Below are positions 1 through 64,000 of a stretch of 64,000 nucleotides of DNA, piece by piece (positions within the stretch are counted from its first letter, which is position 1; each line of letters opens with the position of its first letter). The translations under genes were made by a program, and so were the position numbers. The notes under the pieces are model-generated. The model did no database searches. It worked only from the letters and a program-made list of their open reading frames with translations, and had not been told where the DNA came from. The stretch comes from Actinomycetota bacterium. Lineage in GTDB: Bacteria > Actinomycetota > Thermoleophilia > Gaiellales > Gaiellaceae. The DNA lies in NCBI GenBank assembly GCA_003132665.1, contig PKYN01000019.1, positions 17,696 to 81,695 on the forward strand, in the 5' to 3' direction.

Positions 1-545
1 AGGAAGCCAAGCGCGAGCAGGATGCCGATCACGGCGAAGATGCCGAGCGCGTTCCAGTAGCCGAGCGGCGTCGAGAGGCGATAGCCGGCAGTTGGGTCGT
101 AGTAGCCGAGCCGGTCGGGGAAGAGGCGCGTGGCGAGCGCGTAGGTCGAGATCGCCACGATCCCGGCCAGTACTCCGCCGAGCACGGCCGGATGCTCGCC
201 GCGCCGGACGAGCGTAACGAGCGCGAGCCCGGCGGCCAGGTAGACGAGCGCCCGCTGCGCCTCGAGCACGCTTTGCGTAGCGTCGAGCGACCAGAGCGTC
301 GAGAGCGCGGTCCAGCCGGCGAGCGCCAGCAGCGCGACAAGCAGCAGTAGCTCCCGGCGCCCCCAGGCCTCGCGGCCGCGGAAGGCGAGCACCAGCGCCG
401 CCGTCCAGGCAAACCCAAGCGTCGCCCAGCTCCAGCTCGTCGGGAAGTAGCCGCCGCTGGCTGCCGCGATCGCGGTCACCGCAGCGAAGGCCAAGACGCC
501 TACGAGAACGCGGCCTTGCTTGAGCCGAGCGGGGGCCAGTGCCAT
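1..545 (-). CDS. O-antigen ligase/polymerase-like membrane protein, 3' end outside window
   Basis: The first 181 codons of an integral membrane protein are present and the gene continues past base 1. The reading frame is open, with alternating hydrophobic segments (VLVGVLAFAAVTAIAAAS near residue 13, ELLLLVALLALAG near 65, and others) and the conserved LGYWNALGIFAV stretch near residue 164. That stretch closely matches FPTGYWNGLAVFVV in the ligase gene at the other window edge. This pattern fits the Wzy/WaaL O-antigen ligase family, which polymerises or transfers lipid-linked glycans in the membrane. The ATG at 545 was chosen; a TTG codon lies directly before it. The catalytic periplasmic loop is beyond the edge, so the function is inferred from the N-terminal half only. 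Confidence 0.75.
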   Translation of the reverse strand, partial: MALAPARLKQGRVLVGVLAFAAVTAIAAASGGYFPTSWSWATLGFAWTAALVLAFRGREAWGRRELLLLVALLALAGWTALSTLWSLDATQSVLEAQRALVYLAAGLALVTLVRRGEHPAVLGGVLAGIVAISTYALATRLFPDRLGYYDPTAGYRLSTPLGYWNALGIFAVIGILLALGF

Positions 546-814
546 CAACCTGCGACTATCTTCCGCCTTTGTCGACGCGCAGTCCAAGCCGCTGGCACTC
601 CCACGAGTTGAACTGGCCCGTTCGACCGGGCGCGTCTTCCCGGGTTCTCGCCCCCATCTCGCTGGCGCGGGCTCTGTCGAAGAGAACGACCTCGATGCGG
701 GGCGACCGTCTCCCCCCCTTTTTCGGAGCGGGTGGCAGAGGTCAACCCGCCCCAGGCAAGACAAGTACGCCCCGCGCTCGCGTTTTTCGGCGTCGCGCGT
801 CAACGACCTCTTTC

Positions 815-844
815 CACTTTCGGTCGTGCCCGCGACCGAAAGTG
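815..844. repeat. Perfect 12-bp inverted repeat (hairpin)
   Basis: The arms are CACTTTCGGTCG (815-826) and CGACCGAAAGTG (833-844), separated by six bases. No T-run follows on either strand, so a classical intrinsic terminator is not evident. Confidence 0.7.
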
Positions 845-887
845 AGCGGGATGCTCTGTTGGATGCTCGCGCCAGGCAGCCGATCAT

Positions 888-911
888 GGCATCCCTCGAA
901 CGAGGGATGCC
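888..911. repeat. Perfect 11-bp inverted repeat with two-base centre
   Basis: GGCATCCCTCG (888-898) and CGAGGGATGCC (901-911) flank an AA centre. The stem is long for chance, and it lies 44 bp from another perfect hairpin. It could be a terminator, a protein-binding palindrome or part of a structured RNA. Confidence 0.65.
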
Positions 912-961
912 GCCGACTGTCGCGGCGCCTGACCCACAGTCGAGGCGAAGGCGAGCGTTGT

Positions 962-1084
962 TCAGTTCCAAGTCGTCGGGGAGTAACCGTTACTCGAGGC
1001 AGCGAGGGCAACGACAGAGACCGCTGCGCAAAGAAAGGTCCTTATAGAGCGGTGCCAGCGCACGAAGACGGAGCTCTTGTTCAA
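962..1084 (-). pseudogene. 5' fragment of an O-antigen ligase-like gene with premature stop
   Basis: A 40-codon frame begins at TTG 1084 and ends at TGA 962-964. It reads like the N terminus of the ligase at 1-545: FLCAAVSVVALAASSNGY then SPTTWN* here, against VLAFAAVTAIAAASGGY then FPTSWSW there. After the stop the same frame continues as TTLAFAS, matching ATLGFAW in the intact gene, so TGA most simply replaces a TGG tryptophan codon. The resemblance decays further downstream and nothing of the rest of the protein is seen. It lies directly downstream of a broken glycosyltransferase end. The homology is read by eye and short. Confidence 0.5.
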
Positions 1085-1104
1085 GGTAGGGCCATTTTCC
1101 TTCA

Positions 1105-1215
1105 AATCGCCACGGAAAGCCGGAGCGGCGGCAATCGCCTCGCGGTAGATCTGCTCGAGAGCTCAGCGCGCCCTCGGGGCGAAAGTTCTCGCGCCAGCCC
1201 CCCAAACTGGCTCCT
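1105..1215 (-). pseudogene. 3' remnant of a GT4 glycosyltransferase
   Basis: The minus strand reads GWRENFRPEGAL, then changes frame to SLEQIYREAIAAAP. The intact glycosyltransferase at 3344-4501 ends with SWRKNFSPEVAL followed by TSLEQIYREAIEHA. The match at both protein and DNA level over about 90 bp shows that this is the tail of a related gene. It carries at least one frameshift and no attached body. A gene head of the same type lies at 7333, about 6 kb away in the same orientation. Bases 1216-1455 upstream show no further recognisable glycosyltransferase sequence. Confidence 0.7.
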
Positions 1216-1455
1216 AATGGAGTCCGAGCCCGAACCGACAGAACTTGCAGAGGACGATTCTGTACACGAGCAATGCCTCGTCCGAACGGTCGACCGGGAA
1301 TCGCCCGAGTTCGCTGACTCGTTTCGGTCTCGATCAGAGTTAGGGTTGCCTCCACGCCTGGACACCCCGGAGCAATCATTGGCCGCGCTTGACAGGTTTT
1401 ACGCCCAATCTGCAGGCACGGAACCGGGCCGATGAAGGCCGTCGGAACCCCAGAC

Positions 1456-2337
1456 TCAATCTCTAAGCGAGGCACGCAGGGCGGTCAGCGCATCGTCGCG
1501 AAGCGCTAAGTAATCGCCTCGAGGGGCAACGGCTTCGGGGTGCGGGAAGACCTCGAGGGCGCGTCTATCGACGAACGGCCATACGAACGAGAAGCCGTGT
1601 GCGTGGAGAACGTCGACTGCGTCTGACCAGCGGATCGGACATCGTTCCTGGAGGCCGTTTGCTTCGAGCAGGATTCCGCAAACTGAAGGTAGAACCGCCT
1701 GAGCGCCTATTACGACGGCTGGTTCCCAACCCTCGACGTCGATCTTGACGAAGATCCGCCGTCCGGTAATCCCGACACGTCCGGCAATCGCGTCTAGCGT
1801 AGTGGTAGTGACTTCGACCGCGCTGCTATCCGCGGACTCACTCAAGTGACCGGTTGTGGGCCCCTTCGGCTCAAAGCCGATGGTGCGGCTCTGGTCGGCC
1901 AAAGCAGCCCGAATGACTATCGTGCGGGGAGAGAGCTGCTCAAGGTTTCTACTGAGGTAATGCACCTGCCCGTCGACTGGCTCTACGGCCACGATCAGGC
2001 CGCCTGAGCCAAGCCTTCTGCCGATCTGTACGCAATACGCGCCAATGTTTGCACCGACGTCCACGAATACGTCGTCGGGTTTGAGGATGCTGTCTAATGC
2101 GAAAAACGCATCGACATCGTGACGGCCGCTCGGAATGTAGACGGCAACCGGCCCTGTAAGAAAAAGATCATCGCCGACGGAAACTCTGATGGTACGACCG
2201 GGACTTATGCGCCGTCGGATGTTGTGAACGAACCACCTTACGAAGGCCCGAAGTCGGTGAGTTGCATTCTCCGGGTGGTTCAGCGTGAGCGCAAGAACAC
2301 CTGGAAGCAAGCCGCGTCTTAACATGAAGCGTGTCAT
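1456..2337 (-). CDS. FkbM family methyltransferase
   Basis: A SAM-dependent methyltransferase of the FkbM type, which O-methylates sugars or other small groups in polysaccharide and natural-product pathways. The SAM-binding motif is DDVFVDVGANIGAYCVQIG, followed by the acidic strand VAVEP. The C-terminal KIDVEGWEPAVVIGA motif is typical of the family. Of several possible starts, ATG 2337 (MTRFMLRRG) places a normal-length N terminus before the conserved core; ATG 2325 is also possible. The frame stays open further upstream, but that part has no family resemblance. It lies in the minus-strand exopolysaccharide run downstream of another methyltransferase and probably decorates the same glycan. 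The target is unknown. Confidence 0.8.
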   Translation of the reverse strand: MTRFMLRRGLLPGVLALTLNHPENATHRLRAFVRWFVHNIRRRISPGRTIRVSVGDDLFLTGPVAVYIPSGRHDVDAFFALDSILKPDDVFVDVGANIGAYCVQIGRRLGSGGLIVAVEPVDGQVHYLSRNLEQLSPRTIVIRAALADQSRTIGFEPKGPTTGHLSESADSSAVEVTTTTLDAIAGRVGITGRRIFVKIDVEGWEPAVVIGAQAVLPSVCGILLEANGLQERCPIRWSDAVDVLHAHGFSFVWPFVDRRALEVFPHPEAVAPRGDYLALRDDALTALRASLRD

Positions 2338-2628
2338 CTGGCTATGGCAAGAGACCAGACGTCCGACCGTAGCACGTTCCCAATCCGTATTGCGACGAAG
2401 CCGCGATGCGCAGTACGTGAAGAGAGAGGGCGAAGCGGTACCAGGATCTCCGAGGGATAGGGGTACTGCGAGCGCTTCATCCACCGCACTCGAACCGCTT
2501 TCGAAGGCGGGCCGGCCGGTGCAAGTCTCACAGACACGATCTTGATCACCGGGCACCTGCTCACTCCGCAGCTCGCCCACGGTCCGTCCGCCGGACCTTT
2601 CGCCACCGCCCCCGTTTTTAGGCGCATT

Positions 2629-3357
2629 TCATTTTTGCGCCTCTATGTAAAGTGATTCCGGCTTATATTCATTGCCGCGTTTATCCAGATCTAACCCATA
2701 GTGATTCCAATTAGGGATTAAGCTGGTGTTGTAACTTCTGAGTTGAGGATTCTTGTATCCAAGGCCTATTAATAATGCGCTTAAGCTTATTCTATCGTAC
2801 ATCCACTGGAGAGTTTCGCCTCTTCGTCTTGCATCCCCAAGAAACACGTTTTCAATAAACCTTCTGAAGGGTTTCTGTTGGCTTGTACCGTATGCCTCTC
2901 TTCGCACAGCTAGCTCAATTATCTCAGCGATATAGGAGTCATGATTGCTGGCTTCAGTACTGTCGTTATCAGAAATTGCGATGTGCGATATATAGCCTCG
3001 GCAGGTTTTTTCTAAATCTGGGACGACTAGGCGGTGAATACCGCCTGGCTTGAGCACCCGTCTGATTTCCAATAAGAGTATCCGAGCAATATCTTTATCA
3101 AGATGAGCCAGGAAGTGAGAATGGTACACGGCGTCTATAGAGTTTGAGTTAAAAGGAAGCCCTTTTGCCAAGTTACGAACCATTATGTTGTCAGGTAACG
3201 ATTTGAAGCGTTCTAAGCGTTCGCCATTGACCAACAAAGGCACAATAGTCCTCAATAAACGGTTTCTCTTCAGCCGCAGGTATATAGACCAGTCAATGTT
3301 GGTCACGTCGGGGTTATCACTTGTTTTAGTCCCGCAACCAAGATTAAGTATCTTCAT
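2629..3357 (-). CDS. SAM-dependent methyltransferase, AT-rich
   Basis: A class I methyltransferase of 242 residues. It starts MKILNLGCGTKT (SAM-binding glycine motif), has a DAVYHSHFLAHL segment and then LLEIRRVLKPGGIHRLVVPDLE, typical of methyltransferases in glycan clusters. The chosen start, ATG 3357, sits seven bases after a GGAG ribosome site. It overlaps the end of the glycosyltransferase upstream by 14 bases, suggesting coupled translation. Base composition is visibly AT-richer than neighbouring genes, and AT-ending codons are frequent, which suggests transfer from another genome. The substrate cannot be told from the sequence. Confidence 0.8.
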   Translation of the reverse strand: MKILNLGCGTKTSDNPDVTNIDWSIYLRLKRNRLLRTIVPLLVNGERLERFKSLPDNIMVRNLAKGLPFNSNSIDAVYHSHFLAHLDKDIARILLLEIRRVLKPGGIHRLVVPDLEKTCRGYISHIAISDNDSTEASNHDSYIAEIIELAVRREAYGTSQQKPFRRFIENVFLGDARRRGETLQWMYDRISLSALLIGLGYKNPQLRSYNTSLIPNWNHYGLDLDKRGNEYKPESLYIEAQK

Positions 3358-4501
3358 TGCATTCTCCACGTTCGAATGGGGCGTGCTCGATTGCCTCGCG
3401 GTAGATCTGTTCGAGAGAGGTCAGTGCCACCTCGGGGCTAAAGTTCTTGCGCCAACTCTCGTTGGCGCCCTGGCCTAGCCGCTCGGAGGTCGCGTCGTCG
3501 GCGAGCACCTCAACCGCCTCGGCCCAAGCGTCGGCATCGTCTACCCGAACCAGAAGGCCCGAGATGTCGTGGCTTACGTGCTCCGGAAGGCCTCCGATGT
3601 CGCTAGCGATCACCGGCACGCCCGCGGCCAGCGCCTCGATCACCGCGCGCGGCGATCCCTCATAGCAGCGCGACGGGTAGAGCAGCGTTCGCGCCCGGCT
3701 TAGTAGGCCAGCCGCTTCGTCCGATTCAACCCTTCCGCGGAACTCCACACCTGGGCGAGCAAGCGCCTCCAAGCGCTCGCGCTCGGGCCCGTCGCCGACG
3801 ACCAGCAGCGGCAGCGGCGAGCGCCAGGAGCCGATCACAGTATCCAGACCCTTCTCCGCTGACAGCCTGCCTAGGATCAGAAAGTACTCGCCGGGCCCGC
3901 GGCGTCGCTCCGCCGGCCAGGCAAAATTACGGCGCACAACCATCCGCTCCGGATCGAGACCCGCGAAGCCGAGTTTCTGCCGTTGGAACTCGCTCAGCAC
4001 GATGAAACGGTCAACACGATCGAAGGTTCGAATCGCTCGGTGTAGTGCCAATGATGTCGCCAGCACGGAGCTGGCCGAGCGCGAGTCGCGGTAACAGCCG
4101 TGCGCGATCCCGCGCCAGGGAACGTGGCCGAGGCAGTCTTCGCAGATCCGGCCGTCGCGCAAGAACGTAGCGGGAAGACAGGAGAGGCGAAAGTTGTGCA
4201 GCGTCATCACCGTCGGTAGATCGATGCGCAGAACCGCGGGCGAGAGCATCGGAAATACGTTGTGGGCGTGAATCACGTCGATCTGCTGCTCGGACACCCG
4301 TCGCGCCGTTTCCGTCCGAGCACGTCTCGACCAGACCGCGTCTATTCCGGCGCGGATCGCGCCCATCTGTTCGTACCGCGGCGTCCAGGCATCGACGTGG
4401 TTACCACCTTCCGATAGGAGCCGGAATTCATCCTCGACGACGCGGTTCTCGCCTGAATTGCTTCCGCTCGCGTAGCGAGAGTGAAGAATAAGAACGTTCA
4501 T
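3344..4501 (-). CDS. GT4 family glycosyltransferase
   Basis: A cytoplasmic GT-B fold glycosyltransferase of 385 residues that transfers a sugar from a nucleotide donor to a lipid-linked acceptor. N-terminal domain: MNVLILHSRYASGSNSGENR, then VIHAHNVFPMLSP and TLHNFRLSCLP. C-terminal donor domain: FLILGRLSAEKGLDTVIGSW, VGDGPERERLEA, and the EGSPRAVIEALAAGVPVIASDIGGLPE nucleotide-sugar loop with its conserved glutamate. It ends WRKNFSPEVALTSLEQIYREAIEH. Broken relatives of this gene (head at 7333, tail at 1215) lie on both sides, so it may have replaced or been duplicated from an older copy. The donor and acceptor sugars are unknown. Confidence 0.88.
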   Translation of the reverse strand: MNVLILHSRYASGSNSGENRVVEDEFRLLSEGGNHVDAWTPRYEQMGAIRAGIDAVWSRRARTETARRVSEQQIDVIHAHNVFPMLSPAVLRIDLPTVMTLHNFRLSCLPATFLRDGRICEDCLGHVPWRGIAHGCYRDSRSASSVLATSLALHRAIRTFDRVDRFIVLSEFQRQKLGFAGLDPERMVVRRNFAWPAERRRGPGEYFLILGRLSAEKGLDTVIGSWRSPLPLLVVGDGPERERLEALARPGVEFRGRVESDEAAGLLSRARTLLYPSRCYEGSPRAVIEALAAGVPVIASDIGGLPEHVSHDISGLLVRVDDADAWAEAVEVLADDATSERLGQGANESWRKNFSPEVALTSLEQIYREAIEHAPFERGECNEDT

Positions 4502-4705
4502 TTACCTACTCCCTGTCGCCGAAAATAGAGAAGAAGATGAGGCGTTCCGATTCCTGGCCATTCCGCATCCATCGAAGATCGTATAGGGACATGTGAGGCC
4601 GGAAGCTAACGTCTGCAGCAAGACCACCGTTCGGTTTCTTGCTTTGTTCCGCCATCTGCGAGGCCATCGGTGTGAGTTGCTAGGACGCGCACGTCTGTCT
4701 CCCGC

Positions 4706-5425
4706 TCAGCGAGCTTTCGACGCGTTGATGGCTTCGCTGTTCGTCGCAGGAAGAAGCCCTCGCTCAGAGGCTTCCTCGAGGAGGAACTCGAGTTCGCCCC
4801 AGAGACCCAGCGTCTCGATTTCCCTGCTGTGCCCCCAGATATGTAAGAGCAATCCGTGGTCGCCCGCGACACTCACCATCTCTCCAAGCCTCGCCCGCAC
4901 GGTTCTCGAGCGCGACCACGCTTTAAGATACGCGACGGTTGGGATAGAGCGCCACTTTATAAGGTGTCCATACGTCCTCAAGCGTGTGTGGGGGTAGAGC
5001 TGAGCTGATGGGATGATCAGGCCCGGTTTCTGGCGACGACCCCCAAGGATCGGCGCTGTTCGTACTAAGAAACCGTTAGCGCCTAGAGTCGTGATCCCTG
5101 CTTTCGAAACGAGACCTCGCGGGGGAGCGACGATGGCGTGCGGCTCTGCGAACATCCGGATTTGCTCTTCTGCCCACGCAACCTCCTTCATGAGCTCCTG
5201 CATGGAGAGCTCGGTAAAGAGCCGATGCGAGCGGCCGTGATTGCCGATCTCGTGCCCAAGCGAAACGACCTCTAGAAGAGCGTTGTCGTCGAGCGTTCGC
5301 CGACCAGCCGGCCCGGTCGTTGCGTAGAAAGTTCCTCGGTAGCCGTACTCCGCCAGTAAGCGCCCAAGCACCAGGTCTTCGGGCGTTCCGTCGTCCCAAC
5401 TCGTCGTGAGGATCGCGACGGTCAC
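4706..5425 (-). CDS. Polysaccharide deacetylase (NodB-like)
   Basis: A 239-residue carbohydrate esterase of the polysaccharide deacetylase family, expected to remove acetyl groups from N-acetylated sugars. The metal-binding aspartates are in TTSWDDGTPED near residue 10, and the two histidines are in GHEIGNHGRSHR near residue 58. A later LLLHIWGHSREI segment supplies the C-terminal catalytic histidine region. No signal peptide is visible, so it probably acts on cytoplasmic or lipid-linked intermediates. GTG 5425 is the start; it overlaps the TGA of the upstream glycosyltransferase (GTGA), implying coupled translation. A 204-bp gap to the next gene shows nothing notable. Confidence 0.85.
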   Translation of the reverse strand: MTVAILTTSWDDGTPEDLVLGRLLAEYGYRGTFYATTGPAGRRTLDDNALLEVVSLGHEIGNHGRSHRLFTELSMQELMKEVAWAEEQIRMFAEPHAIVAPPRGLVSKAGITTLGANGFLVRTAPILGGRRQKPGLIIPSAQLYPHTRLRTYGHLIKWRSIPTVAYLKAWSRSRTVRARLGEMVSVAGDHGLLLHIWGHSREIETLGLWGELEFLLEEASERGLLPATNSEAINASKAR

Positions 5426-6606
5426 TGGCGGCCTCGCGCAAGCCGGCCGAGCCTCGTCGCCCTTCGTATTGGATCGGCAGATAAAGCGAGCTCGATCCCA
5501 TCGGCGAAGCGCCTCACCATCGACGCTCCCGTGTAGACCAATCCCGAAGCTGCAGCACCGCGCTCGAGGTTCGAACGAAGCGCATGGTCGGTGAGCACTT
5601 CGAGGATGCTCTCCCCATATTCCCTTGGAGAGGAGTCAGACGGAAGGATTAGTCCGTTGACTCCGTGCTGGAGGTACTCGATCTCTGGTCCGTGGGTCGG
5701 AACCGACGTCGTTAATGTAGGAAGACCGGCTGCGAAACCATCGACCAGTGCGAGCCCGACGGCGCCAGGAAGGAGAAGGACATCCGCAGTCGCAAGCAGT
5801 AGCGCCTTTCTGTCATCTTCAACCGGGCCAACCAGCCTAGCATATGGCCGAGTGGAGACGGCGACTGCAAGATCGCGTCGATTCGGCCCGTCTCCAGCGA
5901 TCACAAGGCGAAAACGCGGTTGCTTTTTATAGACGTGATCTCCGGCTTCCAGGAGATAGTCGAGCCGTTTATCGTCGTAAAGGCTCCCCAGAAAGAGTCC
6001 CACGGGGCCTCCGTCCAGCGCGAACTCCTCTCGTACCGCATCTTGCTCACTCGAGCCAAGAGCGGCAATCCGCTCTCGCAACAGTTCGGTCGAAGACGCG
6101 TTCTGCGTGACCGTGATACGGTCGGGCGGATAACCGAGAGCAACGATGCGCCGCTTTGCGCCCTCCGTATACGCGAACCACCAGTGAGGTAAGCGAAAGA
6201 CTCGTCGCTTGACAGCCTCCGAGAGGCGAGAAGCCCGAAGGGCATTCAGGCTCCCGCCGTGACCCCAGAACGCCACTCGCACTCGGCGTCGATACTGCTG
6301 GGCGAGCAGCCAGTAGTTGAGTAGAAGACGACCTCCCTCATCGGCGATCACTAGGTCTGAATTGAGAGCTTCGTCCCTGCACGGCTGCCAGATAAAAGTC
6401 CGGCCGGCGATTCGGAAAAACCTGTTCGGACGAAAAACGGCCCAGTCGAGTCTCACCGCTTGCTTTCGCATCGCTATCTCGTTTTCGGGGTATCCTCGGA
6501 TTACGACGAACTCGATTTCGCGCTCGGCGAGGACACGGCGGAGAGACGAATGGAGTTCCAACTGGTAGGACGGTACCCAGCTACACATACAGAGCACACG
6601 CTTCAT
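5422..6606 (-). CDS. GT4 family glycosyltransferase
   Basis: A 394-residue GT-B glycosyltransferase. It starts MKRVLCMCSWVPSYQLELHS, has an AFWGHGGSLNA acceptor-side loop, VGLFLGSLYDDKRLDYLLEA at the start of the donor domain, VIAGDGPNRRDL, and VGLALVDGFAAGLPTLTT followed by GPEIEYLQHGVNG near the end. These are hallmarks of GT4 enzymes in capsule and O-antigen clusters. The ATG overlaps the stop of a truncated glycosyltransferase fragment upstream (ATGA), and its own stop overlaps the deacetylase start. The linkage it forms is unknown. Confidence 0.85.
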   Translation of the reverse strand: MKRVLCMCSWVPSYQLELHSSLRRVLAEREIEFVVIRGYPENEIAMRKQAVRLDWAVFRPNRFFRIAGRTFIWQPCRDEALNSDLVIADEGGRLLLNYWLLAQQYRRRVRVAFWGHGGSLNALRASRLSEAVKRRVFRLPHWWFAYTEGAKRRIVALGYPPDRITVTQNASSTELLRERIAALGSSEQDAVREEFALDGGPVGLFLGSLYDDKRLDYLLEAGDHVYKKQPRFRLVIAGDGPNRRDLAVAVSTRPYARLVGPVEDDRKALLLATADVLLLPGAVGLALVDGFAAGLPTLTTSVPTHGPEIEYLQHGVNGLILPSDSSPREYGESILEVLTDHALRSNLERGAAASGLVYTGASMVRRFADGIELALSADPIRRATRLGRLARGRQ

Positions 6607-6795
6607 GGGCTCACCAACCGCACGGGGAAGTCACCCGACATGTGCTGCATCGAGGGGCCAAGGTAGGACTCCTCTCCTTCTGAAAAGAAAAAAGAAGTAG
6701 AACGTGATCTGTAGCCGCTCGGCGGGCAGCTCGTACAACGGGCGGCGGTAATAGGGGCATAGATTCGTGATGAAAGCGACACGCGGAGGGCTCAT
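6603..6795 (-). pseudogene. N-terminal fragment of a glycosyltransferase with homopolymer frameshift
   Basis: It begins at ATG 6795 behind a good ribosome site (AAGGAG, nine bases upstream) as MSPPRVAFITNLCPYYRRPLYEL, the usual start of a GT4 enzyme. The frame is lost in a T-rich run and resumes one base off as SEGEESYLGPSMQHMSGDF, ending at TGA inside the ATGA start of the next gene. The rest of the enzyme is missing. This is a fused relic: the head of one glycosyltransferase joined directly to the start of another. Confidence 0.65.
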
Positions 6796-6800
6796 ACTAC

Positions 6801-6932
6801 TTAGCTCCTTTCCCGAGGATTATGCGGCACCCTTGTCTGGAGGAGGCGTGATCCGAACGACCGCGGCGCGAGTATCCAAGCGAAGGCCTCGGTGATGTTC
6901 GCAAGCATATCGTAGAACTCCTGAGTCTTCAT
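6801..6932 (-). CDS. Small hypothetical protein (43 residues)
   Basis: A short frame starts MKTQEFYDMLANITEAFAWILAP at ATG 6932, five bases after GAGGAC, and ends at TAA 6801-6803 inside the ribosome-site region of the glycosyltransferase relic. It has an amphipathic or weakly hydrophobic centre and a basic tail. I do not recognise a family. It may be a real small gene upstream of the relic or the head of a truncated gene; the AT-rich junction DNA nearby favours the second. Confidence 0.3.
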   Translation of the reverse strand: MKTQEFYDMLANITEAFAWILAPRSFGSRLLQTRVPHNPRERS

Positions 6933-7120
6933 TTCTCGTCCTCTATACCGTAGTTAACCCTTGTTACGAAGTGACGGTTTATACCTCTCTCGTCGTTGGG
7001 CGGTAGTCGTATGTAATCACCGTACATTTAGGTTAAATTTTTATCACATTGCTTTGGAAGCAACGCCCGTGTATCTCCGATACTTTAGCTTCTCCCCTTC
7101 GGCGAACCAAGCTCTAGTTA
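6933..7120. other. AT-rich junction DNA
   Basis: No gene is recognised. The stretch is clearly AT-richer than the window average, with long A/T runs near 7030-7050, and separates two glycosyltransferase relics. It probably marks a recombination junction in the exopolysaccharide locus. Confidence 0.45.
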
Positions 7121-7333
7121 TTAACTCTCTTTATAGCCCCACGAACCACCTACATTTACAACTAAGTCGCTCTTGTCGTAAGCAAACAGCATCGCCATGC
7201 CATCGTAGCCGCTTACAGCCGGGTTCATGCACTTATTATTGCATCCTAGGAGCTGGGATTCATCCTCGACGACGCGGTTCTCTCCCGATGCGGCTCCGGA
7301 GAGGTATTGAGAGTGGAGAACGAGAATGCGCAT
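7121..7333 (-). pseudogene. Glycosyltransferase head fused to unrelated sequence
   Basis: From ATG 7333 the first 29 codons read MRILVLHSQYLSGAASGENR then VVEDESQLL, nearly the same as the start of the intact GT4 enzyme at 4501. After codon 29 the homology stops abruptly and the frame continues for about 40 codons into AT-rich sequence (NPAVSGYDGMAMLFAYDKSD) until TAA 7121. The start overlaps the TGA of the flippase by one base, as expected for an operon gene. This is the surviving head of a glycosyltransferase broken near 7246. A tail of the same type survives at 1105-1215. Confidence 0.7.
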
Positions 7334-8589
7334 CAGTGCTGTTCTGCAGGCAAGGGAAGTGCCGTAGCCCGCTCGTGCTCCGGACGAATAGCGATAATCA
7401 CTAGCGCACCTGATGCCACAATCTCGCTGCCGAACGTTCCCCAGGCAACGCCGGTCAAGCCTCGCGTGGACGCGAGCGCGGGCAAGATCGCAAGCGTCGC
7501 GACCAACCCAACCAGCTGCGCGAAAAGCAGCGCACGTCCGCGGCTCTGTGCCTTGAGCAACAGTGGGAAGCCCGTTGCCGTCGCGGCGACGATCTGAGAC
7601 AACCCGATCGGGAGCACAATCGTGTGGAAGCGGGTGAACTGTTCGCCGAAAACGACGGTAAGCAGACCGGGGGAAAGCGTGAAGACGATCACGTATAGCA
7701 TCGTGAGCGCAGTCACGGCACAGGAGAGATACAGCGTGAGCAGACGCGCAGCATGCGACGACTCCGCACGGGCTCGGACGAGTGCCGGAAGGCCCGGGAG
7801 TGCGATCGCCGGGCCGAGCAACGACAGTGGCGAGAAAAGCGATTGCACCGCCCTTAGACCGCCAAACGCCGTACCGCCGAGAAGCGCCACCAACATGAGA
7901 ACCGTGCCGTACGTCGCCAGGCTGTACGTGATGCTTCCCAGAGCGAGCCAGCGGCCGAGTGACCACGCCTCCTGCCGCCACCATCTGGAAGCAGCCCCGA
8001 TCGCAATGGGGATGTATCCGGTTTGAACAACGCCTACTAGTGCGGCGACTAGAGCCCCGACACCCCAGCAGCCCACTATCGCCCAGTCATCGCCGATCGA
8101 CCAAGCGAACGGCGCCAAGATTCCCATAACAACCAACCAAAGCCCATCGTTAGCTGCCGCGGCACGCGCGCGTCCGTCCCGGAAGAGCACGGTTCGCCAG
8201 AAGTCCTGAACCAACGCCACCGGCAGCCAGAGAGCAACGACGAAAACCCCCTGTCCGAAGCGTCCTCCGATCAAAGCAGCGGCAGCAAAAGCGACTATGG
8301 TCATCCCTGCGGCGCCCGGCAGGACAACCATGAGCGCAGCTCGTCCCGCTAACCGACGGGCGACCTCACCGAGGGCCGAGGAGCTGGCGACAAGTGGATC
8401 GGTCACGAGACTGCGCTGAAACCCGAGCGCAATCAGGTAGAGCGTGAAACCGACGACAACCGCGGCGAGCCCTCCGGGGCCGAGTGCGCGCCCGGCGAGA
8501 ACCATAAGACCAAAATTCGTGGCCGACGAGAAGGCCTGGTCAACGAACCCCCAGGCAAAGCCACTGTAGCGGGCGCGGAACCGTTTCAT
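7333..8589 (-). CDS. Wzx-type polysaccharide flippase/transporter
   Basis: A 418-residue integral membrane protein with about 12 hydrophobic segments and MATE/MOP-like organisation. It begins MKRFRARYSGFAWGFVDQAF followed by SSATNFGLMVLAGRALGP, the common start of Wzx-like exporters that move lipid-linked repeat units across the membrane. It sits between polymerase and glycosyltransferase genes, as expected. Its start overlaps a short upstream frame (ATGA) and its stop overlaps the head of a broken glycosyltransferase. The substrate glycan is unknown. Confidence 0.8.
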   Translation of the reverse strand: MKRFRARYSGFAWGFVDQAFSSATNFGLMVLAGRALGPGGLAAVVVGFTLYLIALGFQRSLVTDPLVASSSALGEVARRLAGRAALMVVLPGAAGMTIVAFAAAALIGGRFGQGVFVVALWLPVALVQDFWRTVLFRDGRARAAAANDGLWLVVMGILAPFAWSIGDDWAIVGCWGVGALVAALVGVVQTGYIPIAIGAASRWWRQEAWSLGRWLALGSITYSLATYGTVLMLVALLGGTAFGGLRAVQSLFSPLSLLGPAIALPGLPALVRARAESSHAARLLTLYLSCAVTALTMLYVIVFTLSPGLLTVVFGEQFTRFHTIVLPIGLSQIVAATATGFPLLLKAQSRGRALLFAQLVGLVATLAILPALASTRGLTGVAWGTFGSEIVASGALVIIAIRPEHERATALPLPAEQH

Positions 8590-8786
8590 CGCTCGGCCGC
8601 TTCATGCCGAAAGACCAGCCCGCGCCGAGCCAGCGCGGCCCGATTGTAGGGAGAAAGCGCGGGCACCCTTCCCTGGCTCGAGGTAGCTTCGCGTAAAAGG
8701 GCATCCCTAGCCTCTTCCGCACAGCAGGCATGCAGGGCCCCGAGTTGTTCAGAGAAAAGCTCACCAATAACAATCGCGAACGGCAT
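8586..8786 (-). CDS. Hypothetical 66-residue protein
   Basis: The frame starts MPFAIVIGELFSEQLGALHA at ATG 8786 and ends at TGA 8586, overlapping the flippase ATG (ATGA), so it is positioned like an operon gene. It contains two cysteines and a basic C terminus (ALARRGLVFRHEAAER) and has no membrane segment. A stop codon lies two codons upstream of the ATG and no strong ribosome site is visible, so it may be the tail of a larger lost gene. No family recognised. Confidence 0.35.
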   Translation of the reverse strand: MPFAIVIGELFSEQLGALHACCAEEARDALLREATSSQGRVPALSPYNRAALARRGLVFRHEAAER

Positions 8787-8905
8787 CGCCTAGATACGCA
8801 AAACGACGTCATCATGTGACTGGCGAGCCACGACTATCTCATCTGCGCAAGTTTGCATAGCGTATCTTTCTCCTACTCGCGATGGTCAAGTAAGTAACGG
8901 AAGCG

Positions 8906-9398
8906 TCACGTCGTCGTCAGTACGATCTCCAATACCTCACTAAGCGCTATCGCCGCAGTTTGAGGTGTCTGCTGACTCATCATCGCTTCTCCGCGCCGCG
9001 CGATATCCTTCATAGTGTTTGGTTCGATAATCGCTCGCTTCATCGCCGCCCTAGAGCTCCCTTTTCGAATGCGTCAAACACGAGCCCCGTTTCTTCGTGA
9101 CGTATTAGATCGGTAGAGTTCCCGTCTTGAGATGAAGTAATAACCATTTTTCCGAAACGTAGTGCCTCGAGAGTCGCCACGCTTCTGTAGTCGCGGAACG
9201 ATAGCATTACGAACGCGTCTGCGACCCCGTATATCGAGCCGATAGCATCCTCTGGTATCTGTCCTAAGAACCGCACTCTATCCTCATCTACTAATCAAGC
9301 CGCTTTCAGAAAGACCCGATAGCGTAGTACTGCGCCAGCAGCTCGAACATCGGCATTCTGTAGTGAGCTAGACGATTGGTTACAAATGCGATTTTCAC
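8906..9398 (-). pseudogene. GT4 glycosyltransferase with internal deletion and frameshift
   Basis: The gene starts at GTG 9398, overlapping the polymerase stop (GTGA). It gives an intact head, VKIAFVTNRLAHYRMPMFEL then LAQYYAIGSF*, and stops. After a gap the donor domain resumes (RFLGQIPEDAIGSIYGVADA, FVMLSFRDYRSVATLEALRF, STDLIRHEETGLVFDAFEKGAL). A one-base shift near 9045 moves the rest to another frame (AMKRAIIEPNTMKDIARRGE and on to LEIVLTTT*), ending at TGA 8906-8908. About 200 residues of the middle are missing. It is plainly a decayed member of the same operon. Confidence 0.8.
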
Positions 9399-10738
9399 AA
9401 TCGTACGGGCCTCTGAAAGACTGCCTCTTCGTCCTGCAATGCCAGCAGCGCGCCGAGGGAATAACCTACAACACTCGCTACGGGAGCAATTACGAAGAGG
9501 TACACAAGCGGATTGTCAGTGATCATCGCCAAGAGCACGGCTCCGAGAGACAAAGCGCTGGCCCGCAGCAGGTATGCAATGGTTGGCGACGTCCGAGCAG
9601 CCGAACGCGCACGAAACAACCGCGCGAAAAGCGACAAGTACCCAACTAGGAACATGAAGAGACCAATAGCGCCAAGATCGTGAAGCAACCGGAGGTAGTC
9701 GTTGTGGGGATGGTCATCTCCCGGATACTTCTGTTTTACCAGGGTTTCGGCAGAACCCACGCCGTGACCTATGAGGGGCGAACTCTCGTAACTATTCCAT
9801 GTGAGAGACCAGAGTTGCGCTCGGCCACTAACGTTGATCTCGAATCCTGCAACAGACCTCACGTCGCCCTTGCTAAAGCGCGACGAGAATGATGTGTGTG
9901 TTACCGCGAAAAACGCGACGGCGGCGATCAGCGCAGTGACCGCTAATGAGCGAGCAAAGCGCCTGAAATCGACAAGCGCGAGAACGGCGATGAGTACTGC
10001 TGAGAGAGCCGCCAGTCGAGACAGACTGAGGAAAACCATCGTCAGGCTAACCGTTCCGACAAGCATTCCTTCACGGAAGCCATGCCGATAGCGTGCGGCG
10101 CCCCACGCAACACCGAGCATGCCGAATAATGCGTAGGAACGAGGCCCAGCGACAGCCGAGCCGCCGATCCCCGACGTTAGAAGACTCATGAGGTAGAACA
10201 ACGCGCCTATGAGGAACGTGACGTCGACCAGCCGAGCGAAGTTTGGCGGGCTTATGGCTCCCGTACGAGCGGACGTGGCTGATACCAGGATGAGCGTCGG
10301 GAATGAGATGTAGAGAAGGATGTTCTGCATTCCGTCCACGGATGGATGACTCCAAATCGCCGAGATAACTGCCCATACCGCCAGGCCGAAAAAGGGGAAG
10401 AGAACACTCTGGAGTCTGGTAGCCGTGCCGAGAGCGCTACTGGTGAATGAGACGAAGACTAGGAGGATGGTCAAAACGATCGTGAGAACTGCGTACGCCG
10501 ACACACGGCCTGCGCTGATGTGACCCGGCGTGTCTATGACTGCGCTGACGAGGATGCAAGCCGCGGTCGTTAGGCCAGTAATGGCCATACACTTGGCTGT
10601 GGCAAGCACGCCGATCAATACAACGACAGTCACTATGAGAAAGGCAAGCTCGGCCTTCGCAACGAGAAGAGGACCGAGAGTAAGCGACAAAGCAGCGGCA
10701 GATCCCCAGACGGCGATTGCTGGGTGACTGCGAATCAT
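9395..10738 (-). CDS. O-antigen ligase/polymerase (Wzy/WaaL-like)
   Basis: A 447-residue membrane protein with 10 to 12 hydrophobic segments. The family loop near residue 340 reads RAQLWSLTWNSYESSPLIGH followed by GVGSAETLVKQKY and DDHPHNDYLRLLHDLGAIGL, with the conserved arginine and histidine used for glycan transfer. It polymerises or ligates lipid-linked repeat units outside the membrane. The start is ATG 10738 (MIRSHPAIAVWG), which overlaps the stop of the upstream wecG-like gene (ATGA). A longer frame upstream exists but would lie inside that gene. Translation of the next, broken, glycosyltransferase was coupled through GTGA. Confidence 0.88.
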   Translation of the reverse strand: MIRSHPAIAVWGSAAALSLTLGPLLVAKAELAFLIVTVVVLIGVLATAKCMAITGLTTAACILVSAVIDTPGHISAGRVSAYAVLTIVLTILLVFVSFTSSALGTATRLQSVLFPFFGLAVWAVISAIWSHPSVDGMQNILLYISFPTLILVSATSARTGAISPPNFARLVDVTFLIGALFYLMSLLTSGIGGSAVAGPRSYALFGMLGVAWGAARYRHGFREGMLVGTVSLTMVFLSLSRLAALSAVLIAVLALVDFRRFARSLAVTALIAAVAFFAVTHTSFSSRFSKGDVRSVAGFEINVSGRAQLWSLTWNSYESSPLIGHGVGSAETLVKQKYPGDDHPHNDYLRLLHDLGAIGLFMFLVGYLSLFARLFRARSAARTSPTIAYLLRASALSLGAVLLAMITDNPLVYLFVIAPVASVVGYSLGALLALQDEEAVFQRPVRL

Positions 10739-11523
10739 CGGTAGCGCTCCGCACTTCTGGCGGAAACCCGCACTTGTCTTCCATGTCGGCATACGTCGTA
10801 GGCGACGGACGTCACGAAGGCAGCATTCGTCGTCAGGTACCGGCGGCCGAGCCGCCGTGACTCTACGGCGAGACGAAAGAGCCATTCGAGTCCGAGACGC
10901 TGCAACCAGCGTGGAGCCCGCGCCTTAGTACCGGCGTGGAAGTCGAAGGCCGCCCCTACGCCAAGCGCGAGCGCGGGAGCGAGCGCGGCGGCGTTTCGTC
11001 GCATCCACAGCTCTTGCTTTGGCGCTCCGAGGGCGCACCAGACGAGATGGGGCCGTGCCTCCCGTATCTCCGTAACGACCGCGTCCAGCGCCGCGTCATC
11101 GCCAAACGGCGCCGATGTGCCCGCGATCTCGATCACGGGAAAACGCTTCCTCAGCCGGCATTCGAGCCCACCCAGCACCTCGGGAGTCGAGCCGAGCAGG
11201 AAGTGACGTAGCCCGTGCGCCAGGCCGTGCTCAATCGTCGCCGGCATCAGGTCCGGGCCGGCGACACGGTTAGCGTGCCGCTCCCCCGAGCGACGCAGGA
11301 GCCAAGCAATCGGAGCGCCGTCGGGGAAGACTGCCCAGGCCTCCTCGAGCGCGTCGCGCAGTCTCGTATTCCGCTGCGCCGTCACGAGAACGTGGACGTT
11401 GCAGAGAACGGCGAAGCCTCCTTCTCCCGACAGCGCGCGCGTTACGACGAGGTCGGCTGCGTCCTCGACGCTACCCGCGAAGCAGGGAACGGCGAGGGCC
11501 TCGGCGGTTGGGAAATCGCTCAT
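10735..11523 (-). CDS. WecG/TagA/CpsF family glycosyltransferase
   Basis: A 262-residue GT26 enzyme that adds the second sugar to an undecaprenyl-linked primer, typically ManNAc or a related hexosamine/uronate. Conserved features: FPDGAPIAWLLR near residue 67, NRVAGPDLMPATIEHG near 85, GAPKQELWMRRN near 167, and GVGAAFDFHAGTKARAPRWL with LGLEWLFRL near 190-215. The length is normal. It lies between the initiating sugar transferase and the polymerase, the expected place for a second-step enzyme. The stop overlaps the polymerase ATG. The precise sugar is not readable from sequence. Confidence 0.9.
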   Translation of the reverse strand: MSDFPTAEALAVPCFAGSVEDAADLVVTRALSGEGGFAVLCNVHVLVTAQRNTRLRDALEEAWAVFPDGAPIAWLLRRSGERHANRVAGPDLMPATIEHGLAHGLRHFLLGSTPEVLGGLECRLRKRFPVIEIAGTSAPFGDDAALDAVVTEIREARPHLVWCALGAPKQELWMRRNAAALAPALALGVGAAFDFHAGTKARAPRWLQRLGLEWLFRLAVESRRLGRRYLTTNAAFVTSVAYDVCRHGRQVRVSARSAERYR

Positions 11524-11532
11524 CGCCGGCGA

Positions 11533-13070
11533 TCAAACCGCGGCGCCCCGCGAGACGATGGGAACCGTACGCAGGATGAGCTTCAGGTCGCCGCTAATCG
11601 ACCAGTTCGTGACATACGAGTAGTCGAGCTCGACCATCTCTCCGAAGGGAATCTCGTCGCGGCCCAGCACCTGCCACGGCCCGGTGACGCCGGGCTTGAG
11701 GTCAAGCCTGTGTCGTGCCCAGTCGTTGACGAAGTTGTCCTCTTCCAGGATCAGCGGCCGGGGGCCGACCAGGCTCATGTCTCCCATGAAGACATCCAGC
11801 AATTGCGGCAGCTCATCCAGCGAATAGCGACGCAGGAAGCCCCCTACACGCGTGATTCGGGGGTCGTCGGGGATCTTGAACATACGCGGATCGCCGCTGC
11901 CTTGAGCGTGCTTGCTTAGATGGCGAACGTCCGACTTCATCGCGTCCGCGTCGGCCTGCATGGTGCGGAACTTGAAGATCCGGAAGGTCTTGCCGTTGTG
12001 CCCCATGCGCACCTGCCTGAAGAAGACCGGCCCCTTCGAATCGAGCTTGATGGCGACGGCGATCAGGCCGAAGAGCGGGGCGAGCACGAGCAGCCCGAGC
12101 GCCGAGAGCGTCAGATCCATCGCGCGCTTGAACAGGATCGAGGACTTCGGCAGGCGGGCGGGCCGCAGGCCCAGGAGCGGCAGGCCTTCGATCGAGTGAA
12201 CGTCCATGCTCGGCGAGAGCACATCGAAGAAGAAGGGCACGACGTCGATCTGCACGTCGAGCTCGCGCAGCTCGCGGATGAGGCTGACCACACGCTGTCG
12301 CTCGGCGCACGGGAAGGCGACGATTATCCGCTCGACCGAAAGCGCGCGGCAAAGGAACGGCGCCATTGCCAGCGACGAGAAGTACGGAAAGCCTGCCAGA
12401 TCCTCCTTCGCCGGGTCTTCTTTTACGACGTCGTCGATCACGCCGACAAGCTCGAGGCCGTACTCGGAATGGCGCTGCAGCTTGCGTGCGATCAGCTCGG
12501 CCCGGCCGCGCCACCGCTGCCGACGACGAGCGTGTTCTGTAGATAGCTCGCGCTGTGGCGACAGGCGATGCGCCCAAGCACGCGCCCCAGCGACATGAAG
12601 GCGACGGCGGCGAGCCAGAAGATCGCCATCTTGAGCCGGTTCGGATCGATCGTCCCCGAGAGCGATCCGGCGAAGAAGGTAACGCAGGTGCCGACCGTGA
12701 CCAGGTGGAAGACGCCGCCGACGTCGTCGATGGTCGTGTGGTCGGTGCGCTCCTCGTCGCGCGAGTAAAGGCCGTAGAGGCGAGCCGCCACCACCCAGAG
12801 CGGCAGCACGAGCAGGAAGAGCAGCCATTCCTCCCTGCGGCTGATCGCGTCTACGCCACCCGACGACGGGGTGGCGAGCTGGGCCAGAAGGAAGGCGCCG
12901 ATCAGGCCGAGAACGTCCGCCACGAGTAGGACTCTGCGCACGAGCCAGCCGCGCCCGTGCGTTCTCGCGGTTCCCGACGGGTCGAAGAGAGGCGGGGTCG
13001 GGGACGAGACCGCGTCCTTCAGCCGGGCGAAGAGCTCGGCGTCGAGCGCGGTTTTCGAGACCGTCCTCAC
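11533..13070 (-). pseudogene. Undecaprenyl-phosphate sugar transferase (initiating enzyme), one frameshift
   Basis: Together the two frames encode a full polyprenol phosphate sugar-1-phosphate transferase of WbaP/CpsE type. The N-terminal part, from GTG 13070 (overlapping the kinase stop, GTGA), has membrane segments and reaches TLVVGSGGA. The rest continues in another frame as GRAELIARKLQRHSEYGLEL and runs through the catalytic domain: KRAMDLTLSALGLLVLAPLF, FRQVRMGHNGKTFRIFKFRT, LRRYSLDELPQLLDVFMGDM, SLVGPRPL. The frame changes near 12500-12515 inside a GC-rich run; one extra G restores GGAGRAEL. Either a real inactivating mutation or a sequencing error would explain it. The enzyme starts repeat-unit assembly, so its state decides whether the locus works. 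Confidence 0.85.
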
Positions 13071-14683
13071 TCGCTCGCCCCGAACTGCGCGCTCACCGTC
13101 TCGCCGTCCGGGAGCGTGTAGCCGTAGCCGTAGCCGTAGCCGTTCCTCTCCTCGACTCCCGTCAGGACGAAGCCGAGCTTCTGCGCCGGGCACTGCTCGA
13201 GCGTGCGCGCCAGCTCGCGCAGCGTGTTCCGGTGCAGGTGCTCGAGCCGGGTCACGATCAGCATCGCGTCCACGCGGCTGCTGAGCGTCATCGCGTCGCC
13301 GACCTCGAGCAGCGGCGGCGCGTCGATCAGCACGGTCTCGGCCAGCTCGCCAAGCTCGGCGAGCACCTTCGCAAGCGCCTGCGTGCCCACGAACTCGCCT
13401 GGGCTAGGAGGCAGCGGCCCGGAGTGGAGAATGCCGAGCGCACCTTCTTCCGACGATCCGGTGAGTATCGGCCGGCCTGCATAGCTGGAGCGATTGGAGA
13501 GATCGGTGGAGCTGACGAGGGTGATCGCGTCCTCGAGCGCCGCCTTACCGAGCACCACGTCGGTCAATCCAGGGGTGTTATCCAGCCCGAATAGCGCATC
13601 CAGGCGCGGCCGGCGCAGGTCGAGCTCGACCAGAACCACTTGCCGCCCGGCGCGGGCGAGCGTGAGGGCGAGGTTGGCGGCGGTCGTCGTCTTCCCCTCG
13701 CCGATCAGCGCGCTTGTGACCATGATCGTCCTCGCCTCGCGCTCGAGCGTGACGAAATCGAGGTTGGCGCGAAGCATCCGGTAGGCCTCTCCCTGCGGCC
13801 CGCCCGGGCGCGCGAGCATGACCAGCTCATTTCGCTTACGCAGGCTCTTCGGCGGCTCCGGCAGGCGCGCCAGCAGCGGCAGCCCGCCGAGCGCCCGCCC
13901 GGTTTCCTCCGCCGTGCGCACGCGCGTGTCGAGGGCCTCGTAGAGGAGGGCGAGCCCGATTCCGAACATCAGCCCGAGCAGCAGGCCCAGAATGCCGTTG
14001 CGGCGCGTGCGCGGCTGCACGAGCACCGCGTTCTGGGCAGCCTGAACGACAGAGACGTTCGAGGTCTGTAGCGTCTCCATCTCGTGCAGCCGCTCGTCGC
14101 TTTGCGCGTAGGACGCGTACAGCGCACTCGATGCTCCTCCGCTTGCCCGCAACTTGGCCATCTGATTCTCGACGTGACGGCGGGCGCTGACCAGCGCGGT
14201 GGTGTCGAGCTCGTGGCGGTAAGCGACGAACTGGCGAGCGTACTCGGTGGCGAGCGCGACCGCGAGCATGGGATTGTGGTCTCGCACCGCCATGCCCATC
14301 GTGTCGGCGTTCGCTGCCGGAGCCACCGATGAACGGGAGAGAAAGCTGTCGACTGCCTCGCTACCGAGCCCCGAGGCGCTCAGCGTGCGCCGGACGACGG
14401 TGGAAACGCGCGCCAGTTTGGCCTGGGTCTGGAGGTAGCGATCGGGATTGATTTGAGAACTGTTCCCGTTGTTGGTATTGGTGAGTGTGGCCGCCAGATC
14501 CTGGTTGCTGACCATCACCTCGGCCGAGGCCTGGTAGAGCTTCTGCTGGTTCAGCGAGAGCAGAACCGCAGCCAGCGGAACGATTACGAGCGCCATGACG
14601 ATGATCCACATCCGCCGTCTCAATACGGCGAGGTAGTGCCTCAGCGTGACGCTCTGGGCTTGATCGCTTGAGAGTTCTGGCAA
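13067..14683 (-). CDS. Wzc-type polysaccharide co-polymerase with tyrosine autokinase domain
   Basis: A 538-residue fusion of a chain-length (Wzz) domain and a BY-kinase. Wzz part: a membrane segment at about 28-46, an extracellular region, and a second membrane segment near 230 (GILGLLLGLMFGIGLALLYE). Kinase part: Walker A SALIGEGKTTTAANLA near 325, Walker A' LVELDLRRPRLDALF near 352, Walker B VLIDAPPLLEVGDAM near 452. The tail has alternating glycine and tyrosine (NGYGYGYGYTL), the usual autophosphorylation cluster. It controls chain length and export of the polymer. Its stop overlaps the sugar-transferase GTG. It appears to be the first gene of the operon. Confidence 0.9.
   Translation of the reverse strand: MPELSSDQAQSVTLRHYLAVLRRRMWIIVMALVIVPLAAVLLSLNQQKLYQASAEVMVSNQDLAATLTNTNNGNSSQINPDRYLQTQAKLARVSTVVRRTLSASGLGSEAVDSFLSRSSVAPAANADTMGMAVRDHNPMLAVALATEYARQFVAYRHELDTTALVSARRHVENQMAKLRASGGASSALYASYAQSDERLHEMETLQTSNVSVVQAAQNAVLVQPRTRRNGILGLLLGLMFGIGLALLYEALDTRVRTAEETGRALGGLPLLARLPEPPKSLRKRNELVMLARPGGPQGEAYRMLRANLDFVTLEREARTIMVTSALIGEGKTTTAANLALTLARAGRQVVLVELDLRRPRLDALFGLDNTPGLTDVVLGKAALEDAITLVSSTDLSNRSSYAGRPILTGSSEEGALGILHSGPLPPSPGEFVGTQALAKVLAELGELAETVLIDAPPLLEVGDAMTLSSRVDAMLIVTRLEHLHRNTLRELARTLEQCPAQKLGFVLTGVEERNGYGYGYGYTLPDGETVSAQFGASE
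13118..13141 (-). repeat. Four tandem copies of a 6-bp unit in the kinase tail
   Basis: GTAGCC occurs four times in a row on the plus strand and encodes the Gly-Tyr run of the kinase tail. Gain or loss of a unit would change the number of tyrosines without breaking the frame. Confidence 0.85.
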
Positions 14684-14750
14684 GTGATGCGAAATGGTGA
14701 GAGGGGGTATGTCGATTAAGCTTTACCGCTCTCAGTCACAAGCACTAGGG

Positions 14751-14762
14751 CCGAAGGTACCT
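14751..14762 (-). promoter_or_regulatory. Shared 12-bp motif upstream of the wzc-like operon
   Basis: AGGTACCTTCGG on the minus strand, containing the palindrome AGGTACCT, lies 68-79 bp upstream of the kinase start. An identical 12-mer sits at 18717-18728, upstream of the second response regulator. It is a candidate regulator-binding site in the 187-bp gap that must hold the operon promoter. Confidence 0.35.
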
Positions 14763-14870
14763 ACTGGCCGTGTACTTTCTCACCATGTCCGCGCCGGCCG
14801 ATCGGGTGGGCGGGCACGCGGCGCCCCGCCGCTCCCGCGCGGTTTGTCTTCGGAACGCTCGCGGGGGGCT

Positions 14871-15632
14871 TCAGTGCTTGCCGGCCAGGCCGTGCGAACG
14901 GGCCACGATCGCCGCGCTCGTGCGGTTCGCGACGTCGAGCTTGAGGAAGATGTTGCGCGCGTGGTTCTTCACCGAACGCTCGGCGATGAAGAGCAAAGCG
15001 GCGATCTGGCGGTTCGAGAGTCCGTCCCCGATCAGAGCGAGCACTTCGCACTCGCGCGGAGTCAGCGCGTACTCCTCAGCCGGGCAACACGCGCCCGCAC
15101 GGGCCAGCCTGCCGAGGATCTCGCCTGCGATCTTCGCGGTCAGGAGCGTCGCCCCGCTTGCCACCAGCCTTACCATCTCGCAGATCCTTAGCGGGTCGCT
15201 GCGCTGGGCGACGACGTAGCCCGACACGCCCGCCTGCAGCGCCTCGATCACTTCGGCCTCGCTCTGCGAGCTCGTTATCACGATGACCGCGGTTCGCGGG
15301 TGCAGATCGCGCAGGCGGCGCGCAAGCTCGAGTCCGCCCATCTCGGGCAGGTGCGGATCGACGATCACAACCTCGGGATCGAAATGATCCACCAGCTCGA
15401 ATGCGCGCTCGGCATTGTCGGCGTTGCCGAGCAAATGGAGATCGGAGACACGCGAAAAGACGCTCGCCAGGGCTTCGCGCACGAACCAATCGTGCTCGCC
15501 GATGACGAGCCTGACCAATCGCCCCTTCGGCGCGCTCGCGCCGTTCGCGGATGTCAGCACATCCGCCGGCAGCGCGCGAGGCCAGGGCCGGAGAGTGACC
15601 GTTCTGGGGGGAGTACTGCTCGTCTGGCTCAC
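14871..15632 (-). CDS. LuxR/NarL-family response regulator, atypical receiver
   Basis: A 253-residue regulator with an N-terminal extension, a receiver at about 39-160 and a LuxR-type helix-turn-helix at about 185-250 (LTPRECEVLALIGDGLSNRQ, then IAALLFIAERSVKNHARNIF). The phospho-acceptor aspartate is in VVIVDPHLPEMGG. The conserved lysine of the receiver is absent: the usual GYLLK segment reads GYVVAQRS. Phosphorylation-dependent switching may therefore be altered or lost. No histidine kinase is adjacent. It lies just upstream of the wzc-like operon on the same strand and probably controls exopolysaccharide genes. Confidence 0.85.
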   Translation of the reverse strand: MSQTSSTPPRTVTLRPWPRALPADVLTSANGASAPKGRLVRLVIGEHDWFVREALASVFSRVSDLHLLGNADNAERAFELVDHFDPEVVIVDPHLPEMGGLELARRLRDLHPRTAVIVITSSQSEAEVIEALQAGVSGYVVAQRSDPLRICEMVRLVASGATLLTAKIAGEILGRLARAGACCPAEEYALTPRECEVLALIGDGLSNRQIAALLFIAERSVKNHARNIFLKLDVANRTSAAIVARSHGLAGKH

Positions 15633-15866
15633 CTTCTCAACCCTGGCCTCGTCGCTGTAGTCGGCACGCGTTGGGGGCCGCGCGGTAATGACCGAGATTA
15701 GGTGGTAACAGATAGAGCTAATAGGGACGTTTTGGGGACGTTCTCGCGGATTTCATCTCCAGTCGCGCATCAGCGTGCGATCGCTATATCCCGTCGCCAC
15801 ACCCCAGAAAGCGACAACCTGACTGGATCGCGCCCGGCACGGACAGATCGTCACGTGAATCGAGCG

Positions 15867-17690
15867 CTAGTCGGCGAAGTGCTCAACCAGGAGTTTCGTA
15901 TCGATCGCGGCCGGCAACCGCTCGCCCAGTGCATGCTCGGCCCGCGCCTCCCAGTGGGCGATCACCTGCTTTAGAGTCGCGTCGAGAGCGCGTTCGAGAA
16001 CCTTCTTGCGCCGCTGGGCCGTCTCCTCGCCGGCGAGGTCGCGGAACGTCGTGCGCAGGGCCTGCTCGCTCATCTGCTCGAGATCGTCGTAGAAGGAGAG
16101 ACGCGCCCTCTCGCCCTTGAGCCAGATACGCAGCCGCAGCCGTTCCTCGCGTTCGAAGGGCCCGATCAGCGGATCGCCGGGGTCAAGGCGAAGCAAACAG
16201 TAGGCGGCCAGAGCCCGCCAGCGACCGGGGTCGTCCTTGTTGACCCCCACGTCGTAGCCGGCCCGCGGCCGTGCCGTCTCGTAGATGAGCTTGTTCAGAC
16301 GCATCATTCGCACCTCCCAGGCATGCGAGCAGTCGAGCGCCGGGAAGTCGCGCACGAAAACACGCAGGCGCGGATCGGCGCGGGGATCGCGCAGCTCGCT
16401 GCGCTTGCGCCCGCTCGGCCCGGGCAGACCGCCGATCAGCGTTTTCAGATCGTGCCCGTCGATCTCGCGGAGCATTCGGCGCGTCCTATCGAGCACACCC
16501 AGGTCAAGACGGGTACTGACGGGAGTGGTGAGGCTCGCACCCAGCTCGGCCGCTACGCACTCACCGCTTTCGATCAGAATCGGCGGCTCGGGTTTCGTAT
16601 CGTCGCTGGCAGTCAGCGTCCGGCTGAGGAACCGGCCGACCGGTAGAACGGCCCCGACCAGCGCCGCGAAGAGCCCTCGCGCGATCGGGTCGCCGCTTGG
16701 TTCGACGACCGCGACGATCGCCAGCGTCATGCCGCACCAGAGCGCGGCCGCCAGCAGGCGCTGGCGAAACGAGGAGTAGGCCGCGCCCGTTCCGCGATAC
16801 GAATCGGCCTCGATCGCGAGCAGCGCGTAGGGAACCGCGCAGATAGCGATGAGCAGGTCGAGCACCGACTCCGGCCAGAGTCCGAGCGTGGACGCGAACG
16901 CGAACAAGAGGAAGAACGTCAGTCCCATCGTCGCCCGCGGTGCCCAGCGGGCGCGCTCGTATATGCCGGGGAGAAGATGCGTCGCGCGCCGTCGCCAGGA
17001 CGCGAAGAGAAGCGCCGAGCATGCCAGCGCGATCAGAAATCCCCAGAGGGACACGAGAAAGAAACCGAGATGCGGCACAACCCGCCAGCCGCGCCAGGCA
17101 TCGGCGCGCCCGTTGTACGAGTAAAGAACGCCGGGAATCATCCCGAGAACGATGAACACCGCCGCCGGAAGCCAGACCGCGAACAGCTCCAGCGGTAAGC
17201 TCGAACGTCCAGTAAGACGTCTACGGCGCCAGCTTTGCAGCCGCTGCCATCTCTCCACCAGAAGCGCCGAAAGTCCCCGGCTGGGAGCATCGTCACTGGG
17301 CGTCGCGGCGACGATGCAGAGCGTCGCACGCGCCCAGAACACGAAGCAGAGCGGTATCGCCGGCCAGGTGAGAGCGGAGGCGACGACGAACTGGTGATGA
17401 GTCGGGGCGTAGCTGGCGATGGCGCCGAACTGGTAGATGGTGAAGGCGATGAGAAAGAACCCGAGCAGCCGCGTCGGCGGAGAGCTCCAGCGGGTGACAC
17501 AGAGCGCGGCGGCGAACGCGCAGAGAGAGATCGCGACGATGTTGAACCACACCATCCGCCCTCCGATCGCGTTCAGCGAATAATGGTGGACGAACGAGCT
17601 CGAGAAGATCAGCACGCAGGCAAAGAGCACAAGCAGAACCGCGTGCACGCACCTCGCCGCCGAGATGCGCCCTCGGGTAGGCCATCTCAT
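15867..17690 (-). CDS. Multi-pass membrane protein of unknown function (607 residues)
   Basis: I do not recognise the family. About ten hydrophobic segments occupy residues 15-350: an early set (VHAVLLVLFACVLIFSSSFV and on), then PAAVFIVLGMIPGVLYSY, LVSLWGFLIALACSALLFAS and LTFFLLFAFASTLG. A roughly 240-residue soluble domain follows, charged and rich in arginine (LGVLDRTRRMLREIDGHDLK, GYDVGVNKDDPGRWRALAAY). No histidine-kinase, phosphatase or transferase motif is seen. It sits between two LuxR-type regulators on the same strand, so it could be a membrane sensor or partner for them. That is inference from position only. Confidence 0.7.
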   Translation of the reverse strand: MRWPTRGRISAARCVHAVLLVLFACVLIFSSSFVHHYSLNAIGGRMVWFNIVAISLCAFAAALCVTRWSSPPTRLLGFFLIAFTIYQFGAIASYAPTHHQFVVASALTWPAIPLCFVFWARATLCIVAATPSDDAPSRGLSALLVERWQRLQSWRRRRLTGRSSLPLELFAVWLPAAVFIVLGMIPGVLYSYNGRADAWRGWRVVPHLGFFLVSLWGFLIALACSALLFASWRRRATHLLPGIYERARWAPRATMGLTFFLLFAFASTLGLWPESVLDLLIAICAVPYALLAIEADSYRGTGAAYSSFRQRLLAAALWCGMTLAIVAVVEPSGDPIARGLFAALVGAVLPVGRFLSRTLTASDDTKPEPPILIESGECVAAELGASLTTPVSTRLDLGVLDRTRRMLREIDGHDLKTLIGGLPGPSGRKRSELRDPRADPRLRVFVRDFPALDCSHAWEVRMMRLNKLIYETARPRAGYDVGVNKDDPGRWRALAAYCLLRLDPGDPLIGPFEREERLRLRIWLKGERARLSFYDDLEQMSEQALRTTFRDLAGEETAQRRKKVLERALDATLKQVIAHWEARAEHALGERLPAAIDTKLLVEHFAD

Positions 17691-17916
17691 CGCAACGACC
17701 GCGAATCCGGGTGCGTCTTTATCGACTGCTTCTTTCGTTCGGGTAATCGGCTCGCAGAAACCGCTTCCCCAAGGCGGCTTTGTTTGAGTATGAACGCGCT
17801 ATTGACAGGAAGCAACAGAATTCGGGCGCTCGACAGGCGGCGTTGCCCGCCTCGAGATACGGCAGCGAGGCTCGCGCTCGACGGTATGGCTGTAAACGTT
17901 TTCGGCGCGGTGGCGC

Positions 17917-18591
17917 CTAGACGCTGCAGGACCGGGCGCCCACGAGCGCTTCGCGCCGCGCCAGCAGCGCCGCACTCGTCCGGTTCGGAACATCGAGCTT
18001 GCGGAAGATGTTGCCGAGGTGGTTCTTCACCGCCTGAACGGTGATCGACAGTTCCTGAGCTATTTCGAGGTTCGAGGCGCCGTCGGCAAGCAGCGCCAGC
18101 ACGTCGCACTCGCGAACCGTGAGACCGTACTTCGCAACGGGGTCGTCCGGTCGCCGGCTAGCCAGGTCGATGAGCAGATGGCGGGCCGCGGAGCTGACCA
18201 GGAGTGTGCCGCCGTCGGCCACCACCCGGAGCGCCTCGAGCAATCTTTCCGGCTCGCGCGTGTCCTGCTTAACCAGGAAACCCGAGACACCGGCGGCCAG
18301 CGCCGCCTGAAGATCCTCGGGACTGCGCGAGACCGTGAAGACGATCACCCGCGTCCCAGGCAGCTCCTCGCGCAGGCGCTTGCAGAGCTCGAGACCGCTG
18401 ATATCCGGTAGATCGACATCAACGAGCGCGATCTGCGGCGGATCGGCGAGCATCCGCGCCAGCGCCGTCTCGCCGTCCTCCGACTGACCGCCGATCTCGA
18501 AATCACTCGAGCTGGAGAGAGTGCTGACGACGGCCTCGCGATAGAGCCACTCGTCCTCGACGACGAATACGCGTATCGGACCGCTTCTCAC
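17917..18591 (-). CDS. LuxR/NarL-family response regulator
   Basis: A 224-residue two-domain regulator. Receiver: VFVVEDEWLYREAV with the acidic pocket, ALVDVDLPDISGLEL with the acceptor aspartate, VIVFTVS with the switch threonine, and GFLVKQDT with the conserved lysine, so it is complete. DNA-binding domain: LTVRECDVLALLADGASNLE, then IAQELSITVQAVKNHLGNIF. No sensor kinase is adjacent. The gene lies between the DUF1906 protein and the 607-residue membrane protein and, with the second regulator downstream, brackets that membrane gene. It probably controls the envelope and exopolysaccharide functions nearby. Confidence 0.88.
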   Translation of the reverse strand: MRSGPIRVFVVEDEWLYREAVVSTLSSSSDFEIGGQSEDGETALARMLADPPQIALVDVDLPDISGLELCKRLREELPGTRVIVFTVSRSPEDLQAALAAGVSGFLVKQDTREPERLLEALRVVADGGTLLVSSAARHLLIDLASRRPDDPVAKYGLTVRECDVLALLADGASNLEIAQELSITVQAVKNHLGNIFRKLDVPNRTSAALLARREALVGARSCSV

Positions 18592-18716
18592 TGCGACGCA
18601 AACCGCCGGTAACAGAGGTTCCAGCCGTCCCGGGCAGGTGGTGACACGGTCATGAGCCGTGATTATCGTAAGCGCCCTTATGCCTCGCTCGCGAGGGCCG
18701 GAAGTACCGTAATCAC

Positions 18717-18728
18717 AGGTACCTTCGG
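18717..18728 (+). promoter_or_regulatory. Shared 12-bp motif in the regulator promoter gap
   Basis: AGGTACCTTCGG, identical to the copy at 14751-14762 on the other strand, lies in the 246-bp gap between the DUF1906 gene and the response-regulator start. The gap also holds an inverted repeat GTGATTA (18659) and TAATCAC (18710). Confidence 0.35.
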
Positions 18729-18837
18729 TCTATCTCGTCCTTCCGGCGTTGCTCGGCACTGCCTCGGCGGGGCGCGGAGCGCCTCGTGCGCTCAGCGTTC
18801 GTGGACTCGAGCTCCAGACCGTTCTCGTTGACCAAGC

Positions 18838-20508
18838 TCAGCCGGCGATCTTGTACGGGCTCAGCTTCCAGCCCACCCAGCGCCAGTACCAGCTCGGCAG
18901 CGGGCGGGGCGCCGTCGGGCGCTTTCCCTTGCCCCCCTTTTGCTGCCAGGCGAGCCGGTGCCAGGCCCAGCGCGGGATCGCGTGCGGTAGGCCGCGCGGT
19001 TTCGACTTGGCGGTCACCTTTACGTAGTTCGAGAGCGGGCTTTGGTTACCCGTCGGGTCAAGGGCTCGGATGCGGATGATGCTGCGGCCCTTTCGCTTGA
19101 GCTTGTTGAAGGAGGCGCTTTTCGCGCTGCTCGCCAGCGTCAAGACGGGGACGCCGTCGCGTGTGATCTGGTAGCCGGCGACCGCGCCGCTGTTGTCGCT
19201 GGACGCCCGCCACTTGAGCAGCAGCTTTCCCGAGACGAAGTGTCCACGCAGGTCACCCGGTGTGGTCGGCGCCGCGCTGTCCTGCAAAAGCGCGAAATAG
19301 CCCGGCACGAGTGTGTAGATATCGAGCGAACCGTCCGGCCTGACCAGGTAGCCGCTCGTCGCGTCGATGGGGAGGGCGGCCGAGCTCAGACGCCTGATCG
19401 TCGTCCAGGTCGCTCCGTCGCTGGAATACGCGACAACTACGCCCTTCGGCGGCGCGTTCACGTGTATGGCCAGAAGGGTGTTGAAGCGGGTTACCGGCGT
19501 AGCGGTCAGCGCGTCGACCGTCTGGAGCTGCAAGACGTAGCTCGCCGCGGCAAAGCCCGTCAGCGGAATCGTGAGCGTGGACGGTGTGAGCGTCGGGGTC
19601 ACTTGCACCGACAGGTCGAAGGAATTCAACCACCAGCTCACCGACGCCGCGTTATCGCTCGAGGTTGCCGTACCCACGGGAGCTTCGCCGGGCACTGTCG
19701 CGGCGGCCGCGACCACGGCGCCGTCCACGTAGTTCGAGTCGATGTTGATCGTCACGCCGCCGTAGGTCTCCTTGTGACCGCCGCGATACTGGTGAACGCG
19801 CTGATGCTCGCTCCAGAGGTCGTTCGTGACGACCGGCTCGCTGAAGACCTGCTCGACTCCGTCCCAGCGCGCCGTCCAGATGTCGTCGGGGACGCCGTCG
19901 GAGCCGTTCTCGAGCATGCTCACTATGTCGCGGATGGTCGAATTGGCGCTGCCGTAAACGCCGGACGTGTAGCCCTTGACGTGCAGCTCGTTAGTCCAGG
20001 CCGTGACGAAGCGCTGCACCGTCAGCGTGCAGGAGGCCGTCGGCTTGTAGCCCTCCATGTCGTAGTAGATGGGACTGCCGGCTTCGAGCCCGAAATAGGC
20101 GGCGCGCTCGGCGGCGTTGTCGGCGGCCGCCTTGCCCTGCGACCCGGCCGAGCCGGCCCCGATCAGTTCCAGCCCCTTCTGCGATACGCACGGCGCCTGC
20201 CGGCCAACCCAGAGCGGCAGCAAATTCCAGCCCATGGCTCGAACGCTGTTCACCCAGGGCGGCGTCAGGTTTCCGTCCGCACAGGCGCGGTTCGATCCGC
20301 CCAGATAGATCCCGATCGCCCGGTAAGGCGAGGCGAGCCAGGCCGTCATCGACTCCTGCGAGGGTGCCGTGCAGGCGTCGAAGCCGTGGCCGGTGAAGTA
20401 GCTGGGGGTTGCCGACCGGGCGGCGCCCGAAGCGCTGCCCGCCGCGGTGATCGCCAGCAGAGCGATAGCGATGACCGCGAGTAAGTAGAGAAACTTGACG
20501 CGTATCAC
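18838..20508 (-). CDS. Secreted DUF1906 (Rv2525c-like glycoside hydrolase-fold) protein with Fn3-like domain
   Basis: A 556-residue exported protein. It has a signal peptide at residues 1-30 ([20 protein letters not shown]). The DUF1906 domain covers about 35-270: [45 protein letters not shown] and [20 protein letters not shown]. This family has a TIM-barrel fold like glycoside hydrolases and acts on cell-wall or envelope glycans. A fibronectin-III-like domain lies near 425-515, and the tail is rich in Trp, Arg and Pro ([20 protein letters not shown]). It lies upstream of the exopolysaccharide regulators and could modify or bind the polymer. The catalytic role is not proven. Confidence 0.85.
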
Positions 20509-20566
20509 GAAGCGCTTAAGTGTACGGACACGGTGTTAACGGTCTGTAAGGAGTACCGTCGCTCGA

Positions 20567-21628
20567 CTAGAGAGGAAGGCGGATCTGCGCCTCTTTCCCT
20601 CGTTCGCACAGCTTCGAGGCATAGACGCCGAGCAGGCGCACAGCCGCCTCCCGCTCGCTCATCGCTCGTCGCAGGAGCGACTTGGCCGCGGCCGCGAGCT
20701 CCTCGGCCGAGGCGAACGGCTCGCCCATCGTTTGCGAGCGCGTGATCGTCCGAAAATCGAAGTAGCGGATCTTGGCCGTGACCCGCCGCGCGCAAAGATC
20801 GTGAGCGTCCAGGCGCGTCCACACGTTCTCGGCCAGACGATCGAGCCAGGCCTCCATCTCGGCCAGAGTCGAGATATCGCGTGGGAAAGTCTCCTCGGCG
20901 CCCTGCGAGACGGGCATCTGCGGGCTCGGATCGACGGGGCGCCGGTCGATTCCGCGCGCGCGGTCGCGCAGCTCGCGCCCGACCGAGCCCGGGAGCGCCT
21001 GCCTCAGCGTCTCGTCGGAGAGCGCGGCCAGGTCGCCGATCGTGCGCAGCTTCAGCTCTGCGAGTCGTGCCTCGAGTCGTGGCCCGATGCCGGGCAGCGC
21101 GCGCAGCTCGAGCGGCGCCAGGAAGGCGGCGCTCTGCTCCGGCGGCACAACCGTCAGCCCGCCCGGCTTGCGATAGTCCGAGGCGATCTTGGCCACGGTC
21201 TTCGAGCCGCCGCAGCCGACCGAGGCGCTCAGCCGCGTTTCGCGCAACAGCCCCTGCTGAAGATCGGCGAGTATCGCCCGCGCCGGCTCGGCGTACGGCG
21301 TCTTGAGCTCGATGTAGCCCTCGTCGATACCGACCTGCTCGACGCAGCTCATCCGCTTGCGGATCCATTCCCAGACCGCGCGGCTCCGGCGCCGGTAGCT
21401 CTCGATATCGGGCCGCACGAAGAGCGCATCGGGACAGCGCCTGAGCGCCTCGGCGGCGCTCATCGCCGAGCGGATGCCGAACGGCCGTGCCTCGTAGCTT
21501 GCGGTCATGACGACGCCGCGACCGTGCGGATCTCCGGAGACCACGAGCGGCTTGCCGGCGTACTCGGGGTGGTCGAGCACTTCGCAGGCGGCGAAGAAGG
21601 CGTCTAGATCGAGGTGCGCAATCATCAA
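20567..21628 (-). CDS. dinB: DNA polymerase IV (Y-family, translesion)
   Basis: A 353-residue Y-family polymerase that copies past damaged bases. Palm motifs: MMIAHLDLDAFFAACE at the N terminus and CVEQVGIDEGYIELK near 95, carrying the metal-binding acidic residues. The thumb helix-hairpin-helix is at ELRALPGIGPRLEARLAELK near 175, and the little-finger domain holds VTAKIRYFDFRTITRS near 290. No clear C-terminal beta-clamp-binding motif is visible, although RLPL at the very end is reminiscent of one. It is transcribed away from a large hairpin at 21652-21698. No obvious actinobacterial LexA box is seen in front of it. Confidence 0.9.
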   Translation of the reverse strand: MMIAHLDLDAFFAACEVLDHPEYAGKPLVVSGDPHGRGVVMTASYEARPFGIRSAMSAAEALRRCPDALFVRPDIESYRRRSRAVWEWIRKRMSCVEQVGIDEGYIELKTPYAEPARAILADLQQGLLRETRLSASVGCGGSKTVAKIASDYRKPGGLTVVPPEQSAAFLAPLELRALPGIGPRLEARLAELKLRTIGDLAALSDETLRQALPGSVGRELRDRARGIDRRPVDPSPQMPVSQGAEETFPRDISTLAEMEAWLDRLAENVWTRLDAHDLCARRVTAKIRYFDFRTITRSQTMGEPFASAEELAAAAKSLLRRAMSEREAAVRLLGVYASKLCERGKEAQIRLPL

Positions 21629-21651
21629 CGGGAGAAAGTCTGGCGATTTTT

Positions 21652-21698
21652 CCGGCGAAAGTCCGCCTTCCTGCGGAAGGCATGACGACTTTCGCCGG
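21652..21698. repeat. Two-tier hairpin near tRNA-Glu
   Basis: The outer arms CCGGCGAAAGTC (21652-21663) and GACTTTCGCCGG (21687-21698) are perfectly complementary. Inside, GCCTTCC (21665-21671) pairs with GGAAGGC (21675-21681). It lies 24 bp upstream of dinB and 78 bp upstream of tRNA-Glu. A similarly built hairpin follows tRNA-Val at 51713-51755. Confidence 0.75.
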
Positions 21699-21775
21699 AG
21701 AAACCTGAAGGAGAGTCGCTATGAGCCGCGCCCGTCATGCCGGTCGCGGCGGCCTGCGACTATCCTTGGCTGGCC

Positions 21776-21848
21776 GCCCCCATCGACTAGCGGCCCAGGT
21801 CACAGCCCTTTCAAGGCTGCAGCGCGGGTTCGAATCCCGCTGGGGGCA
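21776..21848 (+). tRNA. tRNA-Glu (UUC)
   Basis: A complete 73-nt cloverleaf. The acceptor stem is GCCCCCA/TGGGGGC with discriminator A, the D arm is GAC/GTC, the anticodon arm is CAGCC-CTTTCAA-GGCTG (anticodon TTC), and the T arm is GCGGG-TTCGAAT-CCCGC. The 3' CCA is not encoded. Confidence 0.95.
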
Positions 21849-21861
21849 TCCGTAGAGAGAG

Positions 21862-21896
21862 CAACGATGTTGCTGCTCACGGGCGCCTTTCGATGC
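21862..21896 (+). repeat. 35-bp direct repeat, copy 1 (behind tRNA-Glu)
   Basis: This stretch starts 14 bp after tRNA-Glu and matches 24816-24850 at 33 of 35 positions in the same orientation. It contains AGCAAC-gat-GTTGCT (with one flanking base) and CGGGC...GCCCG (with a few bases beyond), so this copy may act as the tRNA terminator. The two copies bracket about 2.9 kb of metal-handling genes. Confidence 0.7.
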
Positions 21897-21976
21897 CCGG
21901 TCGCTCAACGAGCTGATAGCTCATATTCAAACCCGCGTCTGTTCCCACCGCACACCGGCGCAACCGACGGCCGAAC

Positions 21977-22642
21977 TCAGTGCGTTTGACCGTCGATTTG
22001 TTCGAGGTCGATCTCTGCGTGGCGGACGATGTTCCAGGAATCCCAGGTGATCTTGAGGATCACGAGAGTGATCGCAAGGCCGATGATCGGGTCGGCGATC
22101 TGGGCTCCGATTCCTACAACAATCGCGGTCGCGATGACACCGAGCGAGACGTAGCCGTCGATGCGGGCGTGGTTGCCGTCCGCGACGAGCGCCGGGCTCT
22201 GCAGCCGCTCGCCGGCTCGCAGCCGCACACGGGCGGCAAGCTCGTTGCCGAGAAAGCCGATCACGCCGGCTGCCGCGAGTATCCAAAGGTGCGTCAGGTG
22301 CTGCGGGTTGATGAAGCGCATGATCGTCTCGTAGAGGGCGACGCAGGCACTGACGAAGATCGCGAGCACGACCGCTAGCCCGGCGATATTCTCGGCGCGG
22401 AAGGAACGCAAGAAGAAGGCGATCCCGACCGGGACCGCCGTCAGGGCGTCGCCCGAGTTGTGAATCAGATCGGCAAGGAGCGCGACCGAGTTCGAGACGA
22501 GAAAAACTCCGACTTGTGCCGCCGCCGTGATCGCGAGGATGACAAGACTGATCGCGACCGCCCTGAGACCCGCGTGGGAGCGGACGATCGAGCGATCGAC
22601 GAGACCATGCGAGTGGCCGTGCACTTCGAGGTGGTCGCGCAC
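21977..22642 (-). CDS. Cation diffusion facilitator (Zn/Co/Cd efflux, CzcD-like)
   Basis: A roughly 221-residue CDF transporter that exports divalent metals in exchange for protons. It has about six membrane segments and an N-terminal histidine stretch (VHGHSHG). The paired metal-site motifs are DLIHNSGD in segment 2 and DGNHARIDG in segment 5. GTG 22642 was chosen because it follows the stop of the ArsR gene by 20 bases; GTG 22624 is also possible. A longer frame upstream overlaps the regulator and is not metal-transporter-like. It is probably co-transcribed with, and repressed by, the ArsR protein. Confidence 0.85.
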   Translation of the reverse strand: MRDHLEVHGHSHGLVDRSIVRSHAGLRAVAISLVILAITAAAQVGVFLVSNSVALLADLIHNSGDALTAVPVGIAFFLRSFRAENIAGLAVVLAIFVSACVALYETIMRFINPQHLTHLWILAAAGVIGFLGNELAARVRLRAGERLQSPALVADGNHARIDGYVSLGVIATAIVVGIGAQIADPIIGLAITLVILKITWDSWNIVRHAEIDLEQIDGQTH

Positions 22643-22662
22643 GTGCTGGTGCCGAGCGGGCG

Positions 22663-23022
22663 TCAGGAGGCTTCCTCGATCGGCTCGGCCCGGCCAAGGC
22701 GGACATGCTCGATGTGGTACAGCGCCTGATCGAGGAAGTCGGCGACGTGCGAGTCGTGCAGCGCGTAGACGACACTGCGACCGCGCCGTTCGCCGACGAC
22801 GAGCCGCAGGTGGCGGAGCAAGCGCAGCTGGTGGGAGACCGCCGAAGCTTCCATTCCGATCGCCTCGGCGAGCGCGTTTACCGAGCATGGACTTTCACGC
22901 AGACGACCGAGAATCCGAACGCGGCTCGGTGTCGCAAGCGCTTGCATCGTCTCGGCGACCTGCTCGGCGGTTACCGCATCGACCGGCGAGCGAGTCGCAC
23001 GTCTTTCAACGCTGTGGGTCAC
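22663..23022 (-). CDS. ArsR/SmtB family metal-responsive repressor
   Basis: A 119-residue winged-helix repressor. Core: ALATPSRVRILGRLRESPCS, then VNALAEAIGMEASAVSHQLR with the recognition helix, and a wing GERRGRSVVYALHD. The tail HDSHVADFLDQALYHIEHV carries the alpha-5 type metal ligands (Asp/His near 95-98 and His near 109-112) seen in zinc-sensing SmtB/CzrA proteins, so zinc or cobalt sensing is likely. It begins at GTG 23022 and is followed by the CDF efflux gene. Autoregulation through the divergent promoter gap is expected. Confidence 0.88.
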   Translation of the reverse strand: MTHSVERRATRSPVDAVTAEQVAETMQALATPSRVRILGRLRESPCSVNALAEAIGMEASAVSHQLRLLRHLRLVVGERRGRSVVYALHDSHVADFLDQALYHIEHVRLGRAEPIEEAS

Positions 23023-23036
23023 CTCGTGATGATAGC

Positions 23037-23050
23037 TGAACTCCTATTCA
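23037..23050. promoter_or_regulatory. Candidate ArsR operator
   Basis: TGAA (23037-23040) and TTCA (23047-23050) form an inverted repeat with a six-base centre in the gap upstream of the repressor; a further TTCA lies at 23055. ArsR-family sites are usually AT-rich dyads of this kind. The match is short. Confidence 0.3.
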
Positions 23051-23154
23051 GATATTCATGGAAAGTAAGTGCGATGTTCGCTTCCCCAAGGAGGCGCCAG
23101 GTCAGCATCGACGCACCGAACGGAGCGTTCGGAGGCGATAATGGCGGCTGGCTG

Positions 23155-23835
23155 ATGTCTCGCTTGGATTCTCAGGCCGAGGACGATCGTAAAGCGCTCG
23201 ATCGGCAGCGCGAGCAATGGCAGCGAGCGCTCTCCGAAAGGGCTGACCGGTACGGACTCGAGCCCAGCGCGCCTGCGCTCGCGGCCTGCGAGAAGTTCGA
23301 GCGGATAGGAGCTCGACGTCTACTCGAGCTCGGCGGCGGCCAGGGCCGGGATAGCCTCTTTTTTGCCGAGCGTGGATTCGAGGTGGCTGTGCTCGATTAC
23401 GCGCCGAGTGCTGTCGAGACGATCGCCGAGAAGGCGGACGTAGCGGGTCTCACTGGCCGCATCTCAGTGGGCGAGCACGACGTCCGCAAGCCACTTCCCT
23501 TTCCGGAGGAAAGCTTCGACGGCTGCTACTCGCACATGCTCTTCTGCATGGCGCTCACCGAGGATGAACTACGCCATCTCTCCGCCGAGATTCGCCGTGT
23601 GCTCCGGCCGGGCGGCCTCTGTGTCTACACCGCGCGCACCGTCCAGGACGCCGACTACGGACGGGGCATCTATCGAGCCGAGGACATGTACGAGCTCGAC
23701 GGCTTCGTCGTCCACTTCTTCAGTCGCGACCTGGTCGAGCGCCTTGCCGACGGCTTCGACCTGGTCGAGATCGAGGAGTTCGAAGAGGGCGCGCTTCCGC
23801 GACGACTCTTCCGGGTGACGCTCCGCAAGCCCTGA
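23155..23835 (+). CDS. Class I SAM-dependent methyltransferase
   Basis: A 226-residue cytoplasmic methyltransferase. SAM site: RRLLELGGGQGRDSLFFAER near residue 57, then VAVLDYAPSAVETI, HDVRKPLPFPEESFDGCYSH and LSAEIRRVLRPGGLCVYTAR. This layout resembles small-molecule methyltransferases near arsenic or tellurite resistance genes. ATG 23155 starts a typical N terminus (MSRLDSQAEDDRKALDRQRE); ATG 23074 in the same frame has a better ribosome site and may be used. It diverges from the ArsR-CDF pair and is followed by another cation transporter, suggesting a metal or metalloid detoxification role. The substrate is unknown. Confidence 0.82.
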   Translation: MSRLDSQAEDDRKALDRQREQWQRALSERADRYGLEPSAPALAACEKFERIGARRLLELGGGQGRDSLFFAERGFEVAVLDYAPSAVETIAEKADVAGLTGRISVGEHDVRKPLPFPEESFDGCYSHMLFCMALTEDELRHLSAEIRRVLRPGGLCVYTARTVQDADYGRGIYRAEDMYELDGFVVHFFSRDLVERLADGFDLVEIEEFEEGALPRRLFRVTLRKP

Positions 23836-23890
23836 CGGTAGTGCGCCTTCCGCCTCCTCGACGACAGGTCGCGGGATCTCGAAAACGAGT

Positions 23891-24586
23891 ATGACCCATG
23901 CGCCTAGCTACGCTCCTTACGTGAGTCGACCGACGACCGAGATCACGCCCCAGCCTCGCCTATCGCAGCTGTCCTCCGCCGAGCGGGCGCGGCTCGAGCG
24001 AAGAGCACGCCTCCTCGCCTGGGGCGGAAACGCCTGGCACCTGGTCGAGTTCGGAGTCGCACTCGGCGCCGGCATCGTCGCCGGCTCGGTTGCCTTGATC
24101 GGCTTTGGCGCCGACAGCCTGATCGAAGCGCTTGCCGCATTCGTCATCGTTTGGCTCTTTTCGGGCGGGCGCGGCTCGTCCGAGCGAGCCGAGAGATCTG
24201 CGCAGCGGCTGATCGCAGCGACCTACTTCATCCTTGTCGCCTACATCGGGACCGAGTCGATCCGCGATCTGATCGGCGGCCACCGGCCTGCAACGAGCTG
24301 GGTCGGAATAGGCCTCGCGTCCTTCACAGCACCCACGATGCCGCTGCTCGCGGCGGCGAAGCGGCGAGTGGGACGCAAACTGAGCTCGAGAGCGACCGTG
24401 CACGAGGCTCAGCAGAATCAGATTTGCGCCTACCTGTCCGTAGCTCTTCTCGTCGGACTGCTACTGAATGCGCTCGCCGGCTGGTGGTGGGCCGATCCCG
24501 CCGCCGCGCTGGTGATCGGTGCCGTCGCCCTCAACGAGGGCATCGAGAGTTGGCGTGGCGAGAGTTGCTCCGACGACTGTTGTTAG
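23891..24586 (+). CDS. Cation transporter, CDF-like, with cysteine-rich tail
   Basis: A 231-residue membrane protein with five or six hydrophobic segments (LVEFGVALGAGIVAGSVALI, FVIVWLFSGG, LIAATYFILVAYIGTESI, ICAYLSVALLVGLLLNALAG). It has GFGADSLIEALAAF where CDF proteins carry a metal-site Asp and HEAQQNQICAYLS in the second half. It ends GESCSDDCC, a thiol cluster likely to bind soft metals. It follows the methyltransferase on the same strand by 55 bp. Exact ion and direction are not deducible. Confidence 0.75.
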   Translation: MTHAPSYAPYVSRPTTEITPQPRLSQLSSAERARLERRARLLAWGGNAWHLVEFGVALGAGIVAGSVALIGFGADSLIEALAAFVIVWLFSGGRGSSERAERSAQRLIAATYFILVAYIGTESIRDLIGGHRPATSWVGIGLASFTAPTMPLLAAAKRRVGRKLSSRATVHEAQQNQICAYLSVALLVGLLLNALAGWWWADPAAALVIGAVALNEGIESWRGESCSDDCC

Positions 24587-24775
24587 TCAGACGCTAGGCA
24601 CCGTGAGAGATGGCACTAACGTCGTTCCTCAGACCCTCTTCGGTTCAGGAGAAGCGCGTCGTTGCCAAAATTGGCATCACCAGTGTAAACTAAAAGCGGT
24701 TATTTCCAGCTATTTTGACTCGTGTGAGGCTCTCGCAGGTGCCTCGCCAAGACTTCGCACCTCGGGAGAAGGGTT

Positions 24776-24799
24776 GGAAAGCTGTCTCATGAGGTGCAT
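24776..24799. repeat. Repeat A, copy 1 (palindrome-containing 24-mer)
   Basis: The sequence matches 26686-26709 at 23 of 24 positions; the difference is one T/C. Its core CTCATGAG is a perfect palindrome. This copy lies about 200 bp before the catalase start. Confidence 0.6.
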
Positions 24800-24815
24800 G
24801 CCGTTGTTGGAAACA

Positions 24816-24850
24816 CAACGATGTTGCTGCTCAAGGGCGCCTTCCGATGC
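24816..24850 (+). repeat. 35-bp direct repeat, copy 2
   Basis: This is the second copy of the element that follows tRNA-Glu (21862-21896), with two mismatches in 35. No tRNA sequence lies next to this copy. Confidence 0.7.
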
Positions 24851-24996
24851 GTGCAAGCGCCAGGCGTCCGTAGCCAGAAAGCGGGGGCCGAATCGTATCG
24901 GAACGGCCCACACGAGTTAGAATTGCTCTATCTAGATTGAAACGTCGTGACCCGTAGCCGCGGTCACCAGCCTATTCGGCCAAGAGGAGGTCAGAC

Positions 24997-26454
24997 GTGA
25001 GCAAACGGCAGAAGCTGACGACCGAATCCGGCGCCCCGGTTACGGACAATCAGCACTCACAGACGGCCGGTTCCGGCGGCCCGGTTCTGATCCAAGACGG
25101 GCACCTGCTCGAGAAGCTGGCGAGCTTCAACCGCGAGCGCATCCCGGAGCGGGTCGTGCACGCGCGCGGCTCGGGCGCCTACGGCCACTTCGAGGTCACT
25201 AGCGACGTTACGCCCTACACCCGAGCACGGTTCCTCTCGCAGATCGGCAAGAAGACCGAGGTCTTCGCGCGCTTCTCGACCGTGGCCGGCGGGCGCGGCT
25301 CGGCTGACGCCGTTCGCGACCCGCGCGGTTTCGCCGTCAAGTTCTACACCGAGGACGGAAACTACGACCTGGTGGGCAACGACACGCCGATCTTCTTCAT
25401 CCGCGACCCGCTCAAGTTCCCGGACTTCATTCACTCGCAGAAGCCGGACCCGCACACCAATCGGCAGGAGCCCGACAATGTCTGGGACTTCTTCAGCCTC
25501 TCGCCCGAGGCCACGCACATGTTCACCTGGCTGTTCGGCGATCGTGGCATTCCGGCGAGCTTCCGACAAATGGACGGCTTCGGCTCGCACACCTTCCAGT
25601 GGGTCAACGAGGCCGGCGAGCAGTTCTTCGTCAAGTACCACTTCAAGACCGACCAGGGCATCGAGTGCCTGACGGCCGAGGCGGCCGCCAAGCTCGCCGG
25701 CGAGAACCCCGACTCGCACCAGATGGATCTGCACGAGGCGATCCACCGCGGTGAGTCCCCCTCATGGACACTCAAGCTGCAGATCATGCCGGCGGCTGAG
25801 GCACGGACTTATCGCTTCAACCCGTTCGATGTCACCAAGGTGTGGCCCCACGCCGACTATCCGCTACAGGAAGTCGGCAAGCTGGTGCTTGACCGCAACC
25901 CTGCCAACTATTTCGCCGACGTCGAGCAGAGCGCGTTCAACCCGGCCCATTTCGTGCCCGGTATCGGGCCGTCGCCCGACAAGATGCTGCAGGGCCGCCT
26001 GTTCGCCTACGGTGACGCGCATCGTTACCGCCTGGGCATCAACCACACCGAGCTGCCGGTGAACAGTCCGCACGTCGCCGCCGCGGCCAACTACGGCCGA
26101 GATGGACTCATGCGCGGTGGCGAGAACAGCGGCGCGGCCAAGAACTATGAGCCGAACAGCTACGGCGGGCCGGCCGAGACCGGGGAGCCGCTGTACGCGC
26201 CGCTCGCCGGCGACGGTCCCAGCGGCAGCTACGAGTGGGACGACCGCGAGGGCGACGACTTCGTGCAGGCCGGCGCGTTGTACCGCGTCATGGACGAGGC
26301 AGCGCGAGCCCGGCTGGTGGCCAACATCGCGGGCAGCCTCGCGCAGGTCTCGAAGGACGAGATCGTCGAGCGCTCCGTGGCGCACTTCCGCGCCGCCGAC
26401 GCCGAGTACGGCGAGCGGGTCGCTGTCGCGGTGGCGCAGCGAAGAGGGGAGTAG
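24997..26454 (+). CDS. katA: Monofunctional heme catalase
   Basis: A 485-residue small-subunit catalase that converts hydrogen peroxide to water and oxygen. Catalytic histidine in [20 protein letters not shown] near residue 55; distal asparagine in [16 protein letters not shown] near 128; proximal heme-ligand tyrosine in [14 protein letters not shown] near 338. Full family length, no signal peptide, so cytoplasmic. The start is GTG 24997 with AAGAGGAGG six bases upstream. The 300-bp space before it carries a palindromic repeat also found upstream of the C_GCAxxG redox gene downstream. Confidence 0.96.
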
Positions 26455-26685
26455 TTGGTCAGAAGCTAGCGACGAAGGCTGACGAATCCGGCAGTGTCTC
26501 GTCGCTCTGAACTCCAGGCCGTTTCTATCGCAATACGGTCGTTAGCAGGACATTTGCGAGGGTCTTGCTATGACCGATAAGGGCGCCACTCCCCGTCAGT
26601 CTCCGGCTTTGTAGCAGTTGGTGTTCCGTGTTTCTTTGTCCCTCGGGAGCCTTTCACCGAGATCGTCAATCTCGCGGGCAGAGTC

Positions 26686-26709
26686 GGAAAGCTGCCTCAT
26701 GAGGTGCAT
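26686..26709. repeat. Repeat A, copy 2 (palindrome-containing 24-mer)
   Basis: This is the second copy of the 24-mer, here with the perfect 10-bp palindrome CCTCATGAGG. It lies about 75 bp upstream of the C_GCAxxG_C_C gene, within an otherwise featureless 329-bp gap (26455-26783). Confidence 0.6.
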
Positions 26710-26783
26710 AATCCGCCGGTTTCAGTATCGTTCGACGGCCGCGGCGACGGCTGCGGCCAGGCGAACGCAATAGGAGGCCGACT

Positions 26784-27233
26784 ATGGGCGACGCGAAGAC
26801 AGCCGAGGAAGCGGTCGAGCTATTCAAGGAGGGCTGCGCCTGCTCGCAGGCCGTGCTGGCGTCCGTCGCCGAGCGGTTGGGGCTGGACCGCGGGCAGGCA
26901 ATGCGCATCTCCGCCTGTTTCGCGGCCGGTATGCGCGGGGGCGAGGTCTGCGGCGCGGTGACGGGCGCTTACATGGCGCTCGGCCTCGCTCATTGCGGCG
27001 CCGACTGCACCACCGCCGAAGGCCGCCAGGCCGCCTACGCGGAGGTCGCGTCCTTCAACAGCGCCTTCCGGGAGCGGCACGGCTCTCTACTTTGCCGCGA
27101 GCTGCTCGGCGGCGACCTCAGCACCCCCGAGGGTGCGCAGCTCGCGTCGGAAGGGCGCCTTTCCCTGGATAAGTGCCCGGAGCTCGTCCGCGACGCGGCG
27201 CTGATCCTCGACGACACGCTGCCGCCGCTTTGA
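26784..27233 (+). CDS. C_GCAxxG_C_C family redox protein
   Basis: A 149-residue protein of the C_GCAxxG_C_C family, small cysteine-rich proteins thought to have a redox or metal-linked role. The signature is present: FKEGCACSQAVLASVAERLG, GGEVCGAVTGAYMALGL, HCGADCTT, LLCRELLGGDLSTPEG and DKCPELVRDAALIL. The length is normal. ATG 26784 follows a clear AGGAGG ribosome site. Its neighbours are catalase and a hemerythrin-domain protein, consistent with oxidative or redox stress. No biochemical function is established for the family. Confidence 0.88.
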   Translation: MGDAKTAEEAVELFKEGCACSQAVLASVAERLGLDRGQAMRISACFAAGMRGGEVCGAVTGAYMALGLAHCGADCTTAEGRQAAYAEVASFNSAFRERHGSLLCRELLGGDLSTPEGAQLASEGRLSLDKCPELVRDAALILDDTLPPL

Positions 27234-27283
27234 TAGATCGCCTCGAGCGTATACGTCCCTAGCGAAACAGGCGCGGGCGCCGT

Positions 27284-27841
27284 TCAGGCGACTCCGTAAC
27301 GGTCCTTCAGGTCGTGCAGCAACGCGTGATACGCCTCGTGCTTTCCCGCTCCGACGCGCACGCGCTCGATCTCTTCGAACTTCTCGGCGAGGGTCGCGGC
27401 GGCATCGTCGGGAACCAGGCGGTCCGCCATGGGAAAGAGGACGTCTCTCTCTTTGCGGATGTGCTCCCGCAGCACGCTGTCGAAGGCCTGCGCGTGCTCG
27501 CTGATCGCGCTCGCCGCCCCGTCGTCGCCGCGCCGCAACCGCTGGAGGCCGTCCGCAATCGCCCGAACGTGCTCTCGCCCTACCTCGTGCTCTGCGAGCA
27601 GGACGCCGATGGGACCGCCTTCGCGCTCCACGCCCCGCCGCTCCAGCTCGGGGAACAGCACGTCTTCCTCTTTGCCGTGATGGCAATCGTCCACGAACCC
27701 TTTGAAGAAATCGAGTAGCCGCTCGAGATCTTCGAGCGCCCGCTCGTCCTTCTCCTCGATCGCCGCCGCGATCTTGTCCAGGATCCTCAGCCCGACAAGC
27801 ACCGCGCCGTGCTCGGTAGTGAGTTCCTGCGTTGCTTCCAC
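27284..27841 (-). CDS. Hemerythrin HHE-domain protein
   Basis: A 185-residue four-helix protein expected to bind a di-iron centre and oxygen or NO. Iron-ligand motifs: TTEHGAVLVGL near residue 10, DDCHHGKEEDVLFPEL near 51, LAEHEVGREHVRAI near 82 and LREHIRKERDVLFPMADR near 124. GTG 27841 is preferred because GGGAG lies six bases upstream; TTG 27847 is the only longer alternative close by. It converges with the C_GCAxxG gene. Proteins of this type store or sense oxygen and help resist oxidative or nitrosative stress; the specific role is open. Confidence 0.85.
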   Translation of the reverse strand: MEATQELTTEHGAVLVGLRILDKIAAAIEEKDERALEDLERLLDFFKGFVDDCHHGKEEDVLFPELERRGVEREGGPIGVLLAEHEVGREHVRAIADGLQRLRRGDDGAASAISEHAQAFDSVLREHIRKERDVLFPMADRLVPDDAAATLAEKFEEIERVRVGAGKHEAYHALLHDLKDRYGVA

Positions 27842-27904
27842 GTCCAACTCCCTTCGCGGCTCTGGTCAGGTATCTACGCGCGCGGGCGAAATACGAAACA
27901 CCAC

Positions 27905-28009
27905 TTACAGGATCGAGCGGGCCAATTCGATCACGACGAGCGCAGGAGCGAACGCGGCGCCAAGCGCGACGAAGCCGAGGAGGAGGGCAACGAGCGGGCG
28001 GCTCGTCAT
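27905..28009 (-). CDS. Small single-pass membrane protein (34 residues)
   Basis: A 35-codon frame from ATG 28009 (MTSRPLVALLLGFVALGAAF, then APALVVIELARSIL) encodes almost nothing but one membrane helix with a basic N terminus. A GGCGGGAAA stretch precedes the start but is a poor ribosome site. It lies 63 bp upstream of the hemerythrin gene on the same strand and could be its operon partner. Such short membrane proteins are often missed; without comparative data this is tentative. Confidence 0.4.
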   Translation of the reverse strand: MTSRPLVALLLGFVALGAAFAPALVVIELARSIL

Positions 28010-28287
28010 TTTCCCGCCGTATCCAAGACCGTGACGTCGACCGGCTGCGCGTGCTGGGGCGCGATCGAGGACGCTTCGGTCACAAAGCTCGTCGCACGTG
28101 AGGAATGCCCTGCGCTTTGGTGCTACGAGCGGCCCAGCGTTCCCCTTGACGAGATCCGTATCGAATGAGAGCGGCGATCTCGCGCTGCAGTCGCGCAAAA
28201 AACCGCGCATACGCCTCCATTACGCGCTTCGTTCTGGCTCGGCGAGGCCGATGACCGGGTTACTTCGCCGCGTCCAAGGAGCGATCG

Positions 28288-30582
28288 ATGCAAGGTCGAT
28301 ACCGGTCTGTCTGGCTCATTTTCCTCGTCGTCGGGGCGGTCGCCGTTGCTGCCTACACGGTGATTCCTGCCGGAATCGCTCGAGACTGGGTCACTCCGGG
28401 CGTCATCGGTCTGAGCGCTCTACTGATGACGACGATCGGCATCTATGTCTTTCGGCCGCGCGCCCCCGCTGCCTGGATCCTGCTTGCCGCGGGTCAGCTC
28501 GCCTTCGCTCTCGGTCGTATCCTCTTCGCCTCTCAAGGGCGCGTCGAACATGGCAGCCCCTTCCTCTCGATCGGCGGCGCCTGCTACCTGAGCGGTTATC
28601 TGCTCGTCTGGGCTGGGCTCGCGCTTTTCGTCCGCGCCCGCGCGCCAAGTAGGAACTGGACCGCCCTTATCGATGCGGCAGCGATCACGACCAGCCTCGC
28701 GCTCGCCTCCTGGCTCTTTGTCATGAGCTCGATCGTGCACGACCAGACGCTCACTTCGGCCGGGACGGTCATCTCTCTCGCCTATCCGCTCGGAGCCGTG
28801 CTTCTGCTCGCGACCGCACTCCGTATCGCAATGGGCGCCAGCAAACGTCCGCCCGCTTACCGCTTCCTCATCGGCGGCGGAGCCATGCTGCTAGTTGCAG
28901 ACACCGCCTATCTCGCAGCGCTTCGAGGCGGAACTCTTTCGAGTGGAAGAGTGATCGAGCTCGCCTGGCTCGGCAGCTATCTGCTCTTCGGCGCAGCCGC
29001 TTTGCACCCATCCATGAAGACCCTCTCGCTAACGAATCCCGAGCGATTGTCGCGACTGACGCCGGGTCGCCTTGGACTTCTCGCCGGCGCTGCAATCGCC
29101 GCACCGACGATGCTTGGCGTTCAGTACGCTCGCGGAGTTAGCCTCGAGATCCCGGTCGCCGTCGGATCGAGCGCCCTGCTCGTTTTGCTCGTGATTGCCC
29201 GCATGGCGGTTATCGTTCGCGGGCACGAGACTCACGGCGCGGAGCTCGAGAAGAAGGGGGCCGAGTTGACGAGCGAGCTCGAGCGGCGCTCGAGCCTCGA
29301 TCCGGTCACGGGCCTGGCCAACCGTTCAACCTTCTTGAGCCGGCTCGGCGCCACGCTTTCCGCCCACGCTGCCACGCCACCCGCGATTCTTCTGCTCGGC
29401 GTCGATGACCTGCAGCTCGTGAACGAGAGCATCGGCCGAACGGCGGGCGACGAGCTACTGCGCGCAATCGCAGAGCGACTTGGCCGCTTGCTTCGCCAGG
29501 GCGATACGTGCGCCTGGACGGGAGCCGAGTTCGCCGTCCTCGTCGAGGACGTTACAGTCGAGCCGCCGGTGGCTGTTGCCGCACGCCTGGTGAAAGCGCT
29601 CCGGCTCTCGTTCCCGCACTCGCACGAACACGAAACGACGATCGGCGTGAACGCCGGCGTCGCGCTTGTCAACGGCGAGGAGAGCGCGGAGGCCCTGCTT
29701 CAGAAGGCCGAGATCGCGCTCTCGAGAGCGAAACAGGTCGGGAACGGATCGGTCGAGCTCTTCGAGCCGGGGATGCACACGGCGGTGTTCGAACGGATCG
29801 TGCTCAAGGGCCAACTCGAGCGGGCGCTGGCCGAGGGTCAGTTCGTGCTCAACTACCAACCGATCGTCGAGATGAATCGCGGCGGCCTGTGGGGCGTGGA
29901 GGCGCTCATTCGCTGGCAGCACCCCGAGCGCGGGCTCGTGCCGCCGGACGAGTTCATCCCGTTGGCGGAGGAGACGGGGCTGATCGTCCCGATCGGCGAC
30001 TGGGTCCTGAAGGAGGCGTTGCGCCAGGCGGCGGAGTGGAACCAGACAACGTCGCCGAGGCCGTTCACCGTCACGATCAATCTCTCGCGCCGCCAGCTTG
30101 GCTCGCCCGATCTCGTTGACACCGTCGCAGGCGCGATCGAGGAAGCGGGGGTTGACCCGGCCGAGATCGTGCTCGAGATCACCGAGACCGCTTTGACCTA
30201 CGACACCGATTCGGCCCTCCGAACGCTCGCCGAGTTGAAAGCGCTCGGGGTCGGGCTCGCCATCGACGACTTCGGAACTGGGTACTCGTCGCTTCAGTAT
30301 CTACGCCAGGTACCGGCCGACATCATCAAGATCGCGAAACCGTTCGTGGACGGCGTTCGCGCCACCGACAGCGACGAATACCGAGTCGCCAACGCGATCG
30401 TGCACCTCGGCGAAGCCTTCGGTCTGCGCACCCTCGCAGAAGGCATCGAGGACCGCGAGCAATTCGACCGGATGCGTGAGCTCGGGTGTGAGCTTGGACA
30501 GGGCTACTACTTCTCTCGTCCGGTATCCGCGGAGGAAATCACTCCGCTGCTCGCGTTCGAGCGCGAGGCGATGGCAGCTTGA
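28288..30582 (+). CDS. Membrane-bound EAL phosphodiesterase with degenerate GGDEF domain
   Basis: A 764-residue c-di-GMP signalling protein. About nine membrane helices occupy residues 8-310, followed by a short coiled segment (ELEKKGAELTSELERRSSLD). The GGDEF domain (about 345-500) has lost its motif: AWTGAEFAVLVED replaces the GGDEF loop, so cyclase activity is unlikely. The EAL domain (about 510-760) is complete: GVEALIRWQHP, INLSRRQL, VLEITETAL, AIDDFGTGYSSLQYL, IIKIAKPFV, LAEGIED and GQGYYFSRP. It should hydrolyse c-di-GMP, perhaps with GTP sensed by the dead GGDEF domain. ATG 28288 follows AAGGAGCG. Confidence 0.9.
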   Translation: MQGRYRSVWLIFLVVGAVAVAAYTVIPAGIARDWVTPGVIGLSALLMTTIGIYVFRPRAPAAWILLAAGQLAFALGRILFASQGRVEHGSPFLSIGGACYLSGYLLVWAGLALFVRARAPSRNWTALIDAAAITTSLALASWLFVMSSIVHDQTLTSAGTVISLAYPLGAVLLLATALRIAMGASKRPPAYRFLIGGGAMLLVADTAYLAALRGGTLSSGRVIELAWLGSYLLFGAAALHPSMKTLSLTNPERLSRLTPGRLGLLAGAAIAAPTMLGVQYARGVSLEIPVAVGSSALLVLLVIARMAVIVRGHETHGAELEKKGAELTSELERRSSLDPVTGLANRSTFLSRLGATLSAHAATPPAILLLGVDDLQLVNESIGRTAGDELLRAIAERLGRLLRQGDTCAWTGAEFAVLVEDVTVEPPVAVAARLVKALRLSFPHSHEHETTIGVNAGVALVNGEESAEALLQKAEIALSRAKQVGNGSVELFEPGMHTAVFERIVLKGQLERALAEGQFVLNYQPIVEMNRGGLWGVEALIRWQHPERGLVPPDEFIPLAEETGLIVPIGDWVLKEALRQAAEWNQTTSPRPFTVTINLSRRQLGSPDLVDTVAGAIEEAGVDPAEIVLEITETALTYDTDSALRTLAELKALGVGLAIDDFGTGYSSLQYLRQVPADIIKIAKPFVDGVRATDSDEYRVANAIVHLGEAFGLRTLAEGIEDREQFDRMRELGCELGQGYYFSRPVSAEEITPLLAFEREAMAA

Positions 30583-30790
30583 CGCCGTGCCTTCTGAGCG
30601 CGGTCGACCTCTCCGTGCTCCGCATATCCCAGACGAGGATTCGAGGTTTCGCGCGAGCGGTCTCGACCCGCCGCGGGCCCGTTTCGAACCTATGTTCGTG
30701 GTAGGGTGGAGTTGAGCAAGAGCGAGTACCGATTGCGTTCCCCCGGCGCCTTCTCTATCCGTTCAACGAGCAGAGGAGAGGTGTCCATAA

Positions 30791-31060
30791 GTGCCACGCG
30801 GTGCCGTCAAGTGGGCCACGCGTCGAAGCAGGCCGCGACCGATCGAGATCGAGTCGAAACGCCGTCGCATTCGCGCCGCTCTCAAATCCCGCCTTCATGT
30901 TGCGCTCGGCGACGAATCAGGCCATACCGGTTCTGAGCGCGCGCAGCAACGGCCGCGATTTCGCTGCGCCGGTTGCGGCTACGGAATAGTCGCCGACGGC
31001 GTCTTGCCGCGCTGCCCCATGTGCAAGACCAGCGACTGGGTGCCGAGCGAGAGCCGCTAA
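30791..31060 (+). CDS. Small zinc-ribbon protein
   Basis: An 89-residue protein from GTG 30791, with AGAGGAGAGG about nine bases upstream. The N-terminal half is very basic (RRSRPRPIEIESKRRRIRAA). The C-terminal half is a rubredoxin-like zinc ribbon with two CxxC knuckles: FRCAGCGYGIVADGVLPRCP then MCKTSDWVP. The basic arm plus zinc ribbon suggests nucleic-acid or ribosome binding. I do not recognise a named family beyond the ribbon. It stands alone between the EAL protein and the TetR gene. Confidence 0.7.
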   Translation: MPRGAVKWATRRSRPRPIEIESKRRRIRAALKSRLHVALGDESGHTGSERAQQRPRFRCAGCGYGIVADGVLPRCPMCKTSDWVPSESR

Positions 31061-31128
31061 CCGTCTCGTCGCGGTGCGCGCAGCGCCGCGAACGAGATCG
31101 TGGGCGCCGAGAGTCGAAGCCTCGGTCG

Positions 31129-31695
31129 CTACTGTGCTCGCGAGCCCTGGAGAAACACGTCGGTAACCGCGGCCGCCGCGTCCTCGAGCCCGACTCTCCG
31201 CTGCCCGACGAGCTTGATCGTGCTGGTCAGGAGTCCACCGAAGAGCTCGAGCAGGATCTCCAGCGTGACGTCCGAGCGAAGGACTTCCGTCCTGACGCCG
31301 CGCGCGAACACGGCGCGGATCGGCGCCCCGAGCAGGCGCTCGACCTCCTCGCGGTCGGGCAGGATCTCCTCGCGCAGGATGACCGCGTAGCGATCGCCGA
31401 CCGCGACTATGGCGCGGACGATTCGCTCGATCGCCAGCTCGACGGGGACGCCGTCGAGGCCGGCATCGGCGAGCCGGGCGCCTGCTTCCGCGACAGCGTC
31501 GGCGGCAAGAGCTTCGAGCAGCGACTCGCGGGTCTCGAAGTAGCGATAAAGGGTTGCCCGGCCGACACCGGCGGCGTTCGCGACGTCGGCCATGCTCGCG
31601 GCGGCGCCGTCAGCGGCCAGCACGTGCGCGGCGGCATCGAGGATCGCTGCCGTCGTGCGGTCGTGGCGAGGCGAGTGGACAAGCGAAGAGTCCAT
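31129..31695 (-). CDS. TetR family transcriptional repressor
   Basis: A 188-residue repressor. Helix-turn-helix at residues 14-60: TAAILDAAAHVLAADGAAAS, then MADVANAAGVGRATLYRYFE. The C-terminal ligand-binding domain is variable, as usual. It is divergent from an MMPL-type exporter. A perfect 16-bp palindrome (31717-31732) in the shared promoter region is the probable operator. A -10-like TATCAT lies on its strand in the gap. It likely represses both genes until the transporter's substrate binds. Confidence 0.88.
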   Translation of the reverse strand: MDSSLVHSPRHDRTTAAILDAAAHVLAADGAAASMADVANAAGVGRATLYRYFETRESLLEALAADAVAEAGARLADAGLDGVPVELAIERIVRAIVAVGDRYAVILREEILPDREEVERLLGAPIRAVFARGVRTEVLRSDVTLEILLELFGGLLTSTIKLVGQRRVGLEDAAAAVTDVFLQGSRAQ

Positions 31696-31716
31696 CGGAC
31701 ATTATGATACCGTACT

Positions 31717-31732
31717 GAGACACTAGTGTCTC
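31717..31732. promoter_or_regulatory. Perfect 16-bp palindrome, probable TetR operator
   Basis: GAGACACTAGTGTCTC is an uninterrupted dyad in the 57-bp gap between the divergent TetR and MMPL genes. A plus-strand -10-like TATGAT lies at 31703-31708, so the dyad would cover the transcription start, an ideal place for repression. Confidence 0.75.
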
Positions 31733-31752
31733 GGAGGAGGAGGAAGCGCTCG

Positions 31753-33918
31753 ATGTTCAGTCGCTTGGGAAAGTTCGTCACCGCGCATCCGTGGCGCGTG
31801 ATCGGAACGTGGATCGTTGCCGCGGCTGTGATCGTCACCTTCGCGCCGGGCCTGCCCACATCGACCAACGAGAGCGACTTCTTGCCGCGACACTACGAGT
31901 CGATCCAGGCCCAGAACGTTCGCACGGAAAGCTTCCCGGCCGCCTTCTCGCCATCGGTCGTCGCCGTCTTCCACCGCTCCGACTGGAAGAAGCTGAGCAA
32001 GACCGACTCGGCGAGCGTGGAGCGAATCGCGAGCGCGCTGCGTGGTCAGAAGCTGCCCCAGGTCGAGCGCGTCGCGGTCGGTGCGCCTTCACCGAACGGA
32101 CTCGTGCAGACCGTGAGCGTGCAGATGCCTCAGATGACGATGGGAAACCAGCTCGTGCTGTTCGACGCGGTCAAGGCGTTTCGCACGAGCCTGCGCGCGG
32201 ACAGCGCGGGAAGCGGATTGGTCGAGGGAACGACGGGAACGGTCGCCCAGGGCTACGACCAGCACCAGGCGTCGGGGAACGCTAACTCGATCGTCGCCAT
32301 CGGAACAGTCGTCGTCATCCTGCTGCTACTCCTCGTCATCTTCCGCAGCCCCTTGGTCGCCGTGATGCCCATCGTGCTGGTCGGACTGGTTGCCGTGGTC
32401 GCGAACGGTTTGATCGCGCTGTGCGTGAAAGCCATCGGCCTCAAGACCGATTCGTCGATCAGCACCATGCTGATCGTGGTGCTGTTCGGGATCGGCACCG
32501 ACTACATCCTCTTCCTGCTCTTCCGCTACCGCGAACGACTGCGCCTCGGGGAGGATCGCCGCGAAGCCATGGTCAGCGCCGTCACCCGCGTCGGCAAGGT
32601 GATCTCGTCGGCGGCGGGCGTCGTGATCGTCGCCTTCATGGCGATGACGCTCTCCTCGCTCAGCTTCCTCCGCTCGATGGGCCCATCGCTGGCGATCGCG
32701 GTCGCGACGACGCTCGCCGCCGGCGTCACGCTGGTGCCCGCGGTCGTCTCGCTGATCGGGCCGCGCATCTTCTGGCCTTCGAAGACTTGGCGCTATGAGC
32801 CGAAGGCGGCGCGCGCGAGCAAGATCGGGCTGGTCATGGCGCGGCGCCCGGCTCTGTTTGCCGGCTTTTCGGGCCTCGTGCTCGTTGCGCTCGCGCTCGG
32901 GACGCTGCGCTTCCACCCGACCTTCGATCTCATGTCCGGCTCGACCCCGAAGACCGCCGAATCGAGAATCGCCCTGACCGCGCTTCAACGTGGACTGCCG
33001 CCGGGCGCGACCGATCCGACGGATGTCTTCGTCTCCAGCGACGCCGGCCGTCCCCTCGGCACCAAGGCGCTTACCGCCTACGGCGCCCGGTTGCGCTCGG
33101 TCGACGGCGTCGGCGCCGTCTCGAAACCACAGCTCAGCGCCGACCACCGCGTCGCCGACTACGCGGTCACGCTGGATTCGGCGCCGGAGTCCGATCGCGC
33201 GCTTGCCGTTGTCCAGGGACCGCTCCGCACTGTGGCTCACACCACTGCGCCCGCCGGCACGACCGCCCTCGTCGGCGGCATCACCTCGGTCTATGTCGAC
33301 ATCGAGGCGGCCATGAACCGCGACTACTCGGTCGTCTTCCCCGTCGCGGCCGTGCTGATCATGCTGATCCTCGGAATCCTGCTGCGCAGCCTCGTCGCGC
33401 CCTTCTACCTGATGCTCTCGGTCAGTCTCGGCTTCGCCGCCACACTGGGCGCGACCACGCTGATCTTCCAGGACGCCGCCGGAAACTCCGGGCTGATCTT
33501 CATGCTGCCGCTGATCATGTACATGTTCGTCGTCGCGCTGGGCACCGACTACAACATCCTGATCATGGCCCGTCTGCGAGAAGAGGCGAAGGAGGGGCGC
33601 GATCCGCGCTCCGCGCTTGCCACCGCAATCCGGCACACCGCGCCGACGATCGCGGCGGCGGGCGTGATCCTTGCAGGCTCCTTCGCCGTCCTGATGCTCG
33701 CCGGGAACTCACTACTGGCAGAGATGGGCTTCGCGATCGCCTTCGGCATCGCGATCGCCGCCTTCGCCATGGCGACGTTCTTCACGCCCGCCTTGACCGG
33801 TCTGATCGGGCACACGGCCTGGTGGCCCGGGCACGGCGATCAGCCGGATTCCGCCATCGCAGCGCCCGAGCGAGCCGAGCGGGCCGCGGGCCCGATAACG
33901 GAAGGCAGCGAAGCCTGA
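31753..33918 (+). CDS. MMPL/RND-family membrane exporter
   Basis: A 721-residue transporter of the MMPL family, which exports lipids, drugs or other hydrophobic molecules by proton exchange. Two halves, each with an extracytoplasmic loop and about six helices: N-terminal helix VIGTWIVAAAVIVTFAPG; helices 2-6 near residues 185-350 with GIGTDYILFLLFRYRERL carrying the family's GxxxDY motif; second half near 540-710 with ALGTDYNILIMARLREE repeating it. ATG 31753 follows GGAGGAGGAGG; a GTG nine codons upstream is not supported by a ribosome site. Regulated by the divergent TetR gene. Confidence 0.92.
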   Translation: MFSRLGKFVTAHPWRVIGTWIVAAAVIVTFAPGLPTSTNESDFLPRHYESIQAQNVRTESFPAAFSPSVVAVFHRSDWKKLSKTDSASVERIASALRGQKLPQVERVAVGAPSPNGLVQTVSVQMPQMTMGNQLVLFDAVKAFRTSLRADSAGSGLVEGTTGTVAQGYDQHQASGNANSIVAIGTVVVILLLLLVIFRSPLVAVMPIVLVGLVAVVANGLIALCVKAIGLKTDSSISTMLIVVLFGIGTDYILFLLFRYRERLRLGEDRREAMVSAVTRVGKVISSAAGVVIVAFMAMTLSSLSFLRSMGPSLAIAVATTLAAGVTLVPAVVSLIGPRIFWPSKTWRYEPKAARASKIGLVMARRPALFAGFSGLVLVALALGTLRFHPTFDLMSGSTPKTAESRIALTALQRGLPPGATDPTDVFVSSDAGRPLGTKALTAYGARLRSVDGVGAVSKPQLSADHRVADYAVTLDSAPESDRALAVVQGPLRTVAHTTAPAGTTALVGGITSVYVDIEAAMNRDYSVVFPVAAVLIMLILGILLRSLVAPFYLMLSVSLGFAATLGATTLIFQDAAGNSGLIFMLPLIMYMFVVALGTDYNILIMARLREEAKEGRDPRSALATAIRHTAPTIAAAGVILAGSFAVLMLAGNSLLAEMGFAIAFGIAIAAFAMATFFTPALTGLIGHTAWWPGHGDQPDSAIAAPERAERAAGPITEGSEA

Positions 33919-33924
33919 GCACAG

Positions 33925-33952
33925 AAGAGGCGCCGTAGAACCGGCGCCTCTT
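33925..33952. terminator. Bidirectional hairpin terminator between mmpl and csp
   Basis: AAGAGGCGCCG (33925-33935) and CGGCGCCTCTT (33942-33952) form a perfect 11-bp stem with a six-base loop between two convergent stop codons. The A/T ends give a short U tract in both directions. Confidence 0.8.
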
Positions 33953-33970
33953 CCTAGTGCATAAGAGCGA

Positions 33971-34177
33971 TCAACCAATAACGCGAACGTTGGTTGCCTG
34001 GGGGCCCTTCTGTCCTTCGCTCGACTCGAACTCGACCTTCGCCCCTTCGGGGAGACTCTTGAAGCCCTCGCCGGCGATGCCATTGTGGTGGACGAACAGA
34101 TCCTTGCCGCCATCCTCGGGCGTAATGAACCCGTAGCCCTTGTCATTGTTAAACCACTTGACGGTTCCGGTTGCCAT
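33971..34177 (-). CDS. cspA: Cold-shock protein CspA family (copy 1)
   Basis: A 68-residue OB-fold RNA chaperone that melts RNA structure at low temperature. RNA-binding motifs RNP1 KGYGFITPE and RNP2 LFVHHNGI are intact; the full sequence starts [21 protein letters not shown] 34177 sits four bases after GGGAGGTGAG; the GTG three codons upstream overlaps that ribosome site and is rejected. The paralogue at 37910-38116 is almost identical in protein, leader and terminator design. The leader can form a hairpin over the ribosome site (34187-34216). Confidence 0.95.
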
Positions 34178-34186
34178 AAAACTCAC

Positions 34187-34216
34187 CTCCCTGCTGTCTC
34201 ACGAACAAGCAAGGAG
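34187..34216 (-). promoter_or_regulatory. SD-sequestering leader hairpin of csp copy 1
   Basis: In the transcript CTCCTTGCT (34216-34208) pairs with AGCAGGGAG (34195-34187), nine pairs with one wobble, and the second arm contains the GGGAGG ribosome site. The leader upstream also has GGACGAGTACCGG (34244-34232), identical in the other csp leader. The design suggests temperature- or structure-controlled translation. Confidence 0.6.
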
Positions 34217-34352
34217 CGCTGGCAGCGCAATCCGGTACTCGTCCTATTGATGTAAACCCTAGCGCGCGGTGAGAGGTATTACCGCTCGGATTTCCAAGCG
34301 ATAGAGCCTCAGATTGCGCACGAAATTGTCTAGTACCCACGAGTGTCGTTTT

Positions 34353-35525
34353 CTACCAGCGTGAGTTGCGACCGCGGCGGCTCGTGTAGACGCGGCGCGG
34401 CGCGGCGACGCGCATGCCCTCGCGCTCGAACTGCTCGCGGTGGCCGAGCCGTGCCGCCAGGCGGCTGACGTCGGCCTGCTGCTCGGGCAAGACGAAGGTA
34501 ATTCCGTTTCCGCTCTTGCCCGCGCGACCCGTGCGCCCGACCCGGTGCACGTAGTCCTTGTCGTCCTCGGGTGGGTCGTAGTTGATCACGTGAGTGATCG
34601 CCTCGAGGTCGAGCCCTCTTGCGGCGACGTCGGTCGCGACGAGCGTCTGCACCTCGCCGGCGCGGAAGCGGTTGAGCGTGCGCTGGCGGGCGTTCTGCGG
34701 CATGTCGCCGTGCAGGGCCAGAGCGTTCACCTGGAGACGGGCCAGCCTGAGCGCCAGCCGGTCGGCGCCGCGCTTGGTGCGGACGAAGACGAGTGCGAGT
34801 CCGCGCTCTCCCGCCAGCTCTTCGACCAGCTTCTCGACCTTGGCATCCGCGGTGACCGAGACGAAGCGGTGATCGATGTTGCCCGTCTCGTGATCGGCCA
34901 AGGGCGCCGTCTCGAAGCGGGACGGATCGCGCGTGTAGGAATCCGCGAGCTGACCGACCGCGCCGTCGAGAGTGGCCGAGAAGAGCATCGTCTGGCGTTC
35001 GCGTGGGAGCCGCTTCATCAGCCGCTCTACCTGAGGCTTGAAGCCCATGTCGAGCATCCGGTCGGCCTCGTCGAGCACGAGCAGGCCAACCTGCTCGAGC
35101 GAGACCATCTTTCGCTCGACCAGATCCTGCAGACGGCCGGGCGTGGCGACCAGAATCTGCGCGTTACGCGCCTTCTTGGCCTGCGCTCCGATCGGCGCAC
35201 CGCCGAAGACGGCGGCGACCCTCAGGCCGCACACGTCCGCCAGAGGCCTGATCTCGTCGGCCACCTGTCCGGCCAGCTCACGCGTCGGTGTGAGCACCAG
35301 CGCCGCCGGTTGCGACCGGTCGCGGCTGATTCGCTGAACGATCGGTACGGCGAAGGCGAGCGTCTTACCCGAGCCCGTCGGCGACTTCGCGAGCACGTCG
35401 CGGCCGGCCAGGGCGTCGGGGAGCACGAGCTCCTGAATCGGGAACGGCTGGGTGATGCCGTGCGTGGCGAGCACTTGCTCGACCCGCACGCTGACGCCCA
35501 GCGCGCGAAAAGACTGCATATACAT
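34353..35525 (-). CDS. DEAD-box ATP-dependent RNA helicase
   Basis: A 390-residue RNA helicase that unwinds short duplexes, often in ribosome assembly or cold adaptation. Motifs in order: Q motif GITQPFPIQELVLP, I SPTGSGKTLAFAVPI, Ia PTRELAGQV, Ib TPGRLQDL, II VLDEADRML, III FSATL, IV LVFVRTK, V VATDVAARGLDLE, VI HRVGRTGRAG. It has a short basic tail. ATG 35525 (MYMQSFRALG) follows AAGGAG by nine bases; the longer frame has no ribosome site. It lies between the two cold-shock genes and near IF-1, so a cold-shock role is likely. Confidence 0.93.
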   Translation of the reverse strand: MYMQSFRALGVSVRVEQVLATHGITQPFPIQELVLPDALAGRDVLAKSPTGSGKTLAFAVPIVQRISRDRSQPAALVLTPTRELAGQVADEIRPLADVCGLRVAAVFGGAPIGAQAKKARNAQILVATPGRLQDLVERKMVSLEQVGLLVLDEADRMLDMGFKPQVERLMKRLPRERQTMLFSATLDGAVGQLADSYTRDPSRFETAPLADHETGNIDHRFVSVTADAKVEKLVEELAGERGLALVFVRTKRGADRLALRLARLQVNALALHGDMPQNARQRTLNRFRAGEVQTLVATDVAARGLDLEAITHVINYDPPEDDKDYVHRVGRTGRAGKSGNGITFVLPEQQADVSRLAARLGHREQFEREGMRVAAPRRVYTSRRGRNSRW

Positions 35526-35769
35526 ATGTTCAAACTCCTTGATAAATCGGGTTCGAGATCGTCGACTCGAAACCACGCAAGGAGGAACGAGAAGCTAAAT
35601 CTCCCGGACGACGAACCGCCATCCGTGCAGGGACCGTAGCACAAGGGTGCGCGAGCGGCGGCGAAACGCCCGCTCCCGGAACTGCTACCGTGGACTTTGA
35701 CTTTGTGCGAGTGCGGTTTGCGCCCAGGCGCCATCTCCCACTCCAGACAGAAAAAGAGGTGCACTCTCG

Positions 35770-35868
35770 ATGAAAGGCATGACCCTGAAGTTGCAGCTTC
35801 GCGGGCACAGCCTCCTCGCCCCTGAGGGCTTAGACGTCGAGAGCGGCGCCACAACCGGAGCGTGGTGA
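35770..35868 (+). CDS. Small open reading frame upstream of infA (32 residues)
   Basis: A frame starting [20 protein letters not shown] at ATG 35770, eight bases after AGAGGTG, and ending at TGA 35866-35868, four bases before the IF-1 ATG. I recognise no family. The ribosome site and tight spacing suggest either a real small protein or a leader peptide that couples translation into infA. It could also be simple leader RNA. Confidence 0.4.
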
Positions 35869-35872
35869 TCGG

Positions 35873-36091
35873 ATGGCTAAGGAAGAGAAGGTCGAGTTCG
35901 AAGGCGAGGTCGTCGAGGCTCTATCGAACGGCAAGTACCGGGTCGCGCTCGACAACGGATACGAGACTCAGGCCTATACGGCCGGCAAGATGCGCCGCTA
36001 CCGGATTCGCGTGCTGCCGGGCGACCGCGTGAAGGTGGAGCTCTCGGCCTACGACTTGCAGCGCGGGCGCATCGTCTTCCGCTTCAGGTAG
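35873..36091 (+). CDS. infA: Translation initiation factor IF-1
   Basis: A 72-residue OB-fold protein that binds the ribosomal A site and helps IF-2 and IF-3 during initiation. It starts [20 protein letters not shown] and has [40 protein letters not shown] and [13 protein letters not shown], all positions typical of IF-1. The gene is not in a ribosomal-protein operon here but lies within the csp/helicase neighbourhood, so it may be an additional copy tuned to cold; other copies cannot be checked in this window. Confidence 0.93.
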
Positions 36092-36141
36092 CGGTTCCAC
36101 TCGAGGCCGGATTCCGCGGCGAGGCGTATCTTCGGACGGTC

Positions 36142-37134
36142 ATGAAGACTCGGCTTCGGGGATCTGAACAGGTCATTCGCGGATCGGCGCTCGTTCTGGT
36201 CGCTCTACTTCTGATCGCCGGTTGCGGCGCCTCGCGGCGGCCGAGCGCGAAAACGACTTCGACAGCCACGATCGGGAAGCAAGTGCCGGGCACTCGCCCG
36301 GCCGGAACGGCTGCTTTCCTCGGGCCCGTGCGTCGGGTGCGGGCCGGCGGCATCTCGATCGGCTATCGCCAGTTCGGAAGCGGACCGCCGCTGCTCCTGA
36401 TCGCCGGCGAGTCCTCCTCGATGGTCGAATGGGGCCCGTTCCTGCCGCGACGCCTGAGCAAGCACTTCCGCGTGACGATGTTCGACAACCGCGGCGTCGG
36501 CTACTCGAGCGACCAGCCCGCTCGCCCGCTCACGATCGAGCTGATGGCCGACGACAGCGCGCACCTGCTCGGCGCGCTCGGCATCCGCAGGACGATCGTC
36601 GTCGGCTGGTCGACCGGCGGCGAGATCGCGCTCACGCTGGCGGTGCGCCATCCCGACAAGCTGAGCGCGCTGGTCACCTCCGGTGGCACCGCCGGTGGCC
36701 CGACCACCGTCCAGCCCTCGGCGAAGACCGAGAGGGCCTTCCGTTCGAGCGGCCTGTCCGCGGCCGGCGGCCTGCTCGACTCGCTCTTCCCCGCCTCGGC
36801 GCGCGCGGCGGCGGTCGCCTACGCCGCCGGCCTCTTGACGATCCCGCCCGAGAAGATCAGCCGGCAAATCTCAAAGAGGCAGGCGCAGGCCGAGATCCGC
36901 TTCGCCCGCACGAATGCCACCTACAACGCGCTGCCTCGGATCGAGGTTCCGACGCTCGTGACCAACGGCGCGCTCGACGGGCTCGTGCCGCCGACCAATG
37001 CGCGCCTCATCGCCCGGCGTATTCCACGTTCTCGGCTGGTGATCTTCGCCGACGCGGCGCACATGATGATGTTTCAGGACATGGATCGCTTTGTCGGGCT
37101 GGTTGAGAAGCTCGCGGCCAGACCGGGACGCTGA
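36142..37134 (+). CDS. Alpha/beta hydrolase, lipoprotein
   Basis: A 330-residue exported alpha/beta hydrolase. The N terminus has a lipoprotein signal ending LLLIAGCGAS, with the lipobox cysteine near residue 27, so it is likely anchored outside the membrane. Catalytic triad candidates: serine in VVGWSTGGEIALTLA near 153, aspartate in NGALDGLVPPTNA near 278, histidine in DAAHMMMFQD near 308. An RGVGYSS motif precedes it. Substrate unknown; esterase, lipase or peptidase activity are all possible. It starts 50 bp after infA. Confidence 0.85.
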   Translation: MKTRLRGSEQVIRGSALVLVALLLIAGCGASRRPSAKTTSTATIGKQVPGTRPAGTAAFLGPVRRVRAGGISIGYRQFGSGPPLLLIAGESSSMVEWGPFLPRRLSKHFRVTMFDNRGVGYSSDQPARPLTIELMADDSAHLLGALGIRRTIVVGWSTGGEIALTLAVRHPDKLSALVTSGGTAGGPTTVQPSAKTERAFRSSGLSAAGGLLDSLFPASARAAAVAYAAGLLTIPPEKISRQISKRQAQAEIRFARTNATYNALPRIEVPTLVTNGALDGLVPPTNARLIARRIPRSRLVIFADAAHMMMFQDMDRFVGLVEKLAARPGR

Positions 37135-37148
37135 GGGCCTCCGGCCAG

Positions 37149-37796
37149 CTAGGTCGGTAGAATATAGAAGGCGATCGCGCTGTACTGAAGCGCCACCGCC
37201 ACCACGATCATCAGATGAAAGATCTCGTGGTAGCCGAAGACGGCGGGATACGGATCCGGCCGCCTCGTGGCGTAGATCACGGCGCCCAAGCTGTAGAGAA
37301 GCCCGCCCGCGAGTATCAGGAGCACGCAAGCGAGCCCCAGATTGAAGTAGATCTCGGGCATGGCGACGATGCCGACCCAGCCGAGAGCGATACCGACGGT
37401 GGCGGAGACCCACTTCGGCGCGCCGATCCAGAAGAGCCTGATGAAGATCGCGGCGCCCGCCCCACTCCAGACGATCGCCAGGACTACCGTCTGCCAGGCG
37501 CCGCGTAATGCGAGCAGCCCGACCGGCGTGTAGCTGCCGGCAATCAGGCAGTAGATGCCGGCATGATCGAGCCGGCGCAGCCAGGCGCGTCGGCTGGGCG
37601 ACCAGTCCGGCCGGTGGTAGAGCGCGCTTGCGCCGAACATCAAGACGACGCTAGCCGCGAAGACGCCGGCTGCGACGCGGGCGCGGGTCGTCTCGGTCGC
37701 AAGCACCAGCACGACTCCGAGCGGAATCGCCGCCACGAACGCCCACTGGTGAAAAACACCGCGTAGACGCGGCTTGACTTTCACTTCCACTGTCAC
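37149..37796 (-). CDS. Hemolysin III / AdipoR-like membrane protein
   Basis: A 215-residue, seven-helix membrane protein of the HlyIII/PAQR family. Family zinc-site motifs are present: GASALYHRPDW near 57 with histidine, RRLDHAGIYCLIAGSYTP near 75 with His and following Tyr, and VFGYHEIFHLMIVVAVAL near 187 with the two C-terminal histidines. Bacterial members are annotated as hemolysin III although most are probably lipid-active hydrolases. The length is normal. It lies between the hydrolase and the second csp gene. Confidence 0.9.
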   Translation of the reverse strand: MTVEVKVKPRLRGVFHQWAFVAAIPLGVVLVLATETTRARVAAGVFAASVVLMFGASALYHRPDWSPSRRAWLRRLDHAGIYCLIAGSYTPVGLLALRGAWQTVVLAIVWSGAGAAIFIRLFWIGAPKWVSATVGIALGWVGIVAMPEIYFNLGLACVLLILAGGLLYSLGAVIYATRRPDPYPAVFGYHEIFHLMIVVAVALQYSAIAFYILPT

Positions 37797-37836
37797 GCTC
37801 CAGAATCCCGGCCGAGCGAGCCCGGCCCATAAACCC

Positions 37837-37892
37837 AGAAGGCGCCGCCTCGCTCGCCGCTGTTACGCGGTTTCGCTCCGACGGCGCCTTCT
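37837..37892. terminator. Long-stem hairpin terminator of csp copy 2
   Basis: AGAAGGCGCCG (37837-37847) and CGGCGCCTTCT (37882-37892) are perfectly complementary around a 34-base GC-rich loop. Read from csp copy 2 the stem is followed by GGGTTTATGGG. The stem core GGCGCCG is the same as in the terminator of csp copy 1. Confidence 0.65.
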
Positions 37893-37909
37893 CGTTTCTT
37901 CAAGCCTTA

Positions 37910-38116
37910 TCAGCCAACAACGCGAACGTTCGTGGCCTGGGGGCCCTTCTGACCCTCCGTAGCCTCGAACTCGACGCGAGCGCCCTCGGGCAGGCTCTTG
38001 AAGCCTTCGCCCTCGATGCCCGTGTGGTGGACGAACAGGTCCTTGCCGCCGTCTTCGGGCGTGATGAACCCGTATCCCTTGTCGTTGTTGAACCACTTGA
38101 CGGTTCCGGTTGCCAT
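37910..38116 (-). CDS. cspA: Cold-shock protein CspA family (copy 2)
   Basis: A 68-residue OB-fold cold-shock protein, nearly identical to copy 1 (it differs at a few positions such as [10 protein letters not shown] and FEATEGQKG). RNP1 KGYGFITPE and RNP2 LFVHHTGI are intact. ATG 38116 sits four bases after AAGGAGGTGAG, a very strong ribosome site. Its leader can pair TCCTTGC with GCAAGGA across that site. The paralogues 4 kb apart suggest duplication of a whole regulatory module. Confidence 0.95.
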
Positions 38117-38124
38117 AACTCACC

Positions 38125-38151
38125 TCCTTGCGAATTGCGAACAAGCAAGGA
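38125..38151 (-). promoter_or_regulatory. SD-sequestering leader hairpin of csp copy 2
   Basis: In the transcript TCCTTGC (38151-38145) pairs perfectly with GCAAGGA (38131-38125), covering most of the AAGGAGG ribosome site, with a 13-base loop. GGACGAGTACCGG (38181-38169) lies further upstream. Paired positions differ from copy 1 but pairing is kept. Confidence 0.65.
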
Positions 38152-38269
38152 ACGCAAGGAAAGCGGTCCCGGTACTCGTCCTTCGATCGCCTCCAAGATT
38201 ACCGCGCCGAGACCTGTTGTGCAGTAATCTGTTTGAGGAGACGGCGTCCGGGCACCCGAAGCCAGAGTC

Positions 38270-39205
38270 ATGATGCAGCGTTCGGACATGCCAACCAGGC
38301 AATCGACACAGGATCAGCACGCGCCGGCGAGCGGTCGAACGCGCGCGGAAAGTCGCGCTCCGCTGCTCGCGCTGGGCGTCGTCTTGCTCGTCTTCCTCGT
38401 CGCGCTGGGCAGCAGCCGCTCGCTCGACCGCGTCGGTGGGCCGAGCAGTCTGGCCGGTGCGAGACTCTTCGCCGCAAACCTGATCGTTCTCGTCGCCGCT
38501 ATCGCCGTTATACCGGCCAGCGTCTTCGTGATCTGGCATACGCGACGCGAGATGCGCGGGGACGGCGTGCTCGCAGCGAACAGACGCGGCGAGAGACAGG
38601 TGATCAAGCTTGTATTGGTCATTGCTCTGATCGGCGGAGCGCTCGCTGTGGCCGCCCTCGGTCGGCCCGGGCACACCTCAGTGCAGCCCCCGTCGGGCGG
38701 GGCAGGAAGCGTCCCGCCCAACTCGGACGCGCGCCCCTTGCTCGCCCAGACGCTCGCCCCCTGGGTCGTCGGTGCGTTCGGAGCATGCCTCGTCTTGCTG
38801 CTCGTTGCGGCCCTGATTCAGCGACGACGTCGCGGCCACGCAACCCTGGAGCTCCCCGAGGATGAGCTGGAGTCACCTCGCCGCGAGCTGCACGAGCAGC
38901 TCGGGATCTCGATCGCAGAGATCGAGCGGGAATCCGATCCGCGCCGAGCAGTGATCCGCGCCTACGCCGGCATGGAGAGCACGCTTGCCAGGCACCAGCT
39001 GGGCCGCCGCTCGTTCGAGGCGCCGGGCGAATATCTGGGCCGCGCCTTCAGCGCCCTTCATGTGAGCCGGCGCCCGGGCGAGCGATTGACCGGGCTGTTC
39101 GAGCAGGCCCGCTTCAGCACGCATGCGATCGATCCCGAGATGAAGCGCGAGGCGATCGCAGCGCTCAGCGAGCTGAGAAGCGAGCTGGAGGCGAAGCCGA
39201 GATGA
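38270..39205 (+). CDS. DUF4129 domain membrane protein
   Basis: A 311-residue protein with three membrane segments (LLALGVVLLVFLVALGSSRS, LFAANLIVLVAAIAVIPASV, VIKLVLVIALIGGALAVAAL) and a fourth near 165-185 (VVGAFGACLVLLLVAALIQR). A soluble DUF4129 domain follows (AVIRAYAGMESTLARHQLGR, RSFEAPGEYLGRAFSALHVS, RLTGLFEQARFSTHAI). DUF4129 is usually found as the C-terminal part of TgpA-like transglutaminase systems next to MoxR and DUF58 genes, as here. The transglutaminase itself is missing. Its stop overlaps the next ATG. Confidence 0.8.
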   Translation: MMQRSDMPTRQSTQDQHAPASGRTRAESRAPLLALGVVLLVFLVALGSSRSLDRVGGPSSLAGARLFAANLIVLVAAIAVIPASVFVIWHTRREMRGDGVLAANRRGERQVIKLVLVIALIGGALAVAALGRPGHTSVQPPSGGAGSVPPNSDARPLLAQTLAPWVVGAFGACLVLLLVAALIQRRRRGHATLELPEDELESPRRELHEQLGISIAEIERESDPRRAVIRAYAGMESTLARHQLGRRSFEAPGEYLGRAFSALHVSRRPGERLTGLFEQARFSTHAIDPEMKREAIAALSELRSELEAKPR

Positions 39206-39705
39206 AAGCGCTCGCCCCGATAGCCGCATTGATAGTCGTTGTTCTCACTCCCGCGCTCGCGCTCGCCAGCCGGGGGCACGGGCTCGCTCTCCTCGTCTAC
39301 ACGCTGGTCGCGGCCGGGTTCGGGCTGGCGCTCCTGGTTGAACTCCTGAGCCGAGCGCTGCCGAGGAAGACGTTTGCCTGGTCGCCGCCGCGGCGCGCGG
39401 GGCAAGAGGAGCAATCGATAGCACAGTTCGAGAAGATCGAGCGGGCGCTCGCGGCCGCCTCCTGGAACGAGTCGCACCTGCACGAGTCGATGCGACCGCT
39501 CGTGCGCGAGATCGTTACCGCCCGCCTGCGGCGCCACCACCGTGTCGATCTCGACCGCGCTCCCGAGCGGGCCCATGCCGTCGCCGGAGACGGTTACGCT
39601 TGGAGCCTCGTCCGTCCTGAGCGCAAGCCGCCGCTCGGCCCCGGCGGCCGCGGTTGGTCGCGGCGCGAGCTGGAAGGTCTTCTCAACGAGCTGGAGGGAC
39701 TGTGA
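39202..39705 (+). CDS. Membrane protein of unknown function in MoxR operon
   Basis: A 167-residue protein with two N-terminal membrane helices (MKALAPIAALIVVVLTPALA, LLVYTLVAAGFGLALLVELL) and a soluble tail with a long helix (EQSIAQFEKIERALAAASWN, HESMRPLVREIVTARLRRHH). I do not recognise the family; short two-helix proteins at this position are common in MoxR-DUF58 operons. It starts ATGA-overlapped with the DUF4129 gene and its TGA overlaps the GTG of the MoxR gene, so all are translated together. Confidence 0.75.
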   Translation: MKALAPIAALIVVVLTPALALASRGHGLALLVYTLVAAGFGLALLVELLSRALPRKTFAWSPPRRAGQEEQSIAQFEKIERALAAASWNESHLHESMRPLVREIVTARLRRHHRVDLDRAPERAHAVAGDGYAWSLVRPERKPPLGPGGRGWSRRELEGLLNELEGL

Positions 39706-40685
39706 CCGAACAACTGGGACTCAGGGAAGTTGGATCGCTCAGCGAGCAGCTGCTCGAGCAGATCGAGCGGGCGGTCGTCGGTAAGCGCGACGCGCTGGAG
39801 CTCGTCTTGCTGGGGCTTCTCGCCGACGGCCACGTGCTGATCGAGGACTATCCCGGGCTGGCCAAGACGCTGATCGCGCGCTCCTTCGCGCAGGTCAGCT
39901 CGATGACCTTCGCGCGCATCCAGTTCACGCCCGATCTGATGCCTTCGGACGTGACCGGCGGCTCGATCTACAACCAGCGCGACGGCGCCTTCCAGTTCCA
40001 GCCCGGTCCGGTCTTCACCAATCTGCTGCTCGGCGACGAGATCAATCGCGCGCCGCCGAAGACGCAGGCGGCGCTGCTCGAGGCGATGCAGGAGCGCCAG
40101 GTGTCGATCGATGGAGAGACACACCGGCTGGCGCCTCCCTTCCTGGTGCTCGCGACCCAGAACCCGATCGAGTACGAGGGCACCTACCCGCTGCCCGAGG
40201 CTCAGCTCGACCGCTTCCTGCTCAGGATTTCGGTCGGCTATCCCGAGCGCGAGGACGAGGCGACGATGCTCGAGCGCCGCGGCGAGCGCAAGCAGGAGCA
40301 GATAACGCTCGAGCCGATCGTCGACGGGCCCACGCTCCTGGCCATGCAACGGGCGATCGAAGAGGTGCACGTCTCGAAGAGCATCAGGCTCTACATCGTC
40401 GATCTCGTGCGGGCAACGCGCGACAGCTCGCGCGCTCAGGTCGGCGCCAGCCCGCGCGGCTCGCTCGCCCTCTTTACGCTCTCGCGCGCGCGAGCGGCGC
40501 TCGAGGGTCGTGACTTCGTCACTCCCGACGACGTCAAGCGAATCGCCGTCCCGGCGCTCTCGCACCGCCTGACGCTGCCTCCGGAGCTGTGGGTGCAGCG
40601 CGTGCGCCCCGAAGAGGTCATCGAAGACGTGCTGCAGACGGTCCCGACCCCGGAACCCGATGAGGCCGGGCCGGCGAGCGCTTGA
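39702..40685 (+). CDS. MoxR family AAA+ ATPase
   Basis: A 327-residue AAA+ chaperone-like ATPase. Walker A is in HVLIEDYPGLAKTLIARSFA near residue 47, Walker B in LLLGDEINRAPPKTQAALLE near 108, sensor 1 in LVLATQNPIEYEGTYPLPEA near 150, and the sensor 2 region contains GASPRGSLALFTLSRARAAL near 250. MoxR proteins assemble or mature partner complexes, usually with DUF58/VWA proteins encoded next door. GTG 39702 overlaps the upstream TGA (GTGA). The longer frame upstream lies inside the preceding gene. Confidence 0.93.
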   Translation: MTEQLGLREVGSLSEQLLEQIERAVVGKRDALELVLLGLLADGHVLIEDYPGLAKTLIARSFAQVSSMTFARIQFTPDLMPSDVTGGSIYNQRDGAFQFQPGPVFTNLLLGDEINRAPPKTQAALLEAMQERQVSIDGETHRLAPPFLVLATQNPIEYEGTYPLPEAQLDRFLLRISVGYPEREDEATMLERRGERKQEQITLEPIVDGPTLLAMQRAIEEVHVSKSIRLYIVDLVRATRDSSRAQVGASPRGSLALFTLSRARAALEGRDFVTPDDVKRIAVPALSHRLTLPPELWVQRVRPEEVIEDVLQTVPTPEPDEAGPASA

Positions 40686-41938
40686 GTCGCTCGCCGAAGC
40701 TGGCGCTCTACGCGGCCTTCGCGGCCGCCTCGTTCATCGCGGCGCTCGCGCTCGGGCGGCCGGAGCTCGCCGGTCTTGGAGCTCCGTTCGCACTGGTCCT
40801 GGCGGTCGGCCTCTCGCTTCCGCCGCCGCAGGTCGAGGCTTCCGTGCGCCTCAGCCGCGAGCGCGTGCTGGAAGGCGACGAGATCGAGGCCGAGCTCTAC
40901 CTCTCGTCGTCCGAGAGTTGCGAGGTGCACGTGGCACATGTCCTGCCGCCCGGCATCGAGCTGGTGGAGGATGAGCCGACTTCTTTCTTGCTCGCGCTCA
41001 CGCGCGCGCGCCCGCGCGTGGTCACGGTCAAGCTCGCCTGCGAGCGCTGGGGCGCCTACCGGCTGGGCGAGCTCGCCGTGCGCTCGGGCGACCGCGCTCG
41101 TCTGCGCCTCGCCGACCAGCGGGTCCGCGGCAGCGCCGTGCTTCGCGTCTATCCGAGCCGCGAGCGACTGCAATCGCTGATAACGCCGCACGAGACCCAG
41201 CCGTTCGCCGGCAATCGTGTCTCACGCGCCAAGGCCGAGGGAATCGAGTTCGCCGACGTCCGTCCCTACGTTCGCGGCGACCGCGTTCGCCGTCTCAACT
41301 GGCGCGCCAGCTCTCGCGGCCAGGCGCTTTACGTCAACCAGCAGCACCCCGAGCGAAACGCCGACGTGATTCTCTTCCTGGACAGCTTCGCCGAAGCGCA
41401 GCGTCAGGGTGAGGGCACGCTCGATCTGGCTGTCCGGGCGGCCGCCACGCTCGCCGATCACTATCTCGCCGCGCAAGATCGCGTCGGTGTCGTCGGTTTC
41501 GGCGGGATCGTCAGATGGCTGACGCCCGCCTCGGGCACGCTCCAGTCCTACCGCATCGCCGAGGCCCTGCTCGAGACCGAGGTCAACTTCTCCTACGTCT
41601 GGAAGCGGATCGACGTGCTGCCGCCGCGCAGTCTGACGCCGCAAGCGCTGGTGATCGCGCTCAGTCCGCTGCTCGACGAGCGCGGCATGTACGCGCTGTT
41701 GGATCTGCGCCGGCGCGGTTTCGACCTGGCCGTCGTCGACGTGTCACCCGTCCCCTTCGCCAGCTCCTCCGAGGGAAGCGCCCCCGACCCGCAGGCGCTC
41801 CGCCTCTGGCGGCTCTGGCGTGAGACGTTGCATCTGCGCTACCAGGAGCTCGGAGTCGCCGTCGCCGAATGGACGAGCGGCGAGTCCCTGGCCAAGGTCG
41901 TTGGGGAGGTGAGCGCATTCCGCCGCTTCGCACGATGA
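40682..41938 (+). CDS. DUF58 domain protein (VWA-like MoxR partner)
   Basis: A 418-residue protein with two N-terminal membrane helices (LALYAAFAAASFIAALALGR, LGAPFALVLAVGLSLPPP), a beta-rich region, and a DUF58 core RAKAEGIEFADVRPYVRGDR, then VRRLNWRASSRGQALYVNQQ near residue 190. A VWA-like fold follows with DVILFLDSFAEAQRQ as a degenerate MIDAS start. The TTG start overlaps the MoxR stop (TTGA). It probably works as the substrate or partner of the MoxR ATPase in envelope maintenance. Confidence 0.88.
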   Translation: MSRSPKLALYAAFAAASFIAALALGRPELAGLGAPFALVLAVGLSLPPPQVEASVRLSRERVLEGDEIEAELYLSSSESCEVHVAHVLPPGIELVEDEPTSFLLALTRARPRVVTVKLACERWGAYRLGELAVRSGDRARLRLADQRVRGSAVLRVYPSRERLQSLITPHETQPFAGNRVSRAKAEGIEFADVRPYVRGDRVRRLNWRASSRGQALYVNQQHPERNADVILFLDSFAEAQRQGEGTLDLAVRAAATLADHYLAAQDRVGVVGFGGIVRWLTPASGTLQSYRIAEALLETEVNFSYVWKRIDVLPPRSLTPQALVIALSPLLDERGMYALLDLRRRGFDLAVVDVSPVPFASSSEGSAPDPQALRLWRLWRETLHLRYQELGVAVAEWTSGESLAKVVGEVSAFRRFAR

Positions 41939-42459
41939 GCTCGGCCTACCTGCGCTTGACGCTCGCCGCGTTCGCGATCGCCGCCGCAACCGCGCTCGCC
42001 GTCTATCCGATGCTCGACGCGGGCAGGCTGCAGCAGCTGATCGACGTGCTCGGCGCAGCGGCGCTCCTCCTGCTGCTGGTTCCTCTCCTCTGGCGCGGGC
42101 GGGCCGCCTGGCTGCCGCTTTTCCTACTCGGCGCCGAGTACGTGATCGCCGAGTCGTTCGGACACGCGGACGCCGTCTCGATCATCGCCTACTCGGCGGG
42201 GCTGATCGTGCTGTTCGAGCTTCTCTTCTGGCTGGCGGAGCTTCCGCCGGCGGCGGCTGTCGACACGACCGCGATCGGCAGGCGCCTGTTCCTCCTGGCG
42301 CTGACCGGAATAGCCGCGGCGTCACTGGCGCTGATCGGGCTTCTCACCACCTCGCTGCGGCTGAGCTCGACGCTCGCCGCGCTGGCGCTTGGAACGCTCG
42401 CGGCCGCGGCCTTGCTCGCGATCCCGCTACTACTCGTTCGCCAGCGCCAGCGAAGCTGA
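41935..42459 (+). CDS. Small multi-pass membrane protein
   Basis: A 174-residue protein made almost entirely of six hydrophobic helices (LRLTLAAFAIAAATALAVYP, LLLLVPLLWRG, ILAY-type segments and LLAIPLLLVRQRQRS at the end). No catalytic motif is visible and no family is recognised. ATGA overlap with the DUF58 gene makes it the last member of this operon. Likely an envelope component of the same system. Confidence 0.75.
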   Translation: MSSAYLRLTLAAFAIAAATALAVYPMLDAGRLQQLIDVLGAAALLLLLVPLLWRGRAAWLPLFLLGAEYVIAESFGHADAVSIIAYSAGLIVLFELLFWLAELPPAAAVDTTAIGRRLFLLALTGIAAASLALIGLLTTSLRLSSTLAALALGTLAAAALLAIPLLLVRQRQRS

Positions 42460-42477
42460 GACGGCTAGGCCCGGCGC

Positions 42478-44561
<2,084 letters not shown>

Positions 44562-44566
44562 ATAGC

Positions 44567-44586
44567 TGCATTATACAAATACTGCA
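44567..44586 (-). promoter_or_regulatory. Probable MarR operator overlapping the -10 box
   Basis: On the minus strand TGCAGTATTTGTATAATGCA has matching outer arms (TGCA and TAT/ATA) and contains TATAAT (44575-44570). The -10 box is only eight bases before the ATG, so the mRNA may be nearly leaderless, and repressor binding would block the promoter. Confidence 0.55.
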
Positions 44587-44666
44587 ACGTACAGGCACTT
44601 GGTAGCGGCGCCGGCCGCCGGTCGGCTGAGCGCGGTGAGTGCTGACCCAGCGGATAGGCTTTTCGA

Positions 44667-46091
44667 ATGCCCGACCGCAGCGCGCGTCAAAGCTCGGATG
44701 CGCTATCACCGGGACGCCCGGAGAGCAACGGCGCCAACACGAGCCCACCGCCTCGTCCCGCAAGTCGAAGGCCGGCCTCGGCGCTCGCAACTCGCCGCGC
44801 CTGGCTGATCGACCTGTTCGCGGTGATGGCGCTGAGCGTGCTCGTCCGCTTACCGTGGGTGCTGATCGTTCACCCGGTGCCGACCGGAGACACGCGCTTT
44901 TACTACCTGAGCGCCCGCTCGATGGCAGAGGGTCACGGCTATCAGATCCTCGGTCATCCGACCGCCTTCTTCCCGGTTGGCTGGCCCGCGTTCCTCGCCG
45001 GTCTGTTCACCTTCACCGGCCCCTCGATGCTCGCGATCGAAATCCTCAATATCGTTCTCTGGGCCGGGACGACGGCGCTCGTGTACGCCTTGGGGCGGCG
45101 TCTGGGCGGCCGTGCCGTGGGCGTCGTGGCGGGCATCCTCGTCGCACTGGCGCCCACGATGGCGGTCTTCGTGATGCGAGCGTACTCCGAGGCGCTCTTC
45201 ATCCCGCTTCTCCTTGCCGTGTGCCTCCTACTGACCGCGCGACGCGAGACGCCCAGGCTTCGGAACGCCGCGCTCGCGGGCGTGTTTCTGGGCGCTTCCA
45301 TCCTGGTGCGCTCGACGGCCGAGGCGCTGATCCTGATCCTGCCTCTCTGGCTGCTCTGGCGCCATCCCAGCCGCGAGTCCTGGCGAGCCGCGCTGGTGCT
45401 CGGTGTCACCTCCTGCCTGGTACTGGCGCCCTGGGTGGTGCGAAACGAATTGGTCATGCACACTTCCTCGCTCTCCACCAACGGCGGCGTCACTCTCTGG
45501 CTCGGTGCCAACCCGAAGGCAACCGGGGGCTGGATCCCCTACGGCAAGAACGAGTGGGCGATCGGCAGCGCGACCGCCGAGGTGAAGCAGAACTCGACCC
45601 TGACCAGGGACGCGCTCTCCTATTACGTCGACCATCCCGGTCGCTGGTTGGAGCTCATACCCCCCAAGTTCACGCGACTAATGGGCTGGACGACTTATCC
45701 GGTGCTGAGCGCCGAGCTGCAGCAGACGGGACCCGACCCACGCGTCCCCCACCCCGCCAGCACATCCACCCGGAAACTCACCTCGGCCGAGCGAACCCTT
45801 CTCGGCGGAACTCTGAAGAGAACGTGGGCGTTCGAGCTCTGGCATTACCTCTACTGGGTGCTCGGCGCAGTGGCCCTGCTGCTTGCCACCTGGCGCCGCC
45901 GCCCGACCGCGGAGATCGCCGCGCTTCTTATCGCCTTCTGGATTCTCTTCCACGTTCTCCTGATACACGGCGAGCCGCGCTACATGCTCAGCGTCACGCC
46001 GCTCGTTGCTCCTGCTCTGGCCTGGCTTCTGGTCGAGGGAGCGCGCCGCACGGCGGCGCTCGTACCCGGAATGTCCAGCCGGACGAGGTAG
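44667..46091 (+). CDS. GT39-like (ArnT/PMT-type) membrane glycosyltransferase
   Basis: A 474-residue polytopic enzyme of the GT-C class that transfers sugars from polyprenyl-phosphate donors. After a proline-rich cytoplasmic start, helix 1 is LIDLFAVMALSVLVRLPWVL. The first outside loop carries PTGDTRFYYLSARSMAEGHG then YQILGHPTAFFPVGWPAFLA, with the expected catalytic acidic residue. Ten to twelve helices follow, ending GEPRYMLSVTPLVAPALAWL. Its target could be a protein, teichoic-type polymer or lipid; the sequence does not say. A tandem paralogue follows. Confidence 0.82.
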   Translation: MPDRSARQSSDALSPGRPESNGANTSPPPRPASRRPASALATRRAWLIDLFAVMALSVLVRLPWVLIVHPVPTGDTRFYYLSARSMAEGHGYQILGHPTAFFPVGWPAFLAGLFTFTGPSMLAIEILNIVLWAGTTALVYALGRRLGGRAVGVVAGILVALAPTMAVFVMRAYSEALFIPLLLAVCLLLTARRETPRLRNAALAGVFLGASILVRSTAEALILILPLWLLWRHPSRESWRAALVLGVTSCLVLAPWVVRNELVMHTSSLSTNGGVTLWLGANPKATGGWIPYGKNEWAIGSATAEVKQNSTLTRDALSYYVDHPGRWLELIPPKFTRLMGWTTYPVLSAELQQTGPDPRVPHPASTSTRKLTSAERTLLGGTLKRTWAFELWHYLYWVLGAVALLLATWRRRPTAEIAALLIAFWILFHVLLIHGEPRYMLSVTPLVAPALAWLLVEGARRTAALVPGMSSRTR

Positions 46092-46171
46092 AAATCGGCG
46101 GGATCGGTTAACACCAGTTCATCCGACGCTCCTGGCTAACAGACATCGCCTTCCTCGCAGCTCTCAGCCTG

Positions 46172-47437
46172 GTGGCCAGGTTGCCCTGGGTCTTGCTCAC
46201 CCATGCGGGCCCCTCGAGCGACTCGTTCTTCTATTACCTCAGCGCCAAATCGATCGCCGCGGGACATGGATACTCGATCCTCGGTCATCCGACCGCATTC
46301 TTCCCGGTGGGCTGGCCGGCCTTTCTCGGTGCCATCTTTTTCGTTACCGGACCGTCGTTCTTGGTCGTCAAGATCACCAACCTCGTGCTCTGGACGCTGA
46401 CGACGGCGCTTGTCTACGCGCTCGGCCGGCGACTCGGCGGACGCCGCGTCGGCGTCGTGGCCGGTGTCCTCGTCGCCGTCGCACCGACCATGGCCCTGTA
46501 CGCGATGCGCGGCGCCTCCGAGAACCTGTTCATCCCGCTGCTGCTCGGCGTCTGCCTACTCGTCTCGACCCGCGATGGCCGCTCGCCCTCGCTGCGTCGA
46601 GCCGCTCTTGCGGGGTTGCTGCTCGGCTTCGCCATCCTCGTTCGATCGACTGCGCTCTTCCTCCCGCTGGTCTTGCCGCTCTGGCTGCTGCTGCGCCGGC
46701 CGCGCCGCGAATCGTGGCGAGGTGCGCTCGCGCTCGGCGTCACCTCCTGCTTGGTGCTGGCGCCTTGGCTGGTGCGAAACGAAGTCGTCATGCACACCAC
46801 CGCGCTTTCGACAAACGGCGGCTACACGATCTGGATGGGCGCCAACCCGAAGGCGACGGGCGGATTCGCCCCCGGAGACCACAAGTGGGCGATCCGCAGC
46901 ATTACCTCGGAGACACGCCAGAACTCCTCCCTGACCGACGAGTCGATCTCCTACGTGACCGGCCATCCGCTCGAGTGGCTGGCGCTGATACCGGCCAAGG
47001 CCAAGCACCTGATGCTCTGGAATGCGGGCTCGATCAAGAGCGACCTCACCGCGCAGCGCGGAGACAACCCGCGCACGGGTTGGTACGCCCGTCACATATC
47101 CGGCGCCGAGTCGACGCTGATCAACGGTTCTATGCATCACCTCTGGCTGTACAAGCTCTGGTACTACTCGTACTGGCTCCTGGGCGGGATCGCACTGCTG
47201 GTCGCCGTGAGAAAGCGCCTTCCCGGCGCCGCCCTGGCGGCGCTTCTGGTCGGTTTCTGGATCGCCTTTCACTCGCTACTCGTGATCGGCGAGCCACGCT
47301 ACATGCTCAGCGTGACGCCGCTCGTTGCACCTGCTCTGGCCTGGCTCCTGGTGGCCGTTCCGCAGCAGATCAGCGTGCTGGCTTCGCACGGAGCTCGACC
47401 CGACCGTCCCGGCTCGCTGCGACCGTTGGGCCACTAG
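46172..47437 (+). CDS. GT39-like membrane glycosyltransferase, tandem paralogue lacking a normal start
   Basis: A second copy, collinear with the first over its whole length (SDSFFYYLSAKSIAAGHGYS, HPTAFFPVGWPAFLGAIFFV, GEPRYMLSVTPLVAPALAWL). Homology begins upstream of any start codon: the frame RRSWLTDIAFLAALSLVARL is open from 46112, just after an in-frame TAA, but GTG 46172 is the first usable start and falls inside the first helix. The copy may therefore be 5'-truncated and impaired, or start at a non-standard codon. It arose by tandem duplication. Whether a stable protein is made is uncertain. Confidence 0.75.
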   Translation: MARLPWVLLTHAGPSSDSFFYYLSAKSIAAGHGYSILGHPTAFFPVGWPAFLGAIFFVTGPSFLVVKITNLVLWTLTTALVYALGRRLGGRRVGVVAGVLVAVAPTMALYAMRGASENLFIPLLLGVCLLVSTRDGRSPSLRRAALAGLLLGFAILVRSTALFLPLVLPLWLLLRRPRRESWRGALALGVTSCLVLAPWLVRNEVVMHTTALSTNGGYTIWMGANPKATGGFAPGDHKWAIRSITSETRQNSSLTDESISYVTGHPLEWLALIPAKAKHLMLWNAGSIKSDLTAQRGDNPRTGWYARHISGAESTLINGSMHHLWLYKLWYYSYWLLGGIALLVAVRKRLPGAALAALLVGFWIAFHSLLVIGEPRYMLSVTPLVAPALAWLLVAVPQQISVLASHGARPDRPGSLRPLGH

Positions 47438-47587
47438 CCGCGCCGCGAGTATCAGGGCCGCCGCTTTCTCGAGCTGCTCGACGTCCTCGGCGAATGATCT
47501 CCCGGCTCGATTGACGGCCCGCCGGGTTCCGCTCCGGCCGGTGAGGGGAACACCTCAGTGAGCAACGGCACGGAGGAGTGAGAGCGC

Positions 47588-48301
47588 ATGGAAATCGATG
47601 GAAAGGTGATCATCGTCACCGGCGCCAGCGGCGGCATCGGCCTGGCAACGGCACGGCTGCTCGGGTTGAGGGGCGCACGGGTAGTTCTTGCGGCGCGGAA
47701 TGAGAACGCGCTGCGCTCCGCCGCGGCGGAGATCCCCGGCTCCCTCGCCGTCAGGACCGACATGCGCGAGGCGCAGAGCATCCGCGCGTTGGTCGAGCGC
47801 ACGGTCGAGCAGTTCGGTCGCGTCGACTGCCTGGTGAACAACGCCGGACAGGACTTCACCGCCCCCGTCGAAGCGATCGACTCAGGCGACTTCCGGTCGA
47901 TTCTCGAGCTCAACCTGATCGGGGCGCTGCAGGCCATGCAAGCCGTGATCCCGATCATGCGCCGGCAGGGCTCGGGCTCGATAGTCAACGTCAGCTCGGG
48001 AACGACCAAGATGATTCTCACCGGCTCGGCCGGCTACTCCTCGAGCAAGGCTGCTCTGAACCACCTTTCTCTGGTCGCGCGCGAGGAGCTCGCCCCCGAC
48101 GGCATCGCCGTCTCGCTGATCTACCCGTACATCACGGAAACCGACTTGGAGAAAAACGCCATCGGCGCCGACGAGCACTCCACGGCCGGCCCGCCGCTCG
48201 GCATCCCGCCCGCCGATCCGCCCGAGAAGGTCGCCGAGGCGATCCTCAGGCTGATCGAATCGGGCGATGCGGAGCTGAGCCTGGTTCCAGGGCGCGGCTA
48301 G
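47588..48301 (+). CDS. Short-chain dehydrogenase/reductase
   Basis: A 237-residue classical SDR oxidoreductase. Cofactor motif TGASGGIGLA near residue 11, NNAG near 87, catalytic serine in VNVSSGTTKM near 137, and YSSSK near 153. Arg/Asn residues after the second strand (LAARNE) suggest NADP(H) preference, which is inferred. ATG 47588 follows GGAGTGAGAG. It stands alone between the glycosyltransferases and the DUF2156 gene; no substrate can be assigned. Confidence 0.9.
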   Translation: MEIDGKVIIVTGASGGIGLATARLLGLRGARVVLAARNENALRSAAAEIPGSLAVRTDMREAQSIRALVERTVEQFGRVDCLVNNAGQDFTAPVEAIDSGDFRSILELNLIGALQAMQAVIPIMRRQGSGSIVNVSSGTTKMILTGSAGYSSSKAALNHLSLVAREELAPDGIAVSLIYPYITETDLEKNAIGADEHSTAGPPLGIPPADPPEKVAEAILRLIESGDAELSLVPGRG

Positions 48302-48424
48302 CCGCCCAGCCGGTTGAGGTTCGGCGCGGGCGGGAAAATGCACCAGGCGGTCGGACATCGGCCGGGTTCAGAGCTCTGAGATCGCGTTATTGTCAATCAG
48401 TTTCAGCCACCGAGGCAAAGCGCA

Positions 48425-49441
48425 ATGAGAAGCGCACTAATCGAAGATCATCCGGATGCGAGAGCCAATGGCGCGGCCTTCCTCACCAAGCTCGACCGCT
48501 TCGGCACCGAGCCACTCTCCTTCCTGCTGCGCTACGACGCACCGTGGCGAACCTTTTCGCTCGGCGAGGGAGTTGTTTGCTACCTCGAGTCGCGGCGAGC
48601 AGCCGTCGTCTGGACAGACCCGCTCTGCTCGGATTCGGAGCTGCCCGGGCTGCTTGGCGCTTTCGCGCGAGCCATGCGCGCCGAGCACCGTTCCGTCTGC
48701 CTGCTGGCCGTCTCCGAGCGGACGGCGCGAACGGCAATCGAGATCGGCTTTTCGGCTCTGAAGATCGGTGAGGAGCCCTGGTTCGACTTCGCCAGCTGGC
48801 ACACCCCTCGCGGTAACCGCGGCAAGAAGTACCGCTGGGCGGCAAATCACGCCCAGCGGATGGGCGTCGAGATCGCGGAGTACCGGCCGGGCGAGACGCG
48901 AGACATCCGCATCGAGAGCGAGGTGCTGGACGTGCTCGCGCGCTGGCGCGCTGCCCTGAAGAAGCCCGAGCCGAGCTCCTTTTTGCGCACCTCGCCGTTC
49001 GAGCAGGCGCGCCTCAAGCGTGTCTTTCTCGCCCGTCGCAACGGAAGAGCTGAAGCCGCTCTTGCCTGTGCCTACCTTCCCGCGATCGGCGGCTGGTACC
49101 TGGAGGATTCCTTCCGGGCGCCGGACGCCGTCAACGGAGCGACCGAGCTACTGATCGCCACCGCGCTGGCGCGCCTGCAGGCCGACGGCGCCCGGGGAGC
49201 CGCTTTCGCCATGGCCCCGATGCGAGGGTTCGAAGAGCAACTCGACCGGCGTGCGCGATGGATCGGCCGCGTGGTGGCGCGAGCGATACACCGAGTCGAT
49301 CATCGCTACGGGTTCGGCGCGATGGCCCGCTACGAGGCGCGCTTCGAGCCCAGTGAGTGGCGTCCGCGCTACATCGCATTCCTACCGGCGCTCCCGCGCC
49401 CGGCCGCCATTCGAGCGGCGCTGCGAGTTCTATCCGCCTGA
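48425..49441 (+). CDS. DUF2156 (LPG synthase C-terminal-like) protein
   Basis: A 338-residue soluble protein resembling the C-terminal acyltransferase-like domain of phosphatidylglycerol lysyltransferase. Visible family features: FLLRYDAPWRTFSLGEGVVC near the N terminus, GEEPWFDFASW near 118, GKKYRWAANHAQRMGVEIAE near 132, RRNGRAEAALACAYLPAIGG then WYLEDSFRAPDAVNGATELL near 210, and MRGFEEQLDRR. It lacks the membrane domain of full MprF, so it may aminoacylate something else. Its stop overlaps the convergent histidine-kinase stop by 12 bases. Confidence 0.82.
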   Translation: MRSALIEDHPDARANGAAFLTKLDRFGTEPLSFLLRYDAPWRTFSLGEGVVCYLESRRAAVVWTDPLCSDSELPGLLGAFARAMRAEHRSVCLLAVSERTARTAIEIGFSALKIGEEPWFDFASWHTPRGNRGKKYRWAANHAQRMGVEIAEYRPGETRDIRIESEVLDVLARWRAALKKPEPSSFLRTSPFEQARLKRVFLARRNGRAEAALACAYLPAIGGWYLEDSFRAPDAVNGATELLIATALARLQADGARGAAFAMAPMRGFEEQLDRRARWIGRVVARAIHRVDHRYGFGAMARYEARFEPSEWRPRYIAFLPALPRPAAIRAALRVLSA

Positions 49442-50518
49442 CGCCGTTTTCTCGCAGCCCGAACCATCCGAGCCGTCGCCCTGGTCCGAGGCGCTTCCGG
49501 CTCCTTCGGCGGCGAGCGTGAAATAGAAGGTCGCGCCCTTTCCGGGCTCCGACTCGGCCCAAACGCGACCTCCGTGCCGTTCGACGATCCGCGCAACGAG
49601 CGCCAGGCCCACGCCTGTCCCCTCGAAGTCGGCGCGGCCGTGCAAACGCTGGAATGCCTCGAACAACCGCCCGGACTGACCCATGTCGAATCCGACTCCG
49701 TTGTCTCGAACAAACAGAACCTGCCCCTTGCTCCGCCGGGACGAACCGATCTCGACCCGAGCCCGGGGCTCCGCCCCGCGTGAGAACTTGATCGCATTCG
49801 AGATGAGGTTCACGAACACCCGCTTGAGCAAGCCACGATCGGCGGCGACAACGGGAAGCTCGCCGATCGTCAAATCTACGTCGGAGACCGTGAGCTGCTG
49901 CTCCAGCTCGCCGATAGCCTCGTGCGCCAGCAACTCGAGATCAACCGATTCGAGATCGAGCGGTAGGCGATTCGCCTGGGCCAGCGCGAGTAGATCGTTG
50001 ACCAGCTCGCTCATCCCCCGCGCGCCCTTGATGATCATCTCGATGTGGTGCTGAGCCTCGGGCGGAAGATCATTTGAGTAGCGGGCGGTAAGCGTCTGCG
50101 CGAACCCCAACACGGCTTGCAGCGAGGTTCGCAGGTCGTGCGAAATCGAGTAGCTGAAGGTCTCGAGCTCGCCATTGGCGATCTCGAGCTCTCTGGTGCG
50201 CTCGATCAGGGTGTCGTTCATCTCGGCCAACTCCCGACTCATCTGTTCGAGCCGGTGCCGAGCATTCGAGAAGGGCCGCAGCGCCTCGATGAGAAAGCGG
50301 GAGGCGCGATCGTTAACGAGCTCGCGAGGGACGTCCGCCGGCGATTCGCCGTCACGTAGCGCCTCGAAGTGAGCGGCGGCGATGTCCGACGAGTCGAGAC
50401 CGGCCTCCAGGCTGATCTTTCCGAATTCGCGAGCGCGTGCGAGCGCTTCCTCGCTCGCTTCGGCTATGTACGTCCACAAGGCGTTGCTGTACGCCGACCG
50501 TAGATCAGGCTTGTTCAT
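49430..50518 (-). CDS. Sensor histidine kinase with RsbU N-terminal domain
   Basis: A 362-residue cytoplasmic kinase with no membrane helix. Residues 7-80 form an RsbU_N-type helical domain (AYSNALWTYIAEASEEALAR, AREFGKISLEAGLDSSDIAA), which in other proteins docks to a switch protein. A coiled linker follows (RLEQMSRELAEMNDTLIERT). Kinase core: H-box SYSISHDLRTSLQAVLGF near 125, N-box VFVNLISNAIKFS near 233, G1 VRDNGVGFD, G2 GTGVGLALVARIVERHGG. Probably linked to general stress signalling, by analogy with RsbU. No partner regulator is adjacent. Confidence 0.88.
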   Translation of the reverse strand: MNKPDLRSAYSNALWTYIAEASEEALARAREFGKISLEAGLDSSDIAAAHFEALRDGESPADVPRELVNDRASRFLIEALRPFSNARHRLEQMSRELAEMNDTLIERTRELEIANGELETFSYSISHDLRTSLQAVLGFAQTLTARYSNDLPPEAQHHIEMIIKGARGMSELVNDLLALAQANRLPLDLESVDLELLAHEAIGELEQQLTVSDVDLTIGELPVVAADRGLLKRVFVNLISNAIKFSRGAEPRARVEIGSSRRSKGQVLFVRDNGVGFDMGQSGRLFEAFQRLHGRADFEGTGVGLALVARIVERHGGRVWAESEPGKGATFYFTLAAEGAGSASDQGDGSDGSGCEKTASGG

Positions 50519-50633
50519 GGTCTCGTTCTTCTGCCTTTATCGGCGAGCCGGATTACCGACACGAGACCCGACTCTTCGCGTCGATAGACAAGCCCGCGTT
50601 GATTGCAGATCGCAGCCAAACCCGCCTCAATAC

Positions 50634-51374
50634 TCATCCTCTACTCGAGATGCCATTTCGCTCCGCCAACTCGATCTCCTCGCCGCTCTCCGGTGCTAGC
50701 GCACGGATGCCGGCGTCACGCTCCTTCAGCTTGCGCGCGAACTCGGCCGGATCGGCCTCCAGTCGCGTATGCATCGGGATGGCCAGCTCGGGGCCGATAA
50801 CCAATGCCGCCTCGACTGCCTCGTCGACGTCCATCGTGTACGTCCCCCCGATCGGAAGGAAGGCGACGTCTAGTTTCTCGAGCCTGCTCATCTCGGGAAT
50901 CAGATCGGTGTCGCCGGCATGGTAAATGCGCCTGCCGCCGATATCGATCACGTAGCCGACGCTTTCGCCACGAACGTGATGTTTGCTGGTCGAACGCCCT
51001 TCGGGCGTGTTGTAGGCGGGCACGACCTCGACTCCGACGTCACCGAGGCTCAACTCGTCGCCTTCGCTGACCGGGCTCGCGAAGGATCCGAGCGCGCGAG
51101 CGCAAGCGGGCGGAGCGAACACCTGGGTTCGCTCGTCGCGTAGGCGCTCGATCGTGAGTGGGTTCATGTGGTCGGCGTCCCCGTGTGTGATCAGGATCAG
51201 ATCCCCCTTCTCGAGCGGCTCGGGCAACCCGTCCACGCCGGCCGGGCCACGCGAGTACTCGATTCGGCGAGCGTCACCCGCGAAGAAATGCTCCAGGTAG
51301 GCGGGATCGACATAGACCCGCCGCTGTCCTCTCTCGATCAGCAGCCATGAATGGGGATAGAGCTTGAGAACCAT
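50634..51374 (-). CDS. MBL-fold metal-dependent hydrolase
   Basis: A 246-residue metallo-beta-lactamase-fold protein similar to the UlaG/UPF0173 group. Metal-site motif ITHGDADHMNP near residue 64, YVIDIGGRRIYHAGDTDLIP near 145, and IPMHTRLEADP near 200. The first motif is HxDxDH rather than HxHxDH, so one usual zinc-ligand histidine is replaced by aspartate. No signal peptide. Substrate unknown. It stands 260 bp from tRNA-Val, and nothing is seen in that gap. Confidence 0.82.
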   Translation of the reverse strand: MVLKLYPHSWLLIERGQRRVYVDPAYLEHFFAGDARRIEYSRGPAGVDGLPEPLEKGDLILITHGDADHMNPLTIERLRDERTQVFAPPACARALGSFASPVSEGDELSLGDVGVEVVPAYNTPEGRSTSKHHVRGESVGYVIDIGGRRIYHAGDTDLIPEMSRLEKLDVAFLPIGGTYTMDVDEAVEAALVIGPELAIPMHTRLEADPAEFARKLKERDAGIRALAPESGEEIELAERNGISSRG

Positions 51375-51634
51375 GACGAGTCTTCGCCTCCGGCCTACCT
51401 CGGTCCAGCTCAGTAGTGGGCCGGTTGTTCCCGCTTCGGCTCAGGACCACACCACTGGAAGGCTTCGCCCTCCTGGCAACCTCGTCCTGGCCCGTTCCAT
51501 TACGCGATCAATCCCGACGAGAGTCGCCTCCCGCGCTACGCGCGTGGAGCGGATTCGGGATGACGCGTCGCGTTGGCATGCCACGAAACGCAGCGTTCGA
51601 GGTGCGTAGACAAGATGTGAAACACTTTGAGCGC

Positions 51635-51707
51635 GGGCGGTTAGCTCAGCTGGGAGAGCGCCTGCCTTACAAGCAGGAGGTCGCTGGTTCGAGACCGGCA
51701 CCGCCCA
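51635..51707 (+). tRNA. tRNA-Val (UAC)
   Basis: A 73-nt cloverleaf. The acceptor is GGGCGGT/ACCGCCC with discriminator A, the D arm is GCTC/GAGC, the anticodon arm is CCTGC-CTTACAA-GCAGG (anticodon TAC), and the T arm is GCTGG-TTCGAGA-CCGGC. CCA is not encoded. The 3' 44 bases are copied at 58260-58303. Confidence 0.95.
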
Positions 51708-51712
51708 CTTCT

Positions 51713-51755
51713 CCGCGAAGAGTCCGCCGGCAAGGCCAGCGAAGACTTTTCGCGG
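51713..51755. terminator. Hairpin directly behind tRNA-Val
   Basis: The arms CCGCGAAGAGTC (51713-51724) and GACTTTTCGCGG (51744-51755) pair at 11 of 12 positions. It lies six bases after the tRNA, so it is probably its terminator. The outer arm resembles that of the hairpin at 21652-21698 near tRNA-Glu. Confidence 0.55.
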
Positions 51756-51976
51756 TATTACCTCTGTGTACGAGTCTGCGCGACTTCGTCGCGGGTGCCT
51801 CGTCTGCTCCTAGATGCGCACTCGGTTGGCCGTGGTTGTGGTCAGTGTTCGAGGCGGACGGGTCGGGGGATGGCGTTTGGTGAGCCGCAGCCGCGCAGGT
51901 CGGCTGCGGCGGCCGGTTCAATCGATCGACTGTCCTCTCCGGGCGGCGATAATTAAGCAGCGCCGCTCGGTCGCGG

Positions 51977-52207
51977 CTACTCCGAAACTCGCGCACGGCT
52001 CTGCTTGGCAGCCTGCACGAGTCTTAATGCGAGCACTGGGCACGCATCGACGGCGCGACGGGCGTGCTCCTTCAGCTCGCGTGGGACTGGGCCCGGTCGC
52101 ACGATCGGGTAGCCCCAATCGTCGAGCGAGATCCACTCTGGGAACAGCTCGGCGCAGAGCCCGTGAGCGTCGCAGGCAATCGGGTTGACGCGGACGGTCT
52201 CGTTCAT
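51977..52207 (-). CDS. Single-cluster ferredoxin ([3Fe-4S] or [4Fe-4S] type)
   Basis: A 76-residue ferredoxin. The cysteine pattern is ACDAHGLCAELFPE near residue 11 (C-x5-C) and DACPVLALRL near 54 (CP), leaving three cysteines, typical of actinobacterial [3Fe-4S] ferredoxins. The start ATG 52207 overlaps the stop of the NuoF-like gene (ATGA). It is the last gene of the redox operon and probably shuttles electrons between the flavoprotein and a partner, either the heme membrane protein upstream or an enzyme elsewhere. Confidence 0.88.
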   Translation of the reverse strand: MNETVRVNPIACDAHGLCAELFPEWISLDDWGYPIVRPGPVPRELKEHARRAVDACPVLALRLVQAAKQSRARVSE

Positions 52208-53502
52208 CGCGCCCTCCCGAGCGGGAGCGGAGCGCGGCGCGTACCCTGGCAGCGGCCGCGCGCGTGGAGCTCCACCTCGGCGCCGAAGACGCGCAGCGCG
52301 CTCTCGACCAGGCGCGCGGCGCCGTCGGGATGGCGGCAGGCGCCGCGACCCTTCACCTGTCCGAGCCAGCGCTTCAGTTGGGCAGGCGCGCCGGCGGCAT
52401 CCCGGCCGCCGCGAGCGAGGCGCTCGAAGGCGCCCGCTATTGCGTCGAGTCCGTGCACACATGGGCCACACTGGCCTGCGCTCTCGTCAGCCAGATAGCG
52501 GATGACGTGCGCACTCTCGACGAGGCCGCAGGCGCTCCGCGGCAGCGCGAAGATGGCGCGCGCGCCGAGCGAGGCGCCCGCCGAAGCGAGGTCGGCGTCG
52601 ATCAGCCTCAGGCGAAGCGCCTGCTCCGCCGCGACCCAGGTGCCGAAGTAGCCACCAACCAGAAGCGCCGTGAGCGACTCCGGGGGCCCGACGGCCCAAG
52701 CGAGTAGGTCGGCGACCGGCAGGCCGAGCGGCACCTCGTACACACCGGGGCGAGCGACGGCACCGCCGACTGTGACGAGCGCGCTGCCCGGCTCCGCAGC
52801 GGTCCCGATCGAGCGGAACCAGCGCGGGCCGAAGCGGGAGATGAGCGCCAAATGGGCGAGCGTCTCGACGTTCTGGACTAGCGTCGGCGCGCCCCCGACG
52901 CCGCGTTCGAACGGTCGTGGCGGCGTGAGGGTGGGCGTGGCCGGGCCGCCGTTGAGCGAGTGGATGATCGCCGTCTCCTCGCCGGCAACGAACCCGTCCG
53001 GCACGCGGGCCACCCGGATCTGGATCCGGTCGATGTCGTGGCGCTCGCGCTCGGCCAGCGCCGCCCTCATGACCGCGATCTCGTGGGTGGCGCCCGCCGC
53101 AAACGCGACGATCGCCGTGCGTGCGCCGACCGCACCGGCTGCGAGCGCGACTCCATCGAGGACGAGGTGGGGCGTATGGCGCAGGAGCGCCTTGTCCTTG
53201 TCGCTCACCGGCTCGCCCTCGACGCCGTTCCCGACGACGACCGGGCGCGCGTGCGCATCGGCGACCGCGCGCAGCTTGCGAGCCGTGGCGAAACCGGCGC
53301 CGCCACGGCCGGTGAGCCCCGCCGCAGCCACGAGCTCGATCAACTCTCCGGAACGAGAACGGCCGGCGGTCTGGCGGTCGGCCCCGTAGCGGTCGAAGTG
53401 CTCCTCAAGTGACAGCGGGCGATCGGCGAGCGCGCCGGCGAGGAGTCGCGGCAGCTCGGCGGCAGCCGCGGTGGGCGGGGCGAGCTCGGTTGAGCTGCTC
53501 AT
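52204..53502 (-). CDS. NuoF-like NADH-binding flavoprotein with Fe-S domain
   Basis: A 432-residue relative of the complex I NADH-binding subunit. FMN/NADH region: LTGRGGAGFATARKLRAVAD near residue 62, VGNGVEGEPVSDKDKALL near 88 and DGFVAGEETAIIHSLNGGPA near 168. SLBB domain near 240-290 (ALVTVGGAVARPGVYEVPLG). Fe-S domain near 340: SAGQCGPCVHGLDAI and RGACRHPDGAARL. The first cysteine of the usual SCGxCxPC signature is alanine, so the cluster may be incomplete or three-iron. No Nuo partners are nearby; it pairs instead with a ferredoxin and a heme membrane protein. Confidence 0.88.
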   Translation of the reverse strand: MSSSTELAPPTAAAAELPRLLAGALADRPLSLEEHFDRYGADRQTAGRSRSGELIELVAAAGLTGRGGAGFATARKLRAVADAHARPVVVGNGVEGEPVSDKDKALLRHTPHLVLDGVALAAGAVGARTAIVAFAAGATHEIAVMRAALAERERHDIDRIQIRVARVPDGFVAGEETAIIHSLNGGPATPTLTPPRPFERGVGGAPTLVQNVETLAHLALISRFGPRWFRSIGTAAEPGSALVTVGGAVARPGVYEVPLGLPVADLLAWAVGPPESLTALLVGGYFGTWVAAEQALRLRLIDADLASAGASLGARAIFALPRSACGLVESAHVIRYLADESAGQCGPCVHGLDAIAGAFERLARGGRDAAGAPAQLKRWLGQVKGRGACRHPDGAARLVESALRVFGAEVELHARGRCQGTRRAPLPLGRAR

Positions 53503-53507
53503 TCGCT

Positions 53508-54608
53508 CTATCCTCGACCCGCGACGCCGTGGATCGTTCCGCTGACTGTTCCGGCGTTGGGGTCGATCTGGAGGTCGAGTAGGAAGCGGCGCGTCGCTCC
53601 GTTCCCGGTTTTAACCTGCGTCAGGATGCGCTGGCCTTGCAGTCCGACGACGCTGCCCGAGTACCACGAGCCGGAGCCGGCCGGAAGGAGGCCGACCACG
53701 TTGTCGACCATATTTACGCCGCCGCCCGCGATCGGAACACCACGCAAAGCGACGTGCACACGCCCCGTGAAGACACCGTGCGCGGTAGCGTCGATCGTGA
53801 TCACAACCAGCCCGTCGCTCTGAGCGTTGTCCACGATCCGGCCCCGAAGCGGCGTGCTGAAGACGCCCGTCGGTAACGGGGGCTCCGCGGTGGTCGTTTG
53901 TGGCGTCTTGCTGCCCGTCGTCACGACGCCTGTTCTGAGCAACCGCGCCGGGGTGCCCGCACGGGCCGCCCAACCGCGGCTCAGCGGGCCGCTGTTCGCC
54001 CAGACGAGCAGAGCTAGCGGTACCGTGAACGCTGCAAGACCGGCGCCGGCGCGCACCCAAGCCGCGCCGTCGCGCGCCGCCCAGACCCGCCAGAGCACGG
54101 CCGCGCCGACCGCGCCGGTGCAGCCGATCGAGAGGAGCTGCAACCAGCTCGAGCGGGCGTCGCTTCCGGTCCCGAGCGTGTGCATGAGAGCAATCGGCCA
54201 GGAGATGTAGGCGAACCAGTGCACCACGCGCCACCCTTTGAAGCCGATGCGGGCCCGCAGCAGGCTCGTTACGACAAGCGCAAGCAGTAGGTCGAATGCA
54301 ACGGCGCCGAGACCGAGCCACACGGGGCGGTAGGGCGAGCGGAAGGGGACGACAGCGTCGAGCAGCCCGATCGGCGCGAAGCCGTCAAGCACGGCCGTGA
54401 CGACGTGTACGGCGACGAAGAGGATCGAGAGCAGCGTGAGGTTGCGATGGAGGCCGGTGACGAGGAAGCGCGGCCAGTGCTCGCGGCTCCAGCGCGTCGA
54501 GCCAGCTACGCCAGAAACGATCCCGCCGGTGAGCAGGAGCAGCGCGACGACGCCCGTTCCGCGCGTGAGAAACCAGAGTTCCTTTCCATTGCTCGCCGCG
54601 AGAAGCAT
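53508..54608 (-). CDS. Ferric-reductase-like heme b membrane protein with extracytoplasmic domain
   Basis: A 366-residue membrane protein. Six helices in residues 10-215 carry paired histidines for two b-type hemes (TGLHRNLTLL and VAVHVVTAVL; RVVHWFAYIS and ALMHTLGTGS), as in ferric reductase-like transmembrane domains. A helix near 205 leads to an extracytoplasmic beta-rich domain of about 130 residues (DGLVVITIDATAHGVFTGRV, VALRGVPIAGGGVNMVDNVV). It probably moves electrons from the cytoplasmic flavoprotein or ferredoxin to the outside. ATG 54608 lies just after the ApbE stop; the longer frame upstream is inside apbE. Confidence 0.83.
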   Translation of the reverse strand: MLLAASNGKELWFLTRGTGVVALLLLTGGIVSGVAGSTRWSREHWPRFLVTGLHRNLTLLSILFVAVHVVTAVLDGFAPIGLLDAVVPFRSPYRPVWLGLGAVAFDLLLALVVTSLLRARIGFKGWRVVHWFAYISWPIALMHTLGTGSDARSSWLQLLSIGCTGAVGAAVLWRVWAARDGAAWVRAGAGLAAFTVPLALLVWANSGPLSRGWAARAGTPARLLRTGVVTTGSKTPQTTTAEPPLPTGVFSTPLRGRIVDNAQSDGLVVITIDATAHGVFTGRVHVALRGVPIAGGGVNMVDNVVGLLPAGSGSWYSGSVVGLQGQRILTQVKTGNGATRRFLLDLQIDPNAGTVSGTIHGVAGRG

Positions 54609-54610
54609 CG

Positions 54611-55534
54611 TTACGCGGCCTGCGCGGGCCAGCCCCCGGCGCCGCTTGCGTGGCCCGAAGTGTGGACGAGGCGCGCCGAAAGCCCGCGCGCCGAAAGCCA
54701 CGCGGGCGCCTCGTCGCCAAGGATCACGGCGGCGGTGCTTGCGATGTTCGCATCGACGCAGGAGCCGGCCGCGACGGTCACCGTTCGCCACGGCGTCGCG
54801 GCGGGCCGGCCGCTGCGCGGGTCGATGATGTGGTGGAGCTCCGGTGCGCCGGCGCGCCAGCGCCTGACAACAGTTCCGGAGGTAGCAAGACCACCCTCGT
54901 GAATCGCCACCGACGGCCCGGGCCCGTTGAGCGGAGCCGCGTGGTCGTCGGCGAGGCGGATCGCCCAACCCCCGAGGGGTGGGGCTCCGGCGACCGCGAC
55001 GTCGCCGCCGAGTGAGACAAGTACGCCACTGCCGGTCGCCGCGGCCGCCGCGGCCGCGGCGCGGTCGGCTGCGAGCGCCTTCGCGGTCGCGCCGAGGTCG
55101 AGCTCGACGCCGGGCGGGACGGTGACGGTGTGAGCAGTCGCGTCGAGGCGCACCTGCCGCCAGCCCGGGACGGAGTCAAAGCGGGCGCGGAACAGCGCGC
55201 CGTCGCGGTCGCGGACGAGCTCGAAGTCGCGGTCGTAGCCGGCCAGACGCAGCGTCCGCCCGACTGTCGGGTCGACAATTCCATCGGTGAGCTCGGCCGC
55301 GCGCAGCGCGACCGTGATCGCCTCGAACAGAGTTTCTCCCACCCGCACAGTCGTACCCACGGCGGCGTTCAGCCGCACGAGCTCCGCGTCGTCGCGAAAG
55401 CGGCTGCAGGCCCGGTTGATGTCGGCGAGTACGTCTTCGAGCACGCCGCGCGCGTCTTCGAGCGCGGCCGGCTCAGTCACGCAGATCGAGGCGGTCGAGC
55501 CGAGCGCCGGGAAAGCGGCGGAGGCTAAGTTCAC
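54611..55534 (-). CDS. apbE: FAD:protein FMN transferase (ApbE)
   Basis: A 307-residue flavin transferase that attaches FMN to a threonine of partner proteins outside the membrane. Motifs: FPALGSTASICVTEP at the start, GIVDPTVGRTLRLAGYD near 85, LDLGATAKALAADRAAA near 145, VLVSLGGDVAVAGAPP near 172, and ELHHIIDPRSGRPAATPWRT near 228. No clear signal peptide. In this operon no partner with a canonical FMN_bind domain is evident, so its target must be the membrane protein beside it or a protein elsewhere. Its start overlaps the upstream stop (ATGA). Confidence 0.9.
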   Translation of the reverse strand: MNLASAAFPALGSTASICVTEPAALEDARGVLEDVLADINRACSRFRDDAELVRLNAAVGTTVRVGETLFEAITVALRAAELTDGIVDPTVGRTLRLAGYDRDFELVRDRDGALFRARFDSVPGWRQVRLDATAHTVTVPPGVELDLGATAKALAADRAAAAAAAATGSGVLVSLGGDVAVAGAPPLGGWAIRLADDHAAPLNGPGPSVAIHEGGLATSGTVVRRWRAGAPELHHIIDPRSGRPAATPWRTVTVAAGSCVDANIASTAAVILGDEAPAWLSARGLSARLVHTSGHASGAGGWPAQAA

Positions 55535-55851
55535 GATCCTCCCGAAACGACGACGGGCGGCTGTTGAGTCGGCGCGGGCGCCTGACTCGAAGCGAGCGGC
55601 GGGGCCGATGCGGAACCCGGCTCGCTGGGCAGAGCCGGTGGCGGCGGGGTCGAAGAGTGAATAGTGGAGGAGTGAACCGCGACGTGAACCGGGCGCACGC
55701 TCTTGTGGCCGGGCGTCGAGCGTGCGGCAACCGCAGAGAAGAGAGCCGCGAGCGCCGCGGTCGAAAGCGTGGCGATCCTCGTCACCCGCTTGAGCCGTCG
55801 CAGCCCGGCCGTCCGGATCTTGGCGCGTTCGCGCAGAGTGGGATCGTTCAT
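55531..55851 (-). CDS. Small single-helix membrane protein with Pro/Ser-rich tail
   Basis: A 106-residue protein with a basic N terminus (RERAKIRTAGLRRLKRVTRI), one helix (ATLSTAALAALFSAVAA) and a low-complexity Pro/Ser/Ala tail outside (STPPPPALPSEPGSASAPPL, QAPAPTQQPPVVVSGGS). I recognise no family. Its overlap with apbE (ATGA) and its place in the redox operon suggest a structural or tethering part of the electron-transfer system. It lacks the threonine motif that ApbE normally flavinylates. Confidence 0.7.
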   Translation of the reverse strand: MNDPTLRERAKIRTAGLRRLKRVTRIATLSTAALAALFSAVAARSTPGHKSVRPVHVAVHSSTIHSSTPPPPALPSEPGSASAPPLASSQAPAPTQQPPVVVSGGS

Positions 55852-55908
55852 GGCCCTTAGTCCAGCAGCTCGAGATGAGCCACCGATGAGAGCGCTCTGA
55901 GAGGAATG

Positions 55909-57282
55909 TTAAAGCTGGCTGGCCGTTGGAATAGCGGCTGGCACGGCGATCCAGACATCGGTGCCCGCGCCCACACTGCTCGCTACGTGCGCTGCGCCGC
56001 CGTGAGCCCGTGCGATCAGGTCGACGATCGATAGGCCGAGACCTGAGCCGCCGCGGCTGCGTGCGTCGTCGGCGCGGCTGAAACGGTCGAATGCCCGTGC
56101 CTCGAACTGCTGTGGGAACCCCGGGCCTTCGTCGTGAACATGAAGCTCGACGAGAGCCCCATGCGTATGGGCGGACAGCTCGATCGGGCCTGCGCCGTGC
56201 ACGAGCGCGTTGTCGACGAGGTTGCCAAGCGCCTGCTCGAGTTGGCTTGCGTCGACGCTGACGACGAGTTCTTTCTCGCCGGCGACGACGATCTCGCGCC
56301 CGAGCTCCCGCGCCCGACCGGCGAACCGCGCCGCGACACGGCTCAGGAGTTCGGTTGCGAGCACCGGCTCGGACTGGATCGGCAGGTGACCCTGCTCGGA
56401 ACGGGCGATGAGCAGGAGATCCTCGGTCAGGCGGGTTAGCCGCTCGGTCTCCTCGACCGCGGAGCGGAGCGCATCCTCGAGCTCCTCGCGGGTGCGCGGT
56501 CGCCGCAGCGCAACCTCGAGCTCGATGCGCAGCAGCGCCAGCGGTGTGCGTAGCTCGTGGCTCGCGTCGGCCACGAAGCGACGCTCGTGCTCGAAGGCCG
56601 ATTGGAGCCGGTCGAGCATCCTGTTTAGCGTCTCGGCCAGGCGCGCGATCTCGTCCCGGGCTGCGGGCACGGGCAACCGGCGCCCGGGGGTTGAGGCGCT
56701 GATCGCGGCGGCGCGGTGGCGCATCGACTCCACCGGGCGTAGCGCCGCGGCAGCGAGACCATAGCCCGCGAGCGCGGCGAGCAGGAGAGCGATCGGACCG
56801 GCGACGGAGAACTCCACGAACAGCCGGTGCAGAGTCTCCTCGCGCGCCGTTAGCGAGGCGAGCAAGACGAGCGCGCGCGGCTGGTCGCCGACCGTCACGG
56901 GAACGGCGAGCAGACGCCAGTCGCCCGCACGGCCGGCGACCTGCGTCGTGTTTACGAGATCCGCCCCGGCTGTGACCCGGACGGCGGCAGCAGCGGAGAG
57001 GAGCGGCGGCAGTCCCGGCGGCGTCGAGCGCAGCACCGTGCCGTTGGCATAGAGGAGCTGAGCGAGCCGGGCTCCGGTAGCCGTGTCCGGGTCGATCAAG
57101 CTGCCGGTTAGGCTCACGTCGCGACCGGTCTCCCTGGCCTGCAAGCGTAGGCCCTGGTCGATCGAGGAGGCAAGAGCGTGGCCGACCCGCACGTACACGA
57201 ACACCGCCATCGCCACCAGGACGACGGCCATCACCGTCGCGAAGACGAGCGTCAGCCGCAACCGCAACGGCAGACGGCTCAC
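55909..57282 (-). CDS. Sensor histidine kinase with HAMP domain
   Basis: A 457-residue membrane kinase. Helix 1 near 10-32 (LTLVFATVMAVVLVAMAVFV), an extracytoplasmic sensor of about 130 residues, helix 2 near 165 (VAGPIALLLAALAGYGLAAA), a HAMP domain (ALRPVESMRHRAAAISA), H-box FVADASHELRTPLALLRIEL, N-box LGNLVDNALVHGAG, G1 VHDEGPGFP and G2 GGSGLGLSIVDLIARAHGG. GTG 57282 is preferred over TTG 57312 because GGGAG lies eight bases upstream. With the OmpR-type regulator it forms a pair that heads and probably controls the redox operon. Confidence 0.9.
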   Translation of the reverse strand: MSRLPLRLRLTLVFATVMAVVLVAMAVFVYVRVGHALASSIDQGLRLQARETGRDVSLTGSLIDPDTATGARLAQLLYANGTVLRSTPPGLPPLLSAAAAVRVTAGADLVNTTQVAGRAGDWRLLAVPVTVGDQPRALVLLASLTAREETLHRLFVEFSVAGPIALLLAALAGYGLAAAALRPVESMRHRAAAISASTPGRRLPVPAARDEIARLAETLNRMLDRLQSAFEHERRFVADASHELRTPLALLRIELEVALRRPRTREELEDALRSAVEETERLTRLTEDLLLIARSEQGHLPIQSEPVLATELLSRVAARFAGRARELGREIVVAGEKELVVSVDASQLEQALGNLVDNALVHGAGPIELSAHTHGALVELHVHDEGPGFPQQFEARAFDRFSRADDARSRGGSGLGLSIVDLIARAHGGAAHVASSVGAGTDVWIAVPAAIPTASQL

Positions 57283-57382
57283 GGCCTCAGCTCCCGATCG
57301 CTGTTCTGGCAACCGGACATTTCAGGTGAAAGCACGGACGCAATCCGTGCCGCCTGAGGACGGCATCGCAAGCGGTGTCTCA

Positions 57383-58057
57383 TCAGCCGTCCTCGCGCAG
57401 CCGGTAGCCGACGTGGCGCACCGTCTGGATCGAGTCACGCCCGAACGGCCGGTCGACCTTCTCACGCAAGTAGCGAATGTAGACGTCGACAACGTTGGAG
57501 CGCACCTCGAACGCCATATCCCAGGCGCCTTCGAGCAGCTGAGCGCGGCTAAGCGTCTGCCCCGGTCGACGCATGAGGAGCTCTAGCAGCGCGAACTCGC
57601 GTGCCGAAAGATCGAGCTCCACGTCGCCGCACCAGGCGCGGTGGGCCGCCGGATCTAGGCGCAGGTCGCCGACTTGGAGCGTGACCGGCCGCTCCTGTGG
57701 CGCCCGCCGCGTGAGCGCGCGCAGGCGTGCAACGAGCTCCGAGAACGAGAACGGCTTGACGAGGTAGTCATCCGCACCGGTGTCGAGACCGGCCACTCGG
57801 TCGGAGACCGCGTCGCGCGCGGTCAGGATCAACACCGGAGTCCATACCTCGCTCGCGCGCATCTGCCGGCAGGTCTCAAGCCCGTCCAGGCCGGGCAGCA
57901 TGATGTCGAGGATCACGATGTCGTACGGGGTCGCCCGCACCATCCAGAGCGCATCCTCGCCGCGTCCGGCAACGTCGACGGCGTGACCCTCCTCGCGCAG
58001 GCCGCGCGCGAGCAGCTCGGCCATCTTGATCTCATCCTCCACCACGAGCACGCGCAT
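57383..58057 (-). CDS. OmpR/PhoB-family response regulator
   Basis: A 224-residue regulator. Receiver: MRVLVVEDEIKMAELLARGL, acceptor aspartate in IVILDIMLPGLDGLET, switch threonine in VLILTARDAVSDRV, lysine in DDYLVKPFSFSELVARLRAL. C-terminal winged helix: LDLSAREFALLELLMRRPGQ, then AFEVRSNVVDVYIRYLREKV. ATG 58057 is chosen; a GTG two codons upstream is possible. It is the first gene of the redox operon, followed by its kinase. A dyad GCAAATG/CATTTGC about 100 bp upstream may be its own binding site. Confidence 0.92.
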   Translation of the reverse strand: MRVLVVEDEIKMAELLARGLREEGHAVDVAGRGEDALWMVRATPYDIVILDIMLPGLDGLETCRQMRASEVWTPVLILTARDAVSDRVAGLDTGADDYLVKPFSFSELVARLRALTRRAPQERPVTLQVGDLRLDPAAHRAWCGDVELDLSAREFALLELLMRRPGQTLSRAQLLEGAWDMAFEVRSNVVDVYIRYLREKVDRPFGRDSIQTVRHVGYRLREDG

Positions 58058-58157
58058 GACCACATTCTCGCGCGCGGATGAGCCGTGAGCGACGGTCTTT
58101 CATCGTGTTGTTCGGGCACAAATCCGGAACTCGTGCCCAAATCGCCTCCAATCGTCC

Positions 58158-58176
58158 GCAAATGGCGGGCATTTGC
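58158..58176. promoter_or_regulatory. Dyad upstream of the redox-operon regulator
   Basis: GCAAATG and CATTTGC flank a five-base centre about 100 bp upstream of the response-regulator start. Its place in the promoter region makes it a candidate operator. Confidence 0.4.
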
Positions 58177-58196
58177 GACCGGAACCTCGATAGACC

Positions 58197-58240
58197 GAGA
58201 GCGCCGGTTTCCGCTTAGCCATGCGGTTTCCGGCGCTCTC
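58197..58240. repeat. Large hairpin next to the tRNA-Val fragment
   Basis: GAGAGCGCCGG (58197-58207) pairs perfectly with CCGGCGCTCTC (58230-58240) around a 22-base loop that itself contains CCGC/GCGG. It lies 20 bp before the tRNA-derived repeat, close to the presumed end of the island. Confidence 0.65.
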
Positions 58241-58259
58241 TGATCCGTTCTCACGACCC

Positions 58260-58303
58260 GCCTTACAAGCAGGAGGTCGCTGGTTCGATACCGGCACCGC
58301 CCA
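58260..58303 (+). repeat. Copy of the 3' 44 bp of tRNA-Val (att-like)
   Basis: This stretch matches 51664-51707 at 43 of 44 positions, from the anticodon stem and loop to the discriminator base, in the same orientation. The 5' half of a tRNA is absent. It is not a functional tRNA. Such 3'-end copies usually mark the far end of an element that entered at the tRNA gene. Confidence 0.9.
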
Positions 58304-58657
58304 TTCTCGCTTCCTCGGCCGGCGAATCCGTACGGCCAGGCGCGACTGGCCTCCCGGATTCGCCTGACACCGCCGAGCGCACTTCGCTCTGCGGGTCTGT
58401 GTGAGTCGACACTATCCCCTCCGGCGAAGCACGCTCAGCGGCGCCCCGAGAAACCGAGAAGTCGCCCGCTTCGAATCCGCCTAGCTCCATCTTTACCGCC
58501 AGAGGTTCGTCTCCCGCCGAAGGCATGGCGACTCCCGGCGTGAGGAACATAGGGCACCTAGGCGATGGAGTGTTCTGAGCCGCGCCCGTCATGTAGCGCA
58601 TCGATACAACAGGCCAGCAGCCGGTCAGCCCGCTTGCGGCGCTTGGCAAATGCAGGA
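58304..58657. other. Intergenic region without recognisable feature
   Basis: This 354-bp stretch lies between the tRNA-Val fragment and the upstream region of the first glycoside hydrolase. The minus-strand open frame here reads into the tRNA copy and is not gene-like. Confidence 0.5.
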
Positions 58658-58731
58658 TTTACGCGCTTTTTACGTCTGGATGCCCCTCTGCGATGGCGAC
58701 GCCTCTGGGGCGTCCGGTACCCTGAGCGACC
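58658..58731 (+). promoter_or_regulatory. Duplicated 74-bp upstream region, copy 1
   Basis: It closely matches 60306-60379 and ends directly at the ATG. No ribosome site is visible; TACCCT lies about ten bases before the ATG, so the mRNA may be leaderless. Conservation between the tandem copies suggests promoter function. Confidence 0.45.
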
Positions 58732-60228
58732 ATGCGCCAGCTTGTTCGAGGATGTTTCATTCTCCTCGCCGCGACGGTCGTTTTGACGGCCAGTGCCTCA
58801 GGGGCACGGAAGGTGGCGACGATCAAGGCGGCTTCGGGTGCGCTAGAGACCGGCGTCGGTTTCGACGACAAGCTCCCCTCGGCCGGCTATACGACGCAGT
58901 TCGAGCGCATCCGCGCGGCCGGCGCGAAGTACGTCCAAATCCGCATGTACTGGTCCACCGTCGCCCCACCGGGTTCCAAGAAACCCAGTGGGTTCCAGCC
59001 CGCCGATCCCGCCGATCCCAAATACCGCTGGAGCGGTTACGACAATATGGTTCAAGAAGCTGCAGCGGCCGGTCTCAAGCCGATCCTGGCTATCACGAAA
59101 GCTCCGCGCTGGGCGGAGGGCTCCTTCAGCGGGTCGGAGGACGACGGGGCCTTTAAACCCAGTCCAAGCGCGTTCGCGCAGTTCCTGACAGCAGCGGGGC
59201 AGCGCTACAGCGGGAGCTTCCAGGGCCTACCCAGGGTGCAGTACTGGGCGATCTGGAACGAGCCCAACTACAGCTTCTACTTGAGTCCCCAAAACGCAAG
59301 TAAGAAGTCATTCGCTCCGGTCTCGTATCGCTCGATGCTGAACGCCGCAGCCGATGCGTTGCATGCGGTCAATTCCGGCAACATCGTCATCGGTGGAGAG
59401 ACGGGGCCGTTCGGCGTTGCGAGCACGAGCGGCGCCAACTCCAACACTATGCCGCTCGTCTTCATGGAGAAGGTGCTCTGCGTCGGCGAGAAGAGAGTTC
59501 GCAACAAGATCGTCTACAGGTCAGCGTGCAATACGAAGACGAAGGTCGATGTTTGGTCGCACCATCCCTACACCCAGGGCGGCCCGACGACCAAAGCCAA
59601 GGTTCACGGCAACGCGTCCCTCGGCAACATGAGCGAGATGCGAGCGGTGCTGAACGCCGCTCTCACGGTAAACCACGTCGTCTCCCGGCAGAAGGTCCGC
59701 CTCTGGGTCACAGAGATCAGCTGGGACTCGAAGCCACCCGATCCAAAGGCCGTCCCGATCGCGCTCGAGACGCGCTGGGTCGCAGAGATGCTCTACCGGA
59801 TGTGGGGCTCCGGGGTGTCGCTCGTCAACTGGTACATCCTTCGCGACCAGCCACTCGAGTCGTCTCTCTACCAGTCCGGTCTCTATTACGCCGGCTCCAG
59901 CATCTCGTCGGATCGCGCCAAGTCGGTGCTGCGCGCCTTCCGCTTCCCCTTCGTCGCTTTTCAGAATAAGACGGTCGTGCAGCTCTGGGGTCGAACGCCC
60001 ACCAGCAGCGCGGGCAACGTCCTGATCGAGCGCAAGTCCGGCAGCAAGTGGAAGCGAGTCAAGACGCTCAAGGCCAACGGCTCCGGCATCTTCAAGGCTT
60101 CGATCCCCAAGCCGGCGAGCACCGTCTTGTTCAGAGCTCGCCTGGCCAACGGCAGCGATCAGTCCGCCGAGTTCTCGCTGAAGACTCCCAAGCATCCCTG
60201 GAAGGGCTGCGTCTGGGGAACCTGCTAG
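58732..60228 (+). CDS. Secreted glycoside hydrolase (clan GH-A, GH5/GH39-like), copy 1
   Basis: A 498-residue exported enzyme with signal peptide ILLAATVVLTASASGA. The catalytic TIM barrel covers about 35-400: GVGFDDKLPSAGYTTQFERI, YVQIRMYWSTVAPPGS, KPILAITKAPRWAEG, acid/base glutamate in WAIWNEPNY near 180, and nucleophile glutamate in VRLWVTEISWDS near 325. A C-terminal beta domain (VVQLWGRTP, KWKRVKTLKANGSGIFKASI) ends KGCVWGTC. It likely cleaves an exopolysaccharide or plant-type glycan; the bond is unknown. A tandem paralogue follows. Confidence 0.85.
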   Translation: MRQLVRGCFILLAATVVLTASASGARKVATIKAASGALETGVGFDDKLPSAGYTTQFERIRAAGAKYVQIRMYWSTVAPPGSKKPSGFQPADPADPKYRWSGYDNMVQEAAAAGLKPILAITKAPRWAEGSFSGSEDDGAFKPSPSAFAQFLTAAGQRYSGSFQGLPRVQYWAIWNEPNYSFYLSPQNASKKSFAPVSYRSMLNAAADALHAVNSGNIVIGGETGPFGVASTSGANSNTMPLVFMEKVLCVGEKRVRNKIVYRSACNTKTKVDVWSHHPYTQGGPTTKAKVHGNASLGNMSEMRAVLNAALTVNHVVSRQKVRLWVTEISWDSKPPDPKAVPIALETRWVAEMLYRMWGSGVSLVNWYILRDQPLESSLYQSGLYYAGSSISSDRAKSVLRAFRFPFVAFQNKTVVQLWGRTPTSSAGNVLIERKSGSKWKRVKTLKANGSGIFKASIPKPASTVLFRARLANGSDQSAEFSLKTPKHPWKGCVWGTC

Positions 60229-60305
60229 AGCCCGCCTGAAACCCTGGTGAATTGCGTCGTAACGAGCCGGCGCCTCAGCCGCGCGCAACGTGCGGACGCC
60301 CAGGT

Positions 60306-60379
60306 TTTACGCGCGTTTTACGTCTGAATACCCCTTCTCTGTGGCGACGCTTCGGAGGCTTCGTGTACCCTGGGCGACC
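60306..60379 (+). promoter_or_regulatory. Duplicated 74-bp upstream region, copy 2
   Basis: This is the second copy of the 74-bp segment, ending at the ATG of the second hydrolase, with the same TACCCT about ten bases before the start and no ribosome site. Confidence 0.45.
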
Positions 60380-61894
60380 ATGCGCCAGCTTATTCGAGGA
60401 AGTTTCATCCTCCTCGTCGCGACGATCGTATTGACGGCCACTGCCTCCGGGGCAGGGAAGGTCGCGACGATCAAGGCGGCTTCGGGTGCGATGGAGACCG
60501 GAGTTGGTTTCTTCGGGCCCTCAACCGACGCCGAGAACGCGACGCAGTTCGAGCGCATCCGCGCGACCGGTGCGAAGTACGTCCAAATCCGCATGTACTG
60601 GCGCGGTATCGCACCCTCGGGCTCTACTAAGCCCGCGGGATTCCAACCCGCCGATCCCGCCGATCCCAATTACAACTGGAACGGCTACGACATGCAGGTC
60701 AAGGGAGCCGCGGCGGCCGGTCTCAAGCCGATCGTGTCGATCACAGCCGCTCCGCGCTGGGCGGAAGGCTCCTTCAGCGGGTCGGACGACACCGGGGCCT
60801 ATAAGCCCAGTCCAAGCGAGTTCGCCAAGTTCCTGACAGCAGTGGGAAAGCGCTACAGCGGGAGCTTCCAGGGCCTACCCAGGGTGCAGTACTGGGCGAT
60901 CTGGAACGAGCCGAACTACAACACCTTCTTGAGTCCGCAAAACGCCAACAAGAAATCATTCGCCACGAACTGGTACCGCTCGATGCTCAACGCCGCAGCC
61001 GCCGCGTTGCACGCGGTCAACCCCGGTAACGTCGTCATCGGCGGAGAGACGGGACCGTTCGGCGTTAGGAGCACGAGCAGCGGCAGCGCCAACACCATGC
61101 CGCTCGTCTTCATGGAGAAGGTCCTCTGCATCGGCGAGAAGGTCAACAAGAGAACCAAAGTGGTCTCATTCAAGTCGGTGTGCAAGACCAAGACGAAGGT
61201 CGACGCCTGGTCGCACCACCCCTATACCCAGGGCGGCCCGACGGTCAAAGCCAAGGTTCACGGCAACGTGTCGCTCGGCGACATGGGCGAGATGCGATCC
61301 GTCATGAACGCCGCTCTCAAGGCGAACCACGTCGTCTCCCGGCAGAAGGTCCGACTCTGGGTCACAGAGATCAGCTGGGACTCGAAGCCACCCGATTCGA
61401 GGGCCGTCCCGATCGCGCTCGAGACGCGCTGGGTCTCAGAGATGCTCTACCGGATGTGGGGCTCCGGCGTGTCGTTCGTCAACTGGTTCATCCTTCGCGA
61501 CCAGCCGCTCGAGTCTTCTCTCTGGCAGTCCGGCCTCTACTACGCCGGCTCCAGCATCTCGTCGGATCGCGCCAAGCCGGTACTGCGCGCCTTCCGCTTC
61601 CCCTTCGTCGCTTTTCCGCAGGTCGTATCGAGAAAGACGGTCGTGCAGCTCTGGGGCCGAACGCCTAAGAGCAGCTCCGGCAACGTCGTGATCGAGCGCA
61701 AGTCCAGCAGCAAGTGGAAGCGAGTCAAAACGCTCAAGGCCAACGGCTCCGGCATCTTCAAGGCTTCGATCCCCAAGCCGGCGAACACCGTCTTGTTCAG
61801 AGCACGCCTGGCCAACGGCAGCGATCAGTCCGCCGAGTTCTCGCTGAAGACTCCCAAGCATCCCTGGAAGGGCTGCGTCTGGGGAACCTGCTAG
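60380..61894 (+). CDS. Secreted glycoside hydrolase (clan GH-A), copy 2
   Basis: A 504-residue tandem paralogue of the preceding enzyme with the same signal peptide type (FILLVATIVLTATASGAG), barrel, catalytic glutamates (YWAIWNEPNY, LWVTEISWDS) and C-terminal domain ending KGCVWGTC. It differs mainly around residues 38-55 (FFGPSTDAENATQFERI) and in a small insertion (FPQVVSRKTVVQLW). ATG 60380 matches the start of copy 1; the longer frame upstream has no support. Recent duplication, probably with slightly diverged substrate preference. Confidence 0.86.
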   Translation: MRQLIRGSFILLVATIVLTATASGAGKVATIKAASGAMETGVGFFGPSTDAENATQFERIRATGAKYVQIRMYWRGIAPSGSTKPAGFQPADPADPNYNWNGYDMQVKGAAAAGLKPIVSITAAPRWAEGSFSGSDDTGAYKPSPSEFAKFLTAVGKRYSGSFQGLPRVQYWAIWNEPNYNTFLSPQNANKKSFATNWYRSMLNAAAAALHAVNPGNVVIGGETGPFGVRSTSSGSANTMPLVFMEKVLCIGEKVNKRTKVVSFKSVCKTKTKVDAWSHHPYTQGGPTVKAKVHGNVSLGDMGEMRSVMNAALKANHVVSRQKVRLWVTEISWDSKPPDSRAVPIALETRWVSEMLYRMWGSGVSFVNWFILRDQPLESSLWQSGLYYAGSSISSDRAKPVLRAFRFPFVAFPQVVSRKTVVQLWGRTPKSSSGNVVIERKSSSKWKRVKTLKANGSGIFKASIPKPANTVLFRARLANGSDQSAEFSLKTPKHPWKGCVWGTC

Positions 61895-62198
61895 AGCCCT
61901 TCTGAGAGCTCGATCAAGAAGCCCGCGCATCCAAGATCCTTGTTGCCGATCCGCCCTCGGCCCTCTTCTTCCCTAACTATCTCGATCGCTTTTCTTACTC
62001 GGACGTCGCTCCGCGAGGATGCGGGGAGCCAAGGCGGGTGAATCCAAGAGTGGAGCCGATTCGAACCGATGCGGCAACGCGATGGAGCCGGCGAAAGGCC
62101 TGACGGCGAGTTGTTGACGCGTTGAGTTCTCGGCCGGCGCGCATCGCGCGTTGCCGTACGGCTCCGGCGAAACAGCCTCTAGCTACGTCGGCGAAGAG
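61895..62198. other. Non-coding stretch with strong internal pairing
   Basis: No gene is seen in these 304 bases. CGGCAACGCG near 62072 can pair with CGCGTTGCCG near 62146, and several GGAGCC/GGCTCC pairs are possible. GGTGAATCC at 62037 recalls c-di-AMP riboswitches, but the rest of that consensus is not found. It may be a structured RNA or simply GC-rich spacer. Confidence 0.35.
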
Positions 62199-62657
62199 TT
62201 AGGTGCGCTGCTTCCGGACGGCGACTACACCGATTCCGCCGCTGATCGCGACGATTACCGCGAGTAACACCACGAGGCGCCCTTTGCTTCCGCCCCCCGG
62301 GGAGGAAATTGCCGCTTGAAGCGAGCCGCCAACGGACGACTTGACGTTACGGGCGGCCGGCCCCTTGACCTTTGAAAGGCTGGCAGTCGGCGCACCGAAC
62401 TGCGATTTGGTGGCCATGTTCTCGAGCGTATTACTGGCGGCGCGATTTTGCAGCCGGGCCAAGGAGTCCTTGCTCTTCTTCGGGAGTGGAGCCGGCTTTT
62501 TCTTCCCGGCAACCTTGCCGCACTGGGGTGGGCACTCGGTGTACTGCGAGACGGCCGAGCCGTTGCCGGCTGCCGCGATGCTCGGCACCGCTAGCATCGC
62601 CAGCGCTACAAGGGCGACTATTCCAACTCGAGTGCGTGAGGCCTGGATGAAAATCAA
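62199..62657 (-). CDS. Small exported protein with C-terminal membrane anchor
   Basis: A 152-residue protein. Signal peptide near the N terminus (VGIVALVALAMLAVPSIAAA), two cysteines (YTECPPQCGK), a lysine-rich middle (KKKPAPLPKKSKDSLARLQN), and a C-terminal helix with basic tail (LVVLLAVIVAISGGIGVVAV then RKQRT) that should anchor it in the membrane like sorted surface proteins, though no LPxTG is present. TTG 62657 is chosen because GGGAGG lies about ten bases upstream. It diverges from the ligase-like gene by 41 bp. No family is recognised. Confidence 0.65.
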   Translation of the reverse strand: MIFIQASRTRVGIVALVALAMLAVPSIAAAGNGSAVSQYTECPPQCGKVAGKKKPAPLPKKSKDSLARLQNRAASNTLENMATKSQFGAPTASLSKVKGPAARNVKSSVGGSLQAAISSPGGGSKGRLVVLLAVIVAISGGIGVVAVRKQRT

Positions 62658-62698
62658 CTGACGATGAACCTCCCCTCGGGCGACTAGTCTACCAAGAC

Positions 62699-64000
62699 GT
62701 GGCGATTTTGAAACGAATCCGTCCCGCGGCGCTCTCGCCGGCGATTCTCCTCCCACTCACGCTCGCCGCTATTACGTTCGCGGTCGCCTATGACAACGGG
62801 AGCTACAACCTGCCCAGTCGTAACACCCTTGCAATAGCGGTCTGGTGGGCCGTCATCGTCGGGGTGGCGCTGCGGGTGTTCAACACGGAGAGCGCAACGA
62901 GGGCGACGCTGGCATTCGCCGGGGTGCTCGCGGCGCTCTGCGCCTGGACTTTTGCCTCGGTTTTCTGGGCGCCGAGCACCGAGAACGCATTCAATGAATT
63001 CAACCGGGTATCCCTGTTCCTCGGCGTCTTCGTGCTGGTGGCGATCGCGATCAAGCGCGAAGCGCTGGGCCGCTGGTGCGACGGGCTCGCGTTAGCGGTC
63101 ACGGCGATCACGATCGTCTCCCTTATCAGCCGGCTCTTCCCCGGCTCCTTCCCCGATCAGGGGTTGCCGGAGTTTCTTCACAGCGTCGCTGCTCGGCTCA
63201 GCTTCCCGACCGGCTACTGGAACGGGCTCGCCGTCTTCGTCGTCCTCGGCATTCCCCTGCTGCTGAGAATCGCCGTCAACGACAAGCGAACTCTCGTGTC
63301 CGCGCTCGCCGTCGCGCCGATTCCGGCGATTGTATCGGTCGTGGTTCTCGCCTCGTCTCGAGGCGGGATTCTCACACTTGCCGTCTGTCTGATCGTGTTC
63401 TTCGCGCTGACAGAGAATCGCTGGCGCGCCGCGATAGCGCTCTTCTGCGGCACGCTCGGCTCAATCGGTGCCGTCGCTGCGTTGCTTGTGCGTAACGCTT
63501 TGGTAAATGGACCGCTCGGGTCGGAGTTGGTCGAGCGCCAGGGACACACTGCCGCTCTCCTCGTTGCTCTGGCCTGCCTGGGAGCAGGGGCGCTTTTCGC
63601 CACGAGCCGCGTCGCCGCCGCTCGTATGAAGTACGAGCCGAGGCCGTGGCTGGGCTGGGGTATCGTGGCCTTACTTGTGCTGGCCATAGTTGCCGGCGCG
63701 ATTGCCAGTCACCCGGTTCGCCAGTTCCACTCTTTCAAGCGCTCGCCGGCGACCCTCGTACCAATCGCCTCCAACAACTTCGCGCGTGCCCACCTGATCA
63801 ATGGACGCGGCAGCGGACGCTGGCAGTTCTGGGGCTCGGCCATCAACGAGTGGGAACATCACCCGGTGCTTGGCGGCGGAGCGGGCTCGTTCGGAGAGTG
63901 GTGGCTTTCGCACAGGAGCTTCTACTACGCGGTCCAGGATTCGCACTCTCTTTACATCGAGTCGCTCGCCGAACTGGGCGTCATCGGCCTTCTCCTCACC
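62699..64000 (+). CDS. O-antigen ligase family membrane protein, 3' end outside window
   Basis: The first 434 codons of a polytopic membrane protein from GTG 62699; the gene continues past the edge. About ten helices are present (ILLPLTLAAITFAVAY and on). The FPTGYWNGLAVFVVLGIPLL stretch matches the ligase at the other window edge. The Wzy_C loop is seen near residue 370: GRGSGRWQFWGSAINEWEHH, PVLGGGAGSFGEWWLSHRSF and VQDSHSLYIESLAELGVIGL, with the conserved Arg and His. It ligates or polymerises lipid-linked glycans. It may start another glycan cluster beyond the window. Confidence 0.85.
   Translation, partial: MAILKRIRPAALSPAILLPLTLAAITFAVAYDNGSYNLPSRNTLAIAVWWAVIVGVALRVFNTESATRATLAFAGVLAALCAWTFASVFWAPSTENAFNEFNRVSLFLGVFVLVAIAIKREALGRWCDGLALAVTAITIVSLISRLFPGSFPDQGLPEFLHSVAARLSFPTGYWNGLAVFVVLGIPLLLRIAVNDKRTLVSALAVAPIPAIVSVVVLASSRGGILTLAVCLIVFFALTENRWRAAIALFCGTLGSIGAVAALLVRNALVNGPLGSELVERQGHTAALLVALACLGAGALFATSRVAAARMKYEPRPWLGWGIVALLVLAIVAGAIASHPVRQFHSFKRSPATLVPIASNNFARAHLINGRGSGRWQFWGSAINEWEHHPVLGGGAGSFGEWWLSHRSFYYAVQDSHSLYIESLAELGVIGLLLT

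Follow-up and report, generated by a model that had tools for sequence, protein, structure and literature searches.

Glycosyltransferase gene fragments on either side of a sugar-gene block in a putative surface-polysaccharide locus of a Gaiellaceae bacterium

Organization of the locus

We analysed a stretch of 64,000 nucleotides (the window) that lies within one contig (C15) of a 2.15-Mb draft genome (77.5% complete) of a member of the Gaiellaceae. All of the genes concerned are on the minus strand and are transcribed from high to low coordinates (Table 1). Judging from the predicted products, this is a Wzx/Wzy-type surface-polysaccharide locus with a putative flippase assignment (the flippase-like protein had no Pfam or NCBIfam match), and the glycosyltransferases of the operon are the intact GT4 enzyme at 3344–4501 (hereafter C), the second intact enzyme at 5422–6606 and WecG/TagA. 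For the FkbM-family methyltransferase, the start listed is that of the open-reading-frame finder; translation probably begins at a more internal codon. The G+C content is patchy: 71.6% in the intact polymerase/ligase-like gene versus 65.1% in the window, and 48.6% at 6796–7246, between the GT4 head fragment and the feature at 6606–6795.

Table 1 Features of the locus, in order of transcription
Feature	Position	Strand	Evidence and remarks
Glycosylphosphotransferase, initiating polyprenyl type	11533–12828	−	TIGR03025 1.6e-94, above cut-off
WecG/TagA	10735–11523	−	TIGR00696 1e-45
Wzy polymerase candidate	9395–10885	−	PF04932 Wzy_C 1e-18 (domain also covers ligases)
Broken glycosyltransferase remnant	9040–9398	−	C-terminal half plus a head-like piece recognised by eye; lacks the middle
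Flippase-like membrane protein, Wzx candidate	7333–8589	−	Hydrophobic sequence and position
GT4 remnant, head	7247–7333	−	Codons 1–29; coupled to flippase stop (TGATG)
Possible other glycosyltransferase head	6606–6795	−	Frameshifted; ends at ATG of 5422–6606; by eye only
Second intact glycosyltransferase, GT4 subfamily other than that of C	5422–6606	−	PF13692 1.6e-20
Polysaccharide deacetylase	4706–5425	−	PF01522 2.5e-11
Intact GT4 glycosyltransferase C, of the subfamily to which both fragments belong	3344–4501	−	PF13692 4e-27, PF00534 8e-26
Methyltransferase	2629–3369	−	PF08241 1e-8; G+C 43.5%
FkbM-family methyltransferase	1456–2580	−	PF05050 4e-13, TIGR01444 3e-17
GT4 remnant, tail	1102–1196	−	Last ~33 codons; 2-nt deletion frameshift; stop TGA
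Polymerase′, truncated N-terminus, second copy of downstream polymerase/ligase-like membrane protein	962–1095	−	Profile E 3e-8
Intact polymerase/ligase-like protein, N-terminal part	3–545	−	Runs past window across NN gap

Several features are remnants. The C-terminal piece of the broken glycosyltransferase at 9040–9398 matched PF00534 (3e-11, or 7e-12 for the joined pieces), and the possible head at 6606–6795 had no Pfam match. In polymerase′, the ATG frame stops after four codons and the similarity goes on in another frame; against a profile of polymerase N-termini, 29 from relatives plus that of the window (30 in all), it scored E 3e-8, with the next match at 1.2. Together, the remnant at 9040–9398, the by-eye feature at 6606–6795 and the presence of polymerase′ beside the intact polymerase point to repeated replacement and decay. 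We also considered the segment at 6796–7246 as a LicD remnant, given a resemblance suggested by its 'YGDYIRLPP', and rejected this: neither the pieces nor the read-through matched Pfam, and PF04991 had no match in the whole genome (it was matched in 4 of 14 control genomes).

Two GT4 fragments

A first-pass annotation of this DNA had described a 29-codon GT4 head coupled to the flippase stop and a GT4 tail upstream of a polymerase fragment, and both are present. The head begins with an ATG that overlaps the flippase stop by one base, and 65 of its 87 nt (75%) are identical to the start of C; its local alignment score with C was 67 (the highest among 300 shuffles was 43) and tblastn, confined to a 14-kb region, gave E 9e-9. 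It carries the stretch SGENRVVEDE—the N-terminus type of C's GT4 subfamily—and has 17–24 of 29 residues in common with the 13 most C-like relatives, against 10–16 of 29 for the other 23 relatives that have the N-terminus. Third-codon-position identity to C was 22/29 (76%) and at most 15/29 to each of 36 other relatives (the 37 used in this comparison less L084, which has no N-terminus). The comparison excluded L046 and L047, together with four matches from the phylum search that had no locus assigned: G443, G408 and, for G680 and G581, the second match each.

The tail aligns with the end of C at 1134–1196; beyond that, reading continues to the TGA at 1102–1104. A 2-nt deletion shifts the frame, and the codons on either side of it match C in two different frames. 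The alignment score with C was 79 (top of 500 shuffles, 31); a 62-nt blastn match to C was 85% identical (E 2e-7), and 8 of 60 nt differ. At third codon positions the tail was identical to C at 15/20 (75%) and to each of the 37 other relatives at 12/20 or fewer. Six bases (AGGAAA) separate its TGA from the ATG of polymerase′, a tight operon spacing. By eye, a weak LG..GA-like match runs on past the 1196 end to about 1226; it was not relied on. Head and tail are scraps, decayed by frameshift, that presumably encode nothing useful.

We placed the two fragments separately in trees of 16 sequences (C and 15 of the 37 relatives). The tail grouped with C, 12.1 log units ahead on amino acids (AU 0.93) and, firmly, 20 log units ahead on nucleotides (AU 0.999). 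For the head, nucleotide likelihood gave a weak preference for the C branch, which led by 3.4 log units (AU 0.79); on amino acids the placement did not settle, and the C branch (AU 0.056) fell 1.5 log units short of the best position. Nucleotide placement and third positions agree in assigning both the head and the tail to the GT4 subfamily of C, as first proposed, rather than to different subfamilies.

The missing middle of the gene

The fragments correspond to codons 1–29 and about the last 33 codons of a gene of ~385 codons. We searched window positions 1–14,000 sensitively with the middle of C (C itself being masked) and found no codons ~30–348 elsewhere, that is, ~320 codons or more than 80% of the gene; the strongest match other than C was 5422–6606, which belongs to a different GT4 subfamily (30% identity), and the rest were chance matches. 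Insertion alone is therefore insufficient: the middle was replaced, or it was deleted in addition to an insertion. At the borders, no repeat of at least 24 nt was found apart from the GT4 pieces, and shorter duplications were indistinguishable from chance. The earlier picture of a gene simply split by an incoming block does not hold, given that most of the gene is missing and sequence must have been lost as well as gained. The region between the fragments is also a patchwork that contains other remnants.

Gene neighbourhoods in related genomes

The subfamily of C is rare nearby: of 102 other family genomes, two had relatives at E ≤ 1e-40, and none of 5 congeners did. A search of a collection of genome contigs with C returned only four distant loci (31–33% identity). 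Homologues of the flippase (E ≤ 1e-20) were found in nine other genomes, one among 102 from the family and eight among 395 drawn from the phylum, and in four of these nine a GT4 relative lies within 1.1 kb of the flippase homologue: directly downstream in G029, about 1 kb downstream in G603 and G408, and just upstream in G593. In a further genome (G565) the distance is ~5 kb. These flippase–GT4 pairs support the view that flippase and head are old neighbours.

The first-pass annotation had proposed looking for a related genome with flippase, glycosyltransferase and polymerase in a row; among the genomes searched (the family and the phylum draw) there was neither such a row nor a colinear locus, and the neighbourhoods that we read held no locus with a C-type GT4 ahead of the same polymerase. 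For the tail–polymerase′ half of the older arrangement, the evidence is therefore the scrap itself. A GT4 gene followed by a polymerase in G466 (L119) was rejected as a bridge: the polymerase looks to be of another type and has only a short match to the polymerase of the window (E 1e-5). In G083, the gene upstream of the polymerase homologue is a 47% homologue of 5422–6606 and not of C, a hint that the polymerase can bound a variable stretch.

History of the locus

The reading that we favour, with evenly balanced confidence, is that the locus was rebuilt by module replacement, in which an earlier GT4 gene (P) was mostly lost and its two ends were left behind. The older operon would have had the order flippase–P–polymerase′. 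Codons ~30–348 of P would have been lost and an ~6-kb set of other genes—a glycosyltransferase, a deacetylase, the replacement GT4 C and two methyltransferases—would have moved in where it had been, probably over several steps, through illegitimate or homology-assisted recombination plus deletion. What stayed behind would be the beginning of P, still joined to the flippase, and a scrap of ~240 bp in which the last part of P is followed by the first part of polymerase′, and C may have taken over the role of P and now be the working enzyme of that type. We favour this history because both ends belong to one subfamily and are nearest to C by third positions and by nucleotide placement (weakly for the head), the subfamily is rare, flippase–GT4 pairs occur in relatives, only six bases separate the tail from polymerase′, and the other remnants (9040–9398 and polymerase′) indicate repeated decay. 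Of the first-pass proposal that a block entered an older operon inside a GT4 gene, the older operon gains support from the flippase–GT4 pair in G029, and the loss of most of the gene counts against entry of a block as the whole event.

That head and tail had one parent gene is likely but unproven. We infer it because C's subfamily is rare nearby, which makes a locus with two additional paralogues the less economical assumption. The serious rival is two separate parents, the head and tail being leftovers of distinct GT4 genes within a single subfamily that were truncated separately: the first would have followed the flippase, and the second, closer to C, would have preceded polymerase′. The fragments appear to diverge from C to different depths, the tail close (8/60 nt) and the head distant (22/87 nt); forcing them into one gene lowered the fit by 5.9 log units, and the likelihood ratio of 11.86 (chi-square p 0.003 at 2 df) exceeded all values from a control set of 16 real genes trimmed to matching columns (−0.2 to 8.0) in what is, with only 49 codons, an underpowered test. 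Against this, third-position identity to C is about equal in the two fragments, and the differences in the head are concentrated in its first 51 nt, so that the alternative to a difference in depth is an unusual start in C or in P, the presumed source of the head. Two parents would also require that a subfamily rare in this group had been present three times in the locus. We regard this origin as possible, if somewhat unlikely.

Duplication inside the locus, which would make one or both fragments partial copies of C, is less probable still, and we consider it quite unlikely. The first-pass annotation had itself raised partial copies as an objection. The tail gives it some ground, being clearly a sister of C (85% over 62 nt). 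It lies, however, 6 nt from polymerase′, a gene that is not found behind C. The head cannot have been copied from C as it now stands, because it keeps Arg2 (present in all 13 of the most C-like relatives) and Leu11 (in 7 of the 13) where C has Asn and Ala; it also occupies the site that GT4 holds in the flippase–GT4 pair of G029. A second copy of C in the genome was rejected as a source of the fragments, the 13 matches found being C, the head and 11 glycosyltransferases at 29–38% identity.

The skew inside the head (20 differences from C in the first 51 nt and 2 in the last 36 nt; Fisher p 0.0003) would fit a more speculative version of events, which we think improbable, in which the GT4 gene itself was the crossover point for the exchange of sugar modules: incoming DNA with a C-type GT4 would have recombined with the resident P at the conserved SGENRVVEDE. 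On this version, the first ~17 codons of the head would derive from P and the last 12 would be C-like, with C as the incoming partner; if true, conserved ends of glycosyltransferase genes would be built-in homology anchors for cassette exchange. A similar skew is in part seen between C and G121 (21 of 51 nt and then 7 of 36 nt differ), and the pattern in the head may reflect conservation only.

An assembly chimera, in which the assembler joined two strain variants of the locus, would suit a 77.5%-complete draft in which an NN gap immediately precedes the window; if the assembler had merely cut intact genes, however, their frames would have been kept, and the tail and polymerase′ are frameshifted, making this explanation very unlikely. 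Clean insertion of the block into P at a single point, splitting P, would account for the correct order and orientation of head and tail around the block, but it is refuted in its simple form by the ~320 missing codons and could survive only as insertion with later deletion, and the six intact genes of the block and its borders that we scanned encode no recognised mobile-element protein, leaving it the least probable of all.

Comparison with known loci

Polysaccharide loci are already well known to retain remnants of genes that were replaced, and we conclude that the fragments described here are an ordinary scar of module exchange of a known kind, of low general interest. Such remnants record the former product of a polysaccharide locus and the sites of module exchange; here their value is local and general understanding is unchanged. 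For exopolysaccharide clusters of the Gaiellales we found no literature, and the present locus suggests that, in this lineage, on which little work exists, it is the stretch from flippase to polymerase that can be replaced.

The nearest parallel is in the Gal-initiated O-antigen clusters of Salmonella, in which wzy remnants stand at a fixed place, differ between groups, were degraded 'by serial deletions' once a replacement polymerase took over, and include a remnant element at a recombination junction (PMC3715488). As there, a remnant of a replaced gene would persist in the locus. The Salmonella remnants differ in being of a polymerase with known intact relatives and in involving insertion sequences, whereas here the ends of a GT4 gene lie 6 kb apart and no intact relative of the locus was found among the genomes searched.

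In Acinetobacter, the K and OC loci are described as modular and as containing broken glycosyltransferase genes and evolutionary remnants (qnr, itrB2); the glycosyltransferase breaks described are insertion sequences inside the gene, whereas here the middle is missing (PMC3628348). In streptococci, the cps locus is much affected by recombination, and small fragments of former genes (aliB-like) occur in most pneumococcal serotypes (PMC5111408). These fragments lie near transposase genes and come from a different type of gene, in contrast to the GT4 ends found here.

Further remnants and composition of the polysaccharide locus

The methyltransferase gene at 2629–3369(−), which overlaps the end of the intact GT4 glycosyltransferase gene by 26 bases, has a G+C content of 43.5% (versus 65.1% for the window) and is likely to be a recent arrival. 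The 200-bp gap between the deacetylase gene and the same glycosyltransferase gene (4502–4705) contains one short open frame that belongs to no recognised family and may be a further remnant.

A 450-bp stretch of short broken frames (6796–7246; 48.6% G+C) separates the GT4 head from the remnant that comes next; its assignment as a LicD remnant was not supported. The frameshifted piece that follows ends exactly at the start codon of the glycosyltransferase gene at 5422–6606. The broken glycosyltransferase at 9040–9398 is flanked by the Wzy_C gene and the flippase gene.

Minor features of the locus
Feature	Coordinates	Strand	Details
Frameshifted piece resembling the head of yet another glycosyltransferase	6606–6795	−	No Pfam match
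Second glycosyltransferase remnant	9040–9398	−	C-terminal half (9040–9276) and head-like piece (9306–9398); middle missing
Two perfect hairpins	815–844 and 888–911		Arms of 12 bp and 11 bp; between the truncated and intact polymerase genes

The two hairpins, which were not called in the terminator scan, are candidate marks that may indicate an operon end. In locus L011, an NN gap at 17694–17695 lies inside the intact polymerase gene, immediately left of window base 1, and the gene resumes beyond it. In a genome from another genus of the family (G083; locus L086, 2438–3565), a 47% homologue of the glycosyltransferase at 5422–6606 is located upstream of a polymerase homologue.

Follow-up and report, generated by a model that had tools for sequence, protein, structure and literature searches.

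A C-terminal SGGS tail as the proposed flavin acceptor of an ApbE operon with MsrQ-like and NuoF-like proteins in Actinomycetota

Gene clusters that combine an ApbE flavin transferase with an MsrQ-like heme protein of the Ferric_reduct family were described by Méheust et al. 2021 (PMC8238504), mostly in Actinobacteria, and 31 of them have a NuoF-like protein with the PF10589 domain. These clusters were found through FMN_bind or through an ApbE with a signal peptide, and they typically include a gene for a flavinylated FMN_bind protein. The same survey counted ~4% of its genomes as having ApbE without a known substrate, genes lacking a signal peptide having been removed beforehand. The known substrates, namely FMN_bind, DUF2271, DUF3570, Flavodoxin_4 and FMN_red with a C-terminal extension, bear a [ST]GA[ST]-like motif and are encoded beside apbE (PMC8238504, PMC11334425). 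In all of them a folded domain lies close to the flavin, and in FMN_red the sites lie on the unstructured C-terminal extension.

The residue modified by ApbE is the final one of a motif that can be as short as seven residues, and flavin tags are most effective at protein termini (PMC12052999). An engineered short terminal motif with the aspartate and SGAT suffices for flavinylation in the artificial Flavin-tag of Tong et al. 2021 (see the review PMC12052999). Cytosolic ApbEs exist as well, including a Klebsiella enzyme without a signal peptide whose substrate, a fumarate reductase, is a soluble cytosolic enzyme with no membrane heme protein involved (PMC12052999). Replacing the motif's aspartate by alanine had only a minor effect in Klebsiella (PMC12052999), but the aspartate was called essential for Vibrio ApbE (PMC10722498).

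We analyzed a window of 64,000 nucleotides from contig PKYN01000019.1 of an Actinomycetota assembly (GCA_003132665.1, 77.5% complete). Its minus strand carries a five-gene operon running from 55851 to 51977 and encoding, in this order, a small anchored protein, ApbE, a Ferric_reduct/MsrQ-like di-heme membrane protein, a NuoF-like flavoprotein and a ferredoxin. The operon had been proposed in an earlier note on this DNA; we verified the presence, position and strand of all of its genes and matched their domains in Pfam. The genes abut or overlap: the stop codon of the small gene coincides with the start of apbE (GTGA), and the genes for the NuoF-like protein and the ferredoxin overlap through ATGA. 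The features of the locus are as follows.

55531..55851, minus strand: small anchored protein of 106 residues, the proposed ApbE substrate and flavin carrier, without a Pfam or NCBIfam match
55534..55545, minus strand: codons of the C-terminal SGGS, whose last serine is the proposed flavin acceptor; kept in 72 of 80 loci, and in this genome also holding the GGAGG ribosome-binding site of apbE
54611..55534, minus strand: ApbE flavin transferase with a GTG start (PF02424, 8.4e-51), without a signal peptide and predicted to be cytosolic
53508..54608, minus strand: MsrQ-like (Ferric_reduct, PF01794) heme membrane protein with invariant histidines and a STEAP1/2-like model
53526..53861, minus strand: exported domain of the MsrQ-like protein, predicted as an eight-stranded beta barrel, optional and not FMN_bind
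53592..53606, minus strand: GNGAT of the heme protein's tail, located in a hairpin turn, not conserved and rejected as the acceptor
52204..53502, minus strand: NuoF-like NAD(P)H/FMN/Fe-S protein with five invariant cysteines (325, 345, 348, 389 and 418)
51977..52207, minus strand: single-cluster ferredoxin of the CxxHxxC...CP type (Fer4_15, 1.6e-12 in Pfam)
55909..57312, minus strand: sensor histidine kinase (HisKA/HATPase_c/HAMP), directly upstream and co-directional, a probable regulator
57383..58063, minus strand: OmpR-type response regulator, upstream and co-directional with the operon, a probable regulator

A co-directional pair of histidine kinase and response regulator was found at 26 of 80 related loci, and close relatives of the window's own two-component system (55909-58063) adjoin the cluster in L040, L041, L043, L045 and L096. 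A second histidine kinase, with an N-terminal RsbU_N domain (PF08673), lies 1.5 kb beyond the operon (49430-50518). The gene set also occurs in named strains: Catenulispora pinisilvae, Actinocrinis puniceicyclus and Actinospica acidithermotolerans.

The proteins of the electron route resemble those of the described clusters. The ApbE matches PF02424 over its whole domain (positions 2-262 of 266) and is the only ApbE of its genome (77.5% complete). The MsrQ-like protein matches Ferric_reduct (PF01794, 4e-7); its helix histidines His54, His68, His130 and His143 are invariant in an alignment of 45 relatives, and the membrane part of its model resembles STEAP1/2 in Foldseek. Together with apbE, a PF01794 membrane protein with conserved heme histidines defines an MsrQ-like flavinylation cluster, and the cytosolic NAD(P)H-oxidising partner of such clusters carries PF00175 or PF10589; the second of these (NADH_4Fe-4S, 9.3e-16) is present in the NuoF-like protein, alongside Complex1_51K (3e-35) and SLBB. 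Since the latter protein scores 219 bits against an NCBIfam cut-off of 559 for the NuoF equivalog, it is NuoF-like rather than the NuoF of complex I. It retains the GRGGxxF loop and five cysteines. Complex I NuoF usually has CxxCxxC, and the first of these cysteines is replaced here. In the NuoF-like family (52204-53502), alanine takes its place, yet Cys325 and Cys418 are invariant, and a cluster ligand may have been swapped. The earlier note had taken this electron route to be unfamiliar and perhaps of a new type, a view that does not hold, as clusters of MsrQ-like, NuoF-like and ApbE genes are already present in PMC8238504. Our verdict, a prediction from sequence, is that the route is of a known type and that the substrate class is new.

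The operon differs from the described clusters in its proposed substrate. The FMN_bind gene typical of them (PMC8238504) is missing, the ApbE lacks a signal peptide, and a tail-bearing small protein stands in the substrate's place. Pfam bore out the earlier statement that no protein of the operon has a canonical FMN_bind domain. We also searched the rest of the genome, where a canonical FMN_bind protein would have spoken against the earlier proposal; none was found in the 77.5% complete assembly, and neither were DUF2271 or DUF3570. The target is thus none of the described domains covered by the own-genome search, namely these three. The pattern extends to related genomes: 28 of 49 cluster-bearing genomes, this one included, have ApbE and lack FMN_bind, and DUF2271 and DUF3570 are absent from all 28 as well. 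Where FMN_bind is present, it mostly adjoins another type of ApbE, recognizable by a split Pfam match and a separate clade in the ApbE tree. As a control, we looked for DxxSGAT proteins near canonical ApbEs and found them at 0 of 30 loci, but within short flanks.

One candidate acceptor, close to the idea of the earlier note, is the exported tail of the MsrQ-like protein, with its GNGAT as a degenerate motif. The GAT of the window's protein and the presence of the exported domain in more than half of the relatives speak for it. The earlier note had suggested a structure prediction of this domain, and the model is a confident eight-stranded beta barrel (pLDDT 90.8). The domain has no sequence match in Pfam or the PDB; the best Foldseek hits are barrels such as PloI4/AbyU, none of them significant, and none has the FMN_bind fold. 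In the predicted structure, GNGAT sits in a hairpin turn, and the four nearest relatives have GGGST, ASGAH, PSGVR and ARDTL at this site. Moreover, 23 relatives lack the whole domain, their chains ending 12-41 residues past the membrane part, and 21 of these 23 keep the SGGS protein. We therefore rejected GNGAT as the flavin acceptor, being unconserved, placed in a hairpin turn and part of a dispensable domain; we read it as a chance match, and consider flavinylation of the barrel very unlikely.

The small protein offers a better candidate. Its 106 residues comprise a basic N-terminus, a single hydrophobic segment, an arm rich in Pro, Ser, Ala and Thr, and SGGS at the extreme C-terminus, and they have no match in Pfam or NCBIfam. 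In relatives, the arm is of low complexity, mostly 47-168 residues long, and rich in P, S, T, A, G and Q. The best-conserved feature of the protein is its last four residues, with the consensus [ST]-G-[GASQ]-[ST] and almost always SGGS. In the GTDB collection, 72 of 80 loci encode a protein whose end is [ST]G[AGSQ][ST], followed by no more than five residues; the ORF lies directly upstream of apbE at 60 of them and directly upstream of the MsrQ gene, without an intervening apbE, at 12. Five of the remaining eight loci are cut by contig ends. Of the 60 copies that precede apbE, 59 have S/T at the fourth position from the end, 56 and 59 have G at the next two, and 59 end in S; the residues further in show only a loose preference for V, P, A, S and T. 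To gauge this enrichment, we used ORFs of the opposite strand and canonical ApbE loci as controls: ORFs ending in SGG[ST] numbered 69 of 3834 on the plus strand versus 2 of 4180 on the minus strand.

The tail also resembles the motif that ApbE recognizes. The variants SGAS (L089, L195), TGAS (L188, L192), SGGT (L041) and TGGS (L048, L057, L078) fall within or beside [ST]GA[ST]; the window's SGGS differs from it by Gly for Ala, and the SGAS and TGAS of some relatives match it exactly. Three residues before the first S/T, where the canonical motif has its aspartate, we found P, V, A or G. The earlier remark that the 106-residue protein lacks the motif is thus accurate for canonical DxxSGAT but overlooks the conserved variant that forms its end. 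The flavinylation target, which the note had left as unknown, is now proposed to be this very protein, and its last serine is the most likely acceptor.

Several other tails were observed in the course of this analysis. In L048, an MsrQ-like paralogue (4118-4876) has a C-terminus that itself reads ATGAS; this ORF and two ApbE/MsrQ-matching or neighboring ORFs (L048:2947-3996 and L057:795-1892) end in ATGAS or ATGGS, as if a flavin tail were fused to the heme protein. Sister small proteins upstream of apbE in L160, L173, L175, L274, L280 and L295 end in CSG[ST]xCP or C(Y)xxPSGxxxC, where an SG[ST] core between two cysteines might form a disulfide loop around the acceptor. In other Actinomycetota (L260, L270, L273, L276, L283 and L285), one to five residues follow the motif, for example in TGGSHP, TGGSAPPP, SGASGAYR and SGGSN, and the acceptor therefore does not have to be terminal.

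Since the SGGS codons adjoin apbE, their conservation could in principle be a by-product of the GGAGG ribosome-binding site of that gene and the GTGA overlap. The codons of the window and of L031, TCG GGA GGA TCG followed by TGA, do contain GGAGG. However, GGAGG occurs in only 16 of the 60 copies, and serine is encoded by both TCN and AGY codons. In the three near relatives whose upstream gene could be read (L031, L032 and L033), the small protein always ends in SGGS, with AGC GGC GGT TCG in L032 and TCA GGG GGC AGT in L033. The 60 tail-coding copies comprise 41 different 12-mers, and the 12 further tails do not precede apbE. This variation and the copies away from apbE refute an artefact of the Shine-Dalgarno sequence, which we regard as extremely improbable, and indicate that SGGS is selected at the protein level.

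Alternatively, SGGS might be a docking signal, read by MsrQ, the NuoF-like protein or a protease, while ApbE modifies an unrecognized protein elsewhere or has another activity. This would fit the 12 loci in which the small gene adjoins the MsrQ gene and not apbE. We consider it unlikely: the tail has the spacing and the permitted residues of the ApbE motif, in many genomes ApbE occurs without any of the known substrate domains that we looked for, and the motif type of the small protein clusters on the ApbE tree (16 changes versus 45.5 in shuffles).

Four points can be read from sequence: which genes make up the operon, how well the tail is conserved at the protein level, that it matches the ApbE motif, and that those known substrate domains that were searched for are absent. 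Flavinylation of the small protein, an outside tail and an outward electron flow are our inferences. Electrons would pass from NAD(P)H to the NuoF-like flavoprotein, the ferredoxin, the two b-hemes of the MsrQ-like protein and finally a flavin, an FMN that ApbE would attach covalently to the last serine of SGGS. The small protein would thus be a carrier without a folded flavin domain, held in the membrane by one N-terminal segment and bearing FMN at the far end of a long arm that is disordered and rich in Pro and Ser. The arm is most likely on the outer face, and the flavin would move back and forth between the heme protein and an acceptor located in the cell wall or farther out. We hold this explanation as a whole, with the arm probably outside, to be probable.

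The side of the membrane deserves separate consideration. Charge bias places the N-terminus inside in 47 of 61 small proteins, and the arm is therefore probably outside. The ApbE, in turn, lacks a signal peptide: a hydrophobic N-terminus was found in just 2 of 60 cluster ApbEs, as against 24 of 30 ApbEs of canonical loci. If the tail is outside, FMN would have to be attached before or during export. The same lack of a signal peptide would suit a flavinylated tail that stays in the cytosol and links the NuoF-like protein to the inner heme as an electron relay. Against such a relay, which we judge improbable, stand the charge bias, the extracytosolic location of the known MsrQ partners (PMC8238504), and the sister tails with the motif between two cysteines (CSG[ST]xCP, CYxxPSGxxxC), which suggest an oxidising place. 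Of the two arrangements, we favor export after flavinylation, in view of the cysteine pair around the motif of some sister tails.

To avoid the bias of a search through the heme protein, we turned to an independent sample of 296 Actinomycetota genomes chosen by ApbE alone, in which we read 55 ApbE loci of the non-canonical range. An anchored low-complexity arm lies upstream in 35 of 44 ApbE+MsrQ loci; the identical filter detected none at 30 canonical ApbE loci. [ST]G[AGS][ST] occurs within the last 10 residues of 12 of the 35 arms, against 1.05 predicted by the remainder of the arms (p 2e-10), and 19 of 35 have a C-terminal serine (3.6 expected, p 1e-10). The p-values count related loci as independent, and a few of the loci overlap the earlier sets. 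In a separate count of 28 arms without an SGGS-type end, nearly all from ApbE+MsrQ clusters lacking a NuoF-like gene, serine is last in 18 (4.6 expected), each time with S/T three residues earlier.

Several observations weigh against the C-terminal serine as acceptor. The motif lacks the conserved aspartate called essential for Vibrio ApbE (PMC10722498), it mostly has Gly in the position of Ala, and Vibrio ApbE accepts serine less well than threonine (PMC12052999). Three loci that are uncut at this point (L061, L098 and L115) have no such motif, and a disordered peptide would offer its FMN no protein pocket in which the potential could be tuned. Overall, published biochemistry allows for flavinylation of a terminal serine. 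Compared with the engineered Flavin-tag, the tail would be natural, mostly SGGS and free of the aspartate; the Klebsiella system shares an ApbE without a signal peptide and a motif aspartate of little importance. Unlike the known substrates named above, the small protein has no folded domain near the proposed acceptor, which is the last residue of its chain, and we found no description of a C-terminal tail of this kind in openly licensed papers.

Taken across Actinomycetota and Dormibacterota, we lean slightly towards a widespread and undescribed class of flavin carriers, with FMN on the C-terminal serine of an anchored, disordered arm that has no folded flavin-binding domain. Their FMN would be attached by a cytosolic ApbE subfamily and their electrons would come from MsrQ-like heme proteins, with SGGS tails accompanying NuoF-like partners and related [ST]xxS tails accompanying others. 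The class would have escaped the earlier survey because genes without signal peptides were dropped there (PMC8238504), and, if true, it would explain many orphan ApbE genes. A terminal tetrapeptide as a natural acceptor would widen the recognition rules of ApbE and yield a shorter flavin tag, and a redox carrier built like a fishing line could reach through the Gram-positive wall.
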